From NCBI RefSeq assembly GCF_011250645.1, contig NZ_JAANNO010000008.1:139894-203893 (forward strand): DNA of 64,000 bases, read 5' to 3'. The stretch comes from Motilibacter aurantiacus. Lineage in GTDB: Bacteria > Actinomycetota > Actinomycetes > Motilibacterales > Motilibacteraceae. Below the pieces are notes generated by a model, which saw only the letters and a program-made list of their open reading frames with translations, was not told the origin of the DNA and made no database searches. Positions 1 through 64,000 of this stretch are shown here, piece by piece. Position 1 is the first letter of the stretch. Every line of letters begins with the position of its first letter. Made by a program: the position numbers and the translations under genes.

Positions 1-283
1 GACGACCGCGTGCCTGTTCGTCGCGCTGTTCCCCGCCGTCATGCCCTCCTCGGGCGACCCGGCGGGCACGCTCACGGTCGTGAACGCGGCCTCGGGGGCG
101 TACACGCTGACGATCATGTCCTGGGCGGCGGTGCTGTTCACCCCTGTCGTGCTGGCCTACCAGGGCTGGACCTACTGGGTGTTCCGCAAGCGCGTCACAC
201 GGGGTGCCATCCCCGCGCCGGCCGGCCTCGTGCCGGCGCCCCGCCGGGGCGGCTCGCCCCGCGCGACGGCGGGCCGGCCGTGA
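1..283 (+). CDS. cydB: Cytochrome bd ubiquinol oxidase subunit II, C-terminal end (partial)
   Basis: Only the last ~93 codons lie in the window; the reading frame begins at base 2 and ends with TGA at 281-283. The visible part has a hydrophobic segment (ACLFVALFPAVMPS), a periplasmic-type loop, a final membrane helix around TIMSWAAVLFTPVVLAY, and an aromatic/basic tail (GWTYWVFRKRV) typical of the end of CydB. CydB is the second membrane subunit of the high-affinity quinol oxidase that reduces oxygen. The identification rests on this tail and on cydD/cydC following at once; the stop overlaps the cydD GTG start by four bases, so the genes are translationally coupled. The Pro/Arg/Ala-rich extreme C-terminus is not conserved in the family. 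Confidence 0.85.
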   Translation, partial: TTACLFVALFPAVMPSSGDPAGTLTVVNAASGAYTLTIMSWAAVLFTPVVLAYQGWTYWVFRKRVTRGAIPAPAGLVPAPRRGGSPRATAGRP

Positions 284-1941
284 AGCCGGTCGACCCGCGG
301 TTGCTGCGCCGGGTGGGCGCCGCCCGGCGCTTCGTCGCCCTGTGCGTCGCCCTCGGGCTGGCCGGGACCGCCCTGATCCTCGGGCAGGCCGTCCTGCTCG
401 CCGACGTCCTCGCCGACGTGATGAGCGACGGCGCCGGCCTCGCTCACGTCCGTGGCTCCCTCGGGCTGCTCTGCCTCGGGCTCCTCGCCCGGGCCGTGCT
501 CGCGTGGGGCGGCGAGGTCGCCGCGGCCCGGGCCGGCGCGGCCGTCCGCTCCGAGCTGCGCCGGGACCTGCTCCGGCACGCGCTCGCGCTGGGCCCGGGG
601 TGGCTGTCCGGGCAGCGCACCGGCGAGCTCACGACGCTCGCCGGACGAGGGCTCGACGCGCTGGACCCGTACTTCGCCCGCTACGTCCCGCAGCTGGTGC
701 TCGCCGCCGTCGTCCCGCTGGCCGTCGGGGTCAGGGCCCTGTCGGTGGACCTCACCACCGCGGCCGTCATCGGGCTCACCGTGCCGCTCGTCCCCGTCTT
801 CATGGTGCTCGTCGGGCTCGCGACGCAGCGCAGCAACGAGCGGCGGTGGAAGGCGCTGTCCACACTGGGCGGGCACTTCCTCGACACGGTGACCGGGCTC
901 CCCGTCCTCAAGGCGTTCGGCCGCTCGCGCGCGCAGGCCGGCCTCGTCCGCCCGGCGACCGACCGCTACCGGCGTGAGGCGATGGCCACCCTGCGGGTGG
1001 CGTTCCTCAGCTCGCTCGTCCTGGAGCTGCTGTCGACCCTGTCTGTCGCCATGGTCGCGGTCCTCGTCGGCGTCCGACTGGTCGACGGGAGCCTGGATCT
1101 GCGAACCGGGCTTCTGGTGCTGCTGCTGGCCCCGGAGGCCTACCTTCCGCTGCGCCGGGTGGGGGAGCACTACCACGCGAGCGTCGAGGGGATGGCCGCC
1201 GCGCAGCGGGCCTGCGACCTGCTCGCCGAGCCGCTGCCGGCGCGGGGCAGCCACCGTGACGTGCCCGATCCCCGGGAGGCGCCGGTCGCCCTGCGCGGGG
1301 TCTCGCTCCGCCACCCGGGGGCGGAGTCGGACGTGCTGACGGGGCTGGACCTCACGCTCGTCCCCGGCACGGTGACCGCGCTGGTCGGCCCGAGCGGCGC
1401 CGGCAAGTCCACCGTGCTGTCCGCGGTTCTCGGCCTGCTGCCGTGCCGGCAGGGCGCGGTCACCGTCGGCGGGAGCGACCTCGCCGACGTCGACCGGGAG
1501 GCGTGGTGGGAGCGGGTCGCCTGGGTCCCCCAGCGGGCCCGGCTCGTGACCGGCACCGTCGCGCAGAACCTGCGGCTCGCGAAGCCGGGCGCGACCGACG
1601 CCGAGCTCGCGGAGGCCGCGGCGCTCGCGCTGCTCGACGTACCCCTCGACGCACAGGTCGGGGAGCGCGGCGAGCAGGTCTCGGGCGGCCAGCGGCGCCG
1701 TGTCGCGCTCGCCCGCGCGCTGCTGCGCGACGCCTCGCTCGTCGTGCTGGACGAGCCGACCGAGGGGCTGGACGCGGTGACGGAGGCCGACGTCGTGCGG
1801 GTCCTGCGGCGCCTGCGCCACCGGGAGCGGCCGGCCACGGTCCTGCTCGTGACCCACCGGCCCGCGCTGCTGGCGCTCTGCGACTCGGTGCACCACCTCG
1901 GCGCCCCGGTACGCCGCCCTGCCGCGCAGCTGGCCGCATGA
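280..1941 (+). CDS. cydD: Thiol reductant ABC exporter subunit CydD
   Basis: This is a half-transporter of 553 residues with a six-helix ABC exporter membrane domain (residues ~20-320) followed by a nucleotide-binding domain. Visible ATPase motifs are Walker A GPSGAGKST (~370-378), signature SGGQRRR (~468) and Walker B LVVLDEPTEG (~487). CydDC is a heterodimeric inner-membrane exporter of cysteine/glutathione-type thiols or haem, needed for assembly of cytochrome bd. The start is taken as GTG at 280, which overlaps the cydB stop (GTGA); the frame stays open upstream to base 10, but that part is cydB sequence read out of frame. The 3' end overlaps the cydC start (ATGA), so cydB-cydD-cydC form one operon. 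Confidence 0.93.
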   Translation: MKPVDPRLLRRVGAARRFVALCVALGLAGTALILGQAVLLADVLADVMSDGAGLAHVRGSLGLLCLGLLARAVLAWGGEVAAARAGAAVRSELRRDLLRHALALGPGWLSGQRTGELTTLAGRGLDALDPYFARYVPQLVLAAVVPLAVGVRALSVDLTTAAVIGLTVPLVPVFMVLVGLATQRSNERRWKALSTLGGHFLDTVTGLPVLKAFGRSRAQAGLVRPATDRYRREAMATLRVAFLSSLVLELLSTLSVAMVAVLVGVRLVDGSLDLRTGLLVLLLAPEAYLPLRRVGEHYHASVEGMAAAQRACDLLAEPLPARGSHRDVPDPREAPVALRGVSLRHPGAESDVLTGLDLTLVPGTVTALVGPSGAGKSTVLSAVLGLLPCRQGAVTVGGSDLADVDREAWWERVAWVPQRARLVTGTVAQNLRLAKPGATDAELAEAAALALLDVPLDAQVGERGEQVSGGQRRRVALARALLRDASLVVLDEPTEGLDAVTEADVVRVLRRLRHRERPATVLLVTHRPALLALCDSVHHLGAPVRRPAAQLAA

Positions 1942-3671
1942 GCGCCTCGCCGCTGGCCCAGGTGGCCCTGGCACCGCTGCGCCGGCCGACGGCCCTGCGG
2001 CTGCTGCTCGCCGCCGCGGCCGGGACGGGCGGGCTGCTGGCGGGCGTGGGGCTGACCGCCGCCTCGGCCTGGCTGATCGCGCGGGCCGCCGAGCAGCCGC
2101 CCATCCTCGCCCTCGAGGTCGCGGTCGTCTCCGTGCGGGCCTTCGGGCTCGCGCGCGCGGCTCTGCGCTACGCCGAGCGGCTGGTCGCGCACGACGCCGC
2201 CTTCCGGCTGCTCGGCGACCTGCGCGTGGCGGTGTACGCCGGGCTCGAGCGCGTCGCGCCCGCCGGCGTCGCCGCGTTCCGGCGTGGCGACCTGCTCCGC
2301 CGCCTCGTCGACGACGTGGACGCGGTCCAGGACCTCTGGCTGCGCGTCGTCCTCCCCGCGGCCGCAGCCCTCGCCGCCGGCACGGCCGGGGTGGCCCTCG
2401 CGACAGCCCTGCTGCCGGGGGCGGGGGCTGCGCTGCTCGCCGCCGTGGCGCTGGCCGGCCTGGTCGTGCCCGCCGTCACGGCGTGGGCGTCGACGGCCCG
2501 GGAGCGGCGCAGCGCTGCGGACCGCGGGGCGCTCGCCGCCGCGTACGCCGAGGTGCTCGACGCCGCGCCGGACCTGCTCGTGCTGGGGGCGGCCCCGGCG
2601 CGGCTGGAGGCGGTCGAGCGGCTCGACGCGGCGGTCGCGGACGCGGACCGGCGCTCGGCAGGCCTCGCGGGCCTGGGTGCAGCCCTGTCCGTCGTGGCCG
2701 TCGGCATCGGCACCGTCGGGGCGCTGCTCGTCGGGGTCCCCGCCGTGCGGTCCGGGCGGCTCGAGCCCGTGCTCCTCGTCGTCCTGGCCCTGCTGCCCGT
2801 CGCGGTGGTCGAGGCGGTCGGTGGGCTGCCGGCGGTCGCCCAGCGGCTGGGTGCGGTCCGCGCGGCGGCGGCCCGGGTCAGCCCGTTCCTCGCGCCCGCC
2901 GCGCCCGCGCCGATCGCGCCTCCCGCCCCCGCGCGGGACCGCCCGGTGCGCCTGCAGGGGCTCGTCGCACGTTGGCCCGGGGCGGCCGGGCCGGTGCTCG
3001 ACGGGGTGGACCTCGAGCTCGTGCCCGGTCGGGCGGTGGCGCTGACCGGGGCGAGCGGCGCGGGCAAGAGCACGCTCGTCGCGGTCCTGCTCGGCTTCCT
3101 GGCCCCCGAGGCGGGACGGCTGGCCGTCGGGGACGTCGACCTGCCTGCGGGCGGCGAGGGCGTGCGCGACCTCGTCGCCTGGTGCGGGCAGGAGGCGACG
3201 CTCTTCCACACCTCGGTCCGGCAGAACCTGCTCGTCGGCCGCGCCGGCGCGCAGGACGAGGAGCTCTGGGAGGTGCTGCGGGCCGTGCGCCTCGACACCC
3301 TCGTCGCGGCCCTGCCGCGCGGCCTCGACACGGTCGTCGGCGAGGACGGGGCCCGCCTCTCGGGCGGCGAGCGGCAGCGGATGTGCCTCGCGCGGGCGCT
3401 GCTGCGCGACGCGCCCGTGCTCGTGCTCGACGAGCCGACCGCGCACGTCGACGAGGCGCTCGCGGCGGAACTGCTGGCCGACCTGCTCGCGGCGCTCGAG
3501 GCCGAGCGCGCGGCCGGCCGCCCGCGCGCCCTGCTGTTGGTGACGCACCGGCTGCGCGGGCTCGAGCTGCTCGACGAGGCGTACGAGCTCGTGGACGGGC
3601 GGCTGGTCCGGGGGACCGGTGCGCAGGGGCGGCCGGAGGGCGCTGCTGCCGTCAGCGGGGCGGTGCCCTGA
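1938..3671 (+). CDS. cydC: Thiol reductant ABC exporter subunit CydC
   Basis: This 577-residue half-transporter partners CydD. The N-terminal ~320 residues contain the membrane helices (for example AAAGTGGLLAGVGLTAASAW near the start). The ATPase domain carries Walker A TGASGAGKST (~370-379), signature LSGGERQRM (~474) and Walker B VLVLDEPTAHVD (~495). The ATG at 1938 overlaps the cydD TGA by four bases. Its role is export of reductant needed for periplasmic haem/thiol chemistry during cytochrome bd assembly. The gene ends facing the convergent helicase gene at 3708, with only 36 bases between the two stops. Confidence 0.92.
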   Translation: MSASPLAQVALAPLRRPTALRLLLAAAAGTGGLLAGVGLTAASAWLIARAAEQPPILALEVAVVSVRAFGLARAALRYAERLVAHDAAFRLLGDLRVAVYAGLERVAPAGVAAFRRGDLLRRLVDDVDAVQDLWLRVVLPAAAALAAGTAGVALATALLPGAGAALLAAVALAGLVVPAVTAWASTARERRSAADRGALAAAYAEVLDAAPDLLVLGAAPARLEAVERLDAAVADADRRSAGLAGLGAALSVVAVGIGTVGALLVGVPAVRSGRLEPVLLVVLALLPVAVVEAVGGLPAVAQRLGAVRAAAARVSPFLAPAAPAPIAPPAPARDRPVRLQGLVARWPGAAGPVLDGVDLELVPGRAVALTGASGAGKSTLVAVLLGFLAPEAGRLAVGDVDLPAGGEGVRDLVAWCGQEATLFHTSVRQNLLVGRAGAQDEELWEVLRAVRLDTLVAALPRGLDTVVGEDGARLSGGERQRMCLARALLRDAPVLVLDEPTAHVDEALAAELLADLLAALEAERAAGRPRALLLVTHRLRGLELLDEAYELVDGRLVRGTGAQGRPEGAAAVSGAVP

Positions 3672-3707
3672 CGGGGGCCCGGTGACAGCACCGCGCCGAG
3701 GCGGGCC

Positions 3708-8704
<4,997 letters not shown>

Positions 8705-8723
8705 CGAAGCGCACTTCGGCGAA

Positions 8724-8756
8724 GCGGCCTGCGGTGGACGTGCTGCCGCGGGCCGC
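8724..8756. terminator. Hairpin between convergent gap and DUF4917 genes
   Basis: Arms 8724-8734 and 8746-8756 form an 11-bp G/C stem with one G-U pair and an 11-base loop. There is no U-tract. Its place between two converging genes fits a bidirectional terminator. Confidence 0.5.
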
Positions 8757-8761
8757 GTGCG

Positions 8762-9763
8762 TCAGCTCCCGGGGGTGAGCGCCCACTCCGGGCTCGTCAG
8801 CGGGTGCGTGGCCACGTCGAAGAACACCAGGTCCTCCCGCCCGCCCAGCCGGGCGATGAGCGCCGCCTTCGCCGCCACGACCTCGCCGGGCCGGCCCCGG
8901 CGCACCCCGACCGCGACGCGCTCCCGGTGACGCAGGGCCTCCACGACGTGCTCGTCAGCGGGGCTCAGGCTGGTGCCGAGGACCGCCACGGGGGAGCGGT
9001 CGTCGCGCAGGGCCAGGAAGGCGCGCCGCAGGTAGCGGGACCGGGCGATGGTCTCCTGCTTCTGCAGCGCCCCGCCCTCGCTGACGAAGAGCGGCTGGCG
9101 GCCGGGGTGGGCGGCGTACATCGCGGGCAGGTCGCGGAGCAGGTTGCCCTCACCGGACGTCCACTTGCCGACGTCCCCGGTGGCGCTGTCCTGCCACAGG
9201 TGCAGCGCGCCGTGGACGAACCAGAGCGCGGTCCACCCGGGGCGCTGCGGCTCGTCGGGGTCGAACGGGTCCGGCGGGCCGAAGAAGTCCTGCACCGTCA
9301 GGCTCCCGGTGACGTCGCGCTTCTCCAGGATGCTCCAGTAGACGAGCAGGTCGTAGTTGAGGGTGAAGACGCGTTCGTACGTCTCGATCTCCCGCCCGAT
9401 CGCGGTGCACGTCGTCGAGGGCAGCCGGGAGCGCGGGACGTGCACACGGTGCACGGCGTCGAGCAGGCCGCGGCGTACCTCGGTGTAGAGAGCGGACACG
9501 GCCGACGAGTCCTGGCCGAGGGCGGTCAGCAGGGCACGGGCGCGCCAGAGCGTGTCCAGCACGCCCTCGAAGTCGGTCGTGCCCAGCGCCCGGAACGCCT
9601 GCTGCGCCGCGGGGGACAGCGCGGCCCGCTCGTAGAGCGTGGCGTAGCGGAAGTCGGGCCAGACGTTGATGCTCACCCCGTTGCCGAGCAGGAGGGCAGG
9701 CCACTCCGCCTCCTGGCGCACCTCGTCCCACCTGAGCAGACCGGGCGTCACCGTGTCGGGCAT
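8762..9763 (-). CDS. DUF4917-family protein with Sir2-like nucleotide-binding motifs
   Basis: The protein has 333 residues. Near the N-terminus is LLGNGVSIN (GNGVSI, ~27-32), followed by FTLNYDLLVYW (~133-142), a HGALHL segment, and a late GTSLSPADEHV segment. This order (Gly-rich loop, NYD, H-G, then G-S) resembles the SIR2-like fold used to bind NAD-type dinucleotides, and the family is annotated as DUF4917 from memory. The start is ATG at 9763, preceded by a strong AGGAGGT site; a longer open frame upstream lacks such support. Biochemical function is unknown; NAD hydrolysis is possible but not shown. It is divergent from a true sirtuin gene 86 bases away. Confidence 0.75.
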   Translation of the reverse strand: MPDTVTPGLLRWDEVRQEAEWPALLLGNGVSINVWPDFRYATLYERAALSPAAQQAFRALGTTDFEGVLDTLWRARALLTALGQDSSAVSALYTEVRRGLLDAVHRVHVPRSRLPSTTCTAIGREIETYERVFTLNYDLLVYWSILEKRDVTGSLTVQDFFGPPDPFDPDEPQRPGWTALWFVHGALHLWQDSATGDVGKWTSGEGNLLRDLPAMYAAHPGRQPLFVSEGGALQKQETIARSRYLRRAFLALRDDRSPVAVLGTSLSPADEHVVEALRHRERVAVGVRRGRPGEVVAAKAALIARLGGREDLVFFDVATHPLTSPEWALTPGS

Positions 9764-9849
9764 CCCGCACCTCCTGTCGCGGCGTCGGGTCGACCCTGCC
9801 AGCCGCCGCCGACAGCGCGCACCTCGCTCGGCTGACGCACCATGGAACC

Positions 9850-10716
9850 GTGGAGCTGGATCGGAACGACAGCGCGCTCGACGCGCTCTCCTGCCTGGTC
9901 TCCGACGGCGAGGTCGTGGTCCTGAGCGGAGCGGGCCTCTCGACGGAGTCGGGCATCCCGGACTACCGGGGGCCGTCGGGCGTCGCCCGCCTGCACACAC
10001 CGATGACCTACCAGACGTTCACCCGGGACGAGCAGGCCCGGCGCCGCTACTGGGCGCGCAGCTACCTCGGCTGGCGCCAGGTCGCGGCCGCGGTGCCGAA
10101 CGACGGGCACCGCGCCGTGGCCCGGCTCGAGGAGCTCGGCCTGCTGGCGGGCATCGTGACGCAGAACGTCGACGGCCTGCACCAGGCGGCGGGGGCGCGG
10201 TCGGTGCTCGAGCTGCACGGCAGCCTCGGGGCGGTCGTCTGCCTGGACTGCGGGCGCTCCAGCTCACGGCTCGACCTGGACGCCCGGCTGCGGGACGCCA
10301 ACCCGGGCTGGCGGCCGGCGTCCGGGCCGGTGAACCCGGACGGGGACGTCGACCTCGACGACGCCGAGCTCGAAGGGTTCGTGGCCGTCCCGTGCGAGGT
10401 GTGCGGGGGGACGCTCAAGCCCGACGTCGTGTTCTTCGGCGAGGCCGTCCCGCCGGCCCGCGTCGCCGCCTCGTACGCCCTGGTCGAGCGGGCCGGGCTG
10501 CTGCTCGTCCTCGGGTCGTCCCTCACGGTCATGTCCGGGTTCCGGTTCGTGCTGCGGGCCGCGAAGCTCGGCGTCCCGGTCGCGATCGTGAACGCGGGGC
10601 CGACCCGGGGGGACGCGCACGCCCGGGTGCGCATCGACGCCCCGCTCGGGCAGGTGCTGCGGGAGCTGGTGGGCGCGGTCCCGGCCCCCGCCCTGGCGGC
10701 ACCGGCCGGCCGCTGA
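9850..10716 (+). CDS. Sir2-family NAD-dependent protein deacylase
   Basis: This 288-residue sirtuin has an NAD-binding GAGLSTESGIPDYRG loop (27-41), TQNVDGLH (104-111) and catalytic His123 in LELHG. Two zinc-binding pairs are present, CLDC (131-134) and CEVC (~180), and LGSSLTVMSGF lies late in the Rossmann fold. It removes acyl groups from lysines, giving nicotinamide and O-acyl-ADP-ribose; likely targets in actinobacteria include acyl-CoA synthetases. The GTG start at 9850 follows the divergent DUF4917 promoter region, and an ATG at 9842 is out of frame. All catalytic residues are present. No neighbouring substrate gene is evident. Confidence 0.92.
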   Translation: MELDRNDSALDALSCLVSDGEVVVLSGAGLSTESGIPDYRGPSGVARLHTPMTYQTFTRDEQARRRYWARSYLGWRQVAAAVPNDGHRAVARLEELGLLAGIVTQNVDGLHQAAGARSVLELHGSLGAVVCLDCGRSSSRLDLDARLRDANPGWRPASGPVNPDGDVDLDDAELEGFVAVPCEVCGGTLKPDVVFFGEAVPPARVAASYALVERAGLLLVLGSSLTVMSGFRFVLRAAKLGVPVAIVNAGPTRGDAHARVRIDAPLGQVLRELVGAVPAPALAAPAGR

Positions 10717-10842
10717 CCTCGCGGGCGTCCCCTGCGGACGGGCCTGGGCGAGCCCGGAGGCCGAGCGCGGATCCCGGATGTACGGGGGACCAGGACCGTC
10801 GCAGTGTGCGGGCGGGAGCCTGCGGGAGCTGCGGACCCGGGT

Positions 10843-10874
10843 GCCGGCGCCGGCCGCGGTCGACCGGCGCCGGC
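10843..10874. terminator. Hairpin between convergent sirtuin and mini-actin genes
   Basis: A perfect 11-bp inverted repeat (GCCGGCGCCGG / CCGGCGCCGGC, 10843-10853 and 10864-10874) with a 10-base loop lies between two converging genes. No U-tract follows. A bidirectional terminator is likely. The rest of 10717-10883 shows no coding signal. Confidence 0.5.
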
Positions 10875-10883
10875 GGAACGCCC

Positions 10884-11696
10884 TCAGCCGGCGGCGACGC
10901 CGGCCCGCATGCAGCACGACAGGCCCGCGACCACCGCTCGGCGCGGCGCCGGGCACACCTGCACCGGAGCCCCCCAGCTGCCGGCGAGGGACGGGGCGAG
11001 GCCGGGGAGCAGCGCCCCGCCGCCGACCAGCCGGACCGGCCGGGCGGCCAGGTCCCCGGCGAGGGTGTCCGGCACGCGCTGCAGCACCGACCGCATCGCG
11101 TGCACGACGCGGGGCGTCACGTGGCGCGGGTCGTCCAGGTAGTCGCGGGCTCCCACGCGTACGGCCGCCTGCGCCACGACCGCGCCGTCGGCGACGGCTC
11201 CCACCTCGATGATCCCCGCGCCCACGTCGCAGACCAGCCCCGGCGAGGAGTCGCTGACGTCCACCCCGCCGCCGATGGCGCCCGCCAGCACGCTGTCCAC
11301 CGGCACGACCTGCGCGCCGGTCGCCGACGACACGACCCCGGCCAGCACGGTCGCGTCGTACGGCCCCGCGACCGACGGGACGCACACCGCCACCGCGCCG
11401 GCATCGTGCCCGTCGCGGTCCAGCAGCAGCCGGAGGAACTGCACGCACAGCACCGGGTCCGTGATGCGCGCCCGGCGGACCGGCCACGCCAGCTTGTGCG
11501 GTCCGTCGACCGCCGCCTGCCACGCCGCCCAGCCTGCCGCCGTCGGCGTGCCGGAGCCGTCGAGCGCGACGACGGTCGGCTCGTCCAGGACCAGCTCGCC
11601 GTCCGCCGTGGCCAGGAGCGTCCGGGCCGTTCCGAGGTCCAGCGCGAGGTCGGAGCCGGCGCGCCTGCGCCTGAGGGCGCCGAGCACCGGGCTCAC
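10884..11696 (-). CDS. Short MreB-like actin/HSP70-fold ATPase
   Basis: This 270-residue protein keeps the nucleotide-binding motifs of MreB: phosphate-1 LDLGTARTLL near the N-terminus, phosphate-2 VCDVGAGIIEVG, and adenosine motif LVGGGALLPGL near the C-terminus. EPTVVALD and IGGGVDV also match MreB positions. It is ~75 residues shorter than MreB. After VRVGARDYLDD it runs almost directly to the adenosine motif, so the outer subdomain IIB is missing; IB also looks reduced. Short MreB-like proteins of this kind are, as I recall, known in Streptomyces. The GTG start at 11696 overlaps the traR stop (GTGA), so translation is coupled. Filament formation is uncertain. Confidence 0.75.
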   Translation of the reverse strand: MSPVLGALRRRRAGSDLALDLGTARTLLATADGELVLDEPTVVALDGSGTPTAAGWAAWQAAVDGPHKLAWPVRRARITDPVLCVQFLRLLLDRDGHDAGAVAVCVPSVAGPYDATVLAGVVSSATGAQVVPVDSVLAGAIGGGVDVSDSSPGLVCDVGAGIIEVGAVADGAVVAQAAVRVGARDYLDDPRHVTPRVVHAMRSVLQRVPDTLAGDLAARPVRLVGGGALLPGLAPSLAGSWGAPVQVCPAPRRAVVAGLSCCMRAGVAAG

Positions 11697-12052
11697 CGCC
11701 CCGCGGCGTCGCGTCGCGCGCAGTCCACGCAGCCGGGCGGGTACGGACGCAGCTCCAGCCGCGGCGCCGGGATGCGCGCCGAGCAGGAGACGCAGACGCC
11801 GTACGTGCCGGCGGCCATGCGCGCGAGGGCGGCCTCGATCTCGCGCAGGACGCTGCGTACGGAGTCCAGGTGTGCGGCGAGGACGAGGTCGCCCGCGGCG
11901 GGCTCCGCGCCCTGGGCGGCGAGCTGCTCGCGGCGCTCGGCACGGCACCGCTCGAGCTCGACGCGGAGCTCGGCCAGCTGCGCCGGGGTCAGCGGGTCGG
12001 CGGCCGGGGTACGTCGTGCGTCCACGCGAGGGGTGGCCGAAGAGATCGACAT
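11693..12052 (-). CDS. TraR/DksA-type zinc-finger protein
   Basis: This 119-residue protein has a helical N-terminal coiled-coil part (LTPAQLAELRVELERCRAE, then HLDSVRSVLREIEAAL) and a C4 zinc finger (CVSCSARI ... CVDCARR), as in DksA/TraR regulators that insert into the RNA polymerase secondary channel. The acidic residue pair at the tip that DksA needs is not evident, so activity on RNA polymerase is inferred only. The start is ATG at 12052 with GGAG nearby. The frame remains open without a stop up to 12484, and a terminator-like hairpin lies ~20 bases upstream (see separate entries). Coupled to the downstream mini-actin gene. Confidence 0.8.
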   Translation of the reverse strand: MSISSATPRVDARRTPAADPLTPAQLAELRVELERCRAERREQLAAQGAEPAAGDLVLAAHLDSVRSVLREIEAALARMAAGTYGVCVSCSARIPAPRLELRPYPPGCVDCARRDAAGR

Positions 12053-12070
12053 GGGCGTGCTCCAAAGGCT

Positions 12071-12103
12071 GGAAAAGGAAAACGCGCCGCAGGTGCGGCG
12101 CGT
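12071..12103 (-). terminator. Rho-independent terminator-like hairpin upstream of traR
   Basis: On the minus strand a perfect 9-bp stem (12103-12095 with 12090-12082, loop of 4) is followed at once by TTTTCCTTTTCC. This is the best intrinsic-terminator shape in the window. It lies only ~20 bases before the traR ATG, inside an open frame. It may end an upstream transcript or act as an attenuator for traR. Confidence 0.65.
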
Positions 12104-12484
12104 CCGGTGGTGTCCGTCTGGCTCGCGGGGGAGCCGGGGTGCCACCGGAGGAGCGCGCCCACGCTGCGGGCCGGCCGACCGGGAGAGGGCTCGTCGTCCC
12201 GGCGGGCAGGACGCGGGCAGGAGCAGCAGGAGCAGGACACCGGCCGCGAGCGGCACGGCCGGGGCGGTGCCCTCGAGGTGCTCGCGGGCAGCGGAGAGCC
12301 GGGCCGCCGGGGCGCGCTCGACGTGCGCGGCGTCGAGGACGGGCGCGTCCGACGCGCGCGACACGTCCCCGGTAGGGCGGGCGTCGGCGGCGCCGGAGGT
12401 GGACTGCGGGGCGAGGGCCAGCACGACGAGCACGGCGAGGACGAGCGCCCCCACCTGCTGCGCCCGCACGGCCCGCCGCTCCAT
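12104..12484 (-). other. Possible small membrane protein gene in frame with traR
   Basis: From ATG at 12484 the frame encodes a basic N-terminus, a hydrophobic helix (VGALVLAVLVVLALA), an Ala/His-containing linker, a second helix (PLAAGVLLLLLLPASC) and a Pro/Arg-rich tail. It then continues without a stop through the terminator-like hairpin into traR. Upstream, TTCGCA and TACGGT are 18 bases apart and end 8 bases before the ATG, so a leaderless transcript is plausible. The two-helix pattern recalls small DUF6153-like proteins, but that is a weak resemblance. Either this is a separate gene whose stop is lost by a frameshift, a fused membrane-anchored TraR, or a chance open frame. Confidence 0.35.
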
Positions 12485-12718
12485 GCGAGCCGACCGTAGC
12501 CCCGAACCGGGAGAAATGCGAACGACCTCCGCCGCCGTCAGGGGCTTCCTACCGGCGAGGCGTGCCTCCTACCCGGCAGAACGGGCTGGAGGCGCGACGC
12601 CGTGGCCGGAGGAAGGCGCGAGCGCAGGCCCGGACAGCACGAAGCCCCCACGACGGCGCCGTCGGTCCGGCGACGCGCAGGGGCTCGGGGAAGCACTCGG
12701 GGAAGAACTCGAGTGGAG

Positions 12719-12792
12719 TGGAGCGGGTGACGGGAATCGAACCCGCACTGTCAGCTTGGGAAGCTGATGTTCTGCCATTGAACTACACCCGC
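12719..12792 (-). tRNA. tRNA-Gly (anticodon CCC)
   Basis: Read on the minus strand, the acceptor GCGGGTG pairs with CACCCGC. The anticodon loop is TTCCCAA (CCC), and the T arm has GGTTCGATTCC. The discriminator base is T, as in bacterial tRNA-Gly, and the 3' CCA is encoded (12721-12719). The body is 71 nt plus CCA. It decodes GGG, a frequent Gly codon in this high-G+C genome. Confidence 0.95.
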
Positions 12793-12907
12793 GTGCGCAT
12801 ACCCCGGAGCCGGAGCCCCAGGGACGAGCGGAGCCAGCATAGCCGCTAGCGTGCCCGCGTACGGAAGCACGGGCCCGAGCGGCCACCCCGAGCCCCGAGG
12901 AGGCGCA

Positions 12908-13495
12908 GTGATCCTGTCCGACGGGACCATCCGCCGCCTGCTCGCCGAGGGGCGGCTGGTCATCGACCCCATCGACCCGGCCCAGGTCCAGCCGGCCAGC
13001 GTCGACGTACGCCTCGGCGCCGAGTTCCTCGTCTTCCGCAACCACACCGCCGAGGTCATCGACCCGTACGAGAAGCGCGACGACCTCATGGAGAAGGTGC
13101 GGGTGCCCGAGGGCCAGCCGTTCGTGCTGCACCCGGGGGAGTTCGTGCTGGGCACGACGCTGGAGGCGATCGGCCTGCCCGACGACCTCGTCGCCCGGGT
13201 CGAGGGCAAGAGCAGCCTGGGGCGGCTCGGGCTGCTGATCCACGCCACCGCGGGCTTCGTCGACCCCGGCTGGACGCGCGGCCAGATCACCCTCGAGCTG
13301 TCCAACGTCGCGACGTTGCCGATCAAGCTCTGGCCGGGGATGCGGATCGGCCAGCTGTCGTTCCACTGCCTGGACGCGCCGGCCGAGCGGCCGTACGGAC
13401 ACCCCGACCTCGGCTCGAAGTACGTCGGACAGCGCGGGCCGGTGGCCTCGCAGTACCAGCAGAACAGGCACGGCGCCGGGCAGCCGGAGGGCTGA
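12908..13495 (+). CDS. dcd: dCTP deaminase (possibly dUMP-forming)
   Basis: This 195-residue protein has the trimeric dUTPase-like fold: VQPASVDVRLG, then catalytic-loop VEGKSSLGRLGLLIHATAGFVDPGW and LWPGMRIGQL, with a C-terminal lid GSKYVGQRGP. It deaminates dCTP in pyrimidine deoxynucleotide synthesis. The sequence follows the mycobacterial/archaeal pattern in which one enzyme both deaminates dCTP and cleaves the product to dUMP, so bifunctionality is likely but not certain. The start is GTG at 12908 behind GAGGAGG; the longer in-frame start at 12851 has no ribosome site. A TAGCGT box at ~12846 could be its -10. Nothing else is seen between the tRNA and this gene. Confidence 0.92.
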   Translation: MILSDGTIRRLLAEGRLVIDPIDPAQVQPASVDVRLGAEFLVFRNHTAEVIDPYEKRDDLMEKVRVPEGQPFVLHPGEFVLGTTLEAIGLPDDLVARVEGKSSLGRLGLLIHATAGFVDPGWTRGQITLELSNVATLPIKLWPGMRIGQLSFHCLDAPAERPYGHPDLGSKYVGQRGPVASQYQQNRHGAGQPEG

Positions 13496-13501
13496 CGGGG
13501 C

Positions 13502-16500
13502 TCAGCCGGCCGGCAGGGCGAACGGCTCCGGCCACACCTCCGCCGCGGGCACGGGCCGCCGCAGCAGGTAGCCCTGGGCCGAGTCGCAGCCCAGCGCGCG
13601 GACGACGGCCAGCTGCTCGGGCAGCTCCACGCCCTCGGCGGTGGACTCGAGGCCGAGCCCGTGGGCGAGCGCGATGGTCGCGGCCACGACGCGGCGCGCG
13701 CCCTCGTCGTGGTGGGCCTGCTGGACGAACTGCCGGTCGATCTTCAGGCTGTGCGGGGAGAGGCTGCCCAGGTGGGCCAGGGACGAGTGCCCGGTCCCGA
13801 AGTCGTCGACCTCGAGGCCCACCCCGAGCGCCGCCAGCGCGTCGAGGTGCAGCGCGGAGGCGGCCGGGTCCCGCATGAGCGTGTTCTCCGAGATCTCGAC
13901 CGAGAGCGCGGAGCCCGGCAGGCCGTGCGCCCGGAGGGCGGCCTCGACCCGGTCGACCAGGCCGCTGCTCAGCTGGGCCGGGGAGACGTTGACGAAGACC
14001 GGCTGGGCGTGGCCCGCGGAACGCCAGGCGGCGGCCTGGGCGCAGGCCGCGTCCAGCACCCACTCGCCCAGCTGCACGATGAGCCCGGACTCCTCGGCTG
14101 CGGACAGGAAGGCGGCCGGCTCCACGATGCGGCCGTCCTGCCGCCAGCGCACGAGCGCCTCGCACCCGCGCAGCTCCGCGTCGCGCAGCCCGACCACGGG
14201 CTGGTAGCGCAGCTCGAGGTCGCCCACCGTGACCGCTCGACGCAGGGACTGGGTGAGGTCGAGGACGCGGCGCGCCCGGTCGGTCCGGACGGTGTCGTGC
14301 CGGGCGAGCCGGGCCCGGCCTCCCTCCTTCGCGTCGAGCAGGGCCCCGTCGGCGCGCGCGAGCAGGTCGCTGGCGTCGGTGCCCGGCTCGGCGACGGCCA
14401 GCCCGACGCTGGCCGACTGCACGACCTCCCGGCCGTGCACCAGGACCGGCCGCTCGAGGCTGTCCAGGATCCGCAGCGCGATGTGCTCGGCGTCCTCCGG
14501 CCGGGGCAGGTCCTCGCAGAGCAGCACGAACTCGTCCCCGCCGTAGCGCGCCAGCGTGTCGCCGGGGCGGACGACACTGCTGAGCCGGTGGGTGACCTGG
14601 CGGAGCAGCTCGTCGCCGAACGGGTGGCCGTGGGTGTCGTTCGCCGCCTTGAAGTGGTCGAGGTCGAGGAAGAGCACGGCCAGGGTGGCCGGGTGCCGTT
14701 GCGCCCGGGCGACCGCGTGGTTGACCCGGTCCAGGAGCAGGGACCGGTTCGGCAGCCCGGTGAGCGGGTCGTGCGTCGCCCGGTGGGCGGCGTCCCGCTC
14801 GGCGGCCCGCCGCTCGGTGACGTCGTCGTAGGTCAGGATCGCCCCGCCTCCCGCACGCGGCACCGCACGGCAGTGGTACCACCGCTCGACGCCGTTCCGC
14901 GGCCGCATCACGTCCGACTCGTACGCGCTCTGGCGCCCCGCGAGCAGCTCCTCCACCGCCGCCGCCAGCGCTGCGAGCGAGGGGCTGACGTACTCGACGG
15001 CGACGCGGCGCAGCAGCGTGGGGTAGTGCCAGCCGGACTCCTCGCGCAGCTGCTCGATGCCCGGGTCGTCGGCCGTCGTCTCCGACCACCACCGGTTGAC
15101 CCGCTCCATCCGGCCCCCGCCGTCGAGGACGACGAGGCCGACGGGCAGCGCGTCGATGATCTCGGCGATGTGCCCCACGCTGTCGGCCAGCGCCGCCTCG
15201 GTGGCGCGGTGCTCGGTGACCTCGCGCCGCATGTCCTGCAGCAGCTGCGCGTTGTCCAGGTGCACGGCGACGCGCTGGGCGAGGACGTGCAGGAAGCGCT
15301 GCTCCTCCTCCGAGTACGGCGCCCGCCGGTCGCTGCGCCACACCCCCATCGCGCCCCAGACCCGGTCCCGCCCGGCCAGGCGCTCGGCGATGAAGTGCAT
15401 CCCCTCGGTGTCGGGGATCCTCGTCCCGAAGCGGCCGGCGCCGCTGCGGACCTCGGCGGGGGAGAGGAAGTTCGCCAGGACCGTGCCCTCGTCGAGCGCA
15501 CGGCGCAGCAGGAGCGGCGGCACGTCGTCGGGCTGGATGCGCAGCTCCCGGCGCACCTCCTCGCGGATCCGCGCATCCCAGTGCGCCAGCGACAGGGCGC
15601 GCAACCGCAAGCCGCCGTCCGGGTCCACCAGCGCGACCGCGCAGGCCTCCCCGAGGACGTCGCCGATCGCGCGCGCCACGTCCTCGGCTATGGCCACCGG
15701 GTCTCCGCCCGAGCGCGCCAGGCTCTCGGAGATCTCGGCGCCCGCCTCCTGGCGCACCACCGCGGCCTCGAGCGCGGCCTCGACCCGGCGGCGGTCCTCG
15801 ATCTCCCGGCGTGCGGTGAACAGCAGCCGTGCGTTGTCCAGCTGGAGCCCGACGCGCTCGCCCAGCACCCGCAGGCTCTCGAGGTCGGCCTCGGAGAACG
15901 GCACCCGGTCCTGGCCCCGCAGGACGAAGACGGCGCCGACGGGGCCCTGCCGCCCCTCCAGCCGTCGGGTGAGCAGCCAGAGCGGAGCCATGCCCTGCAG
16001 CAGGGGCGCGGCCTCGGGGCCGACCAGCCCGGCGATCTCGGCGTCCGTCACGAGGGTCAGCCAGAGCTCGCCCTCCTCCATGGTGCGCTGGACGGCGCCA
16101 CCCGGCACGACCCCGTGCGCCTGCGCCGCCCGATGGTCGAGGATCCGTTGCAGCGCGTGCTGCATGGTGGGGTCGGGGTGGGCCACGCCGATGTGCACCG
16201 GGATACGGCCCGACGGGTCGAGCACGACGACGGCGGCCGGGTCGCCGAACACGGCGGAGGCGGTGCCCGCCACCGCGCGCGCCGCGCTGCGCAGGTCGTC
16301 CGCCGCCTCGGCCAGCCGGTCCGGCGCGGCCGCCAGCAGGCCCTCCCGCTGCAGCGCGCTCTCGTGGGCCTGCAGCGCGGCCGGCTTGCCTGCTCCGCCC
16401 GGGCTTCGCCCGCCGCGGCGCGCGTTCTCCAGCGCCAGCGCCAGGCCGCTCGCCGCCGCCCCGGCGAGGGCCGGGCCCAGGGAGCCCGGGTGCTCGTCGC

Positions 16501-17035
16501 GGTGGCCTGCCGGCTGCGGGGCCGGGAGCGGCTCGACGAGCGCGATCGCGCCCAGGGAGCGCACGCCGACGCGCAGGGCGGCGGTGACCACGCGCGACTG
16601 CCGCAGAGCCGGCGGCACGGCGGCTTCGGGGTCGCCCGCCGGCGCCCCGAGGGCCTGCAGCGCCTCCTCCCCGACGAGCTCGCGAGGTGTCGACTGGGCT
16701 TGGGCGAGCGCCGGTGCGCCGGTCGCGGCGGTCCCCGCCGCTCGGGCCCACCGGGTCAGCGTCGCCGTCACCTCCGGGTCGGGGTGCCAGGCCCCCACGT
16801 CCGGGGAGGACGTGCCGCTCCACACGACGCACCCGCAGCGCGAGCCCAGGGCCTCGGCCACGGTCGCCGCCAGGCGATGCACGGGGCGGGCGGCTTCGGC
16901 TGGGTCGCTGAGCCGGCCGAGCACGTGCAGCAGGACGTCGCCCGCGGTGGGACGCGGTGCGGTCGGCCCACCGGTGCGCTGCCCCGGCTCGTCCACGGCC
17001 CTCACGGCAAACCCCCGGCTCCTCGCTTGCGCCAA
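13502..17035 (-). CDS. Multi-GAF/PAS diguanylate cyclase-phosphodiesterase (GGDEF-EAL)
   Basis: This 1177-residue soluble signalling protein has several N-terminal GAF-like sensor segments (residues ~40-620) and a PAS region (~630-750). The GGDEF domain has intact RYGGDEFVLL (~830) and LDLDHFKAANDTHGH. The EAL domain (~940-1170) has CEALVRW, FVNVSP, VEISENTLM, DDFGTGHSSL and TAEGVE. Both catalytic cores look complete, so it may make and break c-di-GMP. No membrane helix is obvious. The start at 17035 gives an unstructured ~30-residue lead and is uncertain. Convergent with dcd, six bases apart; likely monocistronic. The sensed signals are unknown. Confidence 0.9.
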   Translation of the reverse strand: MAQARSRGFAVRAVDEPGQRTGGPTAPRPTAGDVLLHVLGRLSDPAEAARPVHRLAATVAEALGSRCGCVVWSGTSSPDVGAWHPDPEVTATLTRWARAAGTAATGAPALAQAQSTPRELVGEEALQALGAPAGDPEAAVPPALRQSRVVTAALRVGVRSLGAIALVEPLPAPQPAGHRDEHPGSLGPALAGAAASGLALALENARRGGRSPGGAGKPAALQAHESALQREGLLAAAPDRLAEAADDLRSAARAVAGTASAVFGDPAAVVVLDPSGRIPVHIGVAHPDPTMQHALQRILDHRAAQAHGVVPGGAVQRTMEEGELWLTLVTDAEIAGLVGPEAAPLLQGMAPLWLLTRRLEGRQGPVGAVFVLRGQDRVPFSEADLESLRVLGERVGLQLDNARLLFTARREIEDRRRVEAALEAAVVRQEAGAEISESLARSGGDPVAIAEDVARAIGDVLGEACAVALVDPDGGLRLRALSLAHWDARIREEVRRELRIQPDDVPPLLLRRALDEGTVLANFLSPAEVRSGAGRFGTRIPDTEGMHFIAERLAGRDRVWGAMGVWRSDRRAPYSEEEQRFLHVLAQRVAVHLDNAQLLQDMRREVTEHRATEAALADSVGHIAEIIDALPVGLVVLDGGGRMERVNRWWSETTADDPGIEQLREESGWHYPTLLRRVAVEYVSPSLAALAAAVEELLAGRQSAYESDVMRPRNGVERWYHCRAVPRAGGGAILTYDDVTERRAAERDAAHRATHDPLTGLPNRSLLLDRVNHAVARAQRHPATLAVLFLDLDHFKAANDTHGHPFGDELLRQVTHRLSSVVRPGDTLARYGGDEFVLLCEDLPRPEDAEHIALRILDSLERPVLVHGREVVQSASVGLAVAEPGTDASDLLARADGALLDAKEGGRARLARHDTVRTDRARRVLDLTQSLRRAVTVGDLELRYQPVVGLRDAELRGCEALVRWRQDGRIVEPAAFLSAAEESGLIVQLGEWVLDAACAQAAAWRSAGHAQPVFVNVSPAQLSSGLVDRVEAALRAHGLPGSALSVEISENTLMRDPAASALHLDALAALGVGLEVDDFGTGHSSLAHLGSLSPHSLKIDRQFVQQAHHDEGARRVVAATIALAHGLGLESTAEGVELPEQLAVVRALGCDSAQGYLLRRPVPAAEVWPEPFALPAG

Positions 17036-17075
17036 GGCTGGGACTCCACGGCCACGTTGGCAAGCCCCCGACGCG

Positions 17076-17222
17076 CTACACCGCGAGGTTCACGAGCCAG
17101 CGCAGCACCGGCACGAGGATGTGCGGAGCGGCGATCACGAGCAGCAGGCCGGCGACCACCCCGGCGAGAACGCGGGTGGCGAGCCCCGGGCCACCGTCGG
17201 GGCCCCGCAGGCTGCGCAGCAC
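17076..17222 (-). CDS. 48-residue single-span membrane protein
   Basis: The frame runs from GTG at 17222 to TAG at 17076-17078. It encodes a short basic/Gly-rich N-terminus (LRSLRGPDGG) and one long hydrophobic stretch (TRVLAGVVAGLLLVIAAPHI, continuing VPVLRWLVNLAV). The composition is that of a real membrane segment rather than an antisense shadow, and it fills the gap between two minus-strand genes. No good ribosome site precedes the GTG, so the start could be wrong. No family recognised. Confidence 0.5.
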   Translation of the reverse strand: MLRSLRGPDGGPGLATRVLAGVVAGLLLVIAAPHILVPVLRWLVNLAV

Positions 17223-17337
17223 GCGACGAGCGTACGCACAAACGACCGCCCGCGCTCGCCGTCACCGCGGCGGGCGCAGTGGGGCGGAACGGGGTGGGGC
17301 GGGTGGGGTGCGGCCGTCCCGCGCGGCCGCGCGCAGC

Positions 17338-17634
17338 TCAGCTGCTGGCGTCCTGCAGGTCCGACGGCGTGTAGCCGGTCGCCTTGCGCCAGACCACGGT
17401 CGCCTGCCGGGTCGCGACCAGCCGGGTGAGGCCGATCACCGCGCCGGAGATGAGCGCCCAGCCGACCGCCTCCTGCCACGAGACGTCCGGGTCCTCGGGG
17501 TTGACGGGGGGCTCGTTGCCCGTGATCGCCTTCCAGGCGCCGGTGACGGACTTGCGGCCCACCCATGCCGCGGCGATGGCGGAGAGCGCGGTGAGGGCCT
17601 TGAACCCCACCCCGCCGGATCCCTGACTGCCCAT
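17338..17634 (-). CDS. DUF4235 family membrane protein
   Basis: This 98-residue protein has two predicted membrane segments: FKALTALSAIAAAWVGRK near the N-terminus and EAVGWALISGAVIGLTRLVA in the middle. The tail ends VVWRKATGYTPSDLQ. The pattern (first helix ending in GRK, 'ITGNEPP', then a W-ALISG helix) is that of DUF4235, common in actinobacteria and of unknown function. The ATG at 17634 has GGAGAGGACGAGGG upstream; in-frame codons further upstream are Arg-rich and not convincing. Between it and the PAP2 gene (17635-17795) lie only short divergent promoter regions. Confidence 0.85.
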   Translation of the reverse strand: MGSQGSGGVGFKALTALSAIAAAWVGRKSVTGAWKAITGNEPPVNPEDPDVSWQEAVGWALISGAVIGLTRLVATRQATVVWRKATGYTPSDLQDASS

Positions 17635-17795
17635 GGGCCCTCGTCCTCTCCCGCGTCTGTCACGTCGCCGGGCGCCGGCCCGGTCCCGGACCGGAGCGTG
17701 CCCCCGGCCCTCCGTGACCATGCCCGGCACCCTAGCCGGGCCCCGTTCGCGAGAACCGGGGGCGTGCCGTCCACCCGGCCTGCCACGCTGGGCGG

Positions 17796-18743
17796 ATGCA
17801 GCCCGCTCCGCCGTCCGGCCCGTCGGCGCCGTCCGGCCCGATCCGGCCGACCGGTTCGCCGGGCCGCGCCCGGGCCGGCCGCCGGGACCTGCGGGCCCTG
17901 CTCGGGCTGGCCGCCGGCTGCTTCGCCGCGGTGCTCGGTGTCTGGGCCTTCTTCGGGCGTACCCGCCGCGGGATGATGGCCGACTCCTACGGCGTGGGCG
18001 GCGCCGCCTCGTTCAAGGCGCGCTTCGCCGACCAGCTGTCGGTCCCGCTCGACGCGGTCTCGGTCCCGTCGCTGCTCGTCGCCGCGGCCCTGCTCGCCGC
18101 GGTCGGGCTCGCCCGCCGGCGGCCGTGGCTCGCTGCCGCCGCGGTCGCGGTCCAGCTCGGCGGGCCGGTGCTCACCGCGGGCCTGAAGCAGCTGCTCGCG
18201 CGCGACGTCGACAGCGGATGGGTGCACACGCTGCCGAGCGGCCACACCACGGTGGCCACGGCGTCCGCGCTGGCCGCGGTCCTGCTCACGGCCGAGCGCT
18301 GGCGGGCCGCGGTCGCCGGGCTCGGGGCCTGCTTCGCCGTCGCGGTGGGGGTCGCCTCGGTGGGGATCCAGGCGCACATGCCCAGTGACGTGGCCGCCGC
18401 CTACGCGAGCACGCTCGGCTGGGGGCTGCTCGTCGTGGCCGCCCTCGCCGCGTACGCCCCCCAGGAGCTGCCGGAGCGCGCGGCCGGCGCGCGGCTCTAC
18501 CGCCAGGTGCTGGTGCTCGGCTCGCTGGCCGCCCTGCTGGGGGCCTTCGGCCTGCTCGTGCTGGCCCGACTGGTCGCCGCTCCCCCTCGGGTCGTCGGGG
18601 ACCTGTTCGACATCGCCTTCGCGGGAGCGGCCTGCGGGGTGGCCGCCGGCGCGCTGGCCGTGCTCGCCCTGTGGCTGGGAGTCGTGGGGCGGGTCCGCAG
18701 CCGACGGGACGGGGGCCGCGAGCACCGCTCGCAACAAAGTTGA
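17796..18743 (+). CDS. PAP2-family membrane phosphatase
   Basis: The protein has 315 residues with about six membrane helices. The phosphatase signature is recognisable as K(Q)LLARDVD, then HTLPSGHTTVATA, then IQAHMPSDVAAAY, corresponding to the K-x6-RP, PSGH and SR-x5-H-x3-D motifs of PAP2 enzymes. The last reads HMPSDV, with the catalytic His and Asp kept. Such enzymes dephosphorylate lipid phosphates such as phosphatidic acid or undecaprenyl diphosphate on the outer face of the membrane; the substrate is unknown. The N-terminal ~25 residues are Pro/Ser-rich. Its stop lies inside the first HAIR-like element of the dnaK promoter. Confidence 0.8.
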   Translation: MQPAPPSGPSAPSGPIRPTGSPGRARAGRRDLRALLGLAAGCFAAVLGVWAFFGRTRRGMMADSYGVGGAASFKARFADQLSVPLDAVSVPSLLVAAALLAAVGLARRRPWLAAAAVAVQLGGPVLTAGLKQLLARDVDSGWVHTLPSGHTTVATASALAAVLLTAERWRAAVAGLGACFAVAVGVASVGIQAHMPSDVAAAYASTLGWGLLVVAALAAYAPQELPERAAGARLYRQVLVLGSLAALLGAFGLLVLARLVAAPPRVVGDLFDIAFAGAACGVAAGALAVLALWLGVVGRVRSRRDGGREHRSQQS

Positions 18744-18759
18744 GCCGTCGGGAATCAAC
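18739..18759. promoter_or_regulatory. HAIR-like HspR operator 1 upstream of dnaK
   Basis: GTTGAGC-N7-AATCAAC has the 7-7-7 layout of the HspR inverted repeat (consensus CTTGAGT-N7-ACTCAAG) and keeps the TTGA/TCAA cores. A TTGACG box (18765-18770) follows. HspR is encoded in the same operon. Confidence 0.75.
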
Positions 18760-18791
18760 TCGGTTTGACGGCCGTTGTCACGGGCAGCCAC

Positions 18792-18812
18792 CATGAGCCG
18801 CATCGGCTCAAC
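18792..18812. promoter_or_regulatory. HAIR-like HspR operator 2 upstream of dnaK
   Basis: CATGAGC-N7-GCTCAAC again has 7-base arms and a 7-base spacer; the inner TGAGC/GCTCA arms pair exactly. It lies 24 bases before the dnaK start and 53 bp centre-to-centre from operator 1, so two HspR dimers could bind across the promoter. Confidence 0.75.
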
Positions 18813-18835
18813 CCGAACTTCCCGGAGGTATCCCC

Positions 18836-20698
18836 ATGGCCCGCGCGGTCGGCATCGACCTCGGTACGACCAACTCGGTCGTCTCGGTCCTCGAGGGCGG
18901 CGAGCCCACCGTCATCGCCAACGCCGAGGGCGCCCGTACGACGCCGTCGGTCGTGGCCTTCGCCAAGAACGGCGAGGTGCTCGTGGGCGAGGTGGCCAAG
19001 CGCCAGGCGGTCACCAACCCCGACCGCACCATCCGCTCGGTCAAGCGCCACGTCGGCACCAATTGGACCGTCGAGATCGACGGCAAGAAGTACACCCCGC
19101 AGGAGATCAGCGCGCGCGTGCTGCAGAAGCTCAAGCGCGACGCGGAGTCCTACCTCGGCGAGCCCGTCACCGACGCGGTCATCACGGTCCCGGCGTACTT
19201 CAACGACGCCCAGCGCCAGGCCACGAAGGAGGCCGGCGAGATCGCGGGCCTCAACGTCCTGCGCATCGTCAACGAGCCCACGGCGGCCGCGCTCGCGTAC
19301 GGCCTGGACAAGGGCGAGAAGGACCAGACGATCCTCGTCTTCGACCTCGGCGGCGGCACGTTCGACGTGTCCCTGCTCGAGATCGGCGAGGGCGTCGTCG
19401 AGGTCAAGGCCACCTCGGGCGACAACCACCTCGGTGGCGACGACTGGGACCAGCGGATCGTCGACTGGCTGGTGGAGAAGTTCAAGGCTGCGCACGGCGC
19501 CGACCTGTCCAAGGACAAGATGGCGATGCAGCGCATCCGCGAGGCCGCGGAGAAGGCCAAGATCGAGCTCTCGAGCCAGCAGCAGACCTCGATCAACCTG
19601 CCCTACATCACCGTCGACGCCGAGCGGAACCCGCTCTTCCTCGACGAGACGCTGTCGCGCGCGGAGTTCCAGCGCATCACCTCGGACCTGCTCGAGCGCA
19701 CCAAGGTGCCGTTCCGCAACGTGCTGCGCGACGCGGGCGTGCCGGTCGACAAGATCGACCACGTCGTGCTCGTCGGCGGCTCGACCCGCATGCCGGCGGT
19801 CGTCGACGTCGTGAAGGAGCTGACCGGGGGGCGCGAGCCCAACAAGGGCGTGAACCCGGACGAGGTCGTCGCCGTCGGCGCCACGCTGCAGGCCGGCGTG
19901 CTCAAGGGCGAGGTCAAGGACGTCCTGCTGCTCGACGTCACCCCGCTGTCCCTCGGCATCGAGACCAAGGGCGGCATCATGACCAAGCTCATCGAGCGCA
20001 ACACGACGATCCCGACCAAGCGCTCGGAGATCTTCACGACCGCTGACGACAACCAGCCGTCGGTGCAGATCCAGGTCTACCAGGGCGAGCGCGAGATGGC
20101 CTCGCTCAACAAGCGGCTCGGGATGTTCGAGCTGACCGGTCTCCCGCCGGCGCCGCGCGGCGTGCCGCAGATCGAGGTCACCTTCGACATCGACGCGAAC
20201 GGCATCGTCAACGTCCACGCCAAGGACCTCGGCACCGGTCGCGAGCAGCGCATGACCATCACCGGCGGCTCGGCCCTCCCCAAGGAGGACATCGAGCGCA
20301 TGGTGAAGGACGCCGAGGCCCACGCCGAGGAGGACCGCAAGCGCCGCGAGGAGGCCGAGGTCCGCAACACGGCCGAGTCGCTCGTCTACCAGACGGAGAA
20401 GTTCCTCACCGACAACGCGGACAAGGTCCCGGCGGACGCCAAGGCCGAGGTCGAGGACGCCGTGGGCGCGCTGAAGTCCGCGCTCGGGGGCACCGACACC
20501 GAGGCGATCAAGTCGGCCACCGACCGGGTCGCGCAGTCGAGCCAGAAGCTCGGTTCGGCCATGTACGCCAACGCCCAGGGTGCCGGTGAGGCCGGCCCGG
20601 GTGCCGCGGCGGGCGGCTTCGGCGGCGGTGCCACGGCCGGCGGCGCCAACGACGACGTGGTGGACGCCGAGATCGTCGACGAGGACGAGCAGAAGTGA
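18836..20698 (+). CDS. dnaK: Molecular chaperone DnaK (Hsp70)
   Basis: This 620-residue Hsp70 has an N-terminal ATPase domain ([32 protein letters not shown]), the linker around [15 protein letters not shown] (~360-375), and a substrate-binding and lid domain with a Gly/Ala-rich tail ending in [11 protein letters not shown]. It folds and protects cytosolic proteins with DnaJ and GrpE. The ATG follows a CGGAGG site. It is the first gene of dnaK-grpE-dnaJ-hspR; its stop overlaps the grpE start (GTGA). Two HAIR-like operators upstream indicate repression by HspR, with DnaK as the usual co-repressor in actinobacteria. Confidence 0.98.
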
Positions 20699-21291
20699 GC
20701 GACGCGCACCTCGAGAGCGAGGCCCCGGAGCCGGTCGTCCGCGACAAGCGGCGGATCGACCCCGAGACCGGAGCGGTCCGGGAGCAGGCCGAGCAGCCTG
20801 CTCCCGCCGCCCCGGCGGCGGGCGCGGCGGAGGCCCCGGCCGCGGGCACCTCGGGCAGCGACGTCGAGCAGCAGCTGGCCGAGCGCACGGCCGACCTGCA
20901 GCGGCTGACGGCGGAGTACGCCAACTACCGCAAGCGGGTGGACCGCGACCGGGAGGCCGTCCGCGAGGCCGCGCTGGCCAACGTGCTCACCAGCTTCCTG
21001 CCGGTGCTGGACGACATCGACCGCGCGCGCAGCCACGGTGAGCTGGTCGGCGGCTTCAAGGCCGTCGCCGACTCGCTGGCCGCGGTCATCGACAAGCTCG
21101 GGCTGACGCGCTTCGGCGAGCCCGGCGAGCCGTTCGACCCGACGGTGCACGAGGCCCTCATGCACGAGTACTCCGCCGACGTGACCGAGGCGACCTGCGT
21201 GACCGTGCTGCAGCCGGGCTTCCGGATCGGCGAGCGCATCGTCCGCCCCGCGCGGGTGGCGGTGGCTGAGCCGGCCGGCTCAGCCGAATAA
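20695..21291 (+). CDS. grpE: Nucleotide exchange factor GrpE
   Basis: The protein has 198 residues. An acidic/Ala-rich disordered N-terminus (~60 residues) leads to the long dimer helix ([21 protein letters not shown]) and a C-terminal beta domain ([20 protein letters not shown], then [18 protein letters not shown]). It releases ADP from DnaK. The GTG start at 20695 overlaps the dnaK TGA, giving coupled translation. Normal length for actinobacteria. Confidence 0.97.
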
Positions 21292-21346
21292 CGAAGCACC
21301 ATCCGCGAATCGGAAGTCAGATGACACTGAGGGGAGGGGACGCCGG

Positions 21347-22510
21347 GTGAGCACCAAGGACTTCCTGGAGAAGGACTACTACAAGGCGCTCGGTGTCTCC
21401 AAGGACGCGTCCGCCGACGAGATCAAGAAGTCCTACCGCAAGCTGGCCCGGCAGTACCACCCTGACGCCAACAAGGGTGACGCCGCGTCCGAGGAGCGGT
21501 TCAAGGAGATCTCCGAGGCGTACGACGTCCTGTCCGACGCCAAGCGGCGCAAGGAGTACGACGACGCCCGCTCGTTGTTCGGCTCCGGCGCGGGCCGGTT
21601 CCGGTCGGCCGGCGGGCCGGGCGGGGTCAGCTTCGACATCGGCGACATCTTCGGCGGCGCCGCCGCCGGTGGCGCGCAGGGCGGGCTGGGTGACGTCCTC
21701 GGCGGGCTGTTCGGCGGCGTGCGCCGGCCGGGCGGCCCGCGCCGGGGCGCCGATGTCGAGTCCGAGGTGAGCATCTCGTTCCTCGAGAGCATCGACGGGC
21801 GCACCGTCGCGCTGCGCAAGAGCAGCGAGAAGCCCTGCCAGGAGTGCAACGGGACGGGCGGGCGCAACGGCAGCATGCCGCGTACCTGCCCGGAGTGCGA
21901 GGGCACCGGCCGCACCAGCGTCGGGGGCGGCTCCGGTTTCGCCTTCGCCGAGCCCTGCCGCAACTGCAAGGGCCGGGGGCTCGTCGTGGACGACCCGTGC
22001 CCGAACTGCCACGGCAGCGGGCGCGCGCAGGGCAGCGAGGTGCTCAACGTCCGGATTCCCGCCGGGGTCAAGGACGGGCAGCGCATCCGGCTCAAGGGCA
22101 AGGGCGCTCCCGGTGAGCGCGGGGGCCCGGCCGGCGACCTGTACGTCACGGTGCACGTCGCCCCGCACCCGGTCTTCGGACGTTCGGGTGACGACCTCAC
22201 GGTGACCGTGCCCGTCTCGTTCCCCGAGGCAGCGCTCGGCACCGAGCTGAAGGTGCCGACCCTGGGCGGCAACCCCGTCACGCTCCGGCTCCCCGCCGGA
22301 ACGGCCAACGGGCGCACGATGCGGGCGCGCGGCAAGGGCGCGACCCGCAAGGACGGCACCCGTGGCGACCTGCTCGTCACCGTGCAGGTCGCGGTGCCCG
22401 CGAAGCTGTCGGCCAAGGCCAAGGCGGCCCTCGAGGCGTACGCCGAGGCGACGGCCGGTGACGACCCGCGGGCCGGCTTCTACGAAGCGGCCCGCAGCGA
22501 CAGGGGGTAG
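21347..22510 (+). CDS. dnaJ: Molecular chaperone DnaJ
   Basis: This 387-residue type I J-protein has a J domain with HPD in RQYHPDANKGD (~38-48) and a Gly/Phe-rich region (~80-130). Four zinc-finger repeats follow (CQECNGTG, CPECEGTG, CRNCKGRG, CPNCHGSG; ~165-230), then the substrate-binding C-terminal domains. It stimulates DnaK ATP hydrolysis. The GTG start at 21347 follows GGGGAGGGG. The N-terminus (STKDFLEKDYYKALG) matches the actinobacterial DnaJ1 form encoded in dnaK operons. The 55 bases after grpE hold no other feature. Confidence 0.97.
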   Translation: MSTKDFLEKDYYKALGVSKDASADEIKKSYRKLARQYHPDANKGDAASEERFKEISEAYDVLSDAKRRKEYDDARSLFGSGAGRFRSAGGPGGVSFDIGDIFGGAAAGGAQGGLGDVLGGLFGGVRRPGGPRRGADVESEVSISFLESIDGRTVALRKSSEKPCQECNGTGGRNGSMPRTCPECEGTGRTSVGGGSGFAFAEPCRNCKGRGLVVDDPCPNCHGSGRAQGSEVLNVRIPAGVKDGQRIRLKGKGAPGERGGPAGDLYVTVHVAPHPVFGRSGDDLTVTVPVSFPEAALGTELKVPTLGGNPVTLRLPAGTANGRTMRARGKGATRKDGTRGDLLVTVQVAVPAKLSAKAKAALEAYAEATAGDDPRAGFYEAARSDRG

Positions 22511-22514
22511 GTGA

Positions 22515-22967
22515 ATGAGCCAGCTGCCCTTCGACGACGACGCGCCGGTCTACGTCATCTCGATCGCGGCGCAGCTGTCCGGGCTCCACCCACAGACACT
22601 GCGCCAGTACGACCGGCTCGGCATCGTCTCGCCGGGCCGGTCGTCGGGGCGCGGCCGCCGCTACTCCGCGCGCGACATCGCCGCCCTGCGGGAGGTGCAG
22701 CGCCTGACCACCGACGGGGTCAACCTCGCCGGGGTCAAGCGCATCCTCGAGCTCGAGCTGCAGGTGGGCGCGCTGCAGGCCCGCGTCGCGGAGCTGAGCG
22801 CGGAGCTCGAAGCGGTCGCCGCACGCGTGGAGAGCTCGGCCCGCCAGGCCGCGGCCGACGCGGCCCGGCAGGCGGCCGCCGAGGCCGCGCGTGCCGCCCG
22901 CCGCGACCTCGTCCCGTTCAACCGGGACGGCGCGGCGATCGTGGTGTGGCGGCCGGAGCCGCGCTGA
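22515..22967 (+). CDS. hspR: Heat-shock repressor HspR (MerR family)
   Basis: This 150-residue protein starts with VYVISIAAQLSGLHPQTLRQYDRLGIVSPGR, a winged-helix MerR domain, then SSGRGRRYSARDIAAL, then a long Ala-rich coiled coil (~75-125) and a short hydrophobic C-terminal patch. It starts four bases after dnaJ. HspR represses dnaK and clpB operons by binding HAIR repeats and senses DnaK availability. Three such repeats are present in this window (two before dnaK, one before clpB), so this is very probably its regulon. Confidence 0.95.
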   Translation: MSQLPFDDDAPVYVISIAAQLSGLHPQTLRQYDRLGIVSPGRSSGRGRRYSARDIAALREVQRLTTDGVNLAGVKRILELELQVGALQARVAELSAELEAVAARVESSARQAAADAARQAAAEAARAARRDLVPFNRDGAAIVVWRPEPR

Positions 22968-22988
22968 GGCCCGGGCCGGCCAGCGGGC

Positions 22989-23636
22989 TCAGGCCGGGAG
23001 CGCGAGCGGGCTCGCCACCGCCATCATCGCCACCAGCTCGCTGACCCGTCGGAACGTGCTCAGCTCCAGCGGGTGGAAGACGGGCTCGGACCGGGCGACG
23101 AGCACGGTGACCTCGCCGGGGAACGGCGCCCCCAGCATCGTCACCTCGTCCTCCTGGCCGAACCCGCGCGGCTGCACGCGCCCGGCCCGCGCCGGAGCGG
23201 TGTCGACCTCGGACAGCTCGACCTCCGGAGCCCCGGGGCTGCAGTAGACCATCCGGGCGGAGTCGCCGGTGCCGAGGATCGCGCAGGCCCAGTCGGCGGC
23301 GAACACGGCCGGCGCCATGTCCGTGAAGGTCTCCACGGCTCGCTCGGGCTGGCGCAGCGCGTGCTCGAGCAGGTCGAGCTCGAGGTGGCTGCCGGGGCTG
23401 GTCGTGGACGGCCGCAGCGAGAGCAGCGCGATCGCCGGGTCGCGCTCCAGCCGCTCCCGCAGCCGGCTCTCCGCTCCGGAGGCCAGGCTGATGCGGAAGT
23501 CGTCGATCGCGCGGCCGCTCTCGCGGCCGAGCACCTGCACGCCGACGATGTCACCGCCGCAGGAGCCCATGAGGTCGGCCACCCGGGCGAGCGCGCCGGG
23601 GCGGTCGGGCAGCACGACGCGTACGTCGAAGAGCAT
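22989..23636 (-). CDS. ACT-domain protein
   Basis: The protein has 215 residues. The first ~70 form an ACT domain (FDVRVVLPDRPGALARVADLM, then GGDIVGVQVLG, then AIDDFRISLA), a small-ligand (often amino acid) binding fold. Residues ~85-215 form a second region with an AADWACAILGTGDSARMVYCSPG stretch like a GAF-type sensor fold. No enzyme domain or DNA-binding domain is seen, so a regulatory role is inferred. Convergent with hspR, 21 bases away. The 142 bases upstream (23637-23778) show no gene. Confidence 0.75.
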   Translation of the reverse strand: MLFDVRVVLPDRPGALARVADLMGSCGGDIVGVQVLGRESGRAIDDFRISLASGAESRLRERLERDPAIALLSLRPSTTSPGSHLELDLLEHALRQPERAVETFTDMAPAVFAADWACAILGTGDSARMVYCSPGAPEVELSEVDTAPARAGRVQPRGFGQEDEVTMLGAPFPGEVTVLVARSEPVFHPLELSTFRRVSELVAMMAVASPLALPA

Positions 23637-23778
23637 GGCGTTCCCCTGTCCGGCGTCCCCGTGCCGCGAGCGGCCGGCGTTCGGCCCGGCCGGTGACGCG
23701 CAGTGACAGTGTGCGCCGTCCTGGTTGCCGAGCTGGGTCGCTGCCGTTGCCTTTCGATGAAGCGCCCGCCCGGCCGGG

Positions 23779-24501
23779 TCAGAGCTCGGCGAGCAGGTCG
23801 TTCATCCGGTTGATCTCGCCCTGCTGGGTCACGCCGACCTCGCTGGCCATCTCGTTCATCTTGACCTCGCCCGGCGTGTCGCCCCACTCGTCGATCATGG
23901 TGAGAGCGCCCTGGTGGTGCCGGATCATCATCTGGAGGAACAGCTTGTCGAAGGCCGTCCCCTCGGCGGCCTCGAGCGCCTCGAGCTCCTCCTCCGTGGC
24001 CATCCCCGCCATCTGCAGCGCCCCGGAGCCACCGGAGTGGTGGCCGTGCCCGTGCTCCCTCCAGTCGGCGGGCGGCACCTCCTGGCCGCGCTCCTGCAGG
24101 TAGGCCTGGAAGAGCTCGATCTCCGGCTCCTGCTCGGCCTCGATGCGCGCCGCCATCGCCTTGACCTTGGGGCTCTGCGCCCGGTCCGGGGCCAGCCGGC
24201 TCATCTCCAGAGCCTGGGCATGGTGCGGGATCATCATCGAGGCGAACTCGATGTCGGCGGTGCTCCACGTGTCCGGGGCGATGGAGGGCGAGCCCGTCGT
24301 GTTCGGCTCGCCCGGTCGTCCGGGCTGGATCGCCGGCGGGCCGCTGGGGGCGGCTGCGGCGGGGGTCGGCTGGGCTGCCGTCGCCTCCGGGCCGTCGTCG
24401 GACGTGCAGCCCGAGAGCAGGGCCACGGTGAGCAGACCGGTGCCGAGCGCGGTGGCGCCGCAGCGAGGACGGGGATGATGTCCGCGGAGCATGGCGCACA
24501 T
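23779..24501 (-). CDS. DUF305 family lipoprotein
   Basis: The protein has 240 residues with a signal peptide ending in the lipobox LLSGC. A Pro/Ala linker is followed by a DUF305 domain with its paired metal-type motifs MMIPHHAQALEMSRL and MMIRHHQGALTMIDE, and further His residues between them (HGHGHHSGG). DUF305 is a ferritin-like helical fold found in secreted, often copper-linked proteins; metal binding is likely, function unproven. Start at 24501; an internal ATG at 24492 is equally possible since neither has a clear ribosome site. Divergent from the LVIVD gene, with 202 bases between. Confidence 0.85.
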   Translation of the reverse strand: MCAMLRGHHPRPRCGATALGTGLLTVALLSGCTSDDGPEATAAQPTPAAAAPSGPPAIQPGRPGEPNTTGSPSIAPDTWSTADIEFASMMIPHHAQALEMSRLAPDRAQSPKVKAMAARIEAEQEPEIELFQAYLQERGQEVPPADWREHGHGHHSGGSGALQMAGMATEEELEALEAAEGTAFDKLFLQMMIRHHQGALTMIDEWGDTPGEVKMNEMASEVGVTQQGEINRMNDLLAEL

Positions 24502-24703
24502 CTTGACTGATGAACGCGCTGTGCGCAGGCGACCACGACACTTGCCCCGGGCGATCAGTTCCCTGCGTTACGAAGTTGTAATGGTCGGAAACGCCGATTT
24601 TTCACGCGGGGGGTGTCGCTGCGGTGATGTCTTCGCCAGGATGCGTGGCACGTCACGCCCGACCCCGGGCGGAACGCGCTCGTATCCCGACCGAGGAGAC
24701 CGT

Positions 24704-26461
24704 ATGGAGCCCAGAACGGCCCGCACTAGCCGGCGCCGCGTAGCAGCGATTTTCGGGGGAGCTGTGCTGACCGCCGGCCTGGTCGCGACCCCGTTCTCGG
24801 GTGCCTACGCGGACGACCCGCCCATGGGGCCGGTCGCGCCGAACGAGGTCGCGAAGACGGCCAACATCGAGCACCTGGCGAACTCGCCGAAGCCCGACCA
24901 GTTCGCCTCGACCGCCGCGCTCAACAGCGACCTGGCCTTCCAGGGCAACTACGCGTTCTCCGGCAACTACAACGGCTTCGCGGTCTACGACATCAGCGAC
25001 CCGGCCGCGCCCGAGCGCGTGACGACGGTCGTCTGCCCGGGCTCGCAGAACGACATCTCGGTCTACGGGGACCTGCTCTTCCTCTCCACCGACTCGCCGC
25101 GCACGAACGACTCGTGCGAGAGCGCGGGCAGCAGCCAGAACAACGCTGCCTCGTGGGAGGGCATCAAGATCTTCGACATCAGCGATGTCGAGAACCCGCA
25201 GTACATCAAGTCGATCCGCACCGACTGCGGCTCGCACACCCACACGCTCGCGGCGTCGAAGGACCTCGCCTCGGTCTACGTGTACGTCTCCTCGTACTCC
25301 CCGAGCGCGAGCGCGGCCTACTGCAAGCCCCCGCACGACAAGATCTCGGTCATCAAGGTCCCGCTCGACGCGCCGACCTCGGCCGCGATCGTCAGCACGC
25401 CGGTGCTGTTCCCGGACGGCGGCAACCCCGGCAAGGCGCGCAACCCCGCCGACCCGACCAGCAACTCGGTCAGCGCCACGAGCGGCTGCCACGACCTGAC
25501 GACGTTCCCCTCGCGTGACGTCATGGCCGGTGCCTGCATGGGCGACGGCGCGATCTTCGACATCTCGAACCGCGAGGCGCCGACGCTGATCGACGTCGTC
25601 CGCGACGACGTGAACTTCAGCTTCTGGCACTCGGCCACGTTCAACAACACCGGCAACAAGGTCGTCTTCACCGACGAGCTCGGCGGCGGCGGCCAGGCCA
25701 CCTGCGACTACGACCCGAACCACGGCCTGGTCAAGGGTGCCGACGCGATCTACGACATCGTCGGCGGCAGCGACCTGCAGTTCCGCAGCTACTTCAAGAT
25801 CCCGCGCATCCAGCAGGAGACCGAGAACTGCGTCGCCCACAACGGCTCGCTGATCCCGGTCAAGGGCAAGGACATCATGGTCCAGGCGTGGTACCAGGGC
25901 GGCCTGTCGGTGTGGGACTTCACCGACTCGGCGAACCCGAAGGAGATCGCCTGGTTCGACCGTGGCCCGGACATCCGTGGCACGAACCCGACGACGGGCC
26001 AGCCGATCGCGGTGACCGGCGGCAACTGGTCGACCTACTGGTACAACGGCCACATCTTCTCGAACGAGATCCAGCGCGGCTTCGACTCGTTCAAGCTGAC
26101 GGACGCGCTCTTCGCCGACGCGGCCAAGGTCAAGTCGACCGAGCTCAACGTCCAGATGCAGCAGCTCTACACCGAGGCCCTCTCGTTCCAGAGCCTCTAC
26201 GACATGGTCGACGGCTACGTCGCCTCCGGCAACGTCACCGCCTCGGCGTCGGCGTCGCTGAAGGACCGCCTCGCCAAGGTCGACGCGGCCGCCGCCAAGG
26301 GCAGCGAGGCGCAGTCGATCAGCTACCTCCAGTCGTTCATCGCCAAGGCGAAGAACCAGATCAAGGGCGACGCGGCCGACCTGGCCGCCCGCGACGCTCT
26401 GGTCGCCGCCGCCACGATGTACGTCGAGGACCTCACCGCCGCGGACTACTACGAGCGGTGA
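24704..26461 (+). CDS. Secreted LVIVD-repeat (beta-propeller) protein with C-terminal FIMAH-like domain
   Basis: The protein has 585 residues. A signal peptide (RRRVAAIFGGAVLTAGLVATPFSGAYA) precedes a propeller built from repeats of the type NGFAVYDISDPAAP, EGIKIFDISDVENP, DGAIFDISNREAP and GGLSVWDFTDSANP, with conserved His (CGSHTHT, FWHSATF). The last ~85 residues (SLYDMVDGYVASGNV, then YLQSFIAKAKNQI) form a helical domain like FIMAH modules of secreted proteins. Function is unknown; it probably acts on or near the cell surface. Base composition is less extreme than that of its neighbours (many Asn/Ser/Tyr), which fits a secreted protein. The ATG at 24704 has GAGGAG upstream. Confidence 0.85.
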   Translation: MEPRTARTSRRRVAAIFGGAVLTAGLVATPFSGAYADDPPMGPVAPNEVAKTANIEHLANSPKPDQFASTAALNSDLAFQGNYAFSGNYNGFAVYDISDPAAPERVTTVVCPGSQNDISVYGDLLFLSTDSPRTNDSCESAGSSQNNAASWEGIKIFDISDVENPQYIKSIRTDCGSHTHTLAASKDLASVYVYVSSYSPSASAAYCKPPHDKISVIKVPLDAPTSAAIVSTPVLFPDGGNPGKARNPADPTSNSVSATSGCHDLTTFPSRDVMAGACMGDGAIFDISNREAPTLIDVVRDDVNFSFWHSATFNNTGNKVVFTDELGGGGQATCDYDPNHGLVKGADAIYDIVGGSDLQFRSYFKIPRIQQETENCVAHNGSLIPVKGKDIMVQAWYQGGLSVWDFTDSANPKEIAWFDRGPDIRGTNPTTGQPIAVTGGNWSTYWYNGHIFSNEIQRGFDSFKLTDALFADAAKVKSTELNVQMQQLYTEALSFQSLYDMVDGYVASGNVTASASASLKDRLAKVDAAAAKGSEAQSISYLQSFIAKAKNQIKGDAADLAARDALVAAATMYVEDLTAADYYER

Positions 26462-26513
26462 GCCGGCGGTCGGCGCTGTCGGTCACTGACTGACGAAGCC
26501 TGACGCAGCGTCG

Positions 26514-26549
26514 CGAAGGCCCGGTCCCCTCCAGGGGGCCGGGCCTTCG
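26514..26549 (+). terminator. Strong hairpin downstream of the LVIVD gene
   Basis: A 16-bp stem (26514-26529 with 26534-26549) has one G-U pair and a 4-base loop, 52 bases after the stop. There is no U-tract, as is common in actinobacteria. Confidence 0.8.
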
Positions 26550-26627
26550 TGCGTCCGGATGGGCGGCACGGACCGCGGGCTGCGCGAGCCGACGGGCGGG
26601 TATCCCGCAGCGGCGCGGGAAGCTAGA

Positions 26628-26648
26628 GTTGAGCGGAACAGACTCAAG
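26628..26648. promoter_or_regulatory. HAIR-like HspR operator upstream of clpB
   Basis: GTTGAGC-N7-ACTCAAG matches the HspR HAIR consensus at all but two arm bases, and the right arm is exact. A TAGAGT -10-like hexamer (26624-26629) overlaps its left edge. It lies 58 bases before the clpB start. It places clpB under the HspR encoded ~4 kb upstream. Confidence 0.85.
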
Positions 26649-26706
26649 GTTCCTGCGGTTGTACTCGCCAACAGCCCCGACGCTTCGAGGAGCGACAACG
26701 CCCGCG

Positions 26707-29289
<2,583 letters not shown>

Positions 29290-29340
29290 CGGCTCCGACG
29301 ACGTCGAGGCCCGCCGCGCGACATCCCGGTGTGGGCGCCG

Positions 29341-29372
29341 CGGGCCCCGCTCGTCGCTGCGGGCGGGGCTCG
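29341..29372. terminator. Hairpin between convergent clpB and TPR genes
   Basis: Arms 29341-29350 and 29363-29372 form a 10-bp G/C stem with one G-U pair and a 12-base loop. It lies immediately before the stop of the converging gene. Probably bidirectional. Confidence 0.45.
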
Positions 29373-29374
29373 CG

Positions 29375-29929
29375 TCACTGCTCCGAGGAGCCGGCCGCCA
29401 TCCGGTCGTAGTCGTCCTCGACGAAGCCCTGCCGCAGCCGGGCGGCCCGCCGCAGCCGGAGCAGCCGGGCCACCGCCACCGGGTCGGCGCGGTCCGTGCG
29501 CAGCGCAGCCAGCGCGCCGGCGGTCAGCCAGCGGATCGCCTCCCGGTCCAGCCCCGCGGCCATGAACGTCGCCCCGAGCGCCTCGTGGCCGGCCAGGTCG
29601 CGCGGGCGCAGCTGCCACAGCTCCTGCAGCAGGTCGGCGGCCTCCTCGTTGCGCTGGGCCTGCAGCAGCGCCCGGGCCAGGTGGAAGCGGAGCTCCGCGG
29701 GCGCGTCGGGCTCGGCAGCACCACGCCGGAGCCACTCGACCGCCGAGTCGGGACGGCCGTCGAGCATCTCGAAGTCGGCCACGGTGGCGTAGAGGCCGGC
29801 CCGGTCGACGCCGGCGACGTCGTCGCCGCCCTCCTCCAGCTGGCGCTTGGCCTGCTCCACCCGGGCCTGCAGCGCCGGGTCGGCCGCCAGGGCGCGGATG
29901 CGTTGCTCGAGGTCGTCCGGGAGAGTCAC
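29375..29929 (-). CDS. Tetratricopeptide-repeat protein
   Basis: This 184-residue, all-helical protein has TPR-like repeats: ADFEMLDGRPDSAVEWLRRG, then ARALLQAQRNEEAADLLQEL, then GATFMAAGLDREAIRWLTAG. The N-terminus is a charged helix (LPDDLEQRIRALAADPALQ) and the C-terminus an Arg-rich helix ending DDYDRMAAGSSEQ. TPR arrays mediate protein contacts; no partner can be deduced. No signal peptide. Monocistronic and convergent with clpB. Confidence 0.75.
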   Translation of the reverse strand: MTLPDDLEQRIRALAADPALQARVEQAKRQLEEGGDDVAGVDRAGLYATVADFEMLDGRPDSAVEWLRRGAAEPDAPAELRFHLARALLQAQRNEEAADLLQELWQLRPRDLAGHEALGATFMAAGLDREAIRWLTAGALAALRTDRADPVAVARLLRLRRAARLRQGFVEDDYDRMAAGSSEQ

Positions 29930-30012
29930 GCCGCCAACCTACGCGCGCCCGCAGGCGCGCCGCCCGCTGGACCTCGCCACGAAGCGGGCGGGCGCACGCC
30001 CGCCCCCTCCGC

Positions 30013-30831
30013 CTAGCCCAGCAGCTTCGCCGTCCGCTTCGCCGCCTTGCGCACGCCGCCGCGCTCGTCCAGCCAGCCGCCGACGAGCCCGACGACCGGG
30101 ACCTTGCCGAGCGCACGGAAGGGCAGCGCGCCGCGCGGTCGCTCGTCGAACATCCCCTGCACGGCGAGGAACGTCTTGCCCAGCCGCCACAGCGTGCGGG
30201 CCGCGCGCTTGACCGGGTGCGGGCGGTCGGCGGGCTCCTCGGGCACCTCGCGCTCGAGGGCCTCGAGCTCCTCGGCGGCGTCGAGCTGGGCCAGCGGCTC
30301 GACGGCCGTGCCGTCGTCGACCACCATCAGCGCGCCGCCCTCGCCCGCGCGGCGCCGGCTCCACCGCCCCACCGCGTCCGCGCAGTGCCCGCGCTCGACG
30401 CGCCGGTCGAACAGCACGCGCCCGAGCAACGGGACCCAGTCGTCGGGGTCCTCGAGGCCGTGCTCGCGGGCGACCGCGCAGATCGCGAGCCCCTGCGCGG
30501 ACGCCCCGAACGCCGCCTGCACGGGCAGCCGGTCCGCGGCCGCCCCGAAGAACCGTGGCGTCGCGGCGACGAAGCCGGCCACCACGGCGATCCGGTCCAC
30601 CCACCACTCGGCGCGCTCGTCCACCGGCAGGGTCGGCCAGCGGTCCGACCCCGGCGGGGTGCCGCCGAGCACCGCGCGCGCGGCCCGGTCCCCCACCCGG
30701 CCCGGCAGGGACGAACGCGGCTCGCCGCCGCCCCAGCCCAGCCAGCGCTCGGGGTCGTCCAGCACCCGCGAGACCAGCCCGGCGTACGTCGACAGGGTCT
30801 CGCAGAGGCTCTCGTCGCTCAACTGGGGCAC
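30013..30831 (-). CDS. Hypothetical protein, conserved-looking, unknown function
   Basis: The protein has 272 residues from GTG at 30831; a TTG at 30864 would add 11 residues, and neither has a ribosome site. The N-terminal part is mixed helix with several Trp. The middle has a hydrophobic stretch (WVDRIAVVAGFVAATPRFFG). The C-terminus has FRALGKVPVVGLVGGWLDERGGVRKAAKRTAK, a shape seen in EcsC-type proteins, but the match is too weak to name. There is an acidic Glu-rich linker at ~205-225. Upstream lies the divergent ada-alkA promoter. No function assigned. Confidence 0.6.
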   Translation of the reverse strand: MPQLSDESLCETLSTYAGLVSRVLDDPERWLGWGGGEPRSSLPGRVGDRAARAVLGGTPPGSDRWPTLPVDERAEWWVDRIAVVAGFVAATPRFFGAAADRLPVQAAFGASAQGLAICAVAREHGLEDPDDWVPLLGRVLFDRRVERGHCADAVGRWSRRRAGEGGALMVVDDGTAVEPLAQLDAAEELEALEREVPEEPADRPHPVKRAARTLWRLGKTFLAVQGMFDERPRGALPFRALGKVPVVGLVGGWLDERGGVRKAAKRTAKLLG

Positions 30832-30926
30832 GGAGTCGATTCTGCCGTGGCCGCCGTCCCGCAAACGCCACGGCCGTGTCCGAAACCCGCCAGTCGGCGG
30901 GTCCGGGCGCGTGTCAGGCTGGTCCG

Positions 30927-32375
30927 GTGCTGGACGACGTCGACCGCTGCTACCGGGCCGTGCAGGCCCGGGACGTCCGCTTCGACGGCATCTTCTTCAC
31001 GGCGGTGACGACGACGGGGATCTACTGCCGGCCGTCCTGCCCGGCGACGACCCCGAAGCCGTCCAACGTGCGCTTCTTCCGCACGGCCGCGGCTGCCCAG
31101 CGCGGCGGCTTCCGCGCCTGCAAGCGCTGCCGTCCGGACGTCTCGCCCGGCTCCCCCGAATGGGACGTGCGGGCCGACGTGGTGGGCCGGGCGATGCGGC
31201 TGATCGACGACGGCGTCGTGGAGCGCGAGGGCGTGCCGGGCCTGGCGGCGCGGCTGGGCTACAGCGAGCGGCACCTCAACCGCACGCTCGTCGCCGAGCT
31301 CGGGGCCGGGCCGCTCGCCCTGGCCCGGGCGCGCCGCGCACAGGCCGCCCGCACGCTGATCGAGACGACCGACCTCGGATTCGCTGATGTCGCCTTCGCC
31401 TCCGGCTTCTCCAGCGTCCGGCAGTTCAACGACACCGTGCGCGAGGTCTTCGACCTGACCCCGTCGCAGCTGCGTGCCCGGCTCACGGCACGCCCCGCGT
31501 CCGGGCGGCTGATGCTCCGGCTCGCGGTGCGCCGCCCGTTCGACGGGGACGCGCTGCTGGCCTTCCTCGGCCGGCGGGCGGTGCGGGGTGTGGAGGAGGT
31601 CGTCGACGGCTCCTACCGCCGCTCGCTGCGGCTGCCGTACGGCCCCGGGGTCGTCACGCTGACGCCCGGCCCCGATGCCGTGGCGGCCGAGCTCCGGCTC
31701 TGCGACGTGCGCGACGCCATGACCGCTGTCTCCCGCTGCCGGCGGGCGCTCGACCTCGACGCCGACCCGGTCGCGGTGGCCGACGTGCTCGGAGCCGACC
31801 CGCTGCTGGCCCCGCTCGTGAGCGCCCACCCGGGCCTGCGCGTGCCCGGCACCGTCGACCCGGCCGAGATCGCGGTCCGGGCGGTGCTCGGCCAGCAGGT
31901 CTCGGTCGCTGCGGCGCGCACGGCCGCGGGGCGGCTGGTCGAGGCGTACGGCGAGCCGCTGGCCGAGCCGCTCGGCGGCGTGACGCACCTGTTCCCCGCG
32001 GCGGACGTGCTGGCCGGGGTCGACCCGGCCGCCCTGCCGATGTCCACGGCGCGCGGTCGGGCCGTCACCTCGGTGTCGGCGGCGATCGCCGCGGGCGACG
32101 TGGTGCTCGGCCCGGGCGCCGACCGCGAGGCGGCCGAGAAGGCGCTGCTCGACGTGCCCGGGGTCGGCCCCTGGACCGCGAGCTACATCGCCCTGCGGGC
32201 GCTCGGCGACCCGGACGTCTTCCTGGCCGGCGACCTCGGCGTTCGCCGCGCGCTCGAGCGCCTGGGGGGGCCGGTCGCGCCGGGCGACATGGCGGCCCGC
32301 GCGCACGGCTGGCGGCCCTGGCGGTCGTACGCCGTCATGCACCTGTGGAACAGCGAAGGGACGTTCAGCGGATGA
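30927..32375 (+). CDS. Ada-AlkA fusion: methylphosphotriester-sensing regulator and 3-methyladenine DNA glycosylase II
   Basis: This 482-residue protein has three parts. An Ada zinc domain has Cys34, Cys38, Cys65 and Cys68 (GIYCRPSC...CKRC), where Cys34 would accept a methyl group from DNA phosphotriesters. An AraC-type DNA-binding region (~80-195) has GYSERHLNR and FADVAFASGFSSVRQF. The AlkA glycosylase follows, with the HhH motif DVPGVGPWTASYIAL and catalytic Asp436 in LAGDLGVRR. It senses alkylation and excises alkylated bases. The GTG start at 30927 lies six bases after a CAGGCT -10-like box, so the message may be leaderless. The stop overlaps the ogt start. Confidence 0.93.
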   Translation: MLDDVDRCYRAVQARDVRFDGIFFTAVTTTGIYCRPSCPATTPKPSNVRFFRTAAAAQRGGFRACKRCRPDVSPGSPEWDVRADVVGRAMRLIDDGVVEREGVPGLAARLGYSERHLNRTLVAELGAGPLALARARRAQAARTLIETTDLGFADVAFASGFSSVRQFNDTVREVFDLTPSQLRARLTARPASGRLMLRLAVRRPFDGDALLAFLGRRAVRGVEEVVDGSYRRSLRLPYGPGVVTLTPGPDAVAAELRLCDVRDAMTAVSRCRRALDLDADPVAVADVLGADPLLAPLVSAHPGLRVPGTVDPAEIAVRAVLGQQVSVAAARTAAGRLVEAYGEPLAEPLGGVTHLFPAADVLAGVDPAALPMSTARGRAVTSVSAAIAAGDVVLGPGADREAAEKALLDVPGVGPWTASYIALRALGDPDVFLAGDLGVRRALERLGGPVAPGDMAARAHGWRPWRSYAVMHLWNSEGTFSG

Positions 32376-32875
32376 CAACTCCTGACCGCACGGTCGCGTG
32401 GGCCGTCCTCGACAGCCCGATCGAACAGCTGCTGCTGACCACCGACGGGGTCGGGCTGAGCCGGGTCTGGTTCGCGCCGTTCGACCACGTCGAGCTGCGG
32501 CCCGAGGCGCGGGACGACCACCACCCGGTGCTGGCGGTGGCGCGCCGCCAGCTCGACGAGTACTTCGCGGGCGAGCGGCGCACGTTCGACGTCCCGCTCT
32601 CGCCCGGGGGCACCCCGTTCCAGAACCAGGTGTGGGACGCCCTGCGCGCCATCCCGTACGGCGAGACGGCGAGCTACGTCGAGGTCGCGCGGGCGATCGG
32701 CCGTCCTACGGCGTCGCGGGCCGTCGGCGCGGCCAACGGGCGCAACCCCATCGCGGTGATCGTCCCGTGCCACCGCGTCATCGGCAGCAACGGGCTGCTC
32801 GTCGGGTACGCCGGTGGCGCGGCCCGCAAGCGGCGGCTGCTCGACCTCGAGACGGGGGCGCTGCAGCTCGGGTGA
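32372..32875 (+). CDS. ogt: Methylated-DNA-[protein]-cysteine S-methyltransferase
   Basis: This 167-residue suicide enzyme removes alkyl groups from O6-alkylguanine. The active-site Cys133 is in IVPCHRVIGSNG. The DNA-binding helix-turn-helix is in GETASYVEVARAIGRPTASRAVGAA, with the Arg finger in the last part. The ATG overlaps the ada-alkA stop (ATGA), so alkyl-base excision and direct reversal are made together, an adaptive-response operon. Confidence 0.95.
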   Translation: MTTPDRTVAWAVLDSPIEQLLLTTDGVGLSRVWFAPFDHVELRPEARDDHHPVLAVARRQLDEYFAGERRTFDVPLSPGGTPFQNQVWDALRAIPYGETASYVEVARAIGRPTASRAVGAANGRNPIAVIVPCHRVIGSNGLLVGYAGGAARKRRLLDLETGALQLG

Positions 32876-32930
32876 CAGCGGGCGCCCGGCTCACTAGGGT
32901 CGCCCTGATCGGAGCCTGCGAGGAGCCCCC

Positions 32931-33545
32931 GTGAGCATCGCCTTCCTGCTGACCACGCTCGTCGTCGTCGCCACGCCCGGGACCGGCGCCCTCTACACGA
33001 TCGCCGCCGGGCTCGCCCGCGGGCCGCGGGCCAGCATCGTGGCCGCGGCGGGCTGCACCCTCGGCGTCGTGCCGCACATGGTCGCGGCGATCACCGGGCT
33101 GGCCGCGCTGCTGCACGCCTCGGCGGTGGCCTTCTCCGTCATCAAGTACCTCGGCGTCGGCTACCTGCTCTACCTCGCCTGGCAGACCTGGCGCGACCGC
33201 ACACCGCTGCACGTCGAGGAGGGCCGTCCGGCGCCCGCCGCGGACCGGGCGGTGATCCGGCAGGCGGTGCTCATCAACGTGCTCAACCCCAAGCTCACCG
33301 TCTTCTTCTTCGCCTTCCTGCCGCAGTTCGTGCCGGCCGGCGAGCCCGGGGGCTGGCTGCGCATGACCGGGCTCAGCCTCGTCTTCATGGCGGTGACCTT
33401 CGTGGTGTTCGCCGGCTACGGGCTCTTCGCCGCCGCCGTCCGCTCCCGCGTGCTCGCCCGGCCGCGGATCGTCGCCTGGATGCGGCGCACCTTCGCCGCG
33501 ACGTACGTCGCCCTCGCCGGCCGGCTGGCGCTGCAGCAGCGGTAG
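32931..33545 (+). CDS. LysE/RhtB family amino-acid exporter
   Basis: This 204-residue membrane protein has about six helices. The N-terminal family motif is VVVATPGTGALYTIAAGLARGPRA; LGVGYLLYLAWQTWR follows the third helix, and VLINVLNPKLTVFFFAFLPQF is the second signature stretch. Members export amino acids or homoserine lactones; the substrate is unknown. GTG start with GAGGAG 8 bases upstream. It follows ogt by 55 bases, with a TAGGGT box (32894-32899) between, so it likely has its own promoter. Confidence 0.88.
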   Translation: MSIAFLLTTLVVVATPGTGALYTIAAGLARGPRASIVAAAGCTLGVVPHMVAAITGLAALLHASAVAFSVIKYLGVGYLLYLAWQTWRDRTPLHVEEGRPAPAADRAVIRQAVLINVLNPKLTVFFFAFLPQFVPAGEPGGWLRMTGLSLVFMAVTFVVFAGYGLFAAAVRSRVLARPRIVAWMRRTFAATYVALAGRLALQQR

Positions 33546-33639
33546 CCGACGGGAGGCCTGCACCCCCCGTCGGGGTGGTGCTGGCATGCCTGTGCGGGGC
33601 ACCTGTGGAGATTGGCCGCCGACAGGGCGCGCGCGTCCC

Positions 33640-33645
33640 TAGGGT
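33640..33645 (+). promoter_or_regulatory. -10 box of a probably leaderless start (ABC operon)
   Basis: TAGGGT ends 8 bases before the GTG at 33654, the distance expected if transcription begins at the start codon. No ribosome site is present. No clear -35. Confidence 0.5.
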
Positions 33646-33653
33646 GTGGCGCC

Positions 33654-34397
33654 GTGGCGGACCTAGCGACCCCGGCCGCGGAGAGCGCTCCGCCGGCTCC
33701 GGCCCTCGGCGCGGCCCTCGACGTGCGCGGCGTGCGCAAGACGTACGACCCGGACACCGCGCCCGTGCGGGCCCTGCGCGGCGTCGACCTGCGGGTGGCG
33801 CACGGCGAGTTCGTCGCGCTCATGGGCCCGTCGGGGTGCGGGAAGTCGACGCTGCTGCACGTCGCCGCGGGGCTCGAGCCCGCCGACGAGGGATCGGTGC
33901 TGCTGGCGGGCGAGGAGATCACCGGCCTCGGCGAGAGCGCCCTGGCCCGGGCACGCCGTCAGCACGTCGGCCTCGTCTTCCAGTTCTTCCACCTGCTCGA
34001 AGGCATGAGCGTGGCCGAGAACGTCGCGCTCGCGGCGCTGACCGCGGGGTGCGGCCGGCGCGAGGCGCAGGCCCGCGCGGCCGAGCTGCTCGACCTGCTC
34101 GGCCTGCTGGACAAGGCGCGCAAGGCGCCGGGGGCGCTGTCCGGCGGCCAGCGCCAGCGGCTGGCCATCGCCCGGGCCCTGGCCAACCGCCCCACCGTGC
34201 TGCTCGCCGACGAGCCGACCGGCGCGCTCGACTCGGCCGGCGCGGCCGAGATCCTCGACCTGTTCACCCGGCTGCACGCGGCCGGGCAGAGCATCCTGCT
34301 CGTCACCCACAGCGCGGAGGTGGCCGCCGGGGCGCAGCGGGTGGTGCACATGCGCGACGGGCGGGCCGCCGGGGCCGAGCACGTGGGGGCCGGATGA
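33654..34397 (+). CDS. ABC transporter ATP-binding protein (MacB/LolD type)
   Basis: The 247-residue ATPase has Walker A GPSGCGKST, Q-loop VFQFFHLLEGMSV, signature LSGGQRQRLAIARAL, Walker B VLLADEPTGALD and H-loop LLVTHS. The FFHLLEGMSVAENV stretch is the mark of ATPases paired with FtsX/MacB-type permeases, and such a permease is encoded two genes downstream. The stop overlaps the ATG of a histidine kinase gene. An Ala/Pro-rich N-terminus of ~20 residues is atypical but harmless. First gene of a three-gene coupled unit. Confidence 0.93.
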   Translation: MADLATPAAESAPPAPALGAALDVRGVRKTYDPDTAPVRALRGVDLRVAHGEFVALMGPSGCGKSTLLHVAAGLEPADEGSVLLAGEEITGLGESALARARRQHVGLVFQFFHLLEGMSVAENVALAALTAGCGRREAQARAAELLDLLGLLDKARKAPGALSGGQRQRLAIARALANRPTVLLADEPTGALDSAGAAEILDLFTRLHAAGQSILLVTHSAEVAAGAQRVVHMRDGRAAGAEHVGAG

Positions 34398-35953
34398 GCG
34401 GCGCGCTGCCCGCTCGCCGGCAGCGGCTGCTGTTGCTGGCCGCGGCGGGCGCGGTCGCGGCCGTCCTCGGGCTGGACGCCCTCGCGGTCCGCGCGCTGAG
34501 CGACACGCACGCCGGGGTCACCGAGGCCGTCCTCGCCGTCCTGGCCCTCGTGCCCGCCGCGCTCGCGGCCGCGCCCGGGCCGCGGGTGCGCCGGGCCGCC
34601 GGGCCCGTCCTGGGCGCCGCCGCGTACGCGGTGGGAGTGGGGACGGCGGTGCTGCTCGCCCTGGCGGCGATGCTGCTCCTGCTCGGGCGGCTGCCGGCCG
34701 ACCGCGAGCACGGCCTGGTCGCTCCCGCTGCCGCGGGGGCGGCAGCGGGCGCGGCCGTCGCGGTGCCGCTCACCCGGCGCGCCACCAGGGCGGCCGGGCG
34801 CGCCCTCCTCGGGGTGCGGCGCTCCCCGGACGAGGTGCTGCGGGCGTTCGGTGACCGGGCCACCCAGGGCGTCCCGGTCGAGGAGCTGCTCGACCAGCTG
34901 GCCTCGTCACTGCGGCGCACGCTGTCGCTGGACGTGGTCGAGGTATGGGCGGGCGACGGCACCCGGCTGGAGCGGACGCTGCGCCTCCCGGACGACGGGA
35001 CGGCCGTCGCGCCGCTGGACGAGGCGGAGCTCGCCCTGCTGGCCCGCGCCGGCGTGGCGGGCGAGGCCTGGCTCCGGCTCTGGATCCCGCGCCTGCTCGA
35101 CGGCCGGGAGGGCCAGCAGGTCCGGCTCACGCCCGCGACACACGCCGGGGCGGTCCTGGGCCTGGTCGTCGCGGGCCGGTCGGTGCACGGGCCGCGGCTG
35201 GGCGAGGCGGAGGAGCGGGTTCTTGCCGACGTCGGGCGGCGGCTCGGCGTCGTCCTGCGCAACCGCGTCCTGGACTCGGCGCTGCGCGAGACGCTGGCGG
35301 ACCTGCGCGAGGCCAACGCCGACCTGCGCCGCAGCCGCGCCCGGCTGGTCTCGGCGGCCGACGCCGAGCGCCGGCGGATCGAGCGCGACCTGCACGACGG
35401 CGCCCAGCAGCACCTCGTCGCGCTCGCGGTGACGCTCGGGCTCGCCCGCGACCTGGTGACCGACGACCCGGCCGCCGCGGTCGAGCTGCTCGACGAGGCC
35501 GCGGCGGACGCGCGGGCCACGGTGCAGCAGGTGCGCGACCTGGCCCACGGCATCTACCCGCCGCTGCTCGTCGAGGCCGGGCTGTCCCAGGCCCTGCCCG
35601 CCGCAGCGGCCCGCGCCCGGCAGCCCGTGGCGGTGCAGGCGAGCGTCGGCCGCTACGCCGCGGGCGTCGAGGAGGCGGTCTACTTCTGCTGCCTGGAGGC
35701 GCTGCAGAACGCGGCGAAGCACGCGCCGGCGGCCCCCGTCACGCTCCGGGTCTGGCAGGAGCAGGACGAGCTCTGCTTCGAGGTGCGCGACGCGGGCCCC
35801 GGCTTCGACGCGGCCACCGTCCGCCCGGGCGCGGGCTTCGAGAACATGGCCGACCGGCTCGGCGCGATCGGCGGCCGGGTCACGTGGACGTCCGCGCCGG
35901 GTGCGGGCACCTGCGTCAGCGGCCGCGTGCGGCCCGCCCTGCGGGCGGCGTGA
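34394..35953 (+). CDS. NarL/DesK-type sensor histidine kinase
   Basis: This 519-residue protein has about four N-terminal membrane helices (~12-125) and a GAF-like region (~145-300). A coiled coil leads to the phosphoacceptor His334 in RRRIERDLHDGAQQHLVAL (HisKA_3). The HATPase has the N box LEALQNAAKHA, G1 VRDAGPGFD, and GAGFENMADRLGAIGG. All catalytic features are present. It is translationally coupled on both sides, to the ABC ATPase (ATGA) and the permease (TGATG), but no response regulator is adjacent. The nearest NarL-type regulator is at 41999-42682 on the other strand. Probable job: sensing the transporter's state or substrate. Confidence 0.92.
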   Translation: MSGALPARRQRLLLLAAAGAVAAVLGLDALAVRALSDTHAGVTEAVLAVLALVPAALAAAPGPRVRRAAGPVLGAAAYAVGVGTAVLLALAAMLLLLGRLPADREHGLVAPAAAGAAAGAAVAVPLTRRATRAAGRALLGVRRSPDEVLRAFGDRATQGVPVEELLDQLASSLRRTLSLDVVEVWAGDGTRLERTLRLPDDGTAVAPLDEAELALLARAGVAGEAWLRLWIPRLLDGREGQQVRLTPATHAGAVLGLVVAGRSVHGPRLGEAEERVLADVGRRLGVVLRNRVLDSALRETLADLREANADLRRSRARLVSAADAERRRIERDLHDGAQQHLVALAVTLGLARDLVTDDPAAAVELLDEAAADARATVQQVRDLAHGIYPPLLVEAGLSQALPAAAARARQPVAVQASVGRYAAGVEEAVYFCCLEALQNAAKHAPAAPVTLRVWQEQDELCFEVRDAGPGFDAATVRPGAGFENMADRLGAIGGRVTWTSAPGAGTCVSGRVRPALRAA

Positions 35954-38397
35954 TGGCGGCCGGGGCGGCGGGCCGCTCGTCCGGCGGGAGGCCCGGCGGG
36001 AGCGCGCGGTCCGGGCGGACCGCGGACGGCCGGCGGACCGCGGACGGCCGCCGGGCGTGCCGCACCGCGTGGGGCGCGGTCCTCGTCGTGGGGCGGGTGG
36101 AGCTTCGGCGGCGCTGGGCCGCCGTCGTCCTGCTCGGCCTCGTCGCCGGCCTGGCGGGCGCCGTCGTGGTCGGCTCGGTCGCGCTCGCGGCGCGCACCTC
36201 CTCGGCCTACTCCCGGCTCGTCGCGGCCAGCTCGGCCGAGGACGCGCGCGTCATGGTCCTCGACCCGTCCCAGGTGCCCGCCGTCACCGCGCTGCCGCAG
36301 GTGCAGGCCGCCTGGACGAGCCTCGTCACCGTCGGCAAGCTCGGCTCCGAGGACCTGGTCTACGTCTCGATCTCGTCCGGGCAGCCGCGTCCGCCGGGGC
36401 TGATCACGCCCGTCCCGGTGCAGGGGCGGATGCCCGCCGACACCGCCGTCGACGAGGTGGCGGTCGACGAGCGGTTCGCCCGCGAGATGGGCGTCTCGGT
36501 CGGCGACGTCCTGGACTACACGCTGCTGACGGTCGAGGAGATCTACGACTTCGACCAGGGATTCGGCGAGCCCGACGGGCCGCGGCTGCAGCTGCGCGTC
36601 GTCGGCGTCGTCCGCATGGCCGGCCCGACCGGCCAGGGCGTGGGGCCGTGGTTCGCGAGCCCGGCCTACGCCGAGAGGTACGCCGGCTTCTCGCCCGGCT
36701 CGACGCTGCTGCTGCGGCTGCACAACGGCTACGCCGACGCCGCCGCCCTCACGGCCGGGCTCGACGCGCTCTCGGCGGACCCGCCGCCGGGGGCCGAGGA
36801 GTTCGGCCCGCTGCGCGCGGCCTTCGCCGAGCAGGACGGCGACCCGCGGGTGCGGGCGGCTCGCCACGCGGCCGGCATCGCGCTCGGCGCGTTCGCCGCG
36901 GTGACCGCCCTGGCCGGGCTGTTCGCGGTCGGGCAGGCGCTGGCCCGGCACCACGCCGCCGGGACGGTCGACCAGCGGACCGAGGCCACCCTCGGGCTCA
37001 CCACGGTCGAGCGGGTCCTCGCGCGGCTGCTGCCGGCGTCACTGGGGGCGGGGGTGGCCGGTGCCGCGGCCGTGGCCGGCGGGCTGCTCGCGGGCCGGCT
37101 GGAGCCGCTGGGCGCGCTGCGCTGGGTGGAGCCGGACCCGGGATGGCGCCCCGACGTCCCGGTCACCGTCACGGGCGGGCTGCTGACCGCCGGGACGTTC
37201 CTCGTCCTCAGCGCGGTGTCGGCCCTGCGCGCGGGCCGCGCCCGGGCGGACGCGCCGGAGACGCCTGTGCGCGGGGTCGCCCGGCTGCCCGGCGGGCCGG
37301 CCGCGGCGGTCGGGGTCGCGTTCGCGTTCAGCCGGGGGCGGGGCCGGAGCGCCGTCCCGGTGCGCACGACCCTGGTCGGCGCGGTGCTGGGAGTCTGCGG
37401 TGTCGTCGCCGCCACGACGTTCACGGCCAGCCTCGAGCGGCTGGACACGAGCCCGCACCGCTACGGCTGGCCCGCCGACTTCGCCTACGTGGACGCCAAG
37501 CCGGACGTGATGGCCGAGCTCGCCGCCGACCCGCGGGTGGGCGCGCTGTCGCTCGACGGCGACGCGAGCGTGCGCGCGGGCGGCACGCTGCTGACCGCGC
37601 ACGCCGCCGAGCAGCGCAAGGGCAGCTTCCGGTGGGAGGTGCTGGCCGGCCGCATGCCGACGGCGGACGACGAGGTGGCGCTGGGCCCCCGCCTGGCCGA
37701 GCGGCTCGGGCTCGGGCTGGGCGACCGGCTCGAGCTCACCCCGCCCGAGGGCGCGCCGCGGTCCCTGACCGTGGTGGGCACGGTCCTGCTCCCGGTCGTC
37801 AACGCCGAGCCGCTCGGCAGCACGCTCGCGCTGACGCTGCCCGCCCTGCGGGACCTCGCCGACGGGGTGCCCACGATGTCCGCTCTCGTGCGGGCCGCCG
37901 ACCGGGACGGCGTCGACGAGCTCTACGACGCGTACAAGTCGCGCCTCGAGCTCGGCCGGGCCAAGCAGCCCGAGGAGGTCGTCAACGTCACCGGCATGCT
38001 CGCCCTGCCGCGCGTGCTGGCGGCGTTCCTCGCCGCGCTGGCCGCCGCGGCCCTCGCCCACGGGCTCGGGCTGCTGGCCCGGCGCCGGGCGCCCGACGTG
38101 GGCACGTTGCGGGCGCTCGGCTTCACTCCCGCGCAGGTCGCCGTCTCGTTCGTCGTCACCGCGGTCACGACGGTCGCGGTCGCCCTGGCGGTCGGCGTGC
38201 CGCTGGGCCTCGGGCTGGGGCGGCTGCTGTGGCACGAGACCGCCGCGGCGATCGGGGTTGCGACCGACGTGGACGTCCCGGGCGACACCCTGCTGGCGCT
38301 GGTGCCCGCGGCCGTCGCGCTGGCCGTCGCCGTCGCGCTGCTGCCGTCGTGGCGCGCGGCGCGGGTGCGTCCGGCCCGGGTGCTGCGGGCCGACTGA
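35953..38397 (+). CDS. FtsX-family ABC transporter permease
   Basis: This 814-residue protein has a first helix at ~50-75 (AAVVLLGLVAGLAGAVVVGSV), a large extracytoplasmic domain, a mid group of helices (~310-430), a second extracytoplasmic domain, and three C-terminal helices including LAAALAAAALAHGLGLLARR. The tandem layout is that of MacB/FtsX-type permeases that move lipids, peptides or antibiotics or transmit force outward. It overlaps the kinase stop by one base. The N-terminus contains a duplicated TADGRR encoded by an 18-bp direct repeat, so the true start may be further in, near 36079. Confidence 0.88.
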   Translation: MAAGAAGRSSGGRPGGSARSGRTADGRRTADGRRACRTAWGAVLVVGRVELRRRWAAVVLLGLVAGLAGAVVVGSVALAARTSSAYSRLVAASSAEDARVMVLDPSQVPAVTALPQVQAAWTSLVTVGKLGSEDLVYVSISSGQPRPPGLITPVPVQGRMPADTAVDEVAVDERFAREMGVSVGDVLDYTLLTVEEIYDFDQGFGEPDGPRLQLRVVGVVRMAGPTGQGVGPWFASPAYAERYAGFSPGSTLLLRLHNGYADAAALTAGLDALSADPPPGAEEFGPLRAAFAEQDGDPRVRAARHAAGIALGAFAAVTALAGLFAVGQALARHHAAGTVDQRTEATLGLTTVERVLARLLPASLGAGVAGAAAVAGGLLAGRLEPLGALRWVEPDPGWRPDVPVTVTGGLLTAGTFLVLSAVSALRAGRARADAPETPVRGVARLPGGPAAAVGVAFAFSRGRGRSAVPVRTTLVGAVLGVCGVVAATTFTASLERLDTSPHRYGWPADFAYVDAKPDVMAELAADPRVGALSLDGDASVRAGGTLLTAHAAEQRKGSFRWEVLAGRMPTADDEVALGPRLAERLGLGLGDRLELTPPEGAPRSLTVVGTVLLPVVNAEPLGSTLALTLPALRDLADGVPTMSALVRAADRDGVDELYDAYKSRLELGRAKQPEEVVNVTGMLALPRVLAAFLAALAAAALAHGLGLLARRRAPDVGTLRALGFTPAQVAVSFVVTAVTTVAVALAVGVPLGLGLGRLLWHETAAAIGVATDVDVPGDTLLALVPAAVALAVAVALLPSWRAARVRPARVLRAD
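36016..36051. repeat. Two-copy 18-bp direct repeat at the 5' end of the permease gene
   Basis: The 18-mer starting CGGACCGCGGACGGCC occurs twice in tandem, the second copy differing only in its last base. It encodes the duplicated TADGRR. It keeps the frame and lies in the poorly conserved N-terminal tail. Confidence 0.75.
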
Positions 38398-38461
38398 CCG
38401 AGCGCCGCGGCCCTGTGGGGCGCGGCTGTCCCGTCGCTGCGCGGGACCGTCACTTGCCAGA

Positions 38462-38497
38462 GTGGAAAGGCACTGGTTCACTTTCCACAACGGAAAG
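38462..38497. promoter_or_regulatory. Three-half-site operator ahead of the membrane protein/regulator pair
   Basis: GGAAAG (38464-38469), CTTTCC (38481-38486) and GGAAAG (38492-38497) form two overlapping inverted repeats. One is GTGGAAAG-N11-CTTTCCAC and the other CTTTCC-N5-GGAAAG. TTGCCA (38454-38459) and TTCACT (38477-38482), 17 bases apart, could be the -35 and -10, so the operator covers the promoter. The winged-helix protein encoded two genes on is the natural candidate ligand. Confidence 0.65.
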
Positions 38498-38516
38498 ACG
38501 GGGACGAGGGGGACCG

Positions 38517-38987
38517 GTGAGCACCGACGACACGACGCCGAGCCCGGCCGAGGCGGCCGAGATGCTGCGGGCGGCCACGGCCACGCGGACGAGCGTGGGA
38601 CGCCGTGCAGCGGCGCCGGCCTGGTACTACCCGGCGCTGGGGCTGCTGCTCGCGGCGATGATGGCAGCCGCCGCGACCCACGACGACCGGCTGCTGACGC
38701 CGGCGGCGCTGCTGGCGGCTGTGGGTTCGGGGGCGCTCGTGGCGGTGCACCGGGCCCGCGCCGGGCTGTGGGTGGCGTCGGGGGTCCGCGGTGGGCGTGC
38801 GCGGCGCCTGGAGAGCGGGATCCTCGCCGGGCTGGTCGTCCTCGGCGGCGTCCCGGCGCTGCTGGACGCCGCCGCCGGGCAGCGTTGGCCGTGGCTCGTC
38901 GCCGCCGTGGTGACCGTGCCGTTCTGCGCCGTCATGGGCCGGGCGTGGGAGAAGGCCTACCGCGAGGACCTGGAGAGCGGCCGATGA
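38517..38987 (+). CDS. Small membrane protein, partner of winged-helix regulator
   Basis: This 156-residue protein begins with an Ala/Glu-rich helix (SPAEAAEMLRAATATRTSVG) and has four hydrophobic segments: WYYPALGLLLAAMMAAAA, LLTPAALLAAVGSGALVAVH, GILAGLVVLGGVPALLDAA and WLVAAVVTVPFCAVMG. It ends in a charged cytosolic tail. GTG start behind GGGGGACC. Its stop overlaps the ATG of the regulator gene. Such membrane-protein/wHTH pairs are common in actinobacteria; the role is not known. Confidence 0.78.
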   Translation: MSTDDTTPSPAEAAEMLRAATATRTSVGRRAAAPAWYYPALGLLLAAMMAAAATHDDRLLTPAALLAAVGSGALVAVHRARAGLWVASGVRGGRARRLESGILAGLVVLGGVPALLDAAAGQRWPWLVAAVVTVPFCAVMGRAWEKAYREDLESGR

Positions 38988-39298
38988 GCGCCACGACGGC
39001 GCCAGCCCTCGACCCGGTCATCCACCCGTTGCTGCGGTTCCGGTTCTGCGCGGCGCTGGCCGGGACCGGCGTCGGCGGGACGGTCGAGTTCGTCGTGCTG
39101 AGGGACGCGCTGGACGTCTCCGACTCGCAGTTGAGCAAGATCGCCGCCGTGCTCAAGGAGGCCGGCTACGTCACCGTCTCCAAGCAGGCTGCCGACGGGC
39201 GCCGGCGGACCTGGCTCTCGCTCACGGGGGCCGGCCGGCGGGCGTACGGAGGGCACGTCGCGGCACTCCGGGAGATCGCGGCGACGACCGGCGCCTGA
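38984..39298 (+). CDS. Winged-helix transcriptional regulator (HTH_27/MarR-like)
   Basis: The 104 residues are almost entirely a winged helix: HPLLRFRFCAALAG, then LRDALDVSDSQLSKIAAVLKEAGYVTVSKQ, then GRRRTWLSLTGAGRRAYGGH. No ligand domain is present. It is translated from ATG at 38984, inside the preceding stop. It probably autoregulates through the GGAAAG/CTTTCC operator 0.5 kb upstream and responds to, or is modulated by, the membrane protein made with it. Confidence 0.85.
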   Translation: MSATTAPALDPVIHPLLRFRFCAALAGTGVGGTVEFVVLRDALDVSDSQLSKIAAVLKEAGYVTVSKQAADGRRRTWLSLTGAGRRAYGGHVAALREIAATTGA

Positions 39299-39328
39299 CC
39301 CCCGCAAGGCCCCGGCGGTGCACCGCGC

Positions 39329-40021
39329 TCAGCCCTCGATCCCCGTCGACGCGTGCGCCGCGCCCACCGGCTTCGACTGCGACGACCCGCGCTGGCGCAG
39401 GAAGATCGCCAGGACCGCGAACGACCCCACGGCCAGCAGCTCGGACTGCCAGTTCTGCAGGGTGCGGCTCCAGAAGTCGGCCCCGAGCACGTAGCCGCCC
39501 CAGCTGACCGGCGGGGCGAGGTCGCGCAGCTGCTCCTCGTTGTACGCCGACCACCCGGCGACGGACTGGCCCGCCCACGAGGCGAGGAAGATCAGCGCCA
39601 TCACCACGCCGAGCGAGCGGGAGAAGAGCTGGGCCCGCCAGCCGCCGGCGCGCGCCCACGCCGGCGAGTCGTCCTCGATGTACGCGCCGAGCTGCTGCTC
39701 CTCGTCGGACTCCGGGCCTTCCTTGCCGGGCTCCTTGGACTCGGGGGAGCCGCGCTGGATCAGCCATACGGTGCCGAAGAGGAAGAGGAAGAACTGCAGG
39801 TACTCCGACTGCCAGTTCTCCAGCACGTCGGCGCCGAAGCTCGCCGTCGTCACGTAGTGCAGCAACGAGACGGGGTCCAGCTCGGCCTGGCGGAGCTCGT
39901 TGTTCTCCTGGGCCCAGCCGGCCAGCGCCTGCAGGACCAGCGTGATCAGGAAGAGCAACCCGAACGCGATCGAGAGCGAATTGTCACGCAGGAATCCGCG
40001 TTCCTGCTTCTGGTCGCTCAT
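39329..40021 (-). CDS. DUF6766-like membrane protein with internal duplication
   Basis: The 230-residue protein has four membrane helices arranged as two similar halves. Each half reads helix, AGW, a loop containing NWQSE, a second helix, then QRGS-x2-SK (first QRGSPESK, second QRGSSQSK). The loop between halves is acidic. This duplication suggests a two-fold pseudosymmetric membrane unit. Assignment to DUF6766 is from memory of the AGW/NWQSE pattern. The ATG at 40021 overlaps the stop of a 27-residue membrane peptide. Function unknown. Confidence 0.75.
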   Translation of the reverse strand: MSDQKQERGFLRDNSLSIAFGLLFLITLVLQALAGWAQENNELRQAELDPVSLLHYVTTASFGADVLENWQSEYLQFFLFLFGTVWLIQRGSPESKEPGKEGPESDEEQQLGAYIEDDSPAWARAGGWRAQLFSRSLGVVMALIFLASWAGQSVAGWSAYNEEQLRDLAPPVSWGGYVLGADFWSRTLQNWQSELLAVGSFAVLAIFLRQRGSSQSKPVGAAHASTGIEG

Positions 40022-40101
40022 CGCTGGGCCACGCCCAGCGCGGTGAAGTAGACGAGGCCCGCGACGATCGCCGCGACGTAGGCGTAGAACACGGCACGCA
40101 C
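40018..40101 (-). CDS. 27-residue single-helix membrane peptide
   Basis: The frame GTG (40101) to TGA (40018-40020) encodes a short peptide with one helix (AVFYAYVAAIVAGLVYFTAL) and a basic end. A strong GAAGGGGGG ribosome site lies inside the end of the upstream lipoprotein gene. The start is only three bases after that gene's stop, and its own stop overlaps the DUF6766 ATG. This tight coupling on both sides argues that it is translated. It may be a small subunit of the DUF6766 protein. Confidence 0.65.
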   Translation of the reverse strand: MRAVFYAYVAAIVAGLVYFTALGVAQR

Positions 40102-40104
40102 CGG

Positions 40105-40497
40105 TCAGCCCCCCTTCACCGTGCAGTCGTAGGGCAGGCCCGGTCGCTCGGTGCACCCGGCGGCGGCCACCCGCCAGCCGTCGTCGAAGCGGGACAGGAA
40201 GTACGTGTCGTGCTCGAGCCGCACCCGGGCCTGCCCGTCGAACACGTCGACACCGACTGCGGCTCCGGCCTCGTTGAGCTCGGCGTCGGTCACGGCGGCA
40301 GGGCACTCCTGCCCCGCGTCCTGCTCGAGCTCGTCCGCCGTCGACGGCGCGAGCACCGCGCAGGCGGCGGCGCCGTCCTGCTCCTGCAGCGCACGTGCGA
40401 ACTGGGTTGCCGCTGTCTCTGCCGCCTCCGCGCGGGCACCGGCACACCCCGCGCACGCAAGGCCCGTCAAGACGAGGCCTGCGACCGTTCTCCGCAT
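40105..40497 (-). CDS. Small secreted lipoprotein, unknown function
   Basis: This 130-residue protein has a signal peptide MRRTVAGLVLTGLACAGC with a lipobox-like LACAGC. An Ala/Glu helix (AAETAATQFARALQEQDGAAACAVL) leads into a small alpha/beta region that ends in a Cys-containing FDDGWRVAAAGC...YDC tail. The middle resembles NTF2-like secreted domains (helix, then curved strands with YFLSRFDDGWRV). First gene of a three-gene minus-strand unit with the 27-residue peptide and DUF6766. Confidence 0.7.
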   Translation of the reverse strand: MRRTVAGLVLTGLACAGCAGARAEAAETAATQFARALQEQDGAAACAVLAPSTADELEQDAGQECPAAVTDAELNEAGAAVGVDVFDGQARVRLEHDTYFLSRFDDGWRVAAAGCTERPGLPYDCTVKGG

Positions 40498-40591
40498 CAC
40501 GATCTTCGGGCTACCCGTTCCCGGCCGGGCTACGCCGACCCGCCCCGGCGCGGCGCTCGCCCCCGGCCCGAGGCGCGACGCGAGGCGCGGC

Positions 40592-40963
40592 TCAGCCGGC
40601 CTCCTGCGCCGGCCGCCCCAGCACGCAGAACTCGTTGCCCTCGGGGTCGGCGAGCACCGTCCAGCTGGCGTCCTCCGGCTGGCCGACGTCGGCCCGGGTG
40701 GCGCCGAGCGCGAGGAGGCGGGCGACCTCCTCCTGCACGGGGACGCCGTCGGCACGCAGGTCCAGGTGGAGCCGGTTCTTGACCGACTTCGGCTCGGGCA
40801 CGTGGATCACGTCGATCCCCGGCCCCCGCCCGTCGGGCGGGCCGAGGCTCACGATGTCCTCCTGCTCCTCGACGACCTCCATGCCGAGGGCCTCGATCCA
40901 GAAGCGGGAGACGAGCCCGATGTCGTGGGCGTCGATGGCGATGACGGCGATGACACTGGTCAT
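40592..40963 (-). CDS. VOC (glyoxalase/bleomycin-resistance) superfamily protein
   Basis: This 123-residue protein is made of two beta-alpha-beta-beta-beta units. The first includes AHDIGLVSRFWIEALGMEVVEE, and the second ends in SWTVLADPEGNEFCVLG, the common VOC ending with a metal-ligand Glu. RLHLDLRADG supplies the usual His/Asp. The substrate is unknown. It lies nine bases downstream of mug and is probably cotranscribed. Confidence 0.85.
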   Translation of the reverse strand: MTSVIAVIAIDAHDIGLVSRFWIEALGMEVVEEQEDIVSLGPPDGRGPGIDVIHVPEPKSVKNRLHLDLRADGVPVQEEVARLLALGATRADVGQPEDASWTVLADPEGNEFCVLGRPAQEAG

Positions 40964-40972
40964 GACGACGTC

Positions 40973-41512
40973 CTACCCCGCGAGCTCGCGCAGCTCTGCG
41001 AACTTCTCGGCCAGGGCCGCCGGCGTGTAGTGCGCGTTCAGCCCGCTCGGGTTCGGCAGCACCCAGACCGCGGTGCCGCCGATGCCCTCCGGCTGGAGCC
41101 CGAGAGCAGCGCGGGGCTGCCCGAAGGCCGCCCGGTACGCGGTGATGCCGAGCACGGCCAGCGTGGCCGGCGCGAGCGCCCGGACCTTCGCCGTGAGCGC
41201 GGCGCCCCCCGTCACCAGCTCCTCCCGCGTCAGCTCGGCCGCGGTGGCGGTCGCGCGGTCGACCACGTTGGTGATGCCGAGCCCGAGGGGGAGCAGCGCG
41301 GCCTGCTCGGCCGGGGCGTACAGGCGGGGGGTGAAGCCCGACCGGTGCAGCGCGGGCCAGAACCGGTTGCCCGGGCGGGCGAAGTGGAAGCCGGTGAACG
41401 CGGTGTAGAGGCCGGGGTTGATGCCGCAGAACAGGACCCGCAGCCCGGGCGCCGCGACGTCGGGCAGCGTCCTGCCCACGCACTCCAGCAGCTGTTCCGG
41501 GGTCGGCCTCAC
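40973..41512 (-). CDS. mug: G/U mismatch-specific uracil-DNA glycosylase
   Basis: This 179-residue member of the uracil-DNA glycosylase superfamily has motif 1 FCGINPGLYTAFTGFHFARPGN and motif 2 VLPNPSGLNAHY. It excises uracil or ethenocytosine opposite guanine. The GTG start at 41512 overlaps the stop of the receiver gene (GTGA). The frame stays open upstream, but that part is receiver sequence out of frame. The gene order receiver-mug-VOC is odd for a repair gene. Confidence 0.88.
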   Translation of the reverse strand: MRPTPEQLLECVGRTLPDVAAPGLRVLFCGINPGLYTAFTGFHFARPGNRFWPALHRSGFTPRLYAPAEQAALLPLGLGITNVVDRATATAAELTREELVTGGAALTAKVRALAPATLAVLGITAYRAAFGQPRAALGLQPEGIGGTAVWVLPNPSGLNAHYTPAALAEKFAELRELAG

Positions 41513-41922
41513 GCGGGCGCGTGCTCGTCCCACAGCCGGCGCAGCAGCTCGGGGCGCAGCTCCTCCTTGTGGACGTACGCCGCTGCCCCGCTCGCGTCCG
41601 AGCCCGGCGGCAGGTCCGCCCGGTCGTACGTCGAGCACAGGAAGACGACGGTGTCCGGGAAGCCGGCGCGGATCCGCCGGCTCGCCTCCACCCCGCTGAT
41701 GCCCGGCATGCGGATGTCCATCAGCACCAGCTGGGGGCGCAGCGCCCGCACCAGCGCGTAGGCCTCCTCGCCGTCGACCGCCTCGCCCACGAGCGCGAAC
41801 CCGGCCGCCCGCCGCAGCACCCCCGCGGCGGCGAGCCGGAAGGGGCGCTGGTCGTCGACGACCAGGACCGAGACGTCGCCCGGCGGCGGGCCGGCCGGCA
41901 GGGCCTCGGGTGGCGCGGTCAT
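41509..41922 (-). CDS. Stand-alone response-regulator receiver protein
   Basis: The 137 residues are one REC domain: acidic pair in VLVVDDQRPF (~20-27), phosphoacceptor Asp69 in LVLMDIRMPG, Thr/Ser in FLCSTYD, and Lys in AAYVHKEEL. There is no output domain. The Pro/Ala-rich first 15 residues are variable. Coupled to mug downstream. It lies 77 bases from a NarL-type regulator on the same strand; the kinase for either is not adjacent. Confidence 0.88.
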   Translation of the reverse strand: MTAPPEALPAGPPPGDVSVLVVDDQRPFRLAAAGVLRRAAGFALVGEAVDGEEAYALVRALRPQLVLMDIRMPGISGVEASRRIRAGFPDTVVFLCSTYDRADLPPGSDASGAAAYVHKEELRPELLRRLWDEHAPA

Positions 41923-41998
41923 GTCCCCATCCTGCTCGTCGGGCCGCCGTGCGGCCAGGGTGCGGACGCCCGGCCCGACGGTGGTGCCAGCTTCCCCG

Positions 41999-42682
41999 TC
42001 AGCGCCCGGACGCGCGGCTCGGCACCCCGCCGAGATAGACCAGAACGGCGCTCACCCGCCGGTTGAGGTCCCGCTCCTCGGTCAGCCCGAGCTTGGAGAA
42101 GATCGAGTTGGTGTGCTTCTCGATGGCCCGCTCCGACAGCACCAGCGAGGCTGCGATCGAGGCGTTGCTCTTGCCCTGAGCCATCTCCCCGAGCACCTCG
42201 AGCTCGCGCGGGGTCAGCGTGTGCAGCGGCGACTTCTCCGGCGCCCGGCTCGCCGTGACCAGCCGCTCGACGACGGTGGGGTCGATGACCGAGCCGCCGG
42301 AGGCGACTGCCCGGACCGCGGCCGTCAGCTCACCGACGTCCGCGACCCGCTCCTTGAGCAGGTACGCCCGCCCGCTCGACCCGCCCTCCAGCAGCCGCAG
42401 CGCGTAGGCCGCGTCCGCGTGCTGGCTGAGCAGCACCACCCCGGTCTGCGGCTGCTCGGCGCGCAGCGTCGCAGCGACCTGGATGCCCTCGTCGGTGCCG
42501 GTCGGGGGCATGCGGATGTCCGACACGACGACGTCGGGCTTCTCCCGCGCCACCAGCTCGAGCAGGGACGGCATGTCGGTGGCGGTCCCCACGAGCTCGA
42601 GCCCCTCGTCGAGCGCGATGAGCCGGGTCAGGCCCTGGCGCAGGAGCGCGTTGTCCTCGGCGAGCACCACTCGGATCGGCAT
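41999..42682 (-). CDS. NarL/FixJ-family response regulator
   Basis: This 227-residue protein has a receiver domain (AEDNALLRQG; phosphoacceptor Asp55 in VVVSDIRMPP; Lys in YLLKERVAD). A LuxR-type DNA-binding domain follows (LTPRELEVLGEMAQGKSNASIA, then SERAIEKHTNSIFSKLGL, ~155-205). The ATG at 42682 is taken because family members begin just before this strand; in-frame codons upstream are not conserved. No kinase is next to it. The HisKA_3 kinase at 34394-35953 is of the class that pairs with NarL regulators and has no regulator of its own. Confidence 0.92.
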   Translation of the reverse strand: MPIRVVLAEDNALLRQGLTRLIALDEGLELVGTATDMPSLLELVAREKPDVVVSDIRMPPTGTDEGIQVAATLRAEQPQTGVVLLSQHADAAYALRLLEGGSSGRAYLLKERVADVGELTAAVRAVASGGSVIDPTVVERLVTASRAPEKSPLHTLTPRELEVLGEMAQGKSNASIAASLVLSERAIEKHTNSIFSKLGLTEERDLNRRVSAVLVYLGGVPSRASGR

Positions 42683-42861
42683 CCGGACACCGTAGGCGAG
42701 GCAGCCCGGGATGGGGGGCGTACTCCCCACACCGTCCCCACCGGCCACCATCCCGCCACGTCGGCCGGTCAGCACCGTCGCCCCCGCACCGGGCCGGGCG
42801 GGACGGTGGTCGCGTCGCCGGCCGACCGGCGAGCCCGCCCCTTCGTCCCCGGGAGCCCCTC

Positions 42862-43617
42862 GTGAACTCGCTCGGCAGCCTCGACACCGGCCGCATCGTC
42901 ACCGTCACCGCGCAGCCCGCCGCGCCGGGCACCGCGGAGCCCGGCGGCTACGCCGGCCCCCGCCGCAGCGTCTGGGCCTGGTCCGGCGTGCTGGCGGGGG
43001 TGACCGGGGCGGTGGCGACGGCGTTCACCTTCACCGACCCGCCCGAGTCGGCGGTCCGCAGCGGCCCGGAGGCCGTGTACGCCGCGCTCGAGGGGCGCGG
43101 CCTGGTCCAGGCCGGGGCCTCGCTCGGGTTCGTCGCCGTCACCGCGCTCGTCGTCTTCGCCGCCGGCTTCGTGCGCCACGTCGAGGCCCGGCTGCCCGGC
43201 CACTCGCTCGTCCCCGCGGTGCTGCGCACGGCCTTCTCCGGCGCGGTCGGCGCGCTGATCCTCGCGTTCTCGTTCAAGGCGATGCTCGCCGGTGGGATGC
43301 CGGGCGGCGTCGACGGGAGCTTCACGACCGAGGAGGACGTGTCCGTGCTCGCGCTGCTCGTGAGCCAGGGCCAGTGGGTCGGCTGGATCGGCGTCGCGAT
43401 CGCGATGGGGGCCAGCGCGTACGCCGCCCTCCGGCTGCGTGCCCTGCCGCGCTGGACCGGGGCCGTCGGCGGGCTGTTCGGCCTCTTCGTCGCCGGCTTC
43501 GTCCTGGTGCTGTGCCTGCCGTACTCCGCCGGCGTCGTCGCCCCGGTGTGGCTCGTGCTGGTCAGCCTCGCGCTGATCAGCTCGCCCGCGGCTCAGCGGC
43601 AGCCCGGGCCGCGGTGA
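42862..43617 (+). CDS. Membrane protein of unknown function
   Basis: This 251-residue protein has six probable helices: WAWSGVLAGVTGAVATAFTF, LGFVAVTALVVFAAGFV, TAFSGAVGALILAFSF, QWVGWIGVAIAMGASAYAAL, GLFGLFVAGFVLVLCL and VAPVWLVLVSLALI. Charged loops between them are short. No motif recognised. GTG start at 42862. Its 3' end overlaps the converging phosphatase gene by 41 bases. The 179 bases upstream are the divergent promoter region with the NarL regulator; nothing specific is seen there. Confidence 0.72.
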   Translation: MNSLGSLDTGRIVTVTAQPAAPGTAEPGGYAGPRRSVWAWSGVLAGVTGAVATAFTFTDPPESAVRSGPEAVYAALEGRGLVQAGASLGFVAVTALVVFAAGFVRHVEARLPGHSLVPAVLRTAFSGAVGALILAFSFKAMLAGGMPGGVDGSFTTEEDVSVLALLVSQGQWVGWIGVAIAMGASAYAALRLRALPRWTGAVGGLFGLFVAGFVLVLCLPYSAGVVAPVWLVLVSLALISSPAAQRQPGPR

Positions 43618-44713
43618 CCCTGGAGCCGGGCCGCAGGGTCGCGACCTCGCGTCGCCGGCCGGTGTGGGCCGGGTCGTACTCGACGAGCAGCAGCGCGAGG
43701 TCGTCGCCGAAGCGCCCCGCGACGGAGCCGCGCAGGGCCGTCAGCACCTCGTCCAGCGCATCCTCGAAGACGGCCGTCCCGAGGGTGGCCGTGAGCTCCT
43801 CCAACGGGACGAACCCCCCTCGCCGCGACCGCGCCTCGATCAGCCCGTCGGTGTAGAAGAGCAGGCGGTCGCCCGGCTCCAGCTGCAGGCGGAGCGGCTG
43901 CGGCGCCGGCCCGAGGCCGAAGGGCACGTCGGGGGACGCGGGCTCGAGGAGGCGGGGCGGCTGCCCTGCCCGCACGAGCAGCGGCGGGGGGTGCGCGCAG
44001 TTCACCAGCTCGAGCAGCCCGGCCGGGGACACGTCGGCCAGGGCGGCGGTCACGAAGTCCTCGTCGCCCAGGTCGTGCACCAGCCGCCGGTCGATCTGGG
44101 CGACGGCCTCCTGCAGGCCCGCGCCGCTCACGCACGCGTCGCGGAAGGACCGCAGGGTCGAGGCCGCCAGCTGCACGGCGGTCAGCCCCTTGCCGCGCAC
44201 GTCGCCCACGATCAGCCGGGTGCTCGACGCGGTCTCCACCAGGTCGATCAGGTCCCCGCCGATGGCCGCCTCGTCGCTCGCGGACCGGTACGCCGACGCG
44301 ACGGCCAGCGGGCCGGAGACGGTGGGGAGCGGGGCGAGCACCGCCTTCTGCGCCACCTCGGCCACCCGGGTGAGCTTGGCCAGGCGCTGCTCCCGGGCCT
44401 CCCGCACGTGCGCGACCCACGGCGCGCTCACCGCGGAGAGCAGCACGGCGCCGACCCGGATCGTGCCCACCAGCCCGTCCACCGCGTCCAGCAGGGTGAT
44501 CGTGAGGGCGCAGAGGACCGCGAGCGCGCCGATCAGCGCGGTGCGCCGGGCGGGCAGCAGTGCGCCGGCGAGGAACGGTGGCACCGCGTAGGTGCCGGTG
44601 AAGTTGTGGGCCTGCCCGACCGCCACGTCGGCCGTCGCCAGGAGCCCCAGGAGCCCCAGGCAGAGCGCGCTCCAGCTCGTGCCCGTCGGGATCGGTGGAC
44701 CGGTCCGGCGCAT
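43577..44713 (-). CDS. PP2C/SpoIIE-type serine phosphatase with membrane N-terminus
   Basis: This 378-residue protein has three or four N-terminal helices (~18-105). A linker coiled coil (REAREQRLAKLTRVAEVAQKAVL) leads to a SpoIIE domain with metal-binding SDEAAIGGDLIDL, VGDVRGKGLTA, FYTDGLIEAR and GDDLALLLVEY. It likely dephosphorylates an anti-anti-sigma type protein, but no such partner is adjacent. A GTG at 44716 directly precedes the ATG used here. The C-terminus overlaps the convergent membrane gene. Confidence 0.88.
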   Translation of the reverse strand: MRRTGPPIPTGTSWSALCLGLLGLLATADVAVGQAHNFTGTYAVPPFLAGALLPARRTALIGALAVLCALTITLLDAVDGLVGTIRVGAVLLSAVSAPWVAHVREAREQRLAKLTRVAEVAQKAVLAPLPTVSGPLAVASAYRSASDEAAIGGDLIDLVETASSTRLIVGDVRGKGLTAVQLAASTLRSFRDACVSGAGLQEAVAQIDRRLVHDLGDEDFVTAALADVSPAGLLELVNCAHPPPLLVRAGQPPRLLEPASPDVPFGLGPAPQPLRLQLEPGDRLLFYTDGLIEARSRRGGFVPLEELTATLGTAVFEDALDEVLTALRGSVAGRFGDDLALLLVEYDPAHTGRRREVATLRPGSRVTAARAAAEPRAS

Positions 44714-44770
44714 CACCTAGGTGTTGACCGATTTCTCCGGGGTCAACCCTTCGCGACGTCTCCGCTCCCG

Positions 44771-45934
44771 TCAGCGAAGCGCGCGCAACCGCTCCACGGC
44801 GAGGTCGAGCACCTCGTCCCGCTTGCAGAACGCCCAGCGCACCAGGTGCCGGCCGCGTTCGGGGTCGGCGTAGAACACCTGGCTCGGGATCGCGACCACC
44901 CCGCACCGGCGGGGCAGCTCGCGGCAGAGCTGCAGGCCGTCGTCGAACCCCAGCGGGCGGATGTCCGTCGTCGCGAAGTACGTCCCCGCCGGCGCGTGCA
45001 CCGCGAACCCGACCTCGCGCAGGCCCGCGCAGAGCCGGTCGCGCTTGGCCTGCAGCGCGTCCCGCAGCTGGTGCAGCGGGGCGTCGCCGAGCCGGAGCGC
45101 GGCGGCGACGGCCGGCTGGAACGGCGCGCCGGACACGTACGTCAGGAACTGCTTGGCCGTCCGGACCGCCGTCACGAGCTCCCCCGGCCCGGTCACCCAG
45201 CCGATCTTCCAGCCCGTGAACGAGTAGGACTTGCCGGCCGACGAGACCGACACGGTCCGCTCGCGCATCCCGGGGAAGGTGGCGAGGGGGACGTGCTCGC
45301 GGCCGTCGAACACCAGGTGCTCGTAGACCTCGTCGGTCAGCACGAGCAGGTCCCGCTCCACCGCGAGCTCGGCGACCGCCTGCAGCTCGGCCCGCGAGAG
45401 CACGGCTCCCGTCGGGTTGTGCGGGGAGTTGATCAGCAGCAGGCGGGTGCGCGGCGTCACGGCCGCCCGCAGCGCGTCGAGGTCGAGGGCGCACTCCGGC
45501 AGCTCCAGGGTCACCGGCACCAGCCGGCCGCCGGCCAGGGCGACGCCGGCGGCGTAGGAGTCGTAGAACGGCTCCAGCGCCACGACCTCGTCCCCGGGGT
45601 CGACGAGGGCCAGCAGGGTGGCGGCCAGCGCCTCGGTCGCGCCGGTCGTGACGAGCACCTCGGTGTCCGGGTCCCAGCACAGCCCGTAGCAGCGCTCCTG
45701 GTGCTCGGCGATCGCCTGCCGCAGCTCGGGGTCGCCGGTGCCGGGCGGGTACTGGTTGACGCCCGCCCGGATCGCCGCGACCGCCGCCTCCGCGACCTCC
45801 GGCGGGCCGTCGGTGTCCGGGAAGCCCTGGCCGAGGTTGACCGAGCCCGTCTCGACCGCGAGCCGCGACATCTCGGCGAAGATCGTGGTGCCGAGGCCGG
45901 AGAGCCGGTCGGCGAGCAGGGGACGGCGGGGCAC
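44771..45934 (-). CDS. PLP-dependent class I/II aminotransferase
   Basis: This 387-residue fold-type I enzyme has LGQGFPDTDGPPEV near the N-terminus, NSPHNPTGAVL, LTDEVYEHLVFDG, and PLP Lys (~235) in SSAGKSYSFTGWKIGW. The NLGQGFPD start and the H-rich loop match the DapC/YbdL/kynurenine-aminotransferase branch, which acts on succinyl-diaminopimelate, methionine or kynurenine; the substrate cannot be decided here. The GTG at 45934 is preferred to an upstream ATG (45985), which would run into the divergent SDR promoter. Confidence 0.88.
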   Translation of the reverse strand: MPRRPLLADRLSGLGTTIFAEMSRLAVETGSVNLGQGFPDTDGPPEVAEAAVAAIRAGVNQYPPGTGDPELRQAIAEHQERCYGLCWDPDTEVLVTTGATEALAATLLALVDPGDEVVALEPFYDSYAAGVALAGGRLVPVTLELPECALDLDALRAAVTPRTRLLLINSPHNPTGAVLSRAELQAVAELAVERDLLVLTDEVYEHLVFDGREHVPLATFPGMRERTVSVSSAGKSYSFTGWKIGWVTGPGELVTAVRTAKQFLTYVSGAPFQPAVAAALRLGDAPLHQLRDALQAKRDRLCAGLREVGFAVHAPAGTYFATTDIRPLGFDDGLQLCRELPRRCGVVAIPSQVFYADPERGRHLVRWAFCKRDEVLDLAVERLRALR

Positions 45935-45959
45935 GGGAGGCAGCCTCTCAGGCTCCTGA

Positions 45960-45965
45960 CAGGCT
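45960..45965 (+). promoter_or_regulatory. -10 box of a probably leaderless start (SDR gene)
   Basis: CAGGCT ends 7 bases before the ATG at 45973, with no ribosome site between. Spacing fits transcription starting at the initiation codon. Confidence 0.4.
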
Positions 45966-45972
45966 CGGGGCC

Positions 45973-46725
45973 ATGGACGTCGCACTCGTCACCGGCGCCA
46001 CGGCCGGCATCGGCTTCGCGTACGCCCGGGCGCTCGCCGTCCGCGGTGCCGGGCTCGTCCTCGTCGCGCGGGACGGCGAGCGGCTGGCCCGGCGCGCCGG
46101 TGAGCTGCGCTCGGCGTACGGGGTGACGGTCGACGTGCTGCCGGCCGACCTGGCGACGCCGGAGGGGCTGCGCGCGGTCGAGGACCGGCTGTCGGCCCCG
46201 GCCCGGCCGGTGCGCTGGCTGGTCAACAACGCCGGCTTCGGGCTCGGCCGCCCGTTCGGCGAGGCGGAGCTCTGCGAGGAGGACCGGCTGCTCGACGTGC
46301 TCGTCCGGGCGCCGCTGCACCTGACCCGGGCCGCGGTCCCGGGCATGGTCGAGCGCGGCGACGGGGTGGTCGTCAACGTCTCCAGCGTGGCCGGCTTCGT
46401 CCCCCGGGGGACCTACGCGGCGGCCAAGGCGTGGGTCACCAGCTTCACGGTCGGCCTGCACGGCGAGCTGGCCGGGACCGGGGTGCGGGCGCAGGCGCTC
46501 TGCCCGGGGTGGACGCGCACCGAGTTCCACGACCGGGCCGACCTGGACATGGGGTGGGTGCCGCGCTCGATGTGGCTCTCGGCCGAGCGAGTCGTGGAGG
46601 GGTCGCTGAGCGACCTCGCCCGCGGGCGGGTGGTGAGCGTGCCGGGGTGGCGCTACAAGCCGCTGCCCGCGCTGGCCCGGGCGCTGCCGCCGGCGCTGCT
46701 GGCGCGGGTGGCCGCCCGCAGGTGA
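45973..46725 (+). CDS. Short-chain dehydrogenase/reductase
   Basis: This 250-residue Rossmann oxidoreductase has cofactor loop TGATAGIG (~7-14), LVNNAGFG (~83-90), catalytic Ser in VNVSS (~137) and Tyr148/Lys152 in YAAAK. VARDGERL after the second strand has Arg (residue 33), which favours NADP(H). The C-terminal ~35 residues are basic and hydrophobic. These 'classical' SDRs reduce acyl or keto substrates; the actual one is unknown. Divergent from the aminotransferase, 38 bases apart. Confidence 0.9.
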   Translation: MDVALVTGATAGIGFAYARALAVRGAGLVLVARDGERLARRAGELRSAYGVTVDVLPADLATPEGLRAVEDRLSAPARPVRWLVNNAGFGLGRPFGEAELCEEDRLLDVLVRAPLHLTRAAVPGMVERGDGVVVNVSSVAGFVPRGTYAAAKAWVTSFTVGLHGELAGTGVRAQALCPGWTRTEFHDRADLDMGWVPRSMWLSAERVVEGSLSDLARGRVVSVPGWRYKPLPALARALPPALLARVAARR

Positions 46726-46857
46726 GGCGGCAGGCGCACATCGGCCCCGGTGGCCCCACCTCGGACCGGCTGCAGGGGGCCGGAGGTGGTGCCCAGGGGG
46801 CCGAGGCCCCGGGTGGACGAGACCTGGCGCGCGGCCACGAGCCGCAGCACCGGTGGC

Positions 46858-46863
46858 TAGGCT
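46858..46863 (+). promoter_or_regulatory. -10 box of a probably leaderless start (pyrE)
   Basis: TAGGCT ends 6 bases before the GTG at 46870 and no ribosome site intervenes. The preceding 130 bases hold an imperfect CCACCT/AGGTGG hairpin and no gene. Confidence 0.5.
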
Positions 46864-46869
46864 CGCCCC

Positions 46870-47406
46870 GTGGGTGATCGAGAGCTGCTGCTCCAGCAGA
46901 TCCAGGGCAAGGCGGTCGTGCACGGCCGCGTCGTGCTGAGCAGCGGCAAGGAGGCCGACTACTACGTGGACCTGCGCCGCGTGACGCTCGACGGCGAGGC
47001 CGCGCCGCTGGTCGGCGCCGTGATGCTCGACCTCACGTCCCACCTGGACTACGACGCCGTCGGGGGGCTGACCCTCGGCGCGGACCCGGTGGGCACCGCG
47101 ATGCTGCACGCGGCGGCGGGCCGCGGACGGCGGCTCGACGCGTTCGTGGTCCGCAAGGCCGAGAAGGCGCACGGCCTGCAGCGCCGCATCGAGGGGCCGG
47201 ACGTCGCGGGCCGCCGGGTGCTGGCCGTCGAGGACACCTCCACGACCGGCGGCTCGGTCCTCACCGCGGTCGACGCCCTCCAGGAGGCCGGCGCGACCGT
47301 CGTCGGCGTCGCCGTGATCGTCGAGCGCGGGGCGCGCCCGGCGGTGCAGGAGCGCGGGCTGGAGTACCTCGCCGCGTACGAGCTGTCCGACCTCGGCCTC
47401 GGCTGA
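46870..47406 (+). CDS. pyrE: Orotate phosphoribosyltransferase
   Basis: This 178-residue enzyme joins orotate to PRPP to give OMP in pyrimidine synthesis. Key features are HGRVVLSSGKEADYYVDLR (substrate loop), GGLTLGADPV, VVRKAEKAHG (mobile loop), and PRPP-binding VLAVEDTSTTGGSVLTAV. The length is that of actinobacterial PyrE. GTG start as above. It stands apart from a pyr operon, as is usual in actinobacteria, near a SpoU-type methyltransferase and fba. Confidence 0.93.
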   Translation: MGDRELLLQQIQGKAVVHGRVVLSSGKEADYYVDLRRVTLDGEAAPLVGAVMLDLTSHLDYDAVGGLTLGADPVGTAMLHAAAGRGRRLDAFVVRKAEKAHGLQRRIEGPDVAGRRVLAVEDTSTTGGSVLTAVDALQEAGATVVGVAVIVERGARPAVQERGLEYLAAYELSDLGLG

Positions 47407-47510
47407 GGTCGACCGCCGCCCGCCGGGGTAGCGTCACGACGCCGCGCCCGGCGACGGGAGCGGCGCCGTACCGACCGAGCCGCCGCACCACGAGAGCCAA
47501 GGAGAGACGC

Positions 47511-47774
47511 ATGAGCCTGTGGGTCACCACCCAGAAGGGCAACCTCGTCAACATCGACCAGTGCATCAGCGTCTTCGTGGACTACGTCGAGGGCACCGAT
47601 CTGCCGTACGCCGTCCGCGCCGACGTGGTCGCCGGCCCGGCCAACCCGCTGATGGGCATCGCGCGGTTCGCCGACGAGGCGAGCGCCCGCGCGGCGGTCG
47701 ACGCCATCCGCTCCCGGGTCGACGGCTCGACCTCGCGCCCGCTCGACTTCCGGGACGACCCGACCACCTGGTAG
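47511..47774 (+). CDS. Small protein of unknown function
   Basis: This 87-residue protein has a strong AAGGAGAG site 6 bases before ATG 47511. The sequence has strand-like segments (LWVTTQKGNLVNIDQCISVFVDYV) and one helix (DEASARAAVDAIRSRV), ending SRPLDFRDDPTTW. No signal peptide or membrane segment. No family recognised. It stands between pyrE and a convergent glycosyltransferase gene. Confidence 0.7.
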   Translation: MSLWVTTQKGNLVNIDQCISVFVDYVEGTDLPYAVRADVVAGPANPLMGIARFADEASARAAVDAIRSRVDGSTSRPLDFRDDPTTW

Positions 47775-47835
47775 CTCTCCGAGGGCTGCGGCCCCGGCCC
47801 CGGGGTGCGGCGCCCGGCCCGGGCTCCGGGGGAGG

Positions 47836-49557
47836 TCAGCGAGCGGCCCGCGCCGCGGCCGCGCTGCCCTCGGCGACGTACACCCGCAGGGTCCCCTCCG
47901 ACCACGCCTCGACCCAGCCGTCGGTGTCGCGCGGCAGGGTGGCGTACGGCTGCTCCACGCCGTCCGGCCCGGGCCGCGGCCGCAGCCCGGTGGGGCCGTA
48001 GCGGTCGTCCACCACGAGCACGTCGTCGGCCGGGTGGTCGGCGGCCACGACCCACTCGTGCGCGGTGCGCGGCCGCGGCGTCTCGGTCTGGTCCCAGGGC
48101 TCGGGCAGCGGGTCGATCCGCCCGTCCCACACGACGTCCCCGCCGACCGGCTCGTAGCGGTAGTAGTCCAGCGTCCGGGCCAGCCGCTGGTCGATGATCA
48201 CGCCGCGGGACCGGACGTCCACGAGGAAGCCGCGCAGCCGGTCCCAGGTCGGCTCCTCCGGCCGGGTGTCACGCGCCGCCGTGACGGTCGGGGCGGCGTA
48301 CGCCACGAGGGCCGCGACCGCCAGCGCCCCGACGATCCCGGCTCGCACGGCCGGCCGGGGCACCCACCGCAGCAGCGCCCCCGCGCCGAGGGTGAGGGCC
48401 GCGGCGGCTCCCACCGCGGCGGCCGGCAGCAGCGGGATCCAGTAGCGGGCGAAGTAGAGCCGCAGCGAGGGCGTGTCGGGCTGCAGCACGCCGCCCATGA
48501 GCGTCAGGCAGAGCCAGAAGCAGCCCACCCACAGGGCGGGCACCGCGAGGTCGCGCCCCCGGCCCAGCAGCGGCCCGACGAGCAGGCCGGCGACTGCGAG
48601 CCCGGCGGCGGCCACCACCAGCGCGCCGTACGCGGCGGCGGGCACGGTCGCGCCCGGCCCCGTCCAGCCGGTGAGGGCGTGCCAGAGCCCGAGCCACGCG
48701 TCCGAGCGGGTCGAGGCCTCGGGCAGCTCCTGCCCGTGCGCCGACGCCTCGGTCAGCCGGGCCAGCGGGCTGCCGTAGACGTACGCGCCGTTGGCCAGCT
48801 CGAGCGCCAGGCAGGCGGCGGCGGGGGTGGCGACGTACGCCCAGCGCCGCCACGGCAGCCTCTGCAGCACGCCGGCGGCCAGGAACGCGGGGAAGGCGAA
48901 GACGGCGTACTCCTTGCAGAGGTACGCCCAGCCCAGCGCGAGCCCGGACGCTGCGAGCAGCGCGGCCCCGGGGCCGGGGCGCCACCCGGCCTGCCCGCGC
49001 GCGCGGCGCGCGCCGGCCACCAGCAGCGCGAAGGCCAGCGTGAGGAACGCCGCGGACGGCACGTCCGGGAGCAGCAGCCACGAGGTCAGGTAGTCGTCGG
49101 TGTCGACGAGGACCGGGCAGGCCGCGACGGCGCCCGCGGCGAGCACTGCGGCGGGGCGGCCGCCGAGCAGCCGGCCGAGGGCGTACGTCGCCACGACGAG
49201 CAGGACGCCGCAGGCGACGGGCCAGGCGTAGAACGAGGCCTGCCCCTGCCCGAGGGCCTCCTGGGCGAGCCGGGCCGGGACCAGCGAGCCCAGCCGCATC
49301 GCGTGGTGGATCGGCTCACCGACGTCGGGCCAGTCGCGGGCGAACTGGTAGACCTCGGTCGCGTCGCCCCAGTGCGGCGCAGGGCGGGTGCGCCACTGCA
49401 GCCACAGGTGGCCGACGGCCACCGCGGTGACGAGCGCCGCATCGGCGAGGGCGCCGCGCCGGGTACGCCCCGGTGCGGCGTGCCGTGCCGGTGTGCGGGC
49501 CTGCTTGCGGGCCGACCGCTGGCCGCTCGTCGCGACGGGCTCGGCGGTCGCCGTCAC
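47836..49557 (-). CDS. Membrane glycosyltransferase of GT-C type (GT39/ArnT-like)
   Basis: This 573-residue protein has about eleven membrane helices. An early extracytoplasmic loop carries Asp/Glu residues (HWGDATEVYQFARDWPD), as in GT-C enzymes using polyprenyl-phosphate sugars. A GLALGWAYLCKEYAVF stretch and LRLYFARYWIPLLPA follow. The C-terminal ~150 residues form a soluble domain with RGVIIDQRLARTLDYYR. Donor and acceptor are unknown. The GTG at 49557 shares one base with the DedA stop, so the two are coupled; the frame upstream of it belongs to DedA read in another phase. Confidence 0.75.
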   Translation of the reverse strand: MTATAEPVATSGQRSARKQARTPARHAAPGRTRRGALADAALVTAVAVGHLWLQWRTRPAPHWGDATEVYQFARDWPDVGEPIHHAMRLGSLVPARLAQEALGQGQASFYAWPVACGVLLVVATYALGRLLGGRPAAVLAAGAVAACPVLVDTDDYLTSWLLLPDVPSAAFLTLAFALLVAGARRARGQAGWRPGPGAALLAASGLALGWAYLCKEYAVFAFPAFLAAGVLQRLPWRRWAYVATPAAACLALELANGAYVYGSPLARLTEASAHGQELPEASTRSDAWLGLWHALTGWTGPGATVPAAAYGALVVAAAGLAVAGLLVGPLLGRGRDLAVPALWVGCFWLCLTLMGGVLQPDTPSLRLYFARYWIPLLPAAAVGAAAALTLGAGALLRWVPRPAVRAGIVGALAVAALVAYAAPTVTAARDTRPEEPTWDRLRGFLVDVRSRGVIIDQRLARTLDYYRYEPVGGDVVWDGRIDPLPEPWDQTETPRPRTAHEWVVAADHPADDVLVVDDRYGPTGLRPRPGPDGVEQPYATLPRDTDGWVEAWSEGTLRVYVAEGSAAAARAAR

Positions 49558-50219
49558 TACGGCAGCTCCGCCGACACCTTCCGCCGGGCGCGGTAGGCCT
49601 CGACAACCATCGGGATGACCGACACGACGACGATGAGGATGATCGCTGCCTCGATGTGCTCCCGGATGAACGCGATGTCCCCGAGCGCGAAGCCGAGCGC
49701 GGTGATGCCGGCCGCCCAGACGATGCCGCCCACGGTGGACACGGCGACGTAGGACCGGGTGTCCATGCGCCCGACGCCGGCCATGACGGTGATGAAGGTG
49801 CGCACGATCGGGACGAAGCGGGCGAGGAAGATCGCCTTGACGCCGTACTTCTCGAAGAACTCGTGCGTCTTGGCCACGTGCTTGGGCTTGAAGACGCGGG
49901 ACTCGGGCTTGTCGAAGATCGCCGGGCCGGCCCGCCACCCGATCGCGTAGCCCACGAGGTTGCCGATCACCGCCGAGATCGCCAGCGCCAGGCACGCCAC
50001 CCACAGCGGGGTGTCGATGCTGCCGCTCGCGATGAAGACGCCGGTCATGAACAGCAGGGAGTCACCGGGGAGGAAGAACCCGATGAGCAGGCCGCACTCG
50101 GCGAAGATGACGAGGACGACGGCGAGGAACGCGTAGGCGCCGAACGTCTCGACCACGTTCGTGGGGTCGAGCCAGTCGGGTCCGAGGGCGACGGTGTCGA
50201 CGGCGGAGGCGGCTAGCAC
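49557..50219 (-). CDS. DedA family membrane protein
   Basis: This 220-residue DedA protein has the N-terminal membrane-hairpin motif FAECGLLIGFFLPGDSLLF, an ISAVIGNLVGYAIGWRAGP segment, then EKYGVKAIFLARFVPIVRTF with the conserved FxRFxPxxR, and GGIVWAAGITALGF. DedA proteins act in lipid-carrier flipping and membrane homeostasis. GTG start at 50219. It is coupled to the glycosyltransferase downstream and follows a second DedA gene by 77 bases on the same strand. Confidence 0.92.
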   Translation of the reverse strand: MLAASAVDTVALGPDWLDPTNVVETFGAYAFLAVVLVIFAECGLLIGFFLPGDSLLFMTGVFIASGSIDTPLWVACLALAISAVIGNLVGYAIGWRAGPAIFDKPESRVFKPKHVAKTHEFFEKYGVKAIFLARFVPIVRTFITVMAGVGRMDTRSYVAVSTVGGIVWAAGITALGFALGDIAFIREHIEAAIILIVVVSVIPMVVEAYRARRKVSAELP

Positions 50220-50296
50220 GGTCCGAGGCTACCGGCCCGTCCCGGCCCGGGACGCCTTCTCGCTCGCCGCGGAGGATGCCGTGGGTCACCCGCGGG

Positions 50297-50929
50297 TCAT
50301 GCCTCGGCGCCGGGCCGGCGCCGCTTGCCCCGCCGGCTGCGCACGCCCGCGACGACCGCCACGACGACCGAGGCCGCGACGAAGAACGCGCCCACCGCGA
50401 TGGCCGCGTCGCGTACCCAGGGCACCGAGGACGCGACGTAGCCGAGCAGCACGAGCCCGGAGCCCCAGGTCAGCGCCCCGACCACGTTGGCGGCCAGGAA
50501 GCGCGGATAGGGCATGCGGGAGGCGCCCGCGAGGATCGGGGTGAAGGTCCGGACCCACGGGATCCAGCGCGCGATGATCACGGCCAGCGCCCCGTAGCGG
50601 GCGTAGAACTGCTCGGCGCGTTCCAGGTGCTTGGCGTCCAGCCGGCCCTTCGCGACCTTCTTGTCCAGCCAGGGCCGGCCGAGGCGGTAGCCGGTCGCGT
50701 AGCCCACCGCGTCGCCGGTCACCGCGGCGACCGCGACTCCGATGGCGAGGACCGGCATCGAGACCCCCGAGCCCGGGTCGCCGGACACCAGGCCGGCGCC
50801 GAAGAGCAGCGAGTCCCCGGGCAGCAGGAAGCCGATGAGCAGCCCGGACTCGACGAAGACGAAGCCGAAGACGATGAGGTAGACGGCTGCGGCACCGAGG
50901 CCGCCGAGCTCGGGGGACAGCGACTCCAC
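50297..50929 (-). CDS. DedA family membrane protein (second copy)
   Basis: This 210-residue protein has FVESGLLIGFLLPGDSLLF, VTGDAVGYATGYRLGRP, ARYGALAVIIARWIPWVRTF (FxRFxPxxR variant with W in place of F) and ALTWGSGLVLLGY. The C-terminus is strongly basic (RSRRGKRRRPGAEA). It is a paralogue of the neighbouring DedA and only moderately similar to it. GTG start at 50929; its promoter region faces that of the SpoU gene. Confidence 0.9.
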   Translation of the reverse strand: MESLSPELGGLGAAAVYLIVFGFVFVESGLLIGFLLPGDSLLFGAGLVSGDPGSGVSMPVLAIGVAVAAVTGDAVGYATGYRLGRPWLDKKVAKGRLDAKHLERAEQFYARYGALAVIIARWIPWVRTFTPILAGASRMPYPRFLAANVVGALTWGSGLVLLGYVASSVPWVRDAAIAVGAFFVAASVVVAVVAGVRSRRGKRRRPGAEA

Positions 50930-50940
50930 CGTCCGAACCC

Positions 50941-50946
50941 TAGGGT
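50941..50946 (+). promoter_or_regulatory. -10 box of a probably leaderless start (SpoU gene)
   Basis: TAGGGT ends 6 bases before the GTG at 50953. The whole intergenic space to the divergent dedA gene is 23 bases, so there is no room for a leader. Confidence 0.5.
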
Positions 50947-50952
50947 GGTCCC

Positions 50953-51639
50953 GTGGCGGACGCGCTCCCGGAGGACCCGGCGCCGATGTCCGAGGGCGGC
51001 GTGCGCGTCGGGCTCGAGCCGTCCCTGGCCGGTGCCGTCGGGGTGGGGCCGCACCCGCTGCCCTGGCCGGACGACCCGCGGCTCGACCCCGAGCTGCTGG
51101 CCGGGGGGGACCGACGCAACGTGGTCGACCGCTACCGCTACTGGAGCGTCGACGCGGTGGTCGCGGACCTCGACGCCCGCCGGCACGACTTCCACGTCGC
51201 GATCGAGAACTGGCACTCGGACTTCAACATCGGGACGGTCGTCCGCAACGCCAACGCCTTCCTCGCGAAGGAGGTCCACGTCGTCGGCAACCGGCGGTGG
51301 AACCGGCGCGGGGCGATGGTCACCGATCGTTATCAGCACGTACGCCACCACCCGACCGTCGAGGGCCTGCTGGAGTGGGCGGCGGCCGAGGGGCTGGCCG
51401 TGGTCGGCATCGACAACCTGCCGGGGTCGGTCCCGCTCGAGGGGGCCGAGCTGCCGCGCCGGTGCGTGCTGCTCTTCGGCCAGGAGGGGCCGGGCCTCTC
51501 CGAGCCGGCGCGGGCCGCGTGCGACGTGGTTTGCTCGATCGCGATGTACGGCTCGACCCGCTCGATCAACGCCGGCGTCGCGTCCGGGATCGCGATGCAC
51601 GCGTGGGTGCGCCGGCACGTGCTCGGACTGCCGACGTGA
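50953..51639 (+). CDS. SpoU/TrmH-family RNA 2'-O-methyltransferase
   Basis: This 228-residue SPOUT enzyme has motif 1 NIGTVVRNANAF, motif 2 VLLFGQEGPGLSEPA and motif 3 IAMYGSTRSINAGVASGIAMHAW (the knot and S-adenosylmethionine site). The N-terminal ~60 residues are Pro/Asp-rich. It methylates a ribose in tRNA or rRNA; the site is unknown. Such a gene commonly sits between pyrE and fba in actinobacteria. The stop overlaps the nucleoside hydrolase ATG (TGATG). Confidence 0.88.
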   Translation: MADALPEDPAPMSEGGVRVGLEPSLAGAVGVGPHPLPWPDDPRLDPELLAGGDRRNVVDRYRYWSVDAVVADLDARRHDFHVAIENWHSDFNIGTVVRNANAFLAKEVHVVGNRRWNRRGAMVTDRYQHVRHHPTVEGLLEWAAAEGLAVVGIDNLPGSVPLEGAELPRRCVLLFGQEGPGLSEPARAACDVVCSIAMYGSTRSINAGVASGIAMHAWVRRHVLGLPT

Positions 51640-52514
51640 TGATCGTCGACACCGACGGCGGCTCCGACGACGCGGTGGCGCTGCTGCTCGCGCTCGCCGG
51701 CGGCGCGGTCGAGGCTGTCACCACCGTCGCGGGCAACGTCCCGGTGGGCCAGGCCACCGTCAACGTCCTGCGCACGCTCGACGCGCTGGGCAGCTCCGTC
51801 CCGGTGTACGCCGGCGCCACCGCCCCGCTGACGCGTCCGTGGGAGCGTGGCAGCTGCACGCACGGCTCCGACGGGCTGGGCGACGCCGGGCTGCCCCCGC
51901 CCGTGCGCGCTCCGACGCCGGGCTCCGCCGTGGGCGCCCTGCTGGCCTCCGCCGCAGGCGGGACGCTCCTCACCCTCGGCCCGTTGACCAACGTCGCGCT
52001 CGCGCTGGGCCGCGACCCCCGGCTGCTCGAGAAGTTCCACGCCGTCGTCTGCATGCTCGGCCGCAGCGACGGCGCGGAGTTCAACGCGTACGCGGACCCC
52101 GAGGCGGCGGCGGCCGTGCTCGCCGCGTCGGGCCCGCCGCGCGTGCTCCTCGGCAAGGACGTCTCCGAGCGCGACGGGCTCCTCTCCTGGGCGGACCGGG
52201 AGCGGCTCGCCGCACTGCAGACGGCCGAGGCCGACGTCGTGCTGCGGGTGACGGCCCGCGCCGCGCAGCAGGCACACCGGGAGGGGCGGGACGGGCACGA
52301 CCTGCCCGACGCGCTCGCGACGGCGGTGGCGCTCGACCCGACGCTCCTGCTCGCCCACGAGGCGCAGCGCGTGGGGGTCGGCACCACCGAGCGGGACCGC
52401 GGCCGGCTGGCGCCGGCCGAGGGGCCGGTGCCCGCCCGCGTGGTCACCGCGGCCGACGGCCCGGGCTTCCGGCGCCGCCTGCTCGCGGCCTGCGGCGCCG
52501 GCCGGTCGGCCTAG
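51639..52514 (+). CDS. Inosine/uridine-preferring nucleoside hydrolase family protein
   Basis: This 291-residue protein starts at once with the calcium-binding motif MIVDTDGGSDDAVALL. It has LTLGPLTNVALAL and, later, HDLPDALATAVALDP, the usual C-terminal metal-ligand segment. It hydrolyses the N-glycosidic bond of nucleosides in salvage. The ATG at 51639 is used; a GTG three bases upstream is possible. It is coupled to the SpoU methyltransferase and overlaps the convergent aldo/keto reductase by four bases. Confidence 0.87.
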   Translation: MIVDTDGGSDDAVALLLALAGGAVEAVTTVAGNVPVGQATVNVLRTLDALGSSVPVYAGATAPLTRPWERGSCTHGSDGLGDAGLPPPVRAPTPGSAVGALLASAAGGTLLTLGPLTNVALALGRDPRLLEKFHAVVCMLGRSDGAEFNAYADPEAAAAVLAASGPPRVLLGKDVSERDGLLSWADRERLAALQTAEADVVLRVTARAAQQAHREGRDGHDLPDALATAVALDPTLLLAHEAQRVGVGTTERDRGRLAPAEGPVPARVVTAADGPGFRRRLLAACGAGRSA

Positions 52515-53344
52515 TGCCCGAACGTGTCCGAGTCGAAGACACCGACGTCGCCGGTGTCGAGCGCCGAGACGGCCGCCACGTCCGCAGGCTCCAGCGACCA
52601 GTCGAAGATCTCGAGGTTCTGCCGGATCCGCTCGGGCCTGGACGACTTCGCCACCGTGGTGACGCCGATCTCCATGAGCCATCGGAGCACGATCTGGCCG
52701 GGCGAGCGGCCGTACTTCTCGGCGAGCGAGGAGAGTAGCGGCTGGCCGAGGACGTCGGCGCCGGTGCCGCCGAGGGGGGACCACGCCTGGGTCACGATGC
52801 CGTGCTCGGCGTGGTACGCCCGGTCGGCCTCGCGGACCAGCAGCGGGTGGAGCTGGACCTGGTTGACGTCAGGCGTCACCCCGGTCTCGGCGAGGATGCG
52901 GTCCAGGTGCGCGGGCTTGAAGTTCGAGGTGCCGACGGCCTTGACCCGGCCCTCCTCGAGCAGCTTCGCCAGGCCCTGCCAGGCGGCGACGTACCTGTCC
53001 TGGCCCGGGTTCGGCCAGTGGACCATCAGCATGTCGACGTAGTCGAGCCCGAGGCGGTCGAGGCTCGCGGCGAGCGCCTCGGCGGCCAGGTCGACGCCGT
53101 GCCACTTCTTGTTGAGCTTGGTGGTGACGAAGAGCTCCTCGCGCGGCACGCCGGCGGCGCGGATCCCGCGGCCGACGCCCTCCTCGTTGCCGTAGTCCTC
53201 GGCCGTGTCGACCAGCCGGTAGCCGGTCTCGAGCGCCGCGGCCACGGCGGCCTCGGTGGCGGCGTTGTCCATGGGCGAGGTGCCGAGGCCGAGCCGGGGC
53301 ATCGTCGCGCCGTGGGCCAGGGGAACGGTGGGTGCAGTCGTCAC
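52511..53344 (-). CDS. Aldo/keto reductase
   Basis: This 277-residue TIM-barrel reductase has the complete tetrad Asp46, Tyr51 (LVDTAEDYGNE), Lys76 (VTTKLN) and His109 (MVHWPNP). The NADPH-binding stretch is AKSSRPERIRQNLEIFDW near the C-terminus. The sequence fits the 2,5-diketo-gluconate reductase-like group, active on small aldehydes and ketones. Start ATG at 53344. Likely monocistronic. Confidence 0.92.
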   Translation of the reverse strand: MTTAPTVPLAHGATMPRLGLGTSPMDNAATEAAVAAALETGYRLVDTAEDYGNEEGVGRGIRAAGVPREELFVTTKLNKKWHGVDLAAEALAASLDRLGLDYVDMLMVHWPNPGQDRYVAAWQGLAKLLEEGRVKAVGTSNFKPAHLDRILAETGVTPDVNQVQLHPLLVREADRAYHAEHGIVTQAWSPLGGTGADVLGQPLLSSLAEKYGRSPGQIVLRWLMEIGVTTVAKSSRPERIRQNLEIFDWSLEPADVAAVSALDTGDVGVFDSDTFGH

Positions 53345-53452
53345 CCGGCCATTGTCGGCCCCGCCCCGTGGTGCGCGGCTCGCAGGTTGCCCTCAGCAAC
53401 TCTGAAGCTCGCTCACAGGCTCCTCCCAGCTGGCGACCCGAGGCTGACGGCC

Positions 53453-53719
53453 ATGACACGACAGGCCACGACACGACAGGCCACGACACGACAGGCCACG
53501 ACACGGACGAAGGCGGCGCCGCTCGCCGTGCCGTCCTGCGCGAACGAGCCCAAGCTCTCCCGGGCGAACGCGGCGGTCGCGGCGAACCGGGAGACCGACA
53601 GCACGCGGCGGCTGCACGAGGCGTACCGGTGCGGGATCTGCCTGCTCCCCAGCGGGACCGCCGCCTGGCACGTACGCCCCGCGCGCCGGCTCCTGGGGCT
53701 GCTGCCCCGACGCGCCTAG
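53453..53719 (+). CDS. Small protein with N-terminal TRQAT repeats
   Basis: The frame from ATG 53453 gives 88 residues: three tandem TRQAT units, then TKAAPLAVPSCANEPK, a basic helix, a CGIC pair (EAYRCGICLLPSG) and an Arg-rich end. The repeats come from the 15-bp DNA repeat. No ribosome site is obvious. It may be genuine or only an open frame over a repeat; no family recognised. Confidence 0.35.
   Translation: MTRQATTRQATTRQATTRTKAAPLAVPSCANEPKLSRANAAVAANRETDSTRRLHEAYRCGICLLPSGTAAWHVRPARRLLGLLPRRA
53456..53505. repeat. 15-bp tandem repeat, 3.3 copies
   Basis: The unit ACACGACAGGCCACG occurs three times exactly in a row (53456-53500), followed by ACACG. The copies are perfect, so the expansion is recent. 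A multiple of three keeps any reading frame. It lies between the aldo/keto reductase and the acetyltransferase remnant. Confidence 0.9.
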
Positions 53720-53722
53720 CCT
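53717..53722 (+). promoter_or_regulatory. -10 box of a probably leaderless start (acetyltransferase remnant)
   Basis: TAGCCT ends 6 bases before the GTG at 53729, with no ribosome site. Confidence 0.4.
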
Positions 53723-53728
53723 GCCTGC

Positions 53729-54322
53729 GTGGGTCTCGACCAAGCGGTGGTGCTGGCGGCGTACGACCGGCTCCGGCGCGAGCAGGGGCCGCCCGCGCCG
53801 GGCTGGACGGCCGAGGCCGACGAGGAGACGGTCCTGCTCCTGCCGCCGCCGGGTGAGCCAGGCGCGACAGTGGTCTGGTCCCGGCTGGACGGCCGCACGG
53901 CCGACGCGGCCATCGCCCGGCAGGCCGCCGCGGCGCGGCGCCGGGGCGGCGGCCTCGAGTGGAAGCACCACGACCACGACGAGCCACGCGACCTGCCGGG
54001 CCGGCTGCTGGCGGCGGGCTTCGTGCCGGAGCCGGCCGAGACGCTCGTCGCCGCCGGCTTGGCGGCCCTGGTCGCCGCCACCGCGGGTCTCGGTCCTCCC
54101 GCGGGTGTGCGGCTGCGCGAGCTCGACGACGGCGACGCGGAAGCCGTCGTCGAGCTCGCCGCGATCGTCCGGGGTGACGACCGACGGTGGCTGGTCGACG
54201 CCGTGCTGGCCGAGCGGGTCGCTGAGGCCGACGACGCCTCCCCAAGCTCGCGCCCGGTGCTCGAGCGGCTCGGGTTCGTGCCGCTGGCGGCCACGACGCC
54301 GTACGCCGTCGAGCCGGAGTGA
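53729..54322 (+). pseudogene. GNAT acetyltransferase with internal deletion
   Basis: The 197-residue frame begins like a two-part GNAT protein (LDQAVVLAAYDRLRREQ, then WSRLDGRTADAAIA, then a second-domain start VRLRELDDGDAEAVVELAAI). It ends with the standard GNAT finish DDASPSSRPVLERLGFVPLA. Between VDAVLAERVAE and ADDASPSSRP the acetyl-CoA-binding core (the R/Q-x-x-G-x-G/A motif and its flanking strands, by family comparison some 80-100 residues) is missing. The frame is kept, so a shortened protein could be made, but it should not acetylate. I read it as a decayed gene; a functional short form cannot be excluded. Confidence 0.6.
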
Positions 54323-54369
54323 CGGGCCCGCCCGCATCGGCACCGCCCGTCGGGGGGTAGGAGCCCGGC

Positions 54370-55737
54370 ATGGGCACGCGAGTGGTGGTGGTCGGGGGAG
54401 ACGCGGCGGGCATGAGCGCTGCCGCGCAGGCCAAGCGGCTGGACCCGGAGCTGGACGTCGTCGTCCTCGAGCGCGGTCGGCACACGTCCTACAGCGCCTG
54501 CGGTATCCCCTACTGGGTCGCGGGCGACGTCGACGACGTGGCGCAGCTCGTGGCGCGTACCCCCGGGGAGCACCGGCGGCGGGGGATCGACGTCCGAATG
54601 GGGACGGAGGCCGTCGAGCTCGACGTCGACAAGGGCGAGGTGGTGACGCGGGACGTCGGCTCCGGCGCCGGGAGCCGCATCGGGTACGACCACCTGGTCC
54701 TCGCGACCGGCGCCGTCCCGCTGCGCCCGCCCGTCCCCGGCATCGACGCGCCCGGGGTGTTCGGCGTCCAGACGCTCGACGACGGCGAGGCCATCCTCGA
54801 CGCGCTGCAGACCAGGAGGCCGCGCCGGGCGGTGGTCGTGGGCGGCGGCTACGTCGGCGTCGAGATGGCCGAGGCCATGGTCCGGCGCGGCCTCGACGTG
54901 ACGGTCGTCGACCTGGCCCCCGAGCCGATGTCGACGCTCGACCCGGACATGGGCGCCCTCGTGCACAAGGCCATGGAGGGGCTGGGCATCGACGTGCGCA
55001 CCTCCACGGCGGTACGCGGGGTCGCCCTCGGCACCGACGGGCGGGCGCGCGCCGTGGTGACGGACGACGGGGAGCTGGCGGCCGACGTCGTGGTGCTCGG
55101 GACCGGCGTACGCCCCAACACCGCGCTCGCGAAGGCGGCGGGCCTGCCGCTCGGGCGCTTCTCCGGGCTGACGGTCGACCTGCAGATGCGCGTGTGCGGG
55201 CGGGAGAACGTCTGGGCCGCCGGTGACTGCGTCGAGTCGCTCGGGCTGGTGAGCGGCGCACGCATCCACGTCGCGCTCGGCACCCACGCCAACAAGCAGG
55301 GGCGCGTCGTCGGCACGAACCTCGGTGGCGGCTACGCGACGTTCCCCGGCGTGGTGGGCACCGCCGTGAGCAAGGTGTGCGACCTCCAGATCGCCCGCAC
55401 CGGGCTTCGGGAGTTCGAGTGCGACGAGGTCGGCTTCTCCTGGCTCACGGTCGTCGTGGACTCGACGACGGCTGCGGGCTACCACCCGGAGGCGCAGCCG
55501 ATCACGGTGAAGCTGATCGCCGAGCGGCGTACGGGACGGCTGCTCGGCGCGCAGATCGTCGGCAAGGAGGGAGCGGCCAAGCGCATCGACGCCTGCGCGG
55601 TCGCGCTGTGGAACCGGATGACGGTCGAGGAGATGACGGCGCTCGACCTCGGGTACGCCCCGCCCTTCTCGCCCGCGTGGGACCCGGTGCTCATCGCCGC
55701 GCGCAAGGCCGCCGACCTGGTCGACAGCTCACGCTGA
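54370..55737 (+). CDS. FAD-dependent NAD(P)-disulfide oxidoreductase, CoA-disulfide reductase-like
   Basis: This 455-residue flavoprotein has an N-terminal FAD motif VVVVGGDAAGMSAA (6-19), active-site Cys44 in SYSACGIPYW and ATG motif LVLATGAVPLRPP. The second nucleotide-binding motif is VVVGGGYVGVEMAEAM, with FAD contact VWAAGDCVES and a C-terminal dimer domain. A single Cys in this position is the mark of CoA-disulfide reductases and water-forming NADH oxidases. The substrate (CoA disulfide, persulfide or oxygen) is not resolved. ATG at 54370 behind GGGGTAGGAG. Confidence 0.9.
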   Translation: MGTRVVVVGGDAAGMSAAAQAKRLDPELDVVVLERGRHTSYSACGIPYWVAGDVDDVAQLVARTPGEHRRRGIDVRMGTEAVELDVDKGEVVTRDVGSGAGSRIGYDHLVLATGAVPLRPPVPGIDAPGVFGVQTLDDGEAILDALQTRRPRRAVVVGGGYVGVEMAEAMVRRGLDVTVVDLAPEPMSTLDPDMGALVHKAMEGLGIDVRTSTAVRGVALGTDGRARAVVTDDGELAADVVVLGTGVRPNTALAKAAGLPLGRFSGLTVDLQMRVCGRENVWAAGDCVESLGLVSGARIHVALGTHANKQGRVVGTNLGGGYATFPGVVGTAVSKVCDLQIARTGLREFECDEVGFSWLTVVVDSTTAAGYHPEAQPITVKLIAERRTGRLLGAQIVGKEGAAKRIDACAVALWNRMTVEEMTALDLGYAPPFSPAWDPVLIAARKAADLVDSSR

Positions 55738-56323
55738 CCCGCGCCTCGCCCGGCCGCTTCGCTCCTCCAGGCCGCGCGCCGCTCATCCGGCCGGGGGAGC
55801 GAGGCGGCGTGCGCAGGAGCGAGGTATCAGGAGCGCCCGCCGTGTCTCTGCTCAAGCGGCGCGGGCTGCGGCCCGATGCTTTCGCGGAGTGTCCGTGCCC
55901 GAGCGAGGAGGCAGGACGGCAGCCGATCGACGAGGAGTGGACGAGATGCGCAAGATCCTGGACTGGGCCGCCCGTATGGGCTCGACCGTCACCGCCGGCC
56001 CCGCGTGCTCCGGCCCGCGGATGCAGGGCTACCCCGTGGCGCGGGGGCCGCGCTGAGCCTGCCGCACGACCTGTCGCCGAAGCCGCGCAGACCGCCGTTC
56101 CCCGACGGCCGGGAGGCGCGGCTTCCGTGTGCCTGAGGAACCCTTCTCGTCGCGGGTTCCCCGGCGCGCCGAGACGATCCTCACGGGGCCGCGGAGGTGC
56201 TTTACACGCCGGGAACGCCGGCTTCGCGCGGAGGAAACCCTGTCGCACCAGGCTCCGGCCACCCCGAGCCTGCAGCTCCCCCGACTGCTCGGGCCTCTTC
56301 GCTGAACTCCCGGAGGCCTCCTC
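55738..56323. other. 586-bp spacer between flavoprotein and arginine deiminase genes
   Basis: This is the longest stretch without a convincing gene. It holds a 7-bp hairpin (56137-56143 with 56154-56160), a second GC-rich imperfect repeat near 56200, and a ribosome site GGAGG just before the deiminase start. One short frame (55946-56056) has a ribosome site. No known riboswitch is recognised. It could carry a long leader for the secreted deiminase or a small RNA. Confidence 0.5.
55946..56056 (+). CDS. Possible 36-residue peptide
   Basis: ATG at 55946 is preceded by GAGGAG at a suitable distance. The product starts MRKILDWAARMG, an amphipathic segment, and continues Gly/Pro-rich with one Cys. 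No homologue recognised and no signal peptide. The ribosome site is the only positive evidence. Confidence 0.25.
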   Translation: MRKILDWAARMGSTVTAGPACSGPRMQGYPVARGPR

Positions 56324-58204
56324 GTGCATGCCCGCAAACGGACCAGGTCCCACCTCGCGGTGGTCGCGCTCGGCAGCGCCTTGGCCGTCGCGCTCCCGCT
56401 GGCGCCCGCGCCGGCCAACGCCGCGGTGACCGCAGGCCTGACGGCCGACACGAACCGCGACGGCGTGCTGAGCGTCCTCGACGACTCGCTCGAGGACCGG
56501 TTCACCCAGGCCCGAGGCGCGATCCTGCTGGCCAACATCGACGACGACCTGGTGCGCTGCCCCAAGATCAAGGTCGACGGCACCCAGCTCACCGACCTCG
56601 AGCTCGAGGCGTGCAACGACGCCGCGGACGACGTCGTGAACGGCGCGGACGACGTCCTCGACCTCGCCAAGCTGGCGGTGGCCCCCGCGCCCGGCGCGAG
56701 CACGGCCACCGTCACCGTCAACGCCGCGGCCGCCGGCAAGGTGCGGCTCTTCGTCAAGCGCGGCGAGTCGGCGGCGGACTGGGCCGCGCTGCCCGCCGAC
56801 GGCAGGCTGACCGCCGCCGAGGCGGAGGCCGGCGCCACCCTGGGCGTCGAGGCGCGCGACATCATCCGCGACCCGAAGGCCTGGGACGGCACCGTCGACG
56901 TGACGCTCACCGTCCAGGGCGGCGGCACGACGGCGTCCGACGTGGTCCGGTTGCGCGTGGCGCCGCTGCTCTTCGTGACCGACACCATGAAGGTCGACAA
57001 GCTCATGGTGGCCGACTACGAGACCTCGATCTACCAGGGCCGCCCCGTCACCGCTGCCCCTCCGGGCGGCGTCGTGCCCTTCCGCGAGGACATGCGCAAG
57101 GGGCTGGCGAAGATCGGCGTCGAGGCGCCGCTCTACCTGCTCCCGGCCGCCCACGGGCGGAACTCCTCGTTCGACAAGTGGACGCAGGACATCATGGAGC
57201 CGGGCTACATGTCGATGCCGACCGCGGGCGGCGAGGAGCACCGCATGCGCGTCTACGTGCGCGCACCATCCCGCAACACCGCCGCCGACCGTGACGTGAA
57301 CCCGTACCGCAGCACCGGTCGCACGATCTTCACCGTGCTGCGCGGCAAGGACGTCGCCGGCGTCCAGCACTACGACCCGGCCTACCAGCCGGGCTCGATG
57401 AACACGTTCGGCTCGACCGGGAACTACGGCTCGGTGCCGCCGTACTCGCACAACGGCAAGCACTACCCGACCGGCCGCAAGCTCTTCGGCGCCGAGAAGG
57501 ACTTCACGGCCGACCCCGCGTACAACGCCATGCTCGCGAGCCAGGGGTACCAGAAGCCGATCGTGCTCGACACCAGCTGGCTCAGCGTCGGCCACGTCGA
57601 CGAGTTCCTGTCGTTCACCGTCTCGGACAGCCCGCGTGGCTGGTCGCTGATCGCCGCGGACCCGATGCTCGCCGAGAACATGCTCCGGGACCTCGTCGCC
57701 AAGGGCCTCGGGGACCAGAACATCGCCCAGGCGGGCCTTCCCGGCTCGAACCTGCCGACGATGACGGTGAAGGAGGCGCTGAAGGACGAGCGGCTGCGGG
57801 ACGGCGCGCACGTCGCGAAGCGCGGCATCAACGCGGCGCTGAAGATCCTCAAGAAGGAGATCGGCCTCACCGACGCCGAGATCGTGCGGGTGCCGGTGTT
57901 CTACCGCTCCAACACCGCCCCGGCGCGCAACGCGCAGCGGCTCGGTGCGTACCTCCCGGACGCCGCCAACGGCATCGGCACCGGCGAGAAGGTGTGGTTC
58001 TCCCCGCGCCAGCACGGCCCGACGAAGGGCGGCAAGGACGTCTTCGAGGACGTCACGGAGAAGGCGCTGGCGAAGGTCGGCGTCGAGGTCCACTGGGTCG
58101 AGGACTGGCAGTACGCCCACTCCGGAAGCGGTGAGATCCACTGCGTCTCGAACGTCGAGCGCGACCTCACCGCCACGGTCCCCTGGTGGACCGAGACTTC
58201 CTGA
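56324..58204 (+). CDS. Secreted protein-arginine deiminase (PAD family)
   Basis: This 626-residue protein starts with a signal peptide (KRTRSHLAVVALGSALAVAL, then APANAAV). An Asp-rich TADTNRDGVLSVLDDS stretch like a calcium-binding loop and an immunoglobulin-like N-terminal part follow. The catalytic domain has all four PAD active-site residues: Asp289 (KWTQDIMEPGYM), His424 and Asp426 (VGHVDEFLSF) and Cys607 (GEIHCVSNV). They correspond to Asp350, His471, Asp473 and Cys645 of human PAD4. It converts peptidyl-arginine to citrulline, probably outside the cell and calcium-dependent. The GTG follows GGAGG. Unlike the agmatine-deiminase-like enzyme of Porphyromonas, it resembles the vertebrate PAD core. 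Confidence 0.88.
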   Translation: MHARKRTRSHLAVVALGSALAVALPLAPAPANAAVTAGLTADTNRDGVLSVLDDSLEDRFTQARGAILLANIDDDLVRCPKIKVDGTQLTDLELEACNDAADDVVNGADDVLDLAKLAVAPAPGASTATVTVNAAAAGKVRLFVKRGESAADWAALPADGRLTAAEAEAGATLGVEARDIIRDPKAWDGTVDVTLTVQGGGTTASDVVRLRVAPLLFVTDTMKVDKLMVADYETSIYQGRPVTAAPPGGVVPFREDMRKGLAKIGVEAPLYLLPAAHGRNSSFDKWTQDIMEPGYMSMPTAGGEEHRMRVYVRAPSRNTAADRDVNPYRSTGRTIFTVLRGKDVAGVQHYDPAYQPGSMNTFGSTGNYGSVPPYSHNGKHYPTGRKLFGAEKDFTADPAYNAMLASQGYQKPIVLDTSWLSVGHVDEFLSFTVSDSPRGWSLIAADPMLAENMLRDLVAKGLGDQNIAQAGLPGSNLPTMTVKEALKDERLRDGAHVAKRGINAALKILKKEIGLTDAEIVRVPVFYRSNTAPARNAQRLGAYLPDAANGIGTGEKVWFSPRQHGPTKGGKDVFEDVTEKALAKVGVEVHWVEDWQYAHSGSGEIHCVSNVERDLTATVPWWTETS

Positions 58205-58220
58205 ACTGAGGTTCCCTGAA

Positions 58221-58260
58221 GCAACGGGCCGCTGTCGGTACGTCGGCAGCGGCCCGTTGC
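58221..58260 (+). terminator. Hairpin downstream of the arginine deiminase gene
   Basis: A perfect 14-bp inverted repeat (58221-58234 with 58247-58260) with a 12-base loop begins 16 bases after the stop. No U-tract. Confidence 0.75.
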
Positions 58261-58373
58261 CGTGCCGCCGCACGCCTGGCGGCACGCGGGCTCGGGATGC
58301 GCTCCGACGGATCCGGTCGTACGTTGCTCAAGCAGGCGAATCGCTTCCCGTCAACGATCGGAAGGAACGACTC

Positions 58374-58991
58374 ATGCGTGCTTCAGGCAACGCCCTCCGC
58401 CTCCTGGCCGCGGTCCCCGCGGTCGCGCTCGCCGCGGTCATGGCCCCGGCCCCCGCCCAGGCCGCGGACCGCTCCCTCGCGACGGTGCTGACGTCGGACG
58501 GCAACACGTTCGACCGCAACGCGGCCGACTTCGACGTGCTCACCGAGGCCGTCCTCGCCGTGCTCGAGGCCAAGCCGAACTCTCCGGTGAAGGCGCTGAC
58601 CCAGGCGGGCACGGCCCTGACGGCGTTCGCGCCCAACGACCGGGCCTTCCGCTCGCTCGTCACCGACCTCACCGGCAAGCGCGTGCCCGCGGAGAAGCAG
58701 GTCTTCGCCGCGGTGGCCGGGCTGGGCATCGACACCGTCGAGACAGTGCTGCTCTACCACGTCGTGCCCGGCGCGGCGCTGGCCTCGCCGAAGGTGCTCG
58801 CCTCCGACGGCGCGACCCTCACCACGGCCCAGGGCGGCTCCCTCATCGTCCGCGTGGAGGGGAGCTCGGTGACCCTTCGCGACCAGGACCCGGACGACAC
58901 CAACCCGGTCGTGGCCGCCGTCGACGTGAACAAGGGCAACCGGCAGATCGCGCACGTGATCGACCGGGTGCTGCGGCCCGCCGACCTGTAG
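58374..58991 (+). CDS. Secreted fasciclin-domain protein
   Basis: The protein has 205 residues. A signal peptide (LRLLAAVPAVALAAVMAPAPAQA) precedes a FAS1 domain with DFDVLTEAVLAVLE, the H1 box ALTAFAPNDRAFRSL, the YH motif VLLYHVVPG and the H2 box AAVDVNKGNRQIAHVIDRVLRP. FAS1 domains mediate adhesion or surface contacts. The start is ATG at 58374 behind GGAAGGA. It follows the deiminase but is separated from it by a terminator. Confidence 0.9.
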   Translation: MRASGNALRLLAAVPAVALAAVMAPAPAQAADRSLATVLTSDGNTFDRNAADFDVLTEAVLAVLEAKPNSPVKALTQAGTALTAFAPNDRAFRSLVTDLTGKRVPAEKQVFAAVAGLGIDTVETVLLYHVVPGAALASPKVLASDGATLTTAQGGSLIVRVEGSSVTLRDQDPDDTNPVVAAVDVNKGNRQIAHVIDRVLRPADL

Positions 58992-59042
58992 ACCCCGCTC
59001 CGGGTCGCGGTCCGCAGGACCGCGGCCCGGCATCGGCGGGGC

Positions 59043-60365
59043 TCAGCCGTAGTCCTCGCCCCAGGCGGTGCGGCTCTCGAGCAGGTCGTCGATGTCGGCC
59101 GGGGAGCCACCTCCGGGCAGGTCGTAGGAGTCGACCATGGTCTGCTCGGCCGGCACCCACCAGCGGCGCCAGGTGAAACTGGTGCCGTCGGCGCACTCCG
59201 TCTCCCAAGCCCAGTACTCCGCGGGCTTCCCGCCGACGGTTCGGTCGCCGGAGTCGACGAGAGTCCGCCCGGTGGTGCCGGCTTCGCGGGCCGTCGTGAA
59301 CTGCGCCCCCGCCAGTCGGTTGCATCCACTGGGGATGTCGTGACGGAGCTTCTGCGGGGTCGGCACGTAGCCAAGCACCGACTCCGGGTCCGGAGTGACG
59401 GCGCCGCCCTGGCTCGGGACGCCGCCCTCGCCGGTGAAGAAGGCCTTCCCGCGCACGAGCACACCGTCGACCGGGCAGGTCTGGATACGGTCGATCGGGC
59501 CCGGGCCGACGCAGTCCGCCGCCCGTGAGAAGTCGGTCCAGTCCAGCGGGACCGTGAGGGTCAGGCCGTTGCCCTGGGTGGGGACGTTCATCGTGGTCGG
59601 CTCGGCGGCATCCTCGATCCGCGCGGCCCGCGCCGCGGCGACCGCGTCGGGCTCGGCGGCGTCGGCCCGCAGCACCAGGTCCGTGTCCTCGAAGTGCCAT
59701 TCGACGTAGGCCTTGCCGTCCGGGCACTCCAACCGGGAGCGCTCCGCGGGCCGGGAGCCGACCTGGTCGGGCCCTTCGCCGACCCGTTCCGGTGTACGGA
59801 TCTCCTGGCCCGGCGTGGGCTGCTCGTCCATGCACAGCCACGCCGTCGACATCTGCGAGCTGTCGAACTGAATGTAGCCGTTCGACCCGGCTGCCGACTC
59901 CGCGGTCAGCCGGAGGACGACGACGCCGCCGTCGCATCGTCCGCCGCCCCGCGTCCCCGGTGCGTGCAGGCATGCGGCATCGACGTAGTCGGGAGCGATG
60001 TCAGGCAGCAGGTCGGCGCCGCTCGCCGCGGGCGACGGAGTCGTGCCGCTGCCGTACGGCTCGGCCACCCAGCCCGCGGGCACGTCGACCGTGACCCCCG
60101 CGAACGTCAGCGGTGTGTCCCACGCCCGGGGATCAGGCGAGGCCGACCCGCTCGCCCCCGGCTCTGGCGCGGCCACCTCGTGTGCCCCGTACGTCACGCC
60201 GCCGGCGATCACCCCCAGCAGCGCGGCGGCCACGGCCGGCGCGATCCAGCGGGGTGCGGGGCGCGGGGGAACGGCGGCGGGCACGAGGTCGCCGCCGCGT
60301 ACCGACTCGGCCCGGGCGGCGAGGGCGGCCCGCAGCCGCCGCTCCGTAGGGGTCTCCTCGCTCAT
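59043..60365 (-). CDS. Membrane-anchored partner of a SigE-type sigma factor
   Basis: The protein has 440 residues. A short cytosolic N-terminus (MSEETPTERRLRAALAARAE) precedes a single helix (41-60, IAPAVAAALLGVIAGGVTYG) and a large Cys-containing exterior part with two similar lobes (TFAGVTVDVPAGW and GLTLTVPLDW openings). No enzyme motif is seen. It overlaps the sigma-factor stop by ATGA. By position and topology it may be the anti-sigma factor or sensor for that sigma factor, though no ZAS zinc motif is present. Confidence 0.65.
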   Translation of the reverse strand: MSEETPTERRLRAALAARAESVRGGDLVPAAVPPRPAPRWIAPAVAAALLGVIAGGVTYGAHEVAAPEPGASGSASPDPRAWDTPLTFAGVTVDVPAGWVAEPYGSGTTPSPAASGADLLPDIAPDYVDAACLHAPGTRGGGRCDGGVVVLRLTAESAAGSNGYIQFDSSQMSTAWLCMDEQPTPGQEIRTPERVGEGPDQVGSRPAERSRLECPDGKAYVEWHFEDTDLVLRADAAEPDAVAAARAARIEDAAEPTTMNVPTQGNGLTLTVPLDWTDFSRAADCVGPGPIDRIQTCPVDGVLVRGKAFFTGEGGVPSQGGAVTPDPESVLGYVPTPQKLRHDIPSGCNRLAGAQFTTAREAGTTGRTLVDSGDRTVGGKPAEYWAWETECADGTSFTWRRWWVPAEQTMVDSYDLPGGGSPADIDDLLESRTAWGEDYG

Positions 60366-60910
60366 CGCTTCGCCTCCAGGGCTTTCTCGACCGCGTCGAG
60401 GGCGCGGCTGGCCGTGGACTTCACGGCGCCGCGGGAGATGCCCAGCGTCTCGGCGATCCCGGCCTCGTCGAGGCCGGACCAGTAGCGCAGCACCAGCACC
60501 TCGCGCTGCCTCGGGGCCAGGGCGCGGACGGCATCGAGCACTTCGCGGTGCTCCTCGGCGAGCACCGCCCTCGCCTCGGGGGAGTCGCCGGGCGGCTCGT
60601 GCGGCGGGACGTACCCGCGGGCCGTCCGCCGCCGCCGCAGCGCGGAGCGGGAGGCGTTGACGACCGAGACGCGCAGGTACGCCAGGGCCCGGTCTGGGTC
60701 GGGGAGCAGCCGCCGCGACCGGGCGTGCAGCCCGGCGAAGGCGTCCTGCACGACGTCCTGCGCGGTCTCGAGGTCGTCGACCAGGAGCAGCGCGAGCCGG
60801 ACGAGCCCCAGCCGGTGCGCGGCGTACAGCTCGGGCAGCGTGGCCGGCGCGTCGTCGCCGTCGTCCCCCTCGTCGCGCGCGTGCTGCGCCGCCTCGCCGC
60901 CCTGCGTCAT
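60362..60910 (-). CDS. RNA polymerase sigma factor, SigE-type ECF family
   Basis: This 182-residue protein has region 2 (LPELYAAHRLGLVRLALLLV, then AQDVVQDAFAGLHAR) and region 4 (LAPRQREVLVLRYWSGLDEAGIAETLGISRGAVKSTASRAL). The latter is the WSGL form common to the SigE-like actinobacterial sigma group. ATG at 60910 follows GGGGGAGG; a GTG/ATG further upstream lacks such a site. An acidic N-terminal tail (ARDEGDDGDDA) precedes region 2. It is coupled to a membrane protein that may regulate it. Confidence 0.92.
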   Translation of the reverse strand: MTQGGEAAQHARDEGDDGDDAPATLPELYAAHRLGLVRLALLLVDDLETAQDVVQDAFAGLHARSRRLLPDPDRALAYLRVSVVNASRSALRRRRTARGYVPPHEPPGDSPEARAVLAEEHREVLDAVRALAPRQREVLVLRYWSGLDEAGIAETLGISRGAVKSTASRALDAVEKALEAKR

Positions 60911-60967
60911 CGGCCTCCCCCTCGTCACACCCTGCAAGACACCCGGGGGCCGCGCAGGTTGCGCCGG

Positions 60968-61864
60968 TCAGCGGGGAAGCTGCGCCAGCCACGCCCGCTG
61001 GCCGGCCACCGAGACGCGCAGTGACGCCGTACGCGCCGCCAGCCCGAGCGCGTCGACGAACGCGTCCCCGCGCGCCACGGCATAGGCGAGCGCGCCGTGG
61101 AACGCGTCGCCGGCGCCGAGGGTGTCGCGCACCTCGACGGCGGGCGGCTGCACGGTGCCCGACCCTGCGGGCGAGACCCAGCGGACCGGGCCGCCCGCGT
61201 GCGTGACCGCGACGAAGGGGACGCCGCGCTCGCGCAGGCCGGCGACGGTCGCCTCCTCGTCGCCGGCGCCGGGGGTGCGGAACGCCGCGGAGCAGGCGGC
61301 GATGTCCACGAGCGGCAGCAGATCCTCGAGCACGTCCTTCCAGCTGCCGGCGTCGAGCACGACGGGCACCCCCGCGTCCCGGGCCGCACGCGCGGCCGTG
61401 AGGGCGGGCTCGGGGTGATGGCCGTCGAGCAGCAGGACCGCGCTCTCCCGCGCGAGCCGGGCCAGGCCGGGCGGCGCGCCGACCCGCTGGTGGGAGGCGC
61501 CGAGCGACACCACCGCCCGCTCGCCGGTCGCGTCGGCCACGAGCACGGTCGCCACGGCGGGCGGCTCCTCGATCGCGGGGGTGGCGTCGCGCACGTCCAC
61601 CCCGTGCGCCGCCAGGTCGGCGTGCGCCTGGGCGGCGAGCGGATGGGCCCCCAGCGCGGTCGCGAGGACGGGGCTGCCGCCGAGTGCGGCGTACGTCACG
61701 GCGGCGTTGGCGGCGGGGCCTCCCGCGGCCAGCTCCTGGGAGAGCGCGACGACCTTCTCGTCGGCGGCGGGCACGTGCTCCACCCGGTAGACGGCGTCTA
61801 GGGTGGCGAGCCCCACGAAGAGGCCCCGGAGCCCGGAATCGGCAGGCTGCATGCGCGGCAGCAT
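60968..61864 (-). CDS. PfkB-family carbohydrate/nucleoside kinase
   Basis: This 298-residue ribokinase-fold enzyme has GLFVGLATLDAVYRVEHVP at the N-terminus, the Gly-pair AAGGPAANAAVTYAALGG, and the C-terminal signature VRDTLGAGDAFHGALAYA with the catalytic Asp. The substrate (fructose derivative, ribose, nucleoside) is not decided. Start at 61864, with AGGG 7 bases ahead; an ATG at 61852 is possible. It is divergent from fba, which hints at sugar metabolism, but this is weak. Confidence 0.88.
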   Translation of the reverse strand: MLPRMQPADSGLRGLFVGLATLDAVYRVEHVPAADEKVVALSQELAAGGPAANAAVTYAALGGSPVLATALGAHPLAAQAHADLAAHGVDVRDATPAIEEPPAVATVLVADATGERAVVSLGASHQRVGAPPGLARLARESAVLLLDGHHPEPALTAARAARDAGVPVVLDAGSWKDVLEDLLPLVDIAACSAAFRTPGAGDEEATVAGLRERGVPFVAVTHAGGPVRWVSPAGSGTVQPPAVEVRDTLGAGDAFHGALAYAVARGDAFVDALGLAARTASLRVSVAGQRAWLAQLPR

Positions 61865-61975
61865 CGCACCCTGCCCGAGCCGGCGCGTGCCCGTGGGAGA
61901 CTGAGGCCGAGCACGTCCGGCTCCCGCCCGCTCGGGAGCCCCCCGAACCAGCCCGAATCAGTGCGAGGTAGCCCA

Positions 61976-63004
61976 ATGCCCATCGCGACCCCTGAGGTCT
62001 ACGCCGAGATGCTCGACAAGGCGAAGGCCGGCGCCTTCGCCTACCCGGCGATCAACGTCACGTCCTCCTCCACGCTCAACGCGACGCTGCGCGGCTTCGC
62101 CGAGGCGGGCTCGGACGGCATCATCCAGGTCTCGACGGGCGGCGCGGAGTACGCGTCCGGCTCGAACATCAAGGACATGGTCACCGGCGCGGTGGCGCTG
62201 GCCGAGTACGCGCACGTCGTGGCCGCGAAGTACGACATCAACGTCGCGCTCCACACCGACCACTGCCAGAAGGAGAAGCTGGACACCTACGTCCGGCCGC
62301 TGCTGGCGATCTCCCAGGAGCGCGTCGACAAGGGCCAGAACCCGCTCTTCCAGTCGCACATGTGGGACGGCTCGGCCGTCGAGCTGCACGAGAACGTCGA
62401 CATCGCCGAGGACCTGCTGGCCGCCTGCGCCAAGGCCAACGTCGTCCTCGAGATGGAGATCGGCGTCGTCGGTGGCGAGGAGGACGGCGTCGTCGGCGAG
62501 ATCAACGAGAAGCTGTACTCGACCCCCGAGGACGCGCTGCTCGTCGCCGAGCGCCTCGGCACCGGCGAGAAGGGCAAGTACCTGCTCGCCGCCACCTTCG
62601 GCAACGTGCACGGCGTCTACAAGCCGGGCCACGTGAAGCTGCGCCCGTCGGTCCTCAAGGACCTGCAGGACGCGGTCGGCGCGAAGATCGGCAAGGACTC
62701 GCCGTTCCAGTTCGTCTTCCACGGCGGCTCGGGCTCGCTGCTCGAGGAGATCCGCGAGACGCTCGACTACGGCTGCGTGAAGATGAACATCGACACGGAC
62801 ACGCAGTACGCCTACTCGCGCCCGATCGCCGACCACTTCTTCAAGAACTACGACGGCGTCCTCAAGGTCGACGGCGGCATCGGCAGCAAGAAGGCCTACG
62901 ACCCGCGCACCTACCTCAAGGCCGCCGAGGGTGGCCTGGCCGCCCGCGTCGTCGAGGCGTGCGAGGCGCTCCGCTCGACCGGCACGTCGCTGTCGCAGAG
63001 CTGA
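61976..63004 (+). CDS. fba: Class II fructose-bisphosphate aldolase
   Basis: This 342-residue zinc enzyme cleaves fructose 1,6-bisphosphate. Metal and catalytic residues are visible in ALHTDHC (His93, Asp95, His96), TFGNVHGVY (His) and VFHGGSGS (His). The YDGVLKVDGGIGSKKAYDPR tail and overall length match the actinobacterial long class II form. ATG at 61976 behind GAGGT. Monocistronic, followed by a strong hairpin. Convergent with the DsbA-like gene. Confidence 0.96.
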   Translation: MPIATPEVYAEMLDKAKAGAFAYPAINVTSSSTLNATLRGFAEAGSDGIIQVSTGGAEYASGSNIKDMVTGAVALAEYAHVVAAKYDINVALHTDHCQKEKLDTYVRPLLAISQERVDKGQNPLFQSHMWDGSAVELHENVDIAEDLLAACAKANVVLEMEIGVVGGEEDGVVGEINEKLYSTPEDALLVAERLGTGEKGKYLLAATFGNVHGVYKPGHVKLRPSVLKDLQDAVGAKIGKDSPFQFVFHGGSGSLLEEIRETLDYGCVKMNIDTDTQYAYSRPIADHFFKNYDGVLKVDGGIGSKKAYDPRTYLKAAEGGLAARVVEACEALRSTGTSLSQS

Positions 63005-63020
63005 CGCACCCCCGCTGACA

Positions 63021-63058
63021 CGGAGCCGCCCGGGAGCACCTGCTCCCGGGCGGCTCCG
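63021..63058 (+). terminator. Terminator hairpin downstream of fba
   Basis: A perfect 17-bp stem (63021-63037 with 63042-63058) with a 4-base loop begins 17 bases after the fba stop and just before the stop of the converging gene. Probably bidirectional. Confidence 0.85.
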
Positions 63059-63074
63059 CCCGTCTGCTCAGGGC

Positions 63075-63698
63075 CTACTGCGCGGTCTCCCTGGCCACCT
63101 GCTCGAGCACCCGCAGGAACGTGGCCGGGTCCTGAGCGCCCTGCACGGCGTACTTGCGGTCGACGACGTACGTCGGGACGGCCGTGATGCCGATGTCGCG
63201 CGCCGCCGCCAGCTCCTCCTGGACCTCGGCGGCCCCCTCGTCGCTCGCGAGGTACGCCTCCACCGCCGATCGGTCGAGCCCGGCCTCCGCCGCGACGTTG
63301 GCCAGCGTCTCGTGGTCGCCGACGTCGCGGCCCTCGGTGAAGTAGGCCCGCAGCAGCCGCTCCTTGAGGTCGGGCTGCACGCCCTGCCGCCGGGCGTACG
63401 CGATCAGCCGGTGCGCGTCGAGCGTGTTCACGGCGAGCGCGTCGGCCATCCGGAAGTCCAGCCCCTCGGCGGCCGCCAGCTCGGTGACGTGCGCCTGCAT
63501 CTCCTCGACGCGGTCGCCGAACTTCGCCCGCAGGTGCTCGTCGAGCGGGCGGGCGGAGTCCGGGGCGGACGGGTCGAGCACGAACGCGTGGTACTCGACC
63601 TCGACGTCCCCGTCGAACGCCTCCAGCGCCTTCTCCAGCCGGCGCTTGCCGATGTAGCACCAGGGGCAGGCAACGTCGGACCACACGTCGATCTTCAT
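63075..63698 (-). CDS. DsbA family oxidoreductase (FrnE-like)
   Basis: This 207-residue thioredoxin-fold protein has the active-site CPWC (Cys11-Cys14) in WSDVACPWCYIG, a helical insertion (~60-150) and cis-Pro loop ITAVPTYVVD. There is no signal peptide, so it acts in the cytosol. FrnE-type proteins are linked to oxidative-stress defence and polyketide or redox chemistry. ATG at 63698; a GTG 15 bases upstream is possible. Confidence 0.9.
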   Translation of the reverse strand: MKIDVWSDVACPWCYIGKRRLEKALEAFDGDVEVEYHAFVLDPSAPDSARPLDEHLRAKFGDRVEEMQAHVTELAAAEGLDFRMADALAVNTLDAHRLIAYARRQGVQPDLKERLLRAYFTEGRDVGDHETLANVAAEAGLDRSAVEAYLASDEGAAEVQEELAAARDIGITAVPTYVVDRKYAVQGAQDPATFLRVLEQVARETAQ

Positions 63699-63828
63699 GC
63701 AGAGGTCAACCACGTCGCGGCGCCCGCTTCTTCCCGGCGCCCGCCCGCGGCGTCCCCGTCCCCAGAGGCGTCCCTGCCGCAGGTCCAGCGCCGGGTTGTG
63801 ACCCGCTGCCGACCGGACGTGGCGCCGG

Positions 63829-64000
63829 TCAGGACACCGGCACCCACGGCGGCATGACCACGTCCAGCGCCGGTACCGACCCCTGCGTGCGCCGCGTCTC
63901 CACGTCCCACCCCAGGGCCGCCGCGGCCTCGCCCACGTCGTCCGCCGACGAGACGGCCGCCCCCTTGCCCAGGCGCTCGACCAGCTCGCGCGCGAGCAGG
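63829..64000 (-). CDS. C-terminal end of an unidentified protein (partial)
   Basis: A minus-strand frame enters at the window edge and ends with TGA at 63829-63831. The last ~57 residues include a helix (ARELVERLGKGAAVSSADDVGEAAAALG) and a short strand-rich end (SVPALDVVMPPWVPVS). Codon pattern looks genuine. Too short to name. Confidence 0.5.
   Translation of the reverse strand, partial: LLARELVERLGKGAAVSSADDVGEAAAALGWDVETRRTQGSVPALDVVMPPWVPVS

Follow-up and report, generated by a model that had tools for sequence, protein, structure and literature searches.

A 626-residue protein encoded in the window, the 64,000-nucleotide stretch of Motilibacter aurantiacus DNA analysed here, belongs by profile match and alignment to the peptidyl-arginine deiminase (PAD) family. 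It is favoured here, with moderate confidence, as an exported, stand-alone deiminase built from the PAD_M and PAD_C domains, whose active site probably does not need the calcium switch of the vertebrate enzymes to become ordered. The new element lies in the small clade to which the protein belongs: as read from the alignment, its members keep the catalytic tetrad and the Ca3 and Ca5 ligands of PAD_M and lose the Ca1 glutamate of the catalytic domain. A secreted actinobacterial PAD is in itself not surprising, since enzymes of this kind have already been described from many bacteria.

Family assignment and domain architecture

The gene occupies 56324-58204 on the plus strand, the same open reading frame as in the initial annotation, and is the single PAD copy in the genome. 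It starts with GTG, 7 nt after a ribosome-binding site (GGAGG, 56312-56316, plus strand) that was read directly from the sequence. The initial annotation had proposed PAD family membership, a signal peptide and an Asp-rich, calcium-like segment, and all three were recovered. The sole Pfam match of the 626-aa protein is PF03068 (E 2.7e-76; score 257.5 bits, cut-off 25; covering positions 2-394 of the 395-position profile), which delimits the PAD_C catalytic domain at residues 203-622 (56930-58189, plus strand). The human PADs are the closest solved structures (phmmer, E about 1e-31). When a profile of 21 bacterial relatives was aligned to human PAD4, both PAD_M and PAD_C were covered (E 1.8e-84), placing a PAD_M-like domain at 56438-56929 (plus strand). 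The match begins at PAD4 residue 117; according to this alignment the PAD_N domain is absent and the mature protein begins at the PAD_M calcium loop. AlphaFold2 models were of very low confidence (pLDDT 34 from the single sequence and 41 from a four-sequence alignment), and pocket geometry was taken solely from alignment and homology to PAD4.

The N-terminus, MHARKRTRSHLAVVALGSALAVALPLAPAPANA followed by AV, is judged by inspection and hydropathy to be a classical Sec signal peptide, since it combines a basic n-region, a hydrophobic core (Kyte-Doolittle values up to 2.4) and an A-N-A cleavage site. It comprises residues 1-33 (56324-56422, plus strand), with predicted cleavage between ANA and AV, so that export is predicted. 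No anchor is visible beside this export signal. The PADs of the main Streptomyces clade also carry signal-like N-termini. Among the Myxococcota loci (L003, L004 and L022-L050), most PADs show a lipobox-like motif upstream of PAD_M and are probably surface lipoproteins.

The Asp-rich segment consists of a DxNxDG loop (residues 42-47; 56447-56464, plus strand), which in the alignment falls in the Ca6-type loop region of PADs, and of the calcium ligands that follow it in PAD_M. The Ca3 ligands N71, D73, D75, D99, D110 and D113 correspond to N153, D155, D157, D165, D176 and D179 of PAD4, and the Ca5 ligands D102 and E176 to D168 and E252. All eight residues are kept. PAD_M further contains a cysteine pair, Cys79 and Cys97; most bacterial PADs have it too, but PAD4 lacks it at these columns. 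A disulphide between the two, as would suit an exported protein, is possible.

Catalytic residues

The complete catalytic tetrad that the initial annotation had described is confirmed by the alignment. Asp289 (57188-57190, plus strand) maps exactly to PAD4 Asp350, His424 and Asp426 (57593-57601, plus strand) to His471 and Asp473, and the nucleophile Cys607 (58142-58144, plus strand) to Cys645. These residues are invariant across about 98 bacterial sequences, one fragment (L095) being unalignable at the D350 position. The label 'vertebrate-type', which had been attached to the protein, is justified for the tetrad but not elsewhere: PAD_N is missing, the Ca2 ligands are replaced and the Ca1 residue E411 has become a glycine.

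Calcium sites of the catalytic domain

Calcium ligands were mapped with the published lists (PMC5445078, PMC11402830). At the Ca1 positions of PAD4 (Q349, E353 and E411), the Motilibacter protein carries Q288, E292 and G369. Gly369 (57428-57430, plus strand) is a loss specific to the clade. At the Ca2 positions (E351, D369 and N373) it carries I290, R313 and R317. The replacement at D369 by Arg313 (57260-57262, plus strand) is widespread, with an Arg in 87 of 98 bacterial rows, and the Ca2 ligands are missing from every bacterial PAD examined (about 98 aligned). The alignment is unambiguous around the Ca1 motifs. The columns of PAD4 D388 (a Ca4 ligand) and of R372 and R374, at which two alignments disagree, were left uninterpreted. 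As E351, D369 and N373 of Ca2 are all replaced and E411 of Ca1 is a Gly, the vertebrate calcium switch of the catalytic domain is not conserved.

The erosion of Ca1 differs between the branches of the clade. Positions 349/353/411 read Q/E/G in the two Motilibacter species, Q/K/G in the proteins of two Streptomyces plasmids and R/I/L in those of two Streptomyces chromosomes. Among the 92 rows outside the clade, position 349 is Q in all 92, position 353 is E, D or Q in all 92, and position 411 is E or D in 91. The sole exception at 411 is L103, which has a Ser there and branches next to the clade (support 91/80). This protein, likewise lacking the Ca1 glutamate, is one of three divergent PADs (L101, L103 and L106) in a 2.9-Mb actinobacterial genome (G1139) of the same phylum and another class.

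In PAD4 the Ca1 site is catalytically essential, as a triple mutant retains 0.1% of the catalytic efficiency (PMC5445078). Because Ca1 and Ca2 are both directly catalytic in PAD4, the clade should either have an active site that works independently of calcium or resemble PAD6 in being inactive. A further possibility, judged somewhat less likely than not, is that the Motilibacter protein is an ordinary calcium-dependent PAD. Ca1 would then be rebuilt from Gln288, Glu292 and backbone carbonyls, and calcium in PAD_M would still gate activity. In its favour, Ca1 is only partly eroded in the two Motilibacter proteins, both of which retain Gln288 and Glu292, the Ca3 and Ca5 ligands are fully retained, and a cyanobacterial PAD is strictly calcium-dependent (PMC8826395). 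Against this stand the glycine at the Glu411 position, which has no acidic residue nearby, the replacement of all Ca2 ligands, and the further erosion in the sister branches, where E353 has become K or I and Q349 has become R.

Evolution of the clade

The clade has six members, from two Motilibacter species, two Streptomyces plasmids and two Streptomyces chromosomes. It was recovered with support of 100/96 and again in a second tree (SH-aLRT 99). In these trees, which are without fungal or cyanobacterial sequences, it is nested among Streptomyces and other actinobacterial PADs (fork 89/100 and 99). The two plasmid-borne genes (L018 and L021) lie on large linear Streptomyces megaplasmids, each with a response regulator close by. 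In L018 the PAD is followed by a pair of histidine kinase and response regulator genes, and the region has transposases on its flanks. The six proteins also share a linker feature: the histidine linker motif between PAD_M and PAD_C is missing from the whole clade in the alignment. The protein of the window (APLLFVTDTMKVD) has VTD where most relatives have HHL or HHH.

The closest named relative is Motilibacter deserti, with 91% identity. Between these two species the dN/dS of the gene is 0.15, and PAD_C is 96.7% identical compared to 81.3% for PAD_M. The low dN/dS and the identity of PAD_C show that the gene is not a chance reading frame. Strong purifying selection on the catalytic domain favours an active enzyme.

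The same data bear on the improbable reading that the protein is an inactive relative of the PAD6 type, binding a target without modifying it. Human PAD6 offers a parallel for the loss of the Ca1 and Ca2 ligands: it does not bind calcium and lacks activity despite correctly placed Asp and His residues (PMC11402830). However, no member of the clade has lost any of the four catalytic residues or Trp286 (PAD4 Trp347), and of the two domains PAD_C evolves more slowly, the opposite of what is expected under relaxed catalysis. PAD6 has also lost its Ca3-Ca5 ligands and has a displaced Cys, whereas the Motilibacter protein keeps its PAD_M ligands and a strongly constrained catalytic domain; the two are alike in the loss of the calcium ligands of the catalytic domain. 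For the clade as a whole, it is tentatively proposed that its members are active exported PADs with structural calcium in PAD_M and a catalytic domain free of calcium control.

Proposed mechanism

For the favoured reading, the following course can be envisaged. After Sec export, PAD_M would fold around structural calcium at Ca3 and Ca5, perhaps assisted by a Cys79-Cys97 disulphide. Asp289 and Asp426 would hold the substrate arginine together with His424, and Cys607 would attack the guanidinium group. Ammonia would be released and a citrulline left behind. The degeneracy of both Ca1 and Ca2 argues for the lack of a vertebrate-type switch, and the active site would thus probably be ordered in another way.

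Distribution and gene surroundings

The initial annotation regarded citrullination as known mainly from animals. This is out of date: Cummings et al. (2021, PMC8826395) counted PADs in 136 actinobacterial species, and lasso peptides are citrullinated by a PAD of Streptomyces (PMC9266682, PMC12971885). Relatives of the Motilibacter protein are also named 'protein-arginine deiminase family protein' in RefSeq. The initial annotation had proposed to map the spread of the family by profile. Of 393 Actinomycetes genomes, 11 gave a match, which exceeded the family cut-off in 10; matches were also obtained in 66 of 393 Streptomyces genomes and 54 of 195 Myxococcota genomes. Some of all these matches are fragments. 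Together with the 2021 catalogue, the citrulassin PAD and the RefSeq names, these counts are the reason why a secreted actinobacterial PAD is not regarded as unexpected. No PAD was found in three genomes of the same bacterial family (G002-G004). The searched phages and viral contigs were equally devoid of PADs, and phage carriage of the gene thus found no support.

The initial annotation had also pointed to the neighbouring gene, for a secreted, adhesion-type FAS1 protein. In M. deserti the genes upstream of the PAD and the pfkB/aldolase block downstream of it are kept, and a 2.7-kb segment that holds FAS1 together with an ECF-type sigma factor is missing; the PAD directly adjoins the pfkB/aldolase block, and the FAS1 gene lies on another contig. 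FAS1 homologues are moreover present in three related genomes that have no PAD. As a functional partner, FAS1 was therefore rejected. In the window, 58300-60950 holds FAS1, an uncharacterised stretch on the minus strand and the ECF-type sigma factor, and the whole block is absent from the syntenic place in M. deserti; the two closely related species differ here by the insertion, loss or relocation of the block. Across genera, no neighbour gene is common to the PAD loci.

Lasso peptides and other candidate substrates

A distantly encoded Streptomyces PAD (WP_064069847.1) converts Arg9 of citrulassin lasso peptides to citrulline, as was shown genetically (PMC9266682, PMC12971885). Since no substrate of a Streptomyces PAD other than a lasso peptide was found to have genetic proof, lasso genes were searched for in the genome. 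An unlinked cluster is present on the minus strand at L122:5948-8245 (G000:C5, about 319447-321744), beside polysaccharide genes and a DUF6065 protein. It encodes a B2 protease (NF033537, E 1.3e-9), an Asn-synthase-like cyclase and two tandem arginine-containing precursors, MKDYVVPRLTVVGSLEELTARSNAGTSSDMPLAWRGTTFTAFS and MRDYSAPQLTIVGSLERLTAQSTSGTRTDVPIGTPIPPNFALFS, with YxxP leaders. The cyclase, the precursors and a DUF6065-like neighbour are also found in M. deserti (L125).

That the PAD is a tailoring enzyme for the organism's own lasso peptides, as in citrulassin biosynthesis, is nevertheless quite improbable. The distantly encoded citrulassin PAD offers a precedent, an unlinked cluster with two arginine-containing precursors is at hand, and M. 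deserti has the cyclase at 85% identity, whereas the three PAD-less relatives lack it. The arginines themselves are poorly conserved, however: M. deserti has a Gln in place of the ring Arg of precursor 1 and no longer has the tail Arg of precursor 2, and the only Arg kept is the predicted first residue of precursor 2. In 80 Streptomyces genomes, PAD and lasso B2 were not significantly associated (23/40 vs 17/40, Fisher p 0.26), and two other clade genomes (G624 and G845) gave no B2 match. A link to lasso peptides is thus possible but weak. The Motilibacter PAD resembles the citrulassin PAD, by its published description, in being encoded alone and away from a gene cluster; it differs from this enzyme of known substrate in that the lasso precursors of Motilibacter mostly lack a conserved core arginine.

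By analogy with the citrulassin PAD, extracellular peptides or proteins are the most likely substrate class. A narrower proposal, that the enzyme acts on foreign or environmental peptides and proteins for nutrient release, neutralisation of cationic antimicrobial peptides or competition, is considered rather unlikely. It concerns the substrate and is compatible with an exported PAD lacking the vertebrate switch. The export signal without a visible anchor, the orphan gene context, the patchy distribution and the plasmid carriage in Streptomyces all agree with a foreign substrate, but both Motilibacter genomes keep the gene in the same position, which is just as consistent with a role on the organism's own surface proteins.

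Comparison with known deiminases and significance

The exported bacterial protein deiminase PPAD of Porphyromonas gingivalis is calcium-independent and belongs to a different pentein family. The Motilibacter protein is distinguished from it by matching PF03068 alone in Pfam. With human PAD4 and PAD2 it shares the tetrad, the residue equivalent to Trp347 and the Ca3 and Ca5 ligands; it differs from them in its export signal and in the lack of PAD_N and of the Ca1 and Ca2 ligands. The nearest match is the type described for fungi and actinobacteria, which consists of PAD_M and PAD_C only, has a triple-histidine linker and conserves Ca3 and Ca1 but not Ca2 and Ca4, Ca1 being described as conserved in all PADs (PMC8826395). 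The Motilibacter protein agrees with this type in its two domains without PAD_N, its catalytic residues, its Ca3 site and its lack of the vertebrate Ca2 ligands. In contrast, it has VTD instead of the HHH or HHL linker and no Ca1 glutamate.

The characterised PF03068 enzymes in the cited work, namely the human PADs and one cyanobacterial PAD, need calcium for activity. If the Motilibacter/Streptomyces clade proves inactive, it would represent a second, independent PAD6-like case. If it is active without Ca1 and Ca2, it would show how a PAD active site becomes ordered when the calcium switch is absent, and citrullinating enzymes that work without calcium could in practice be developed from it.
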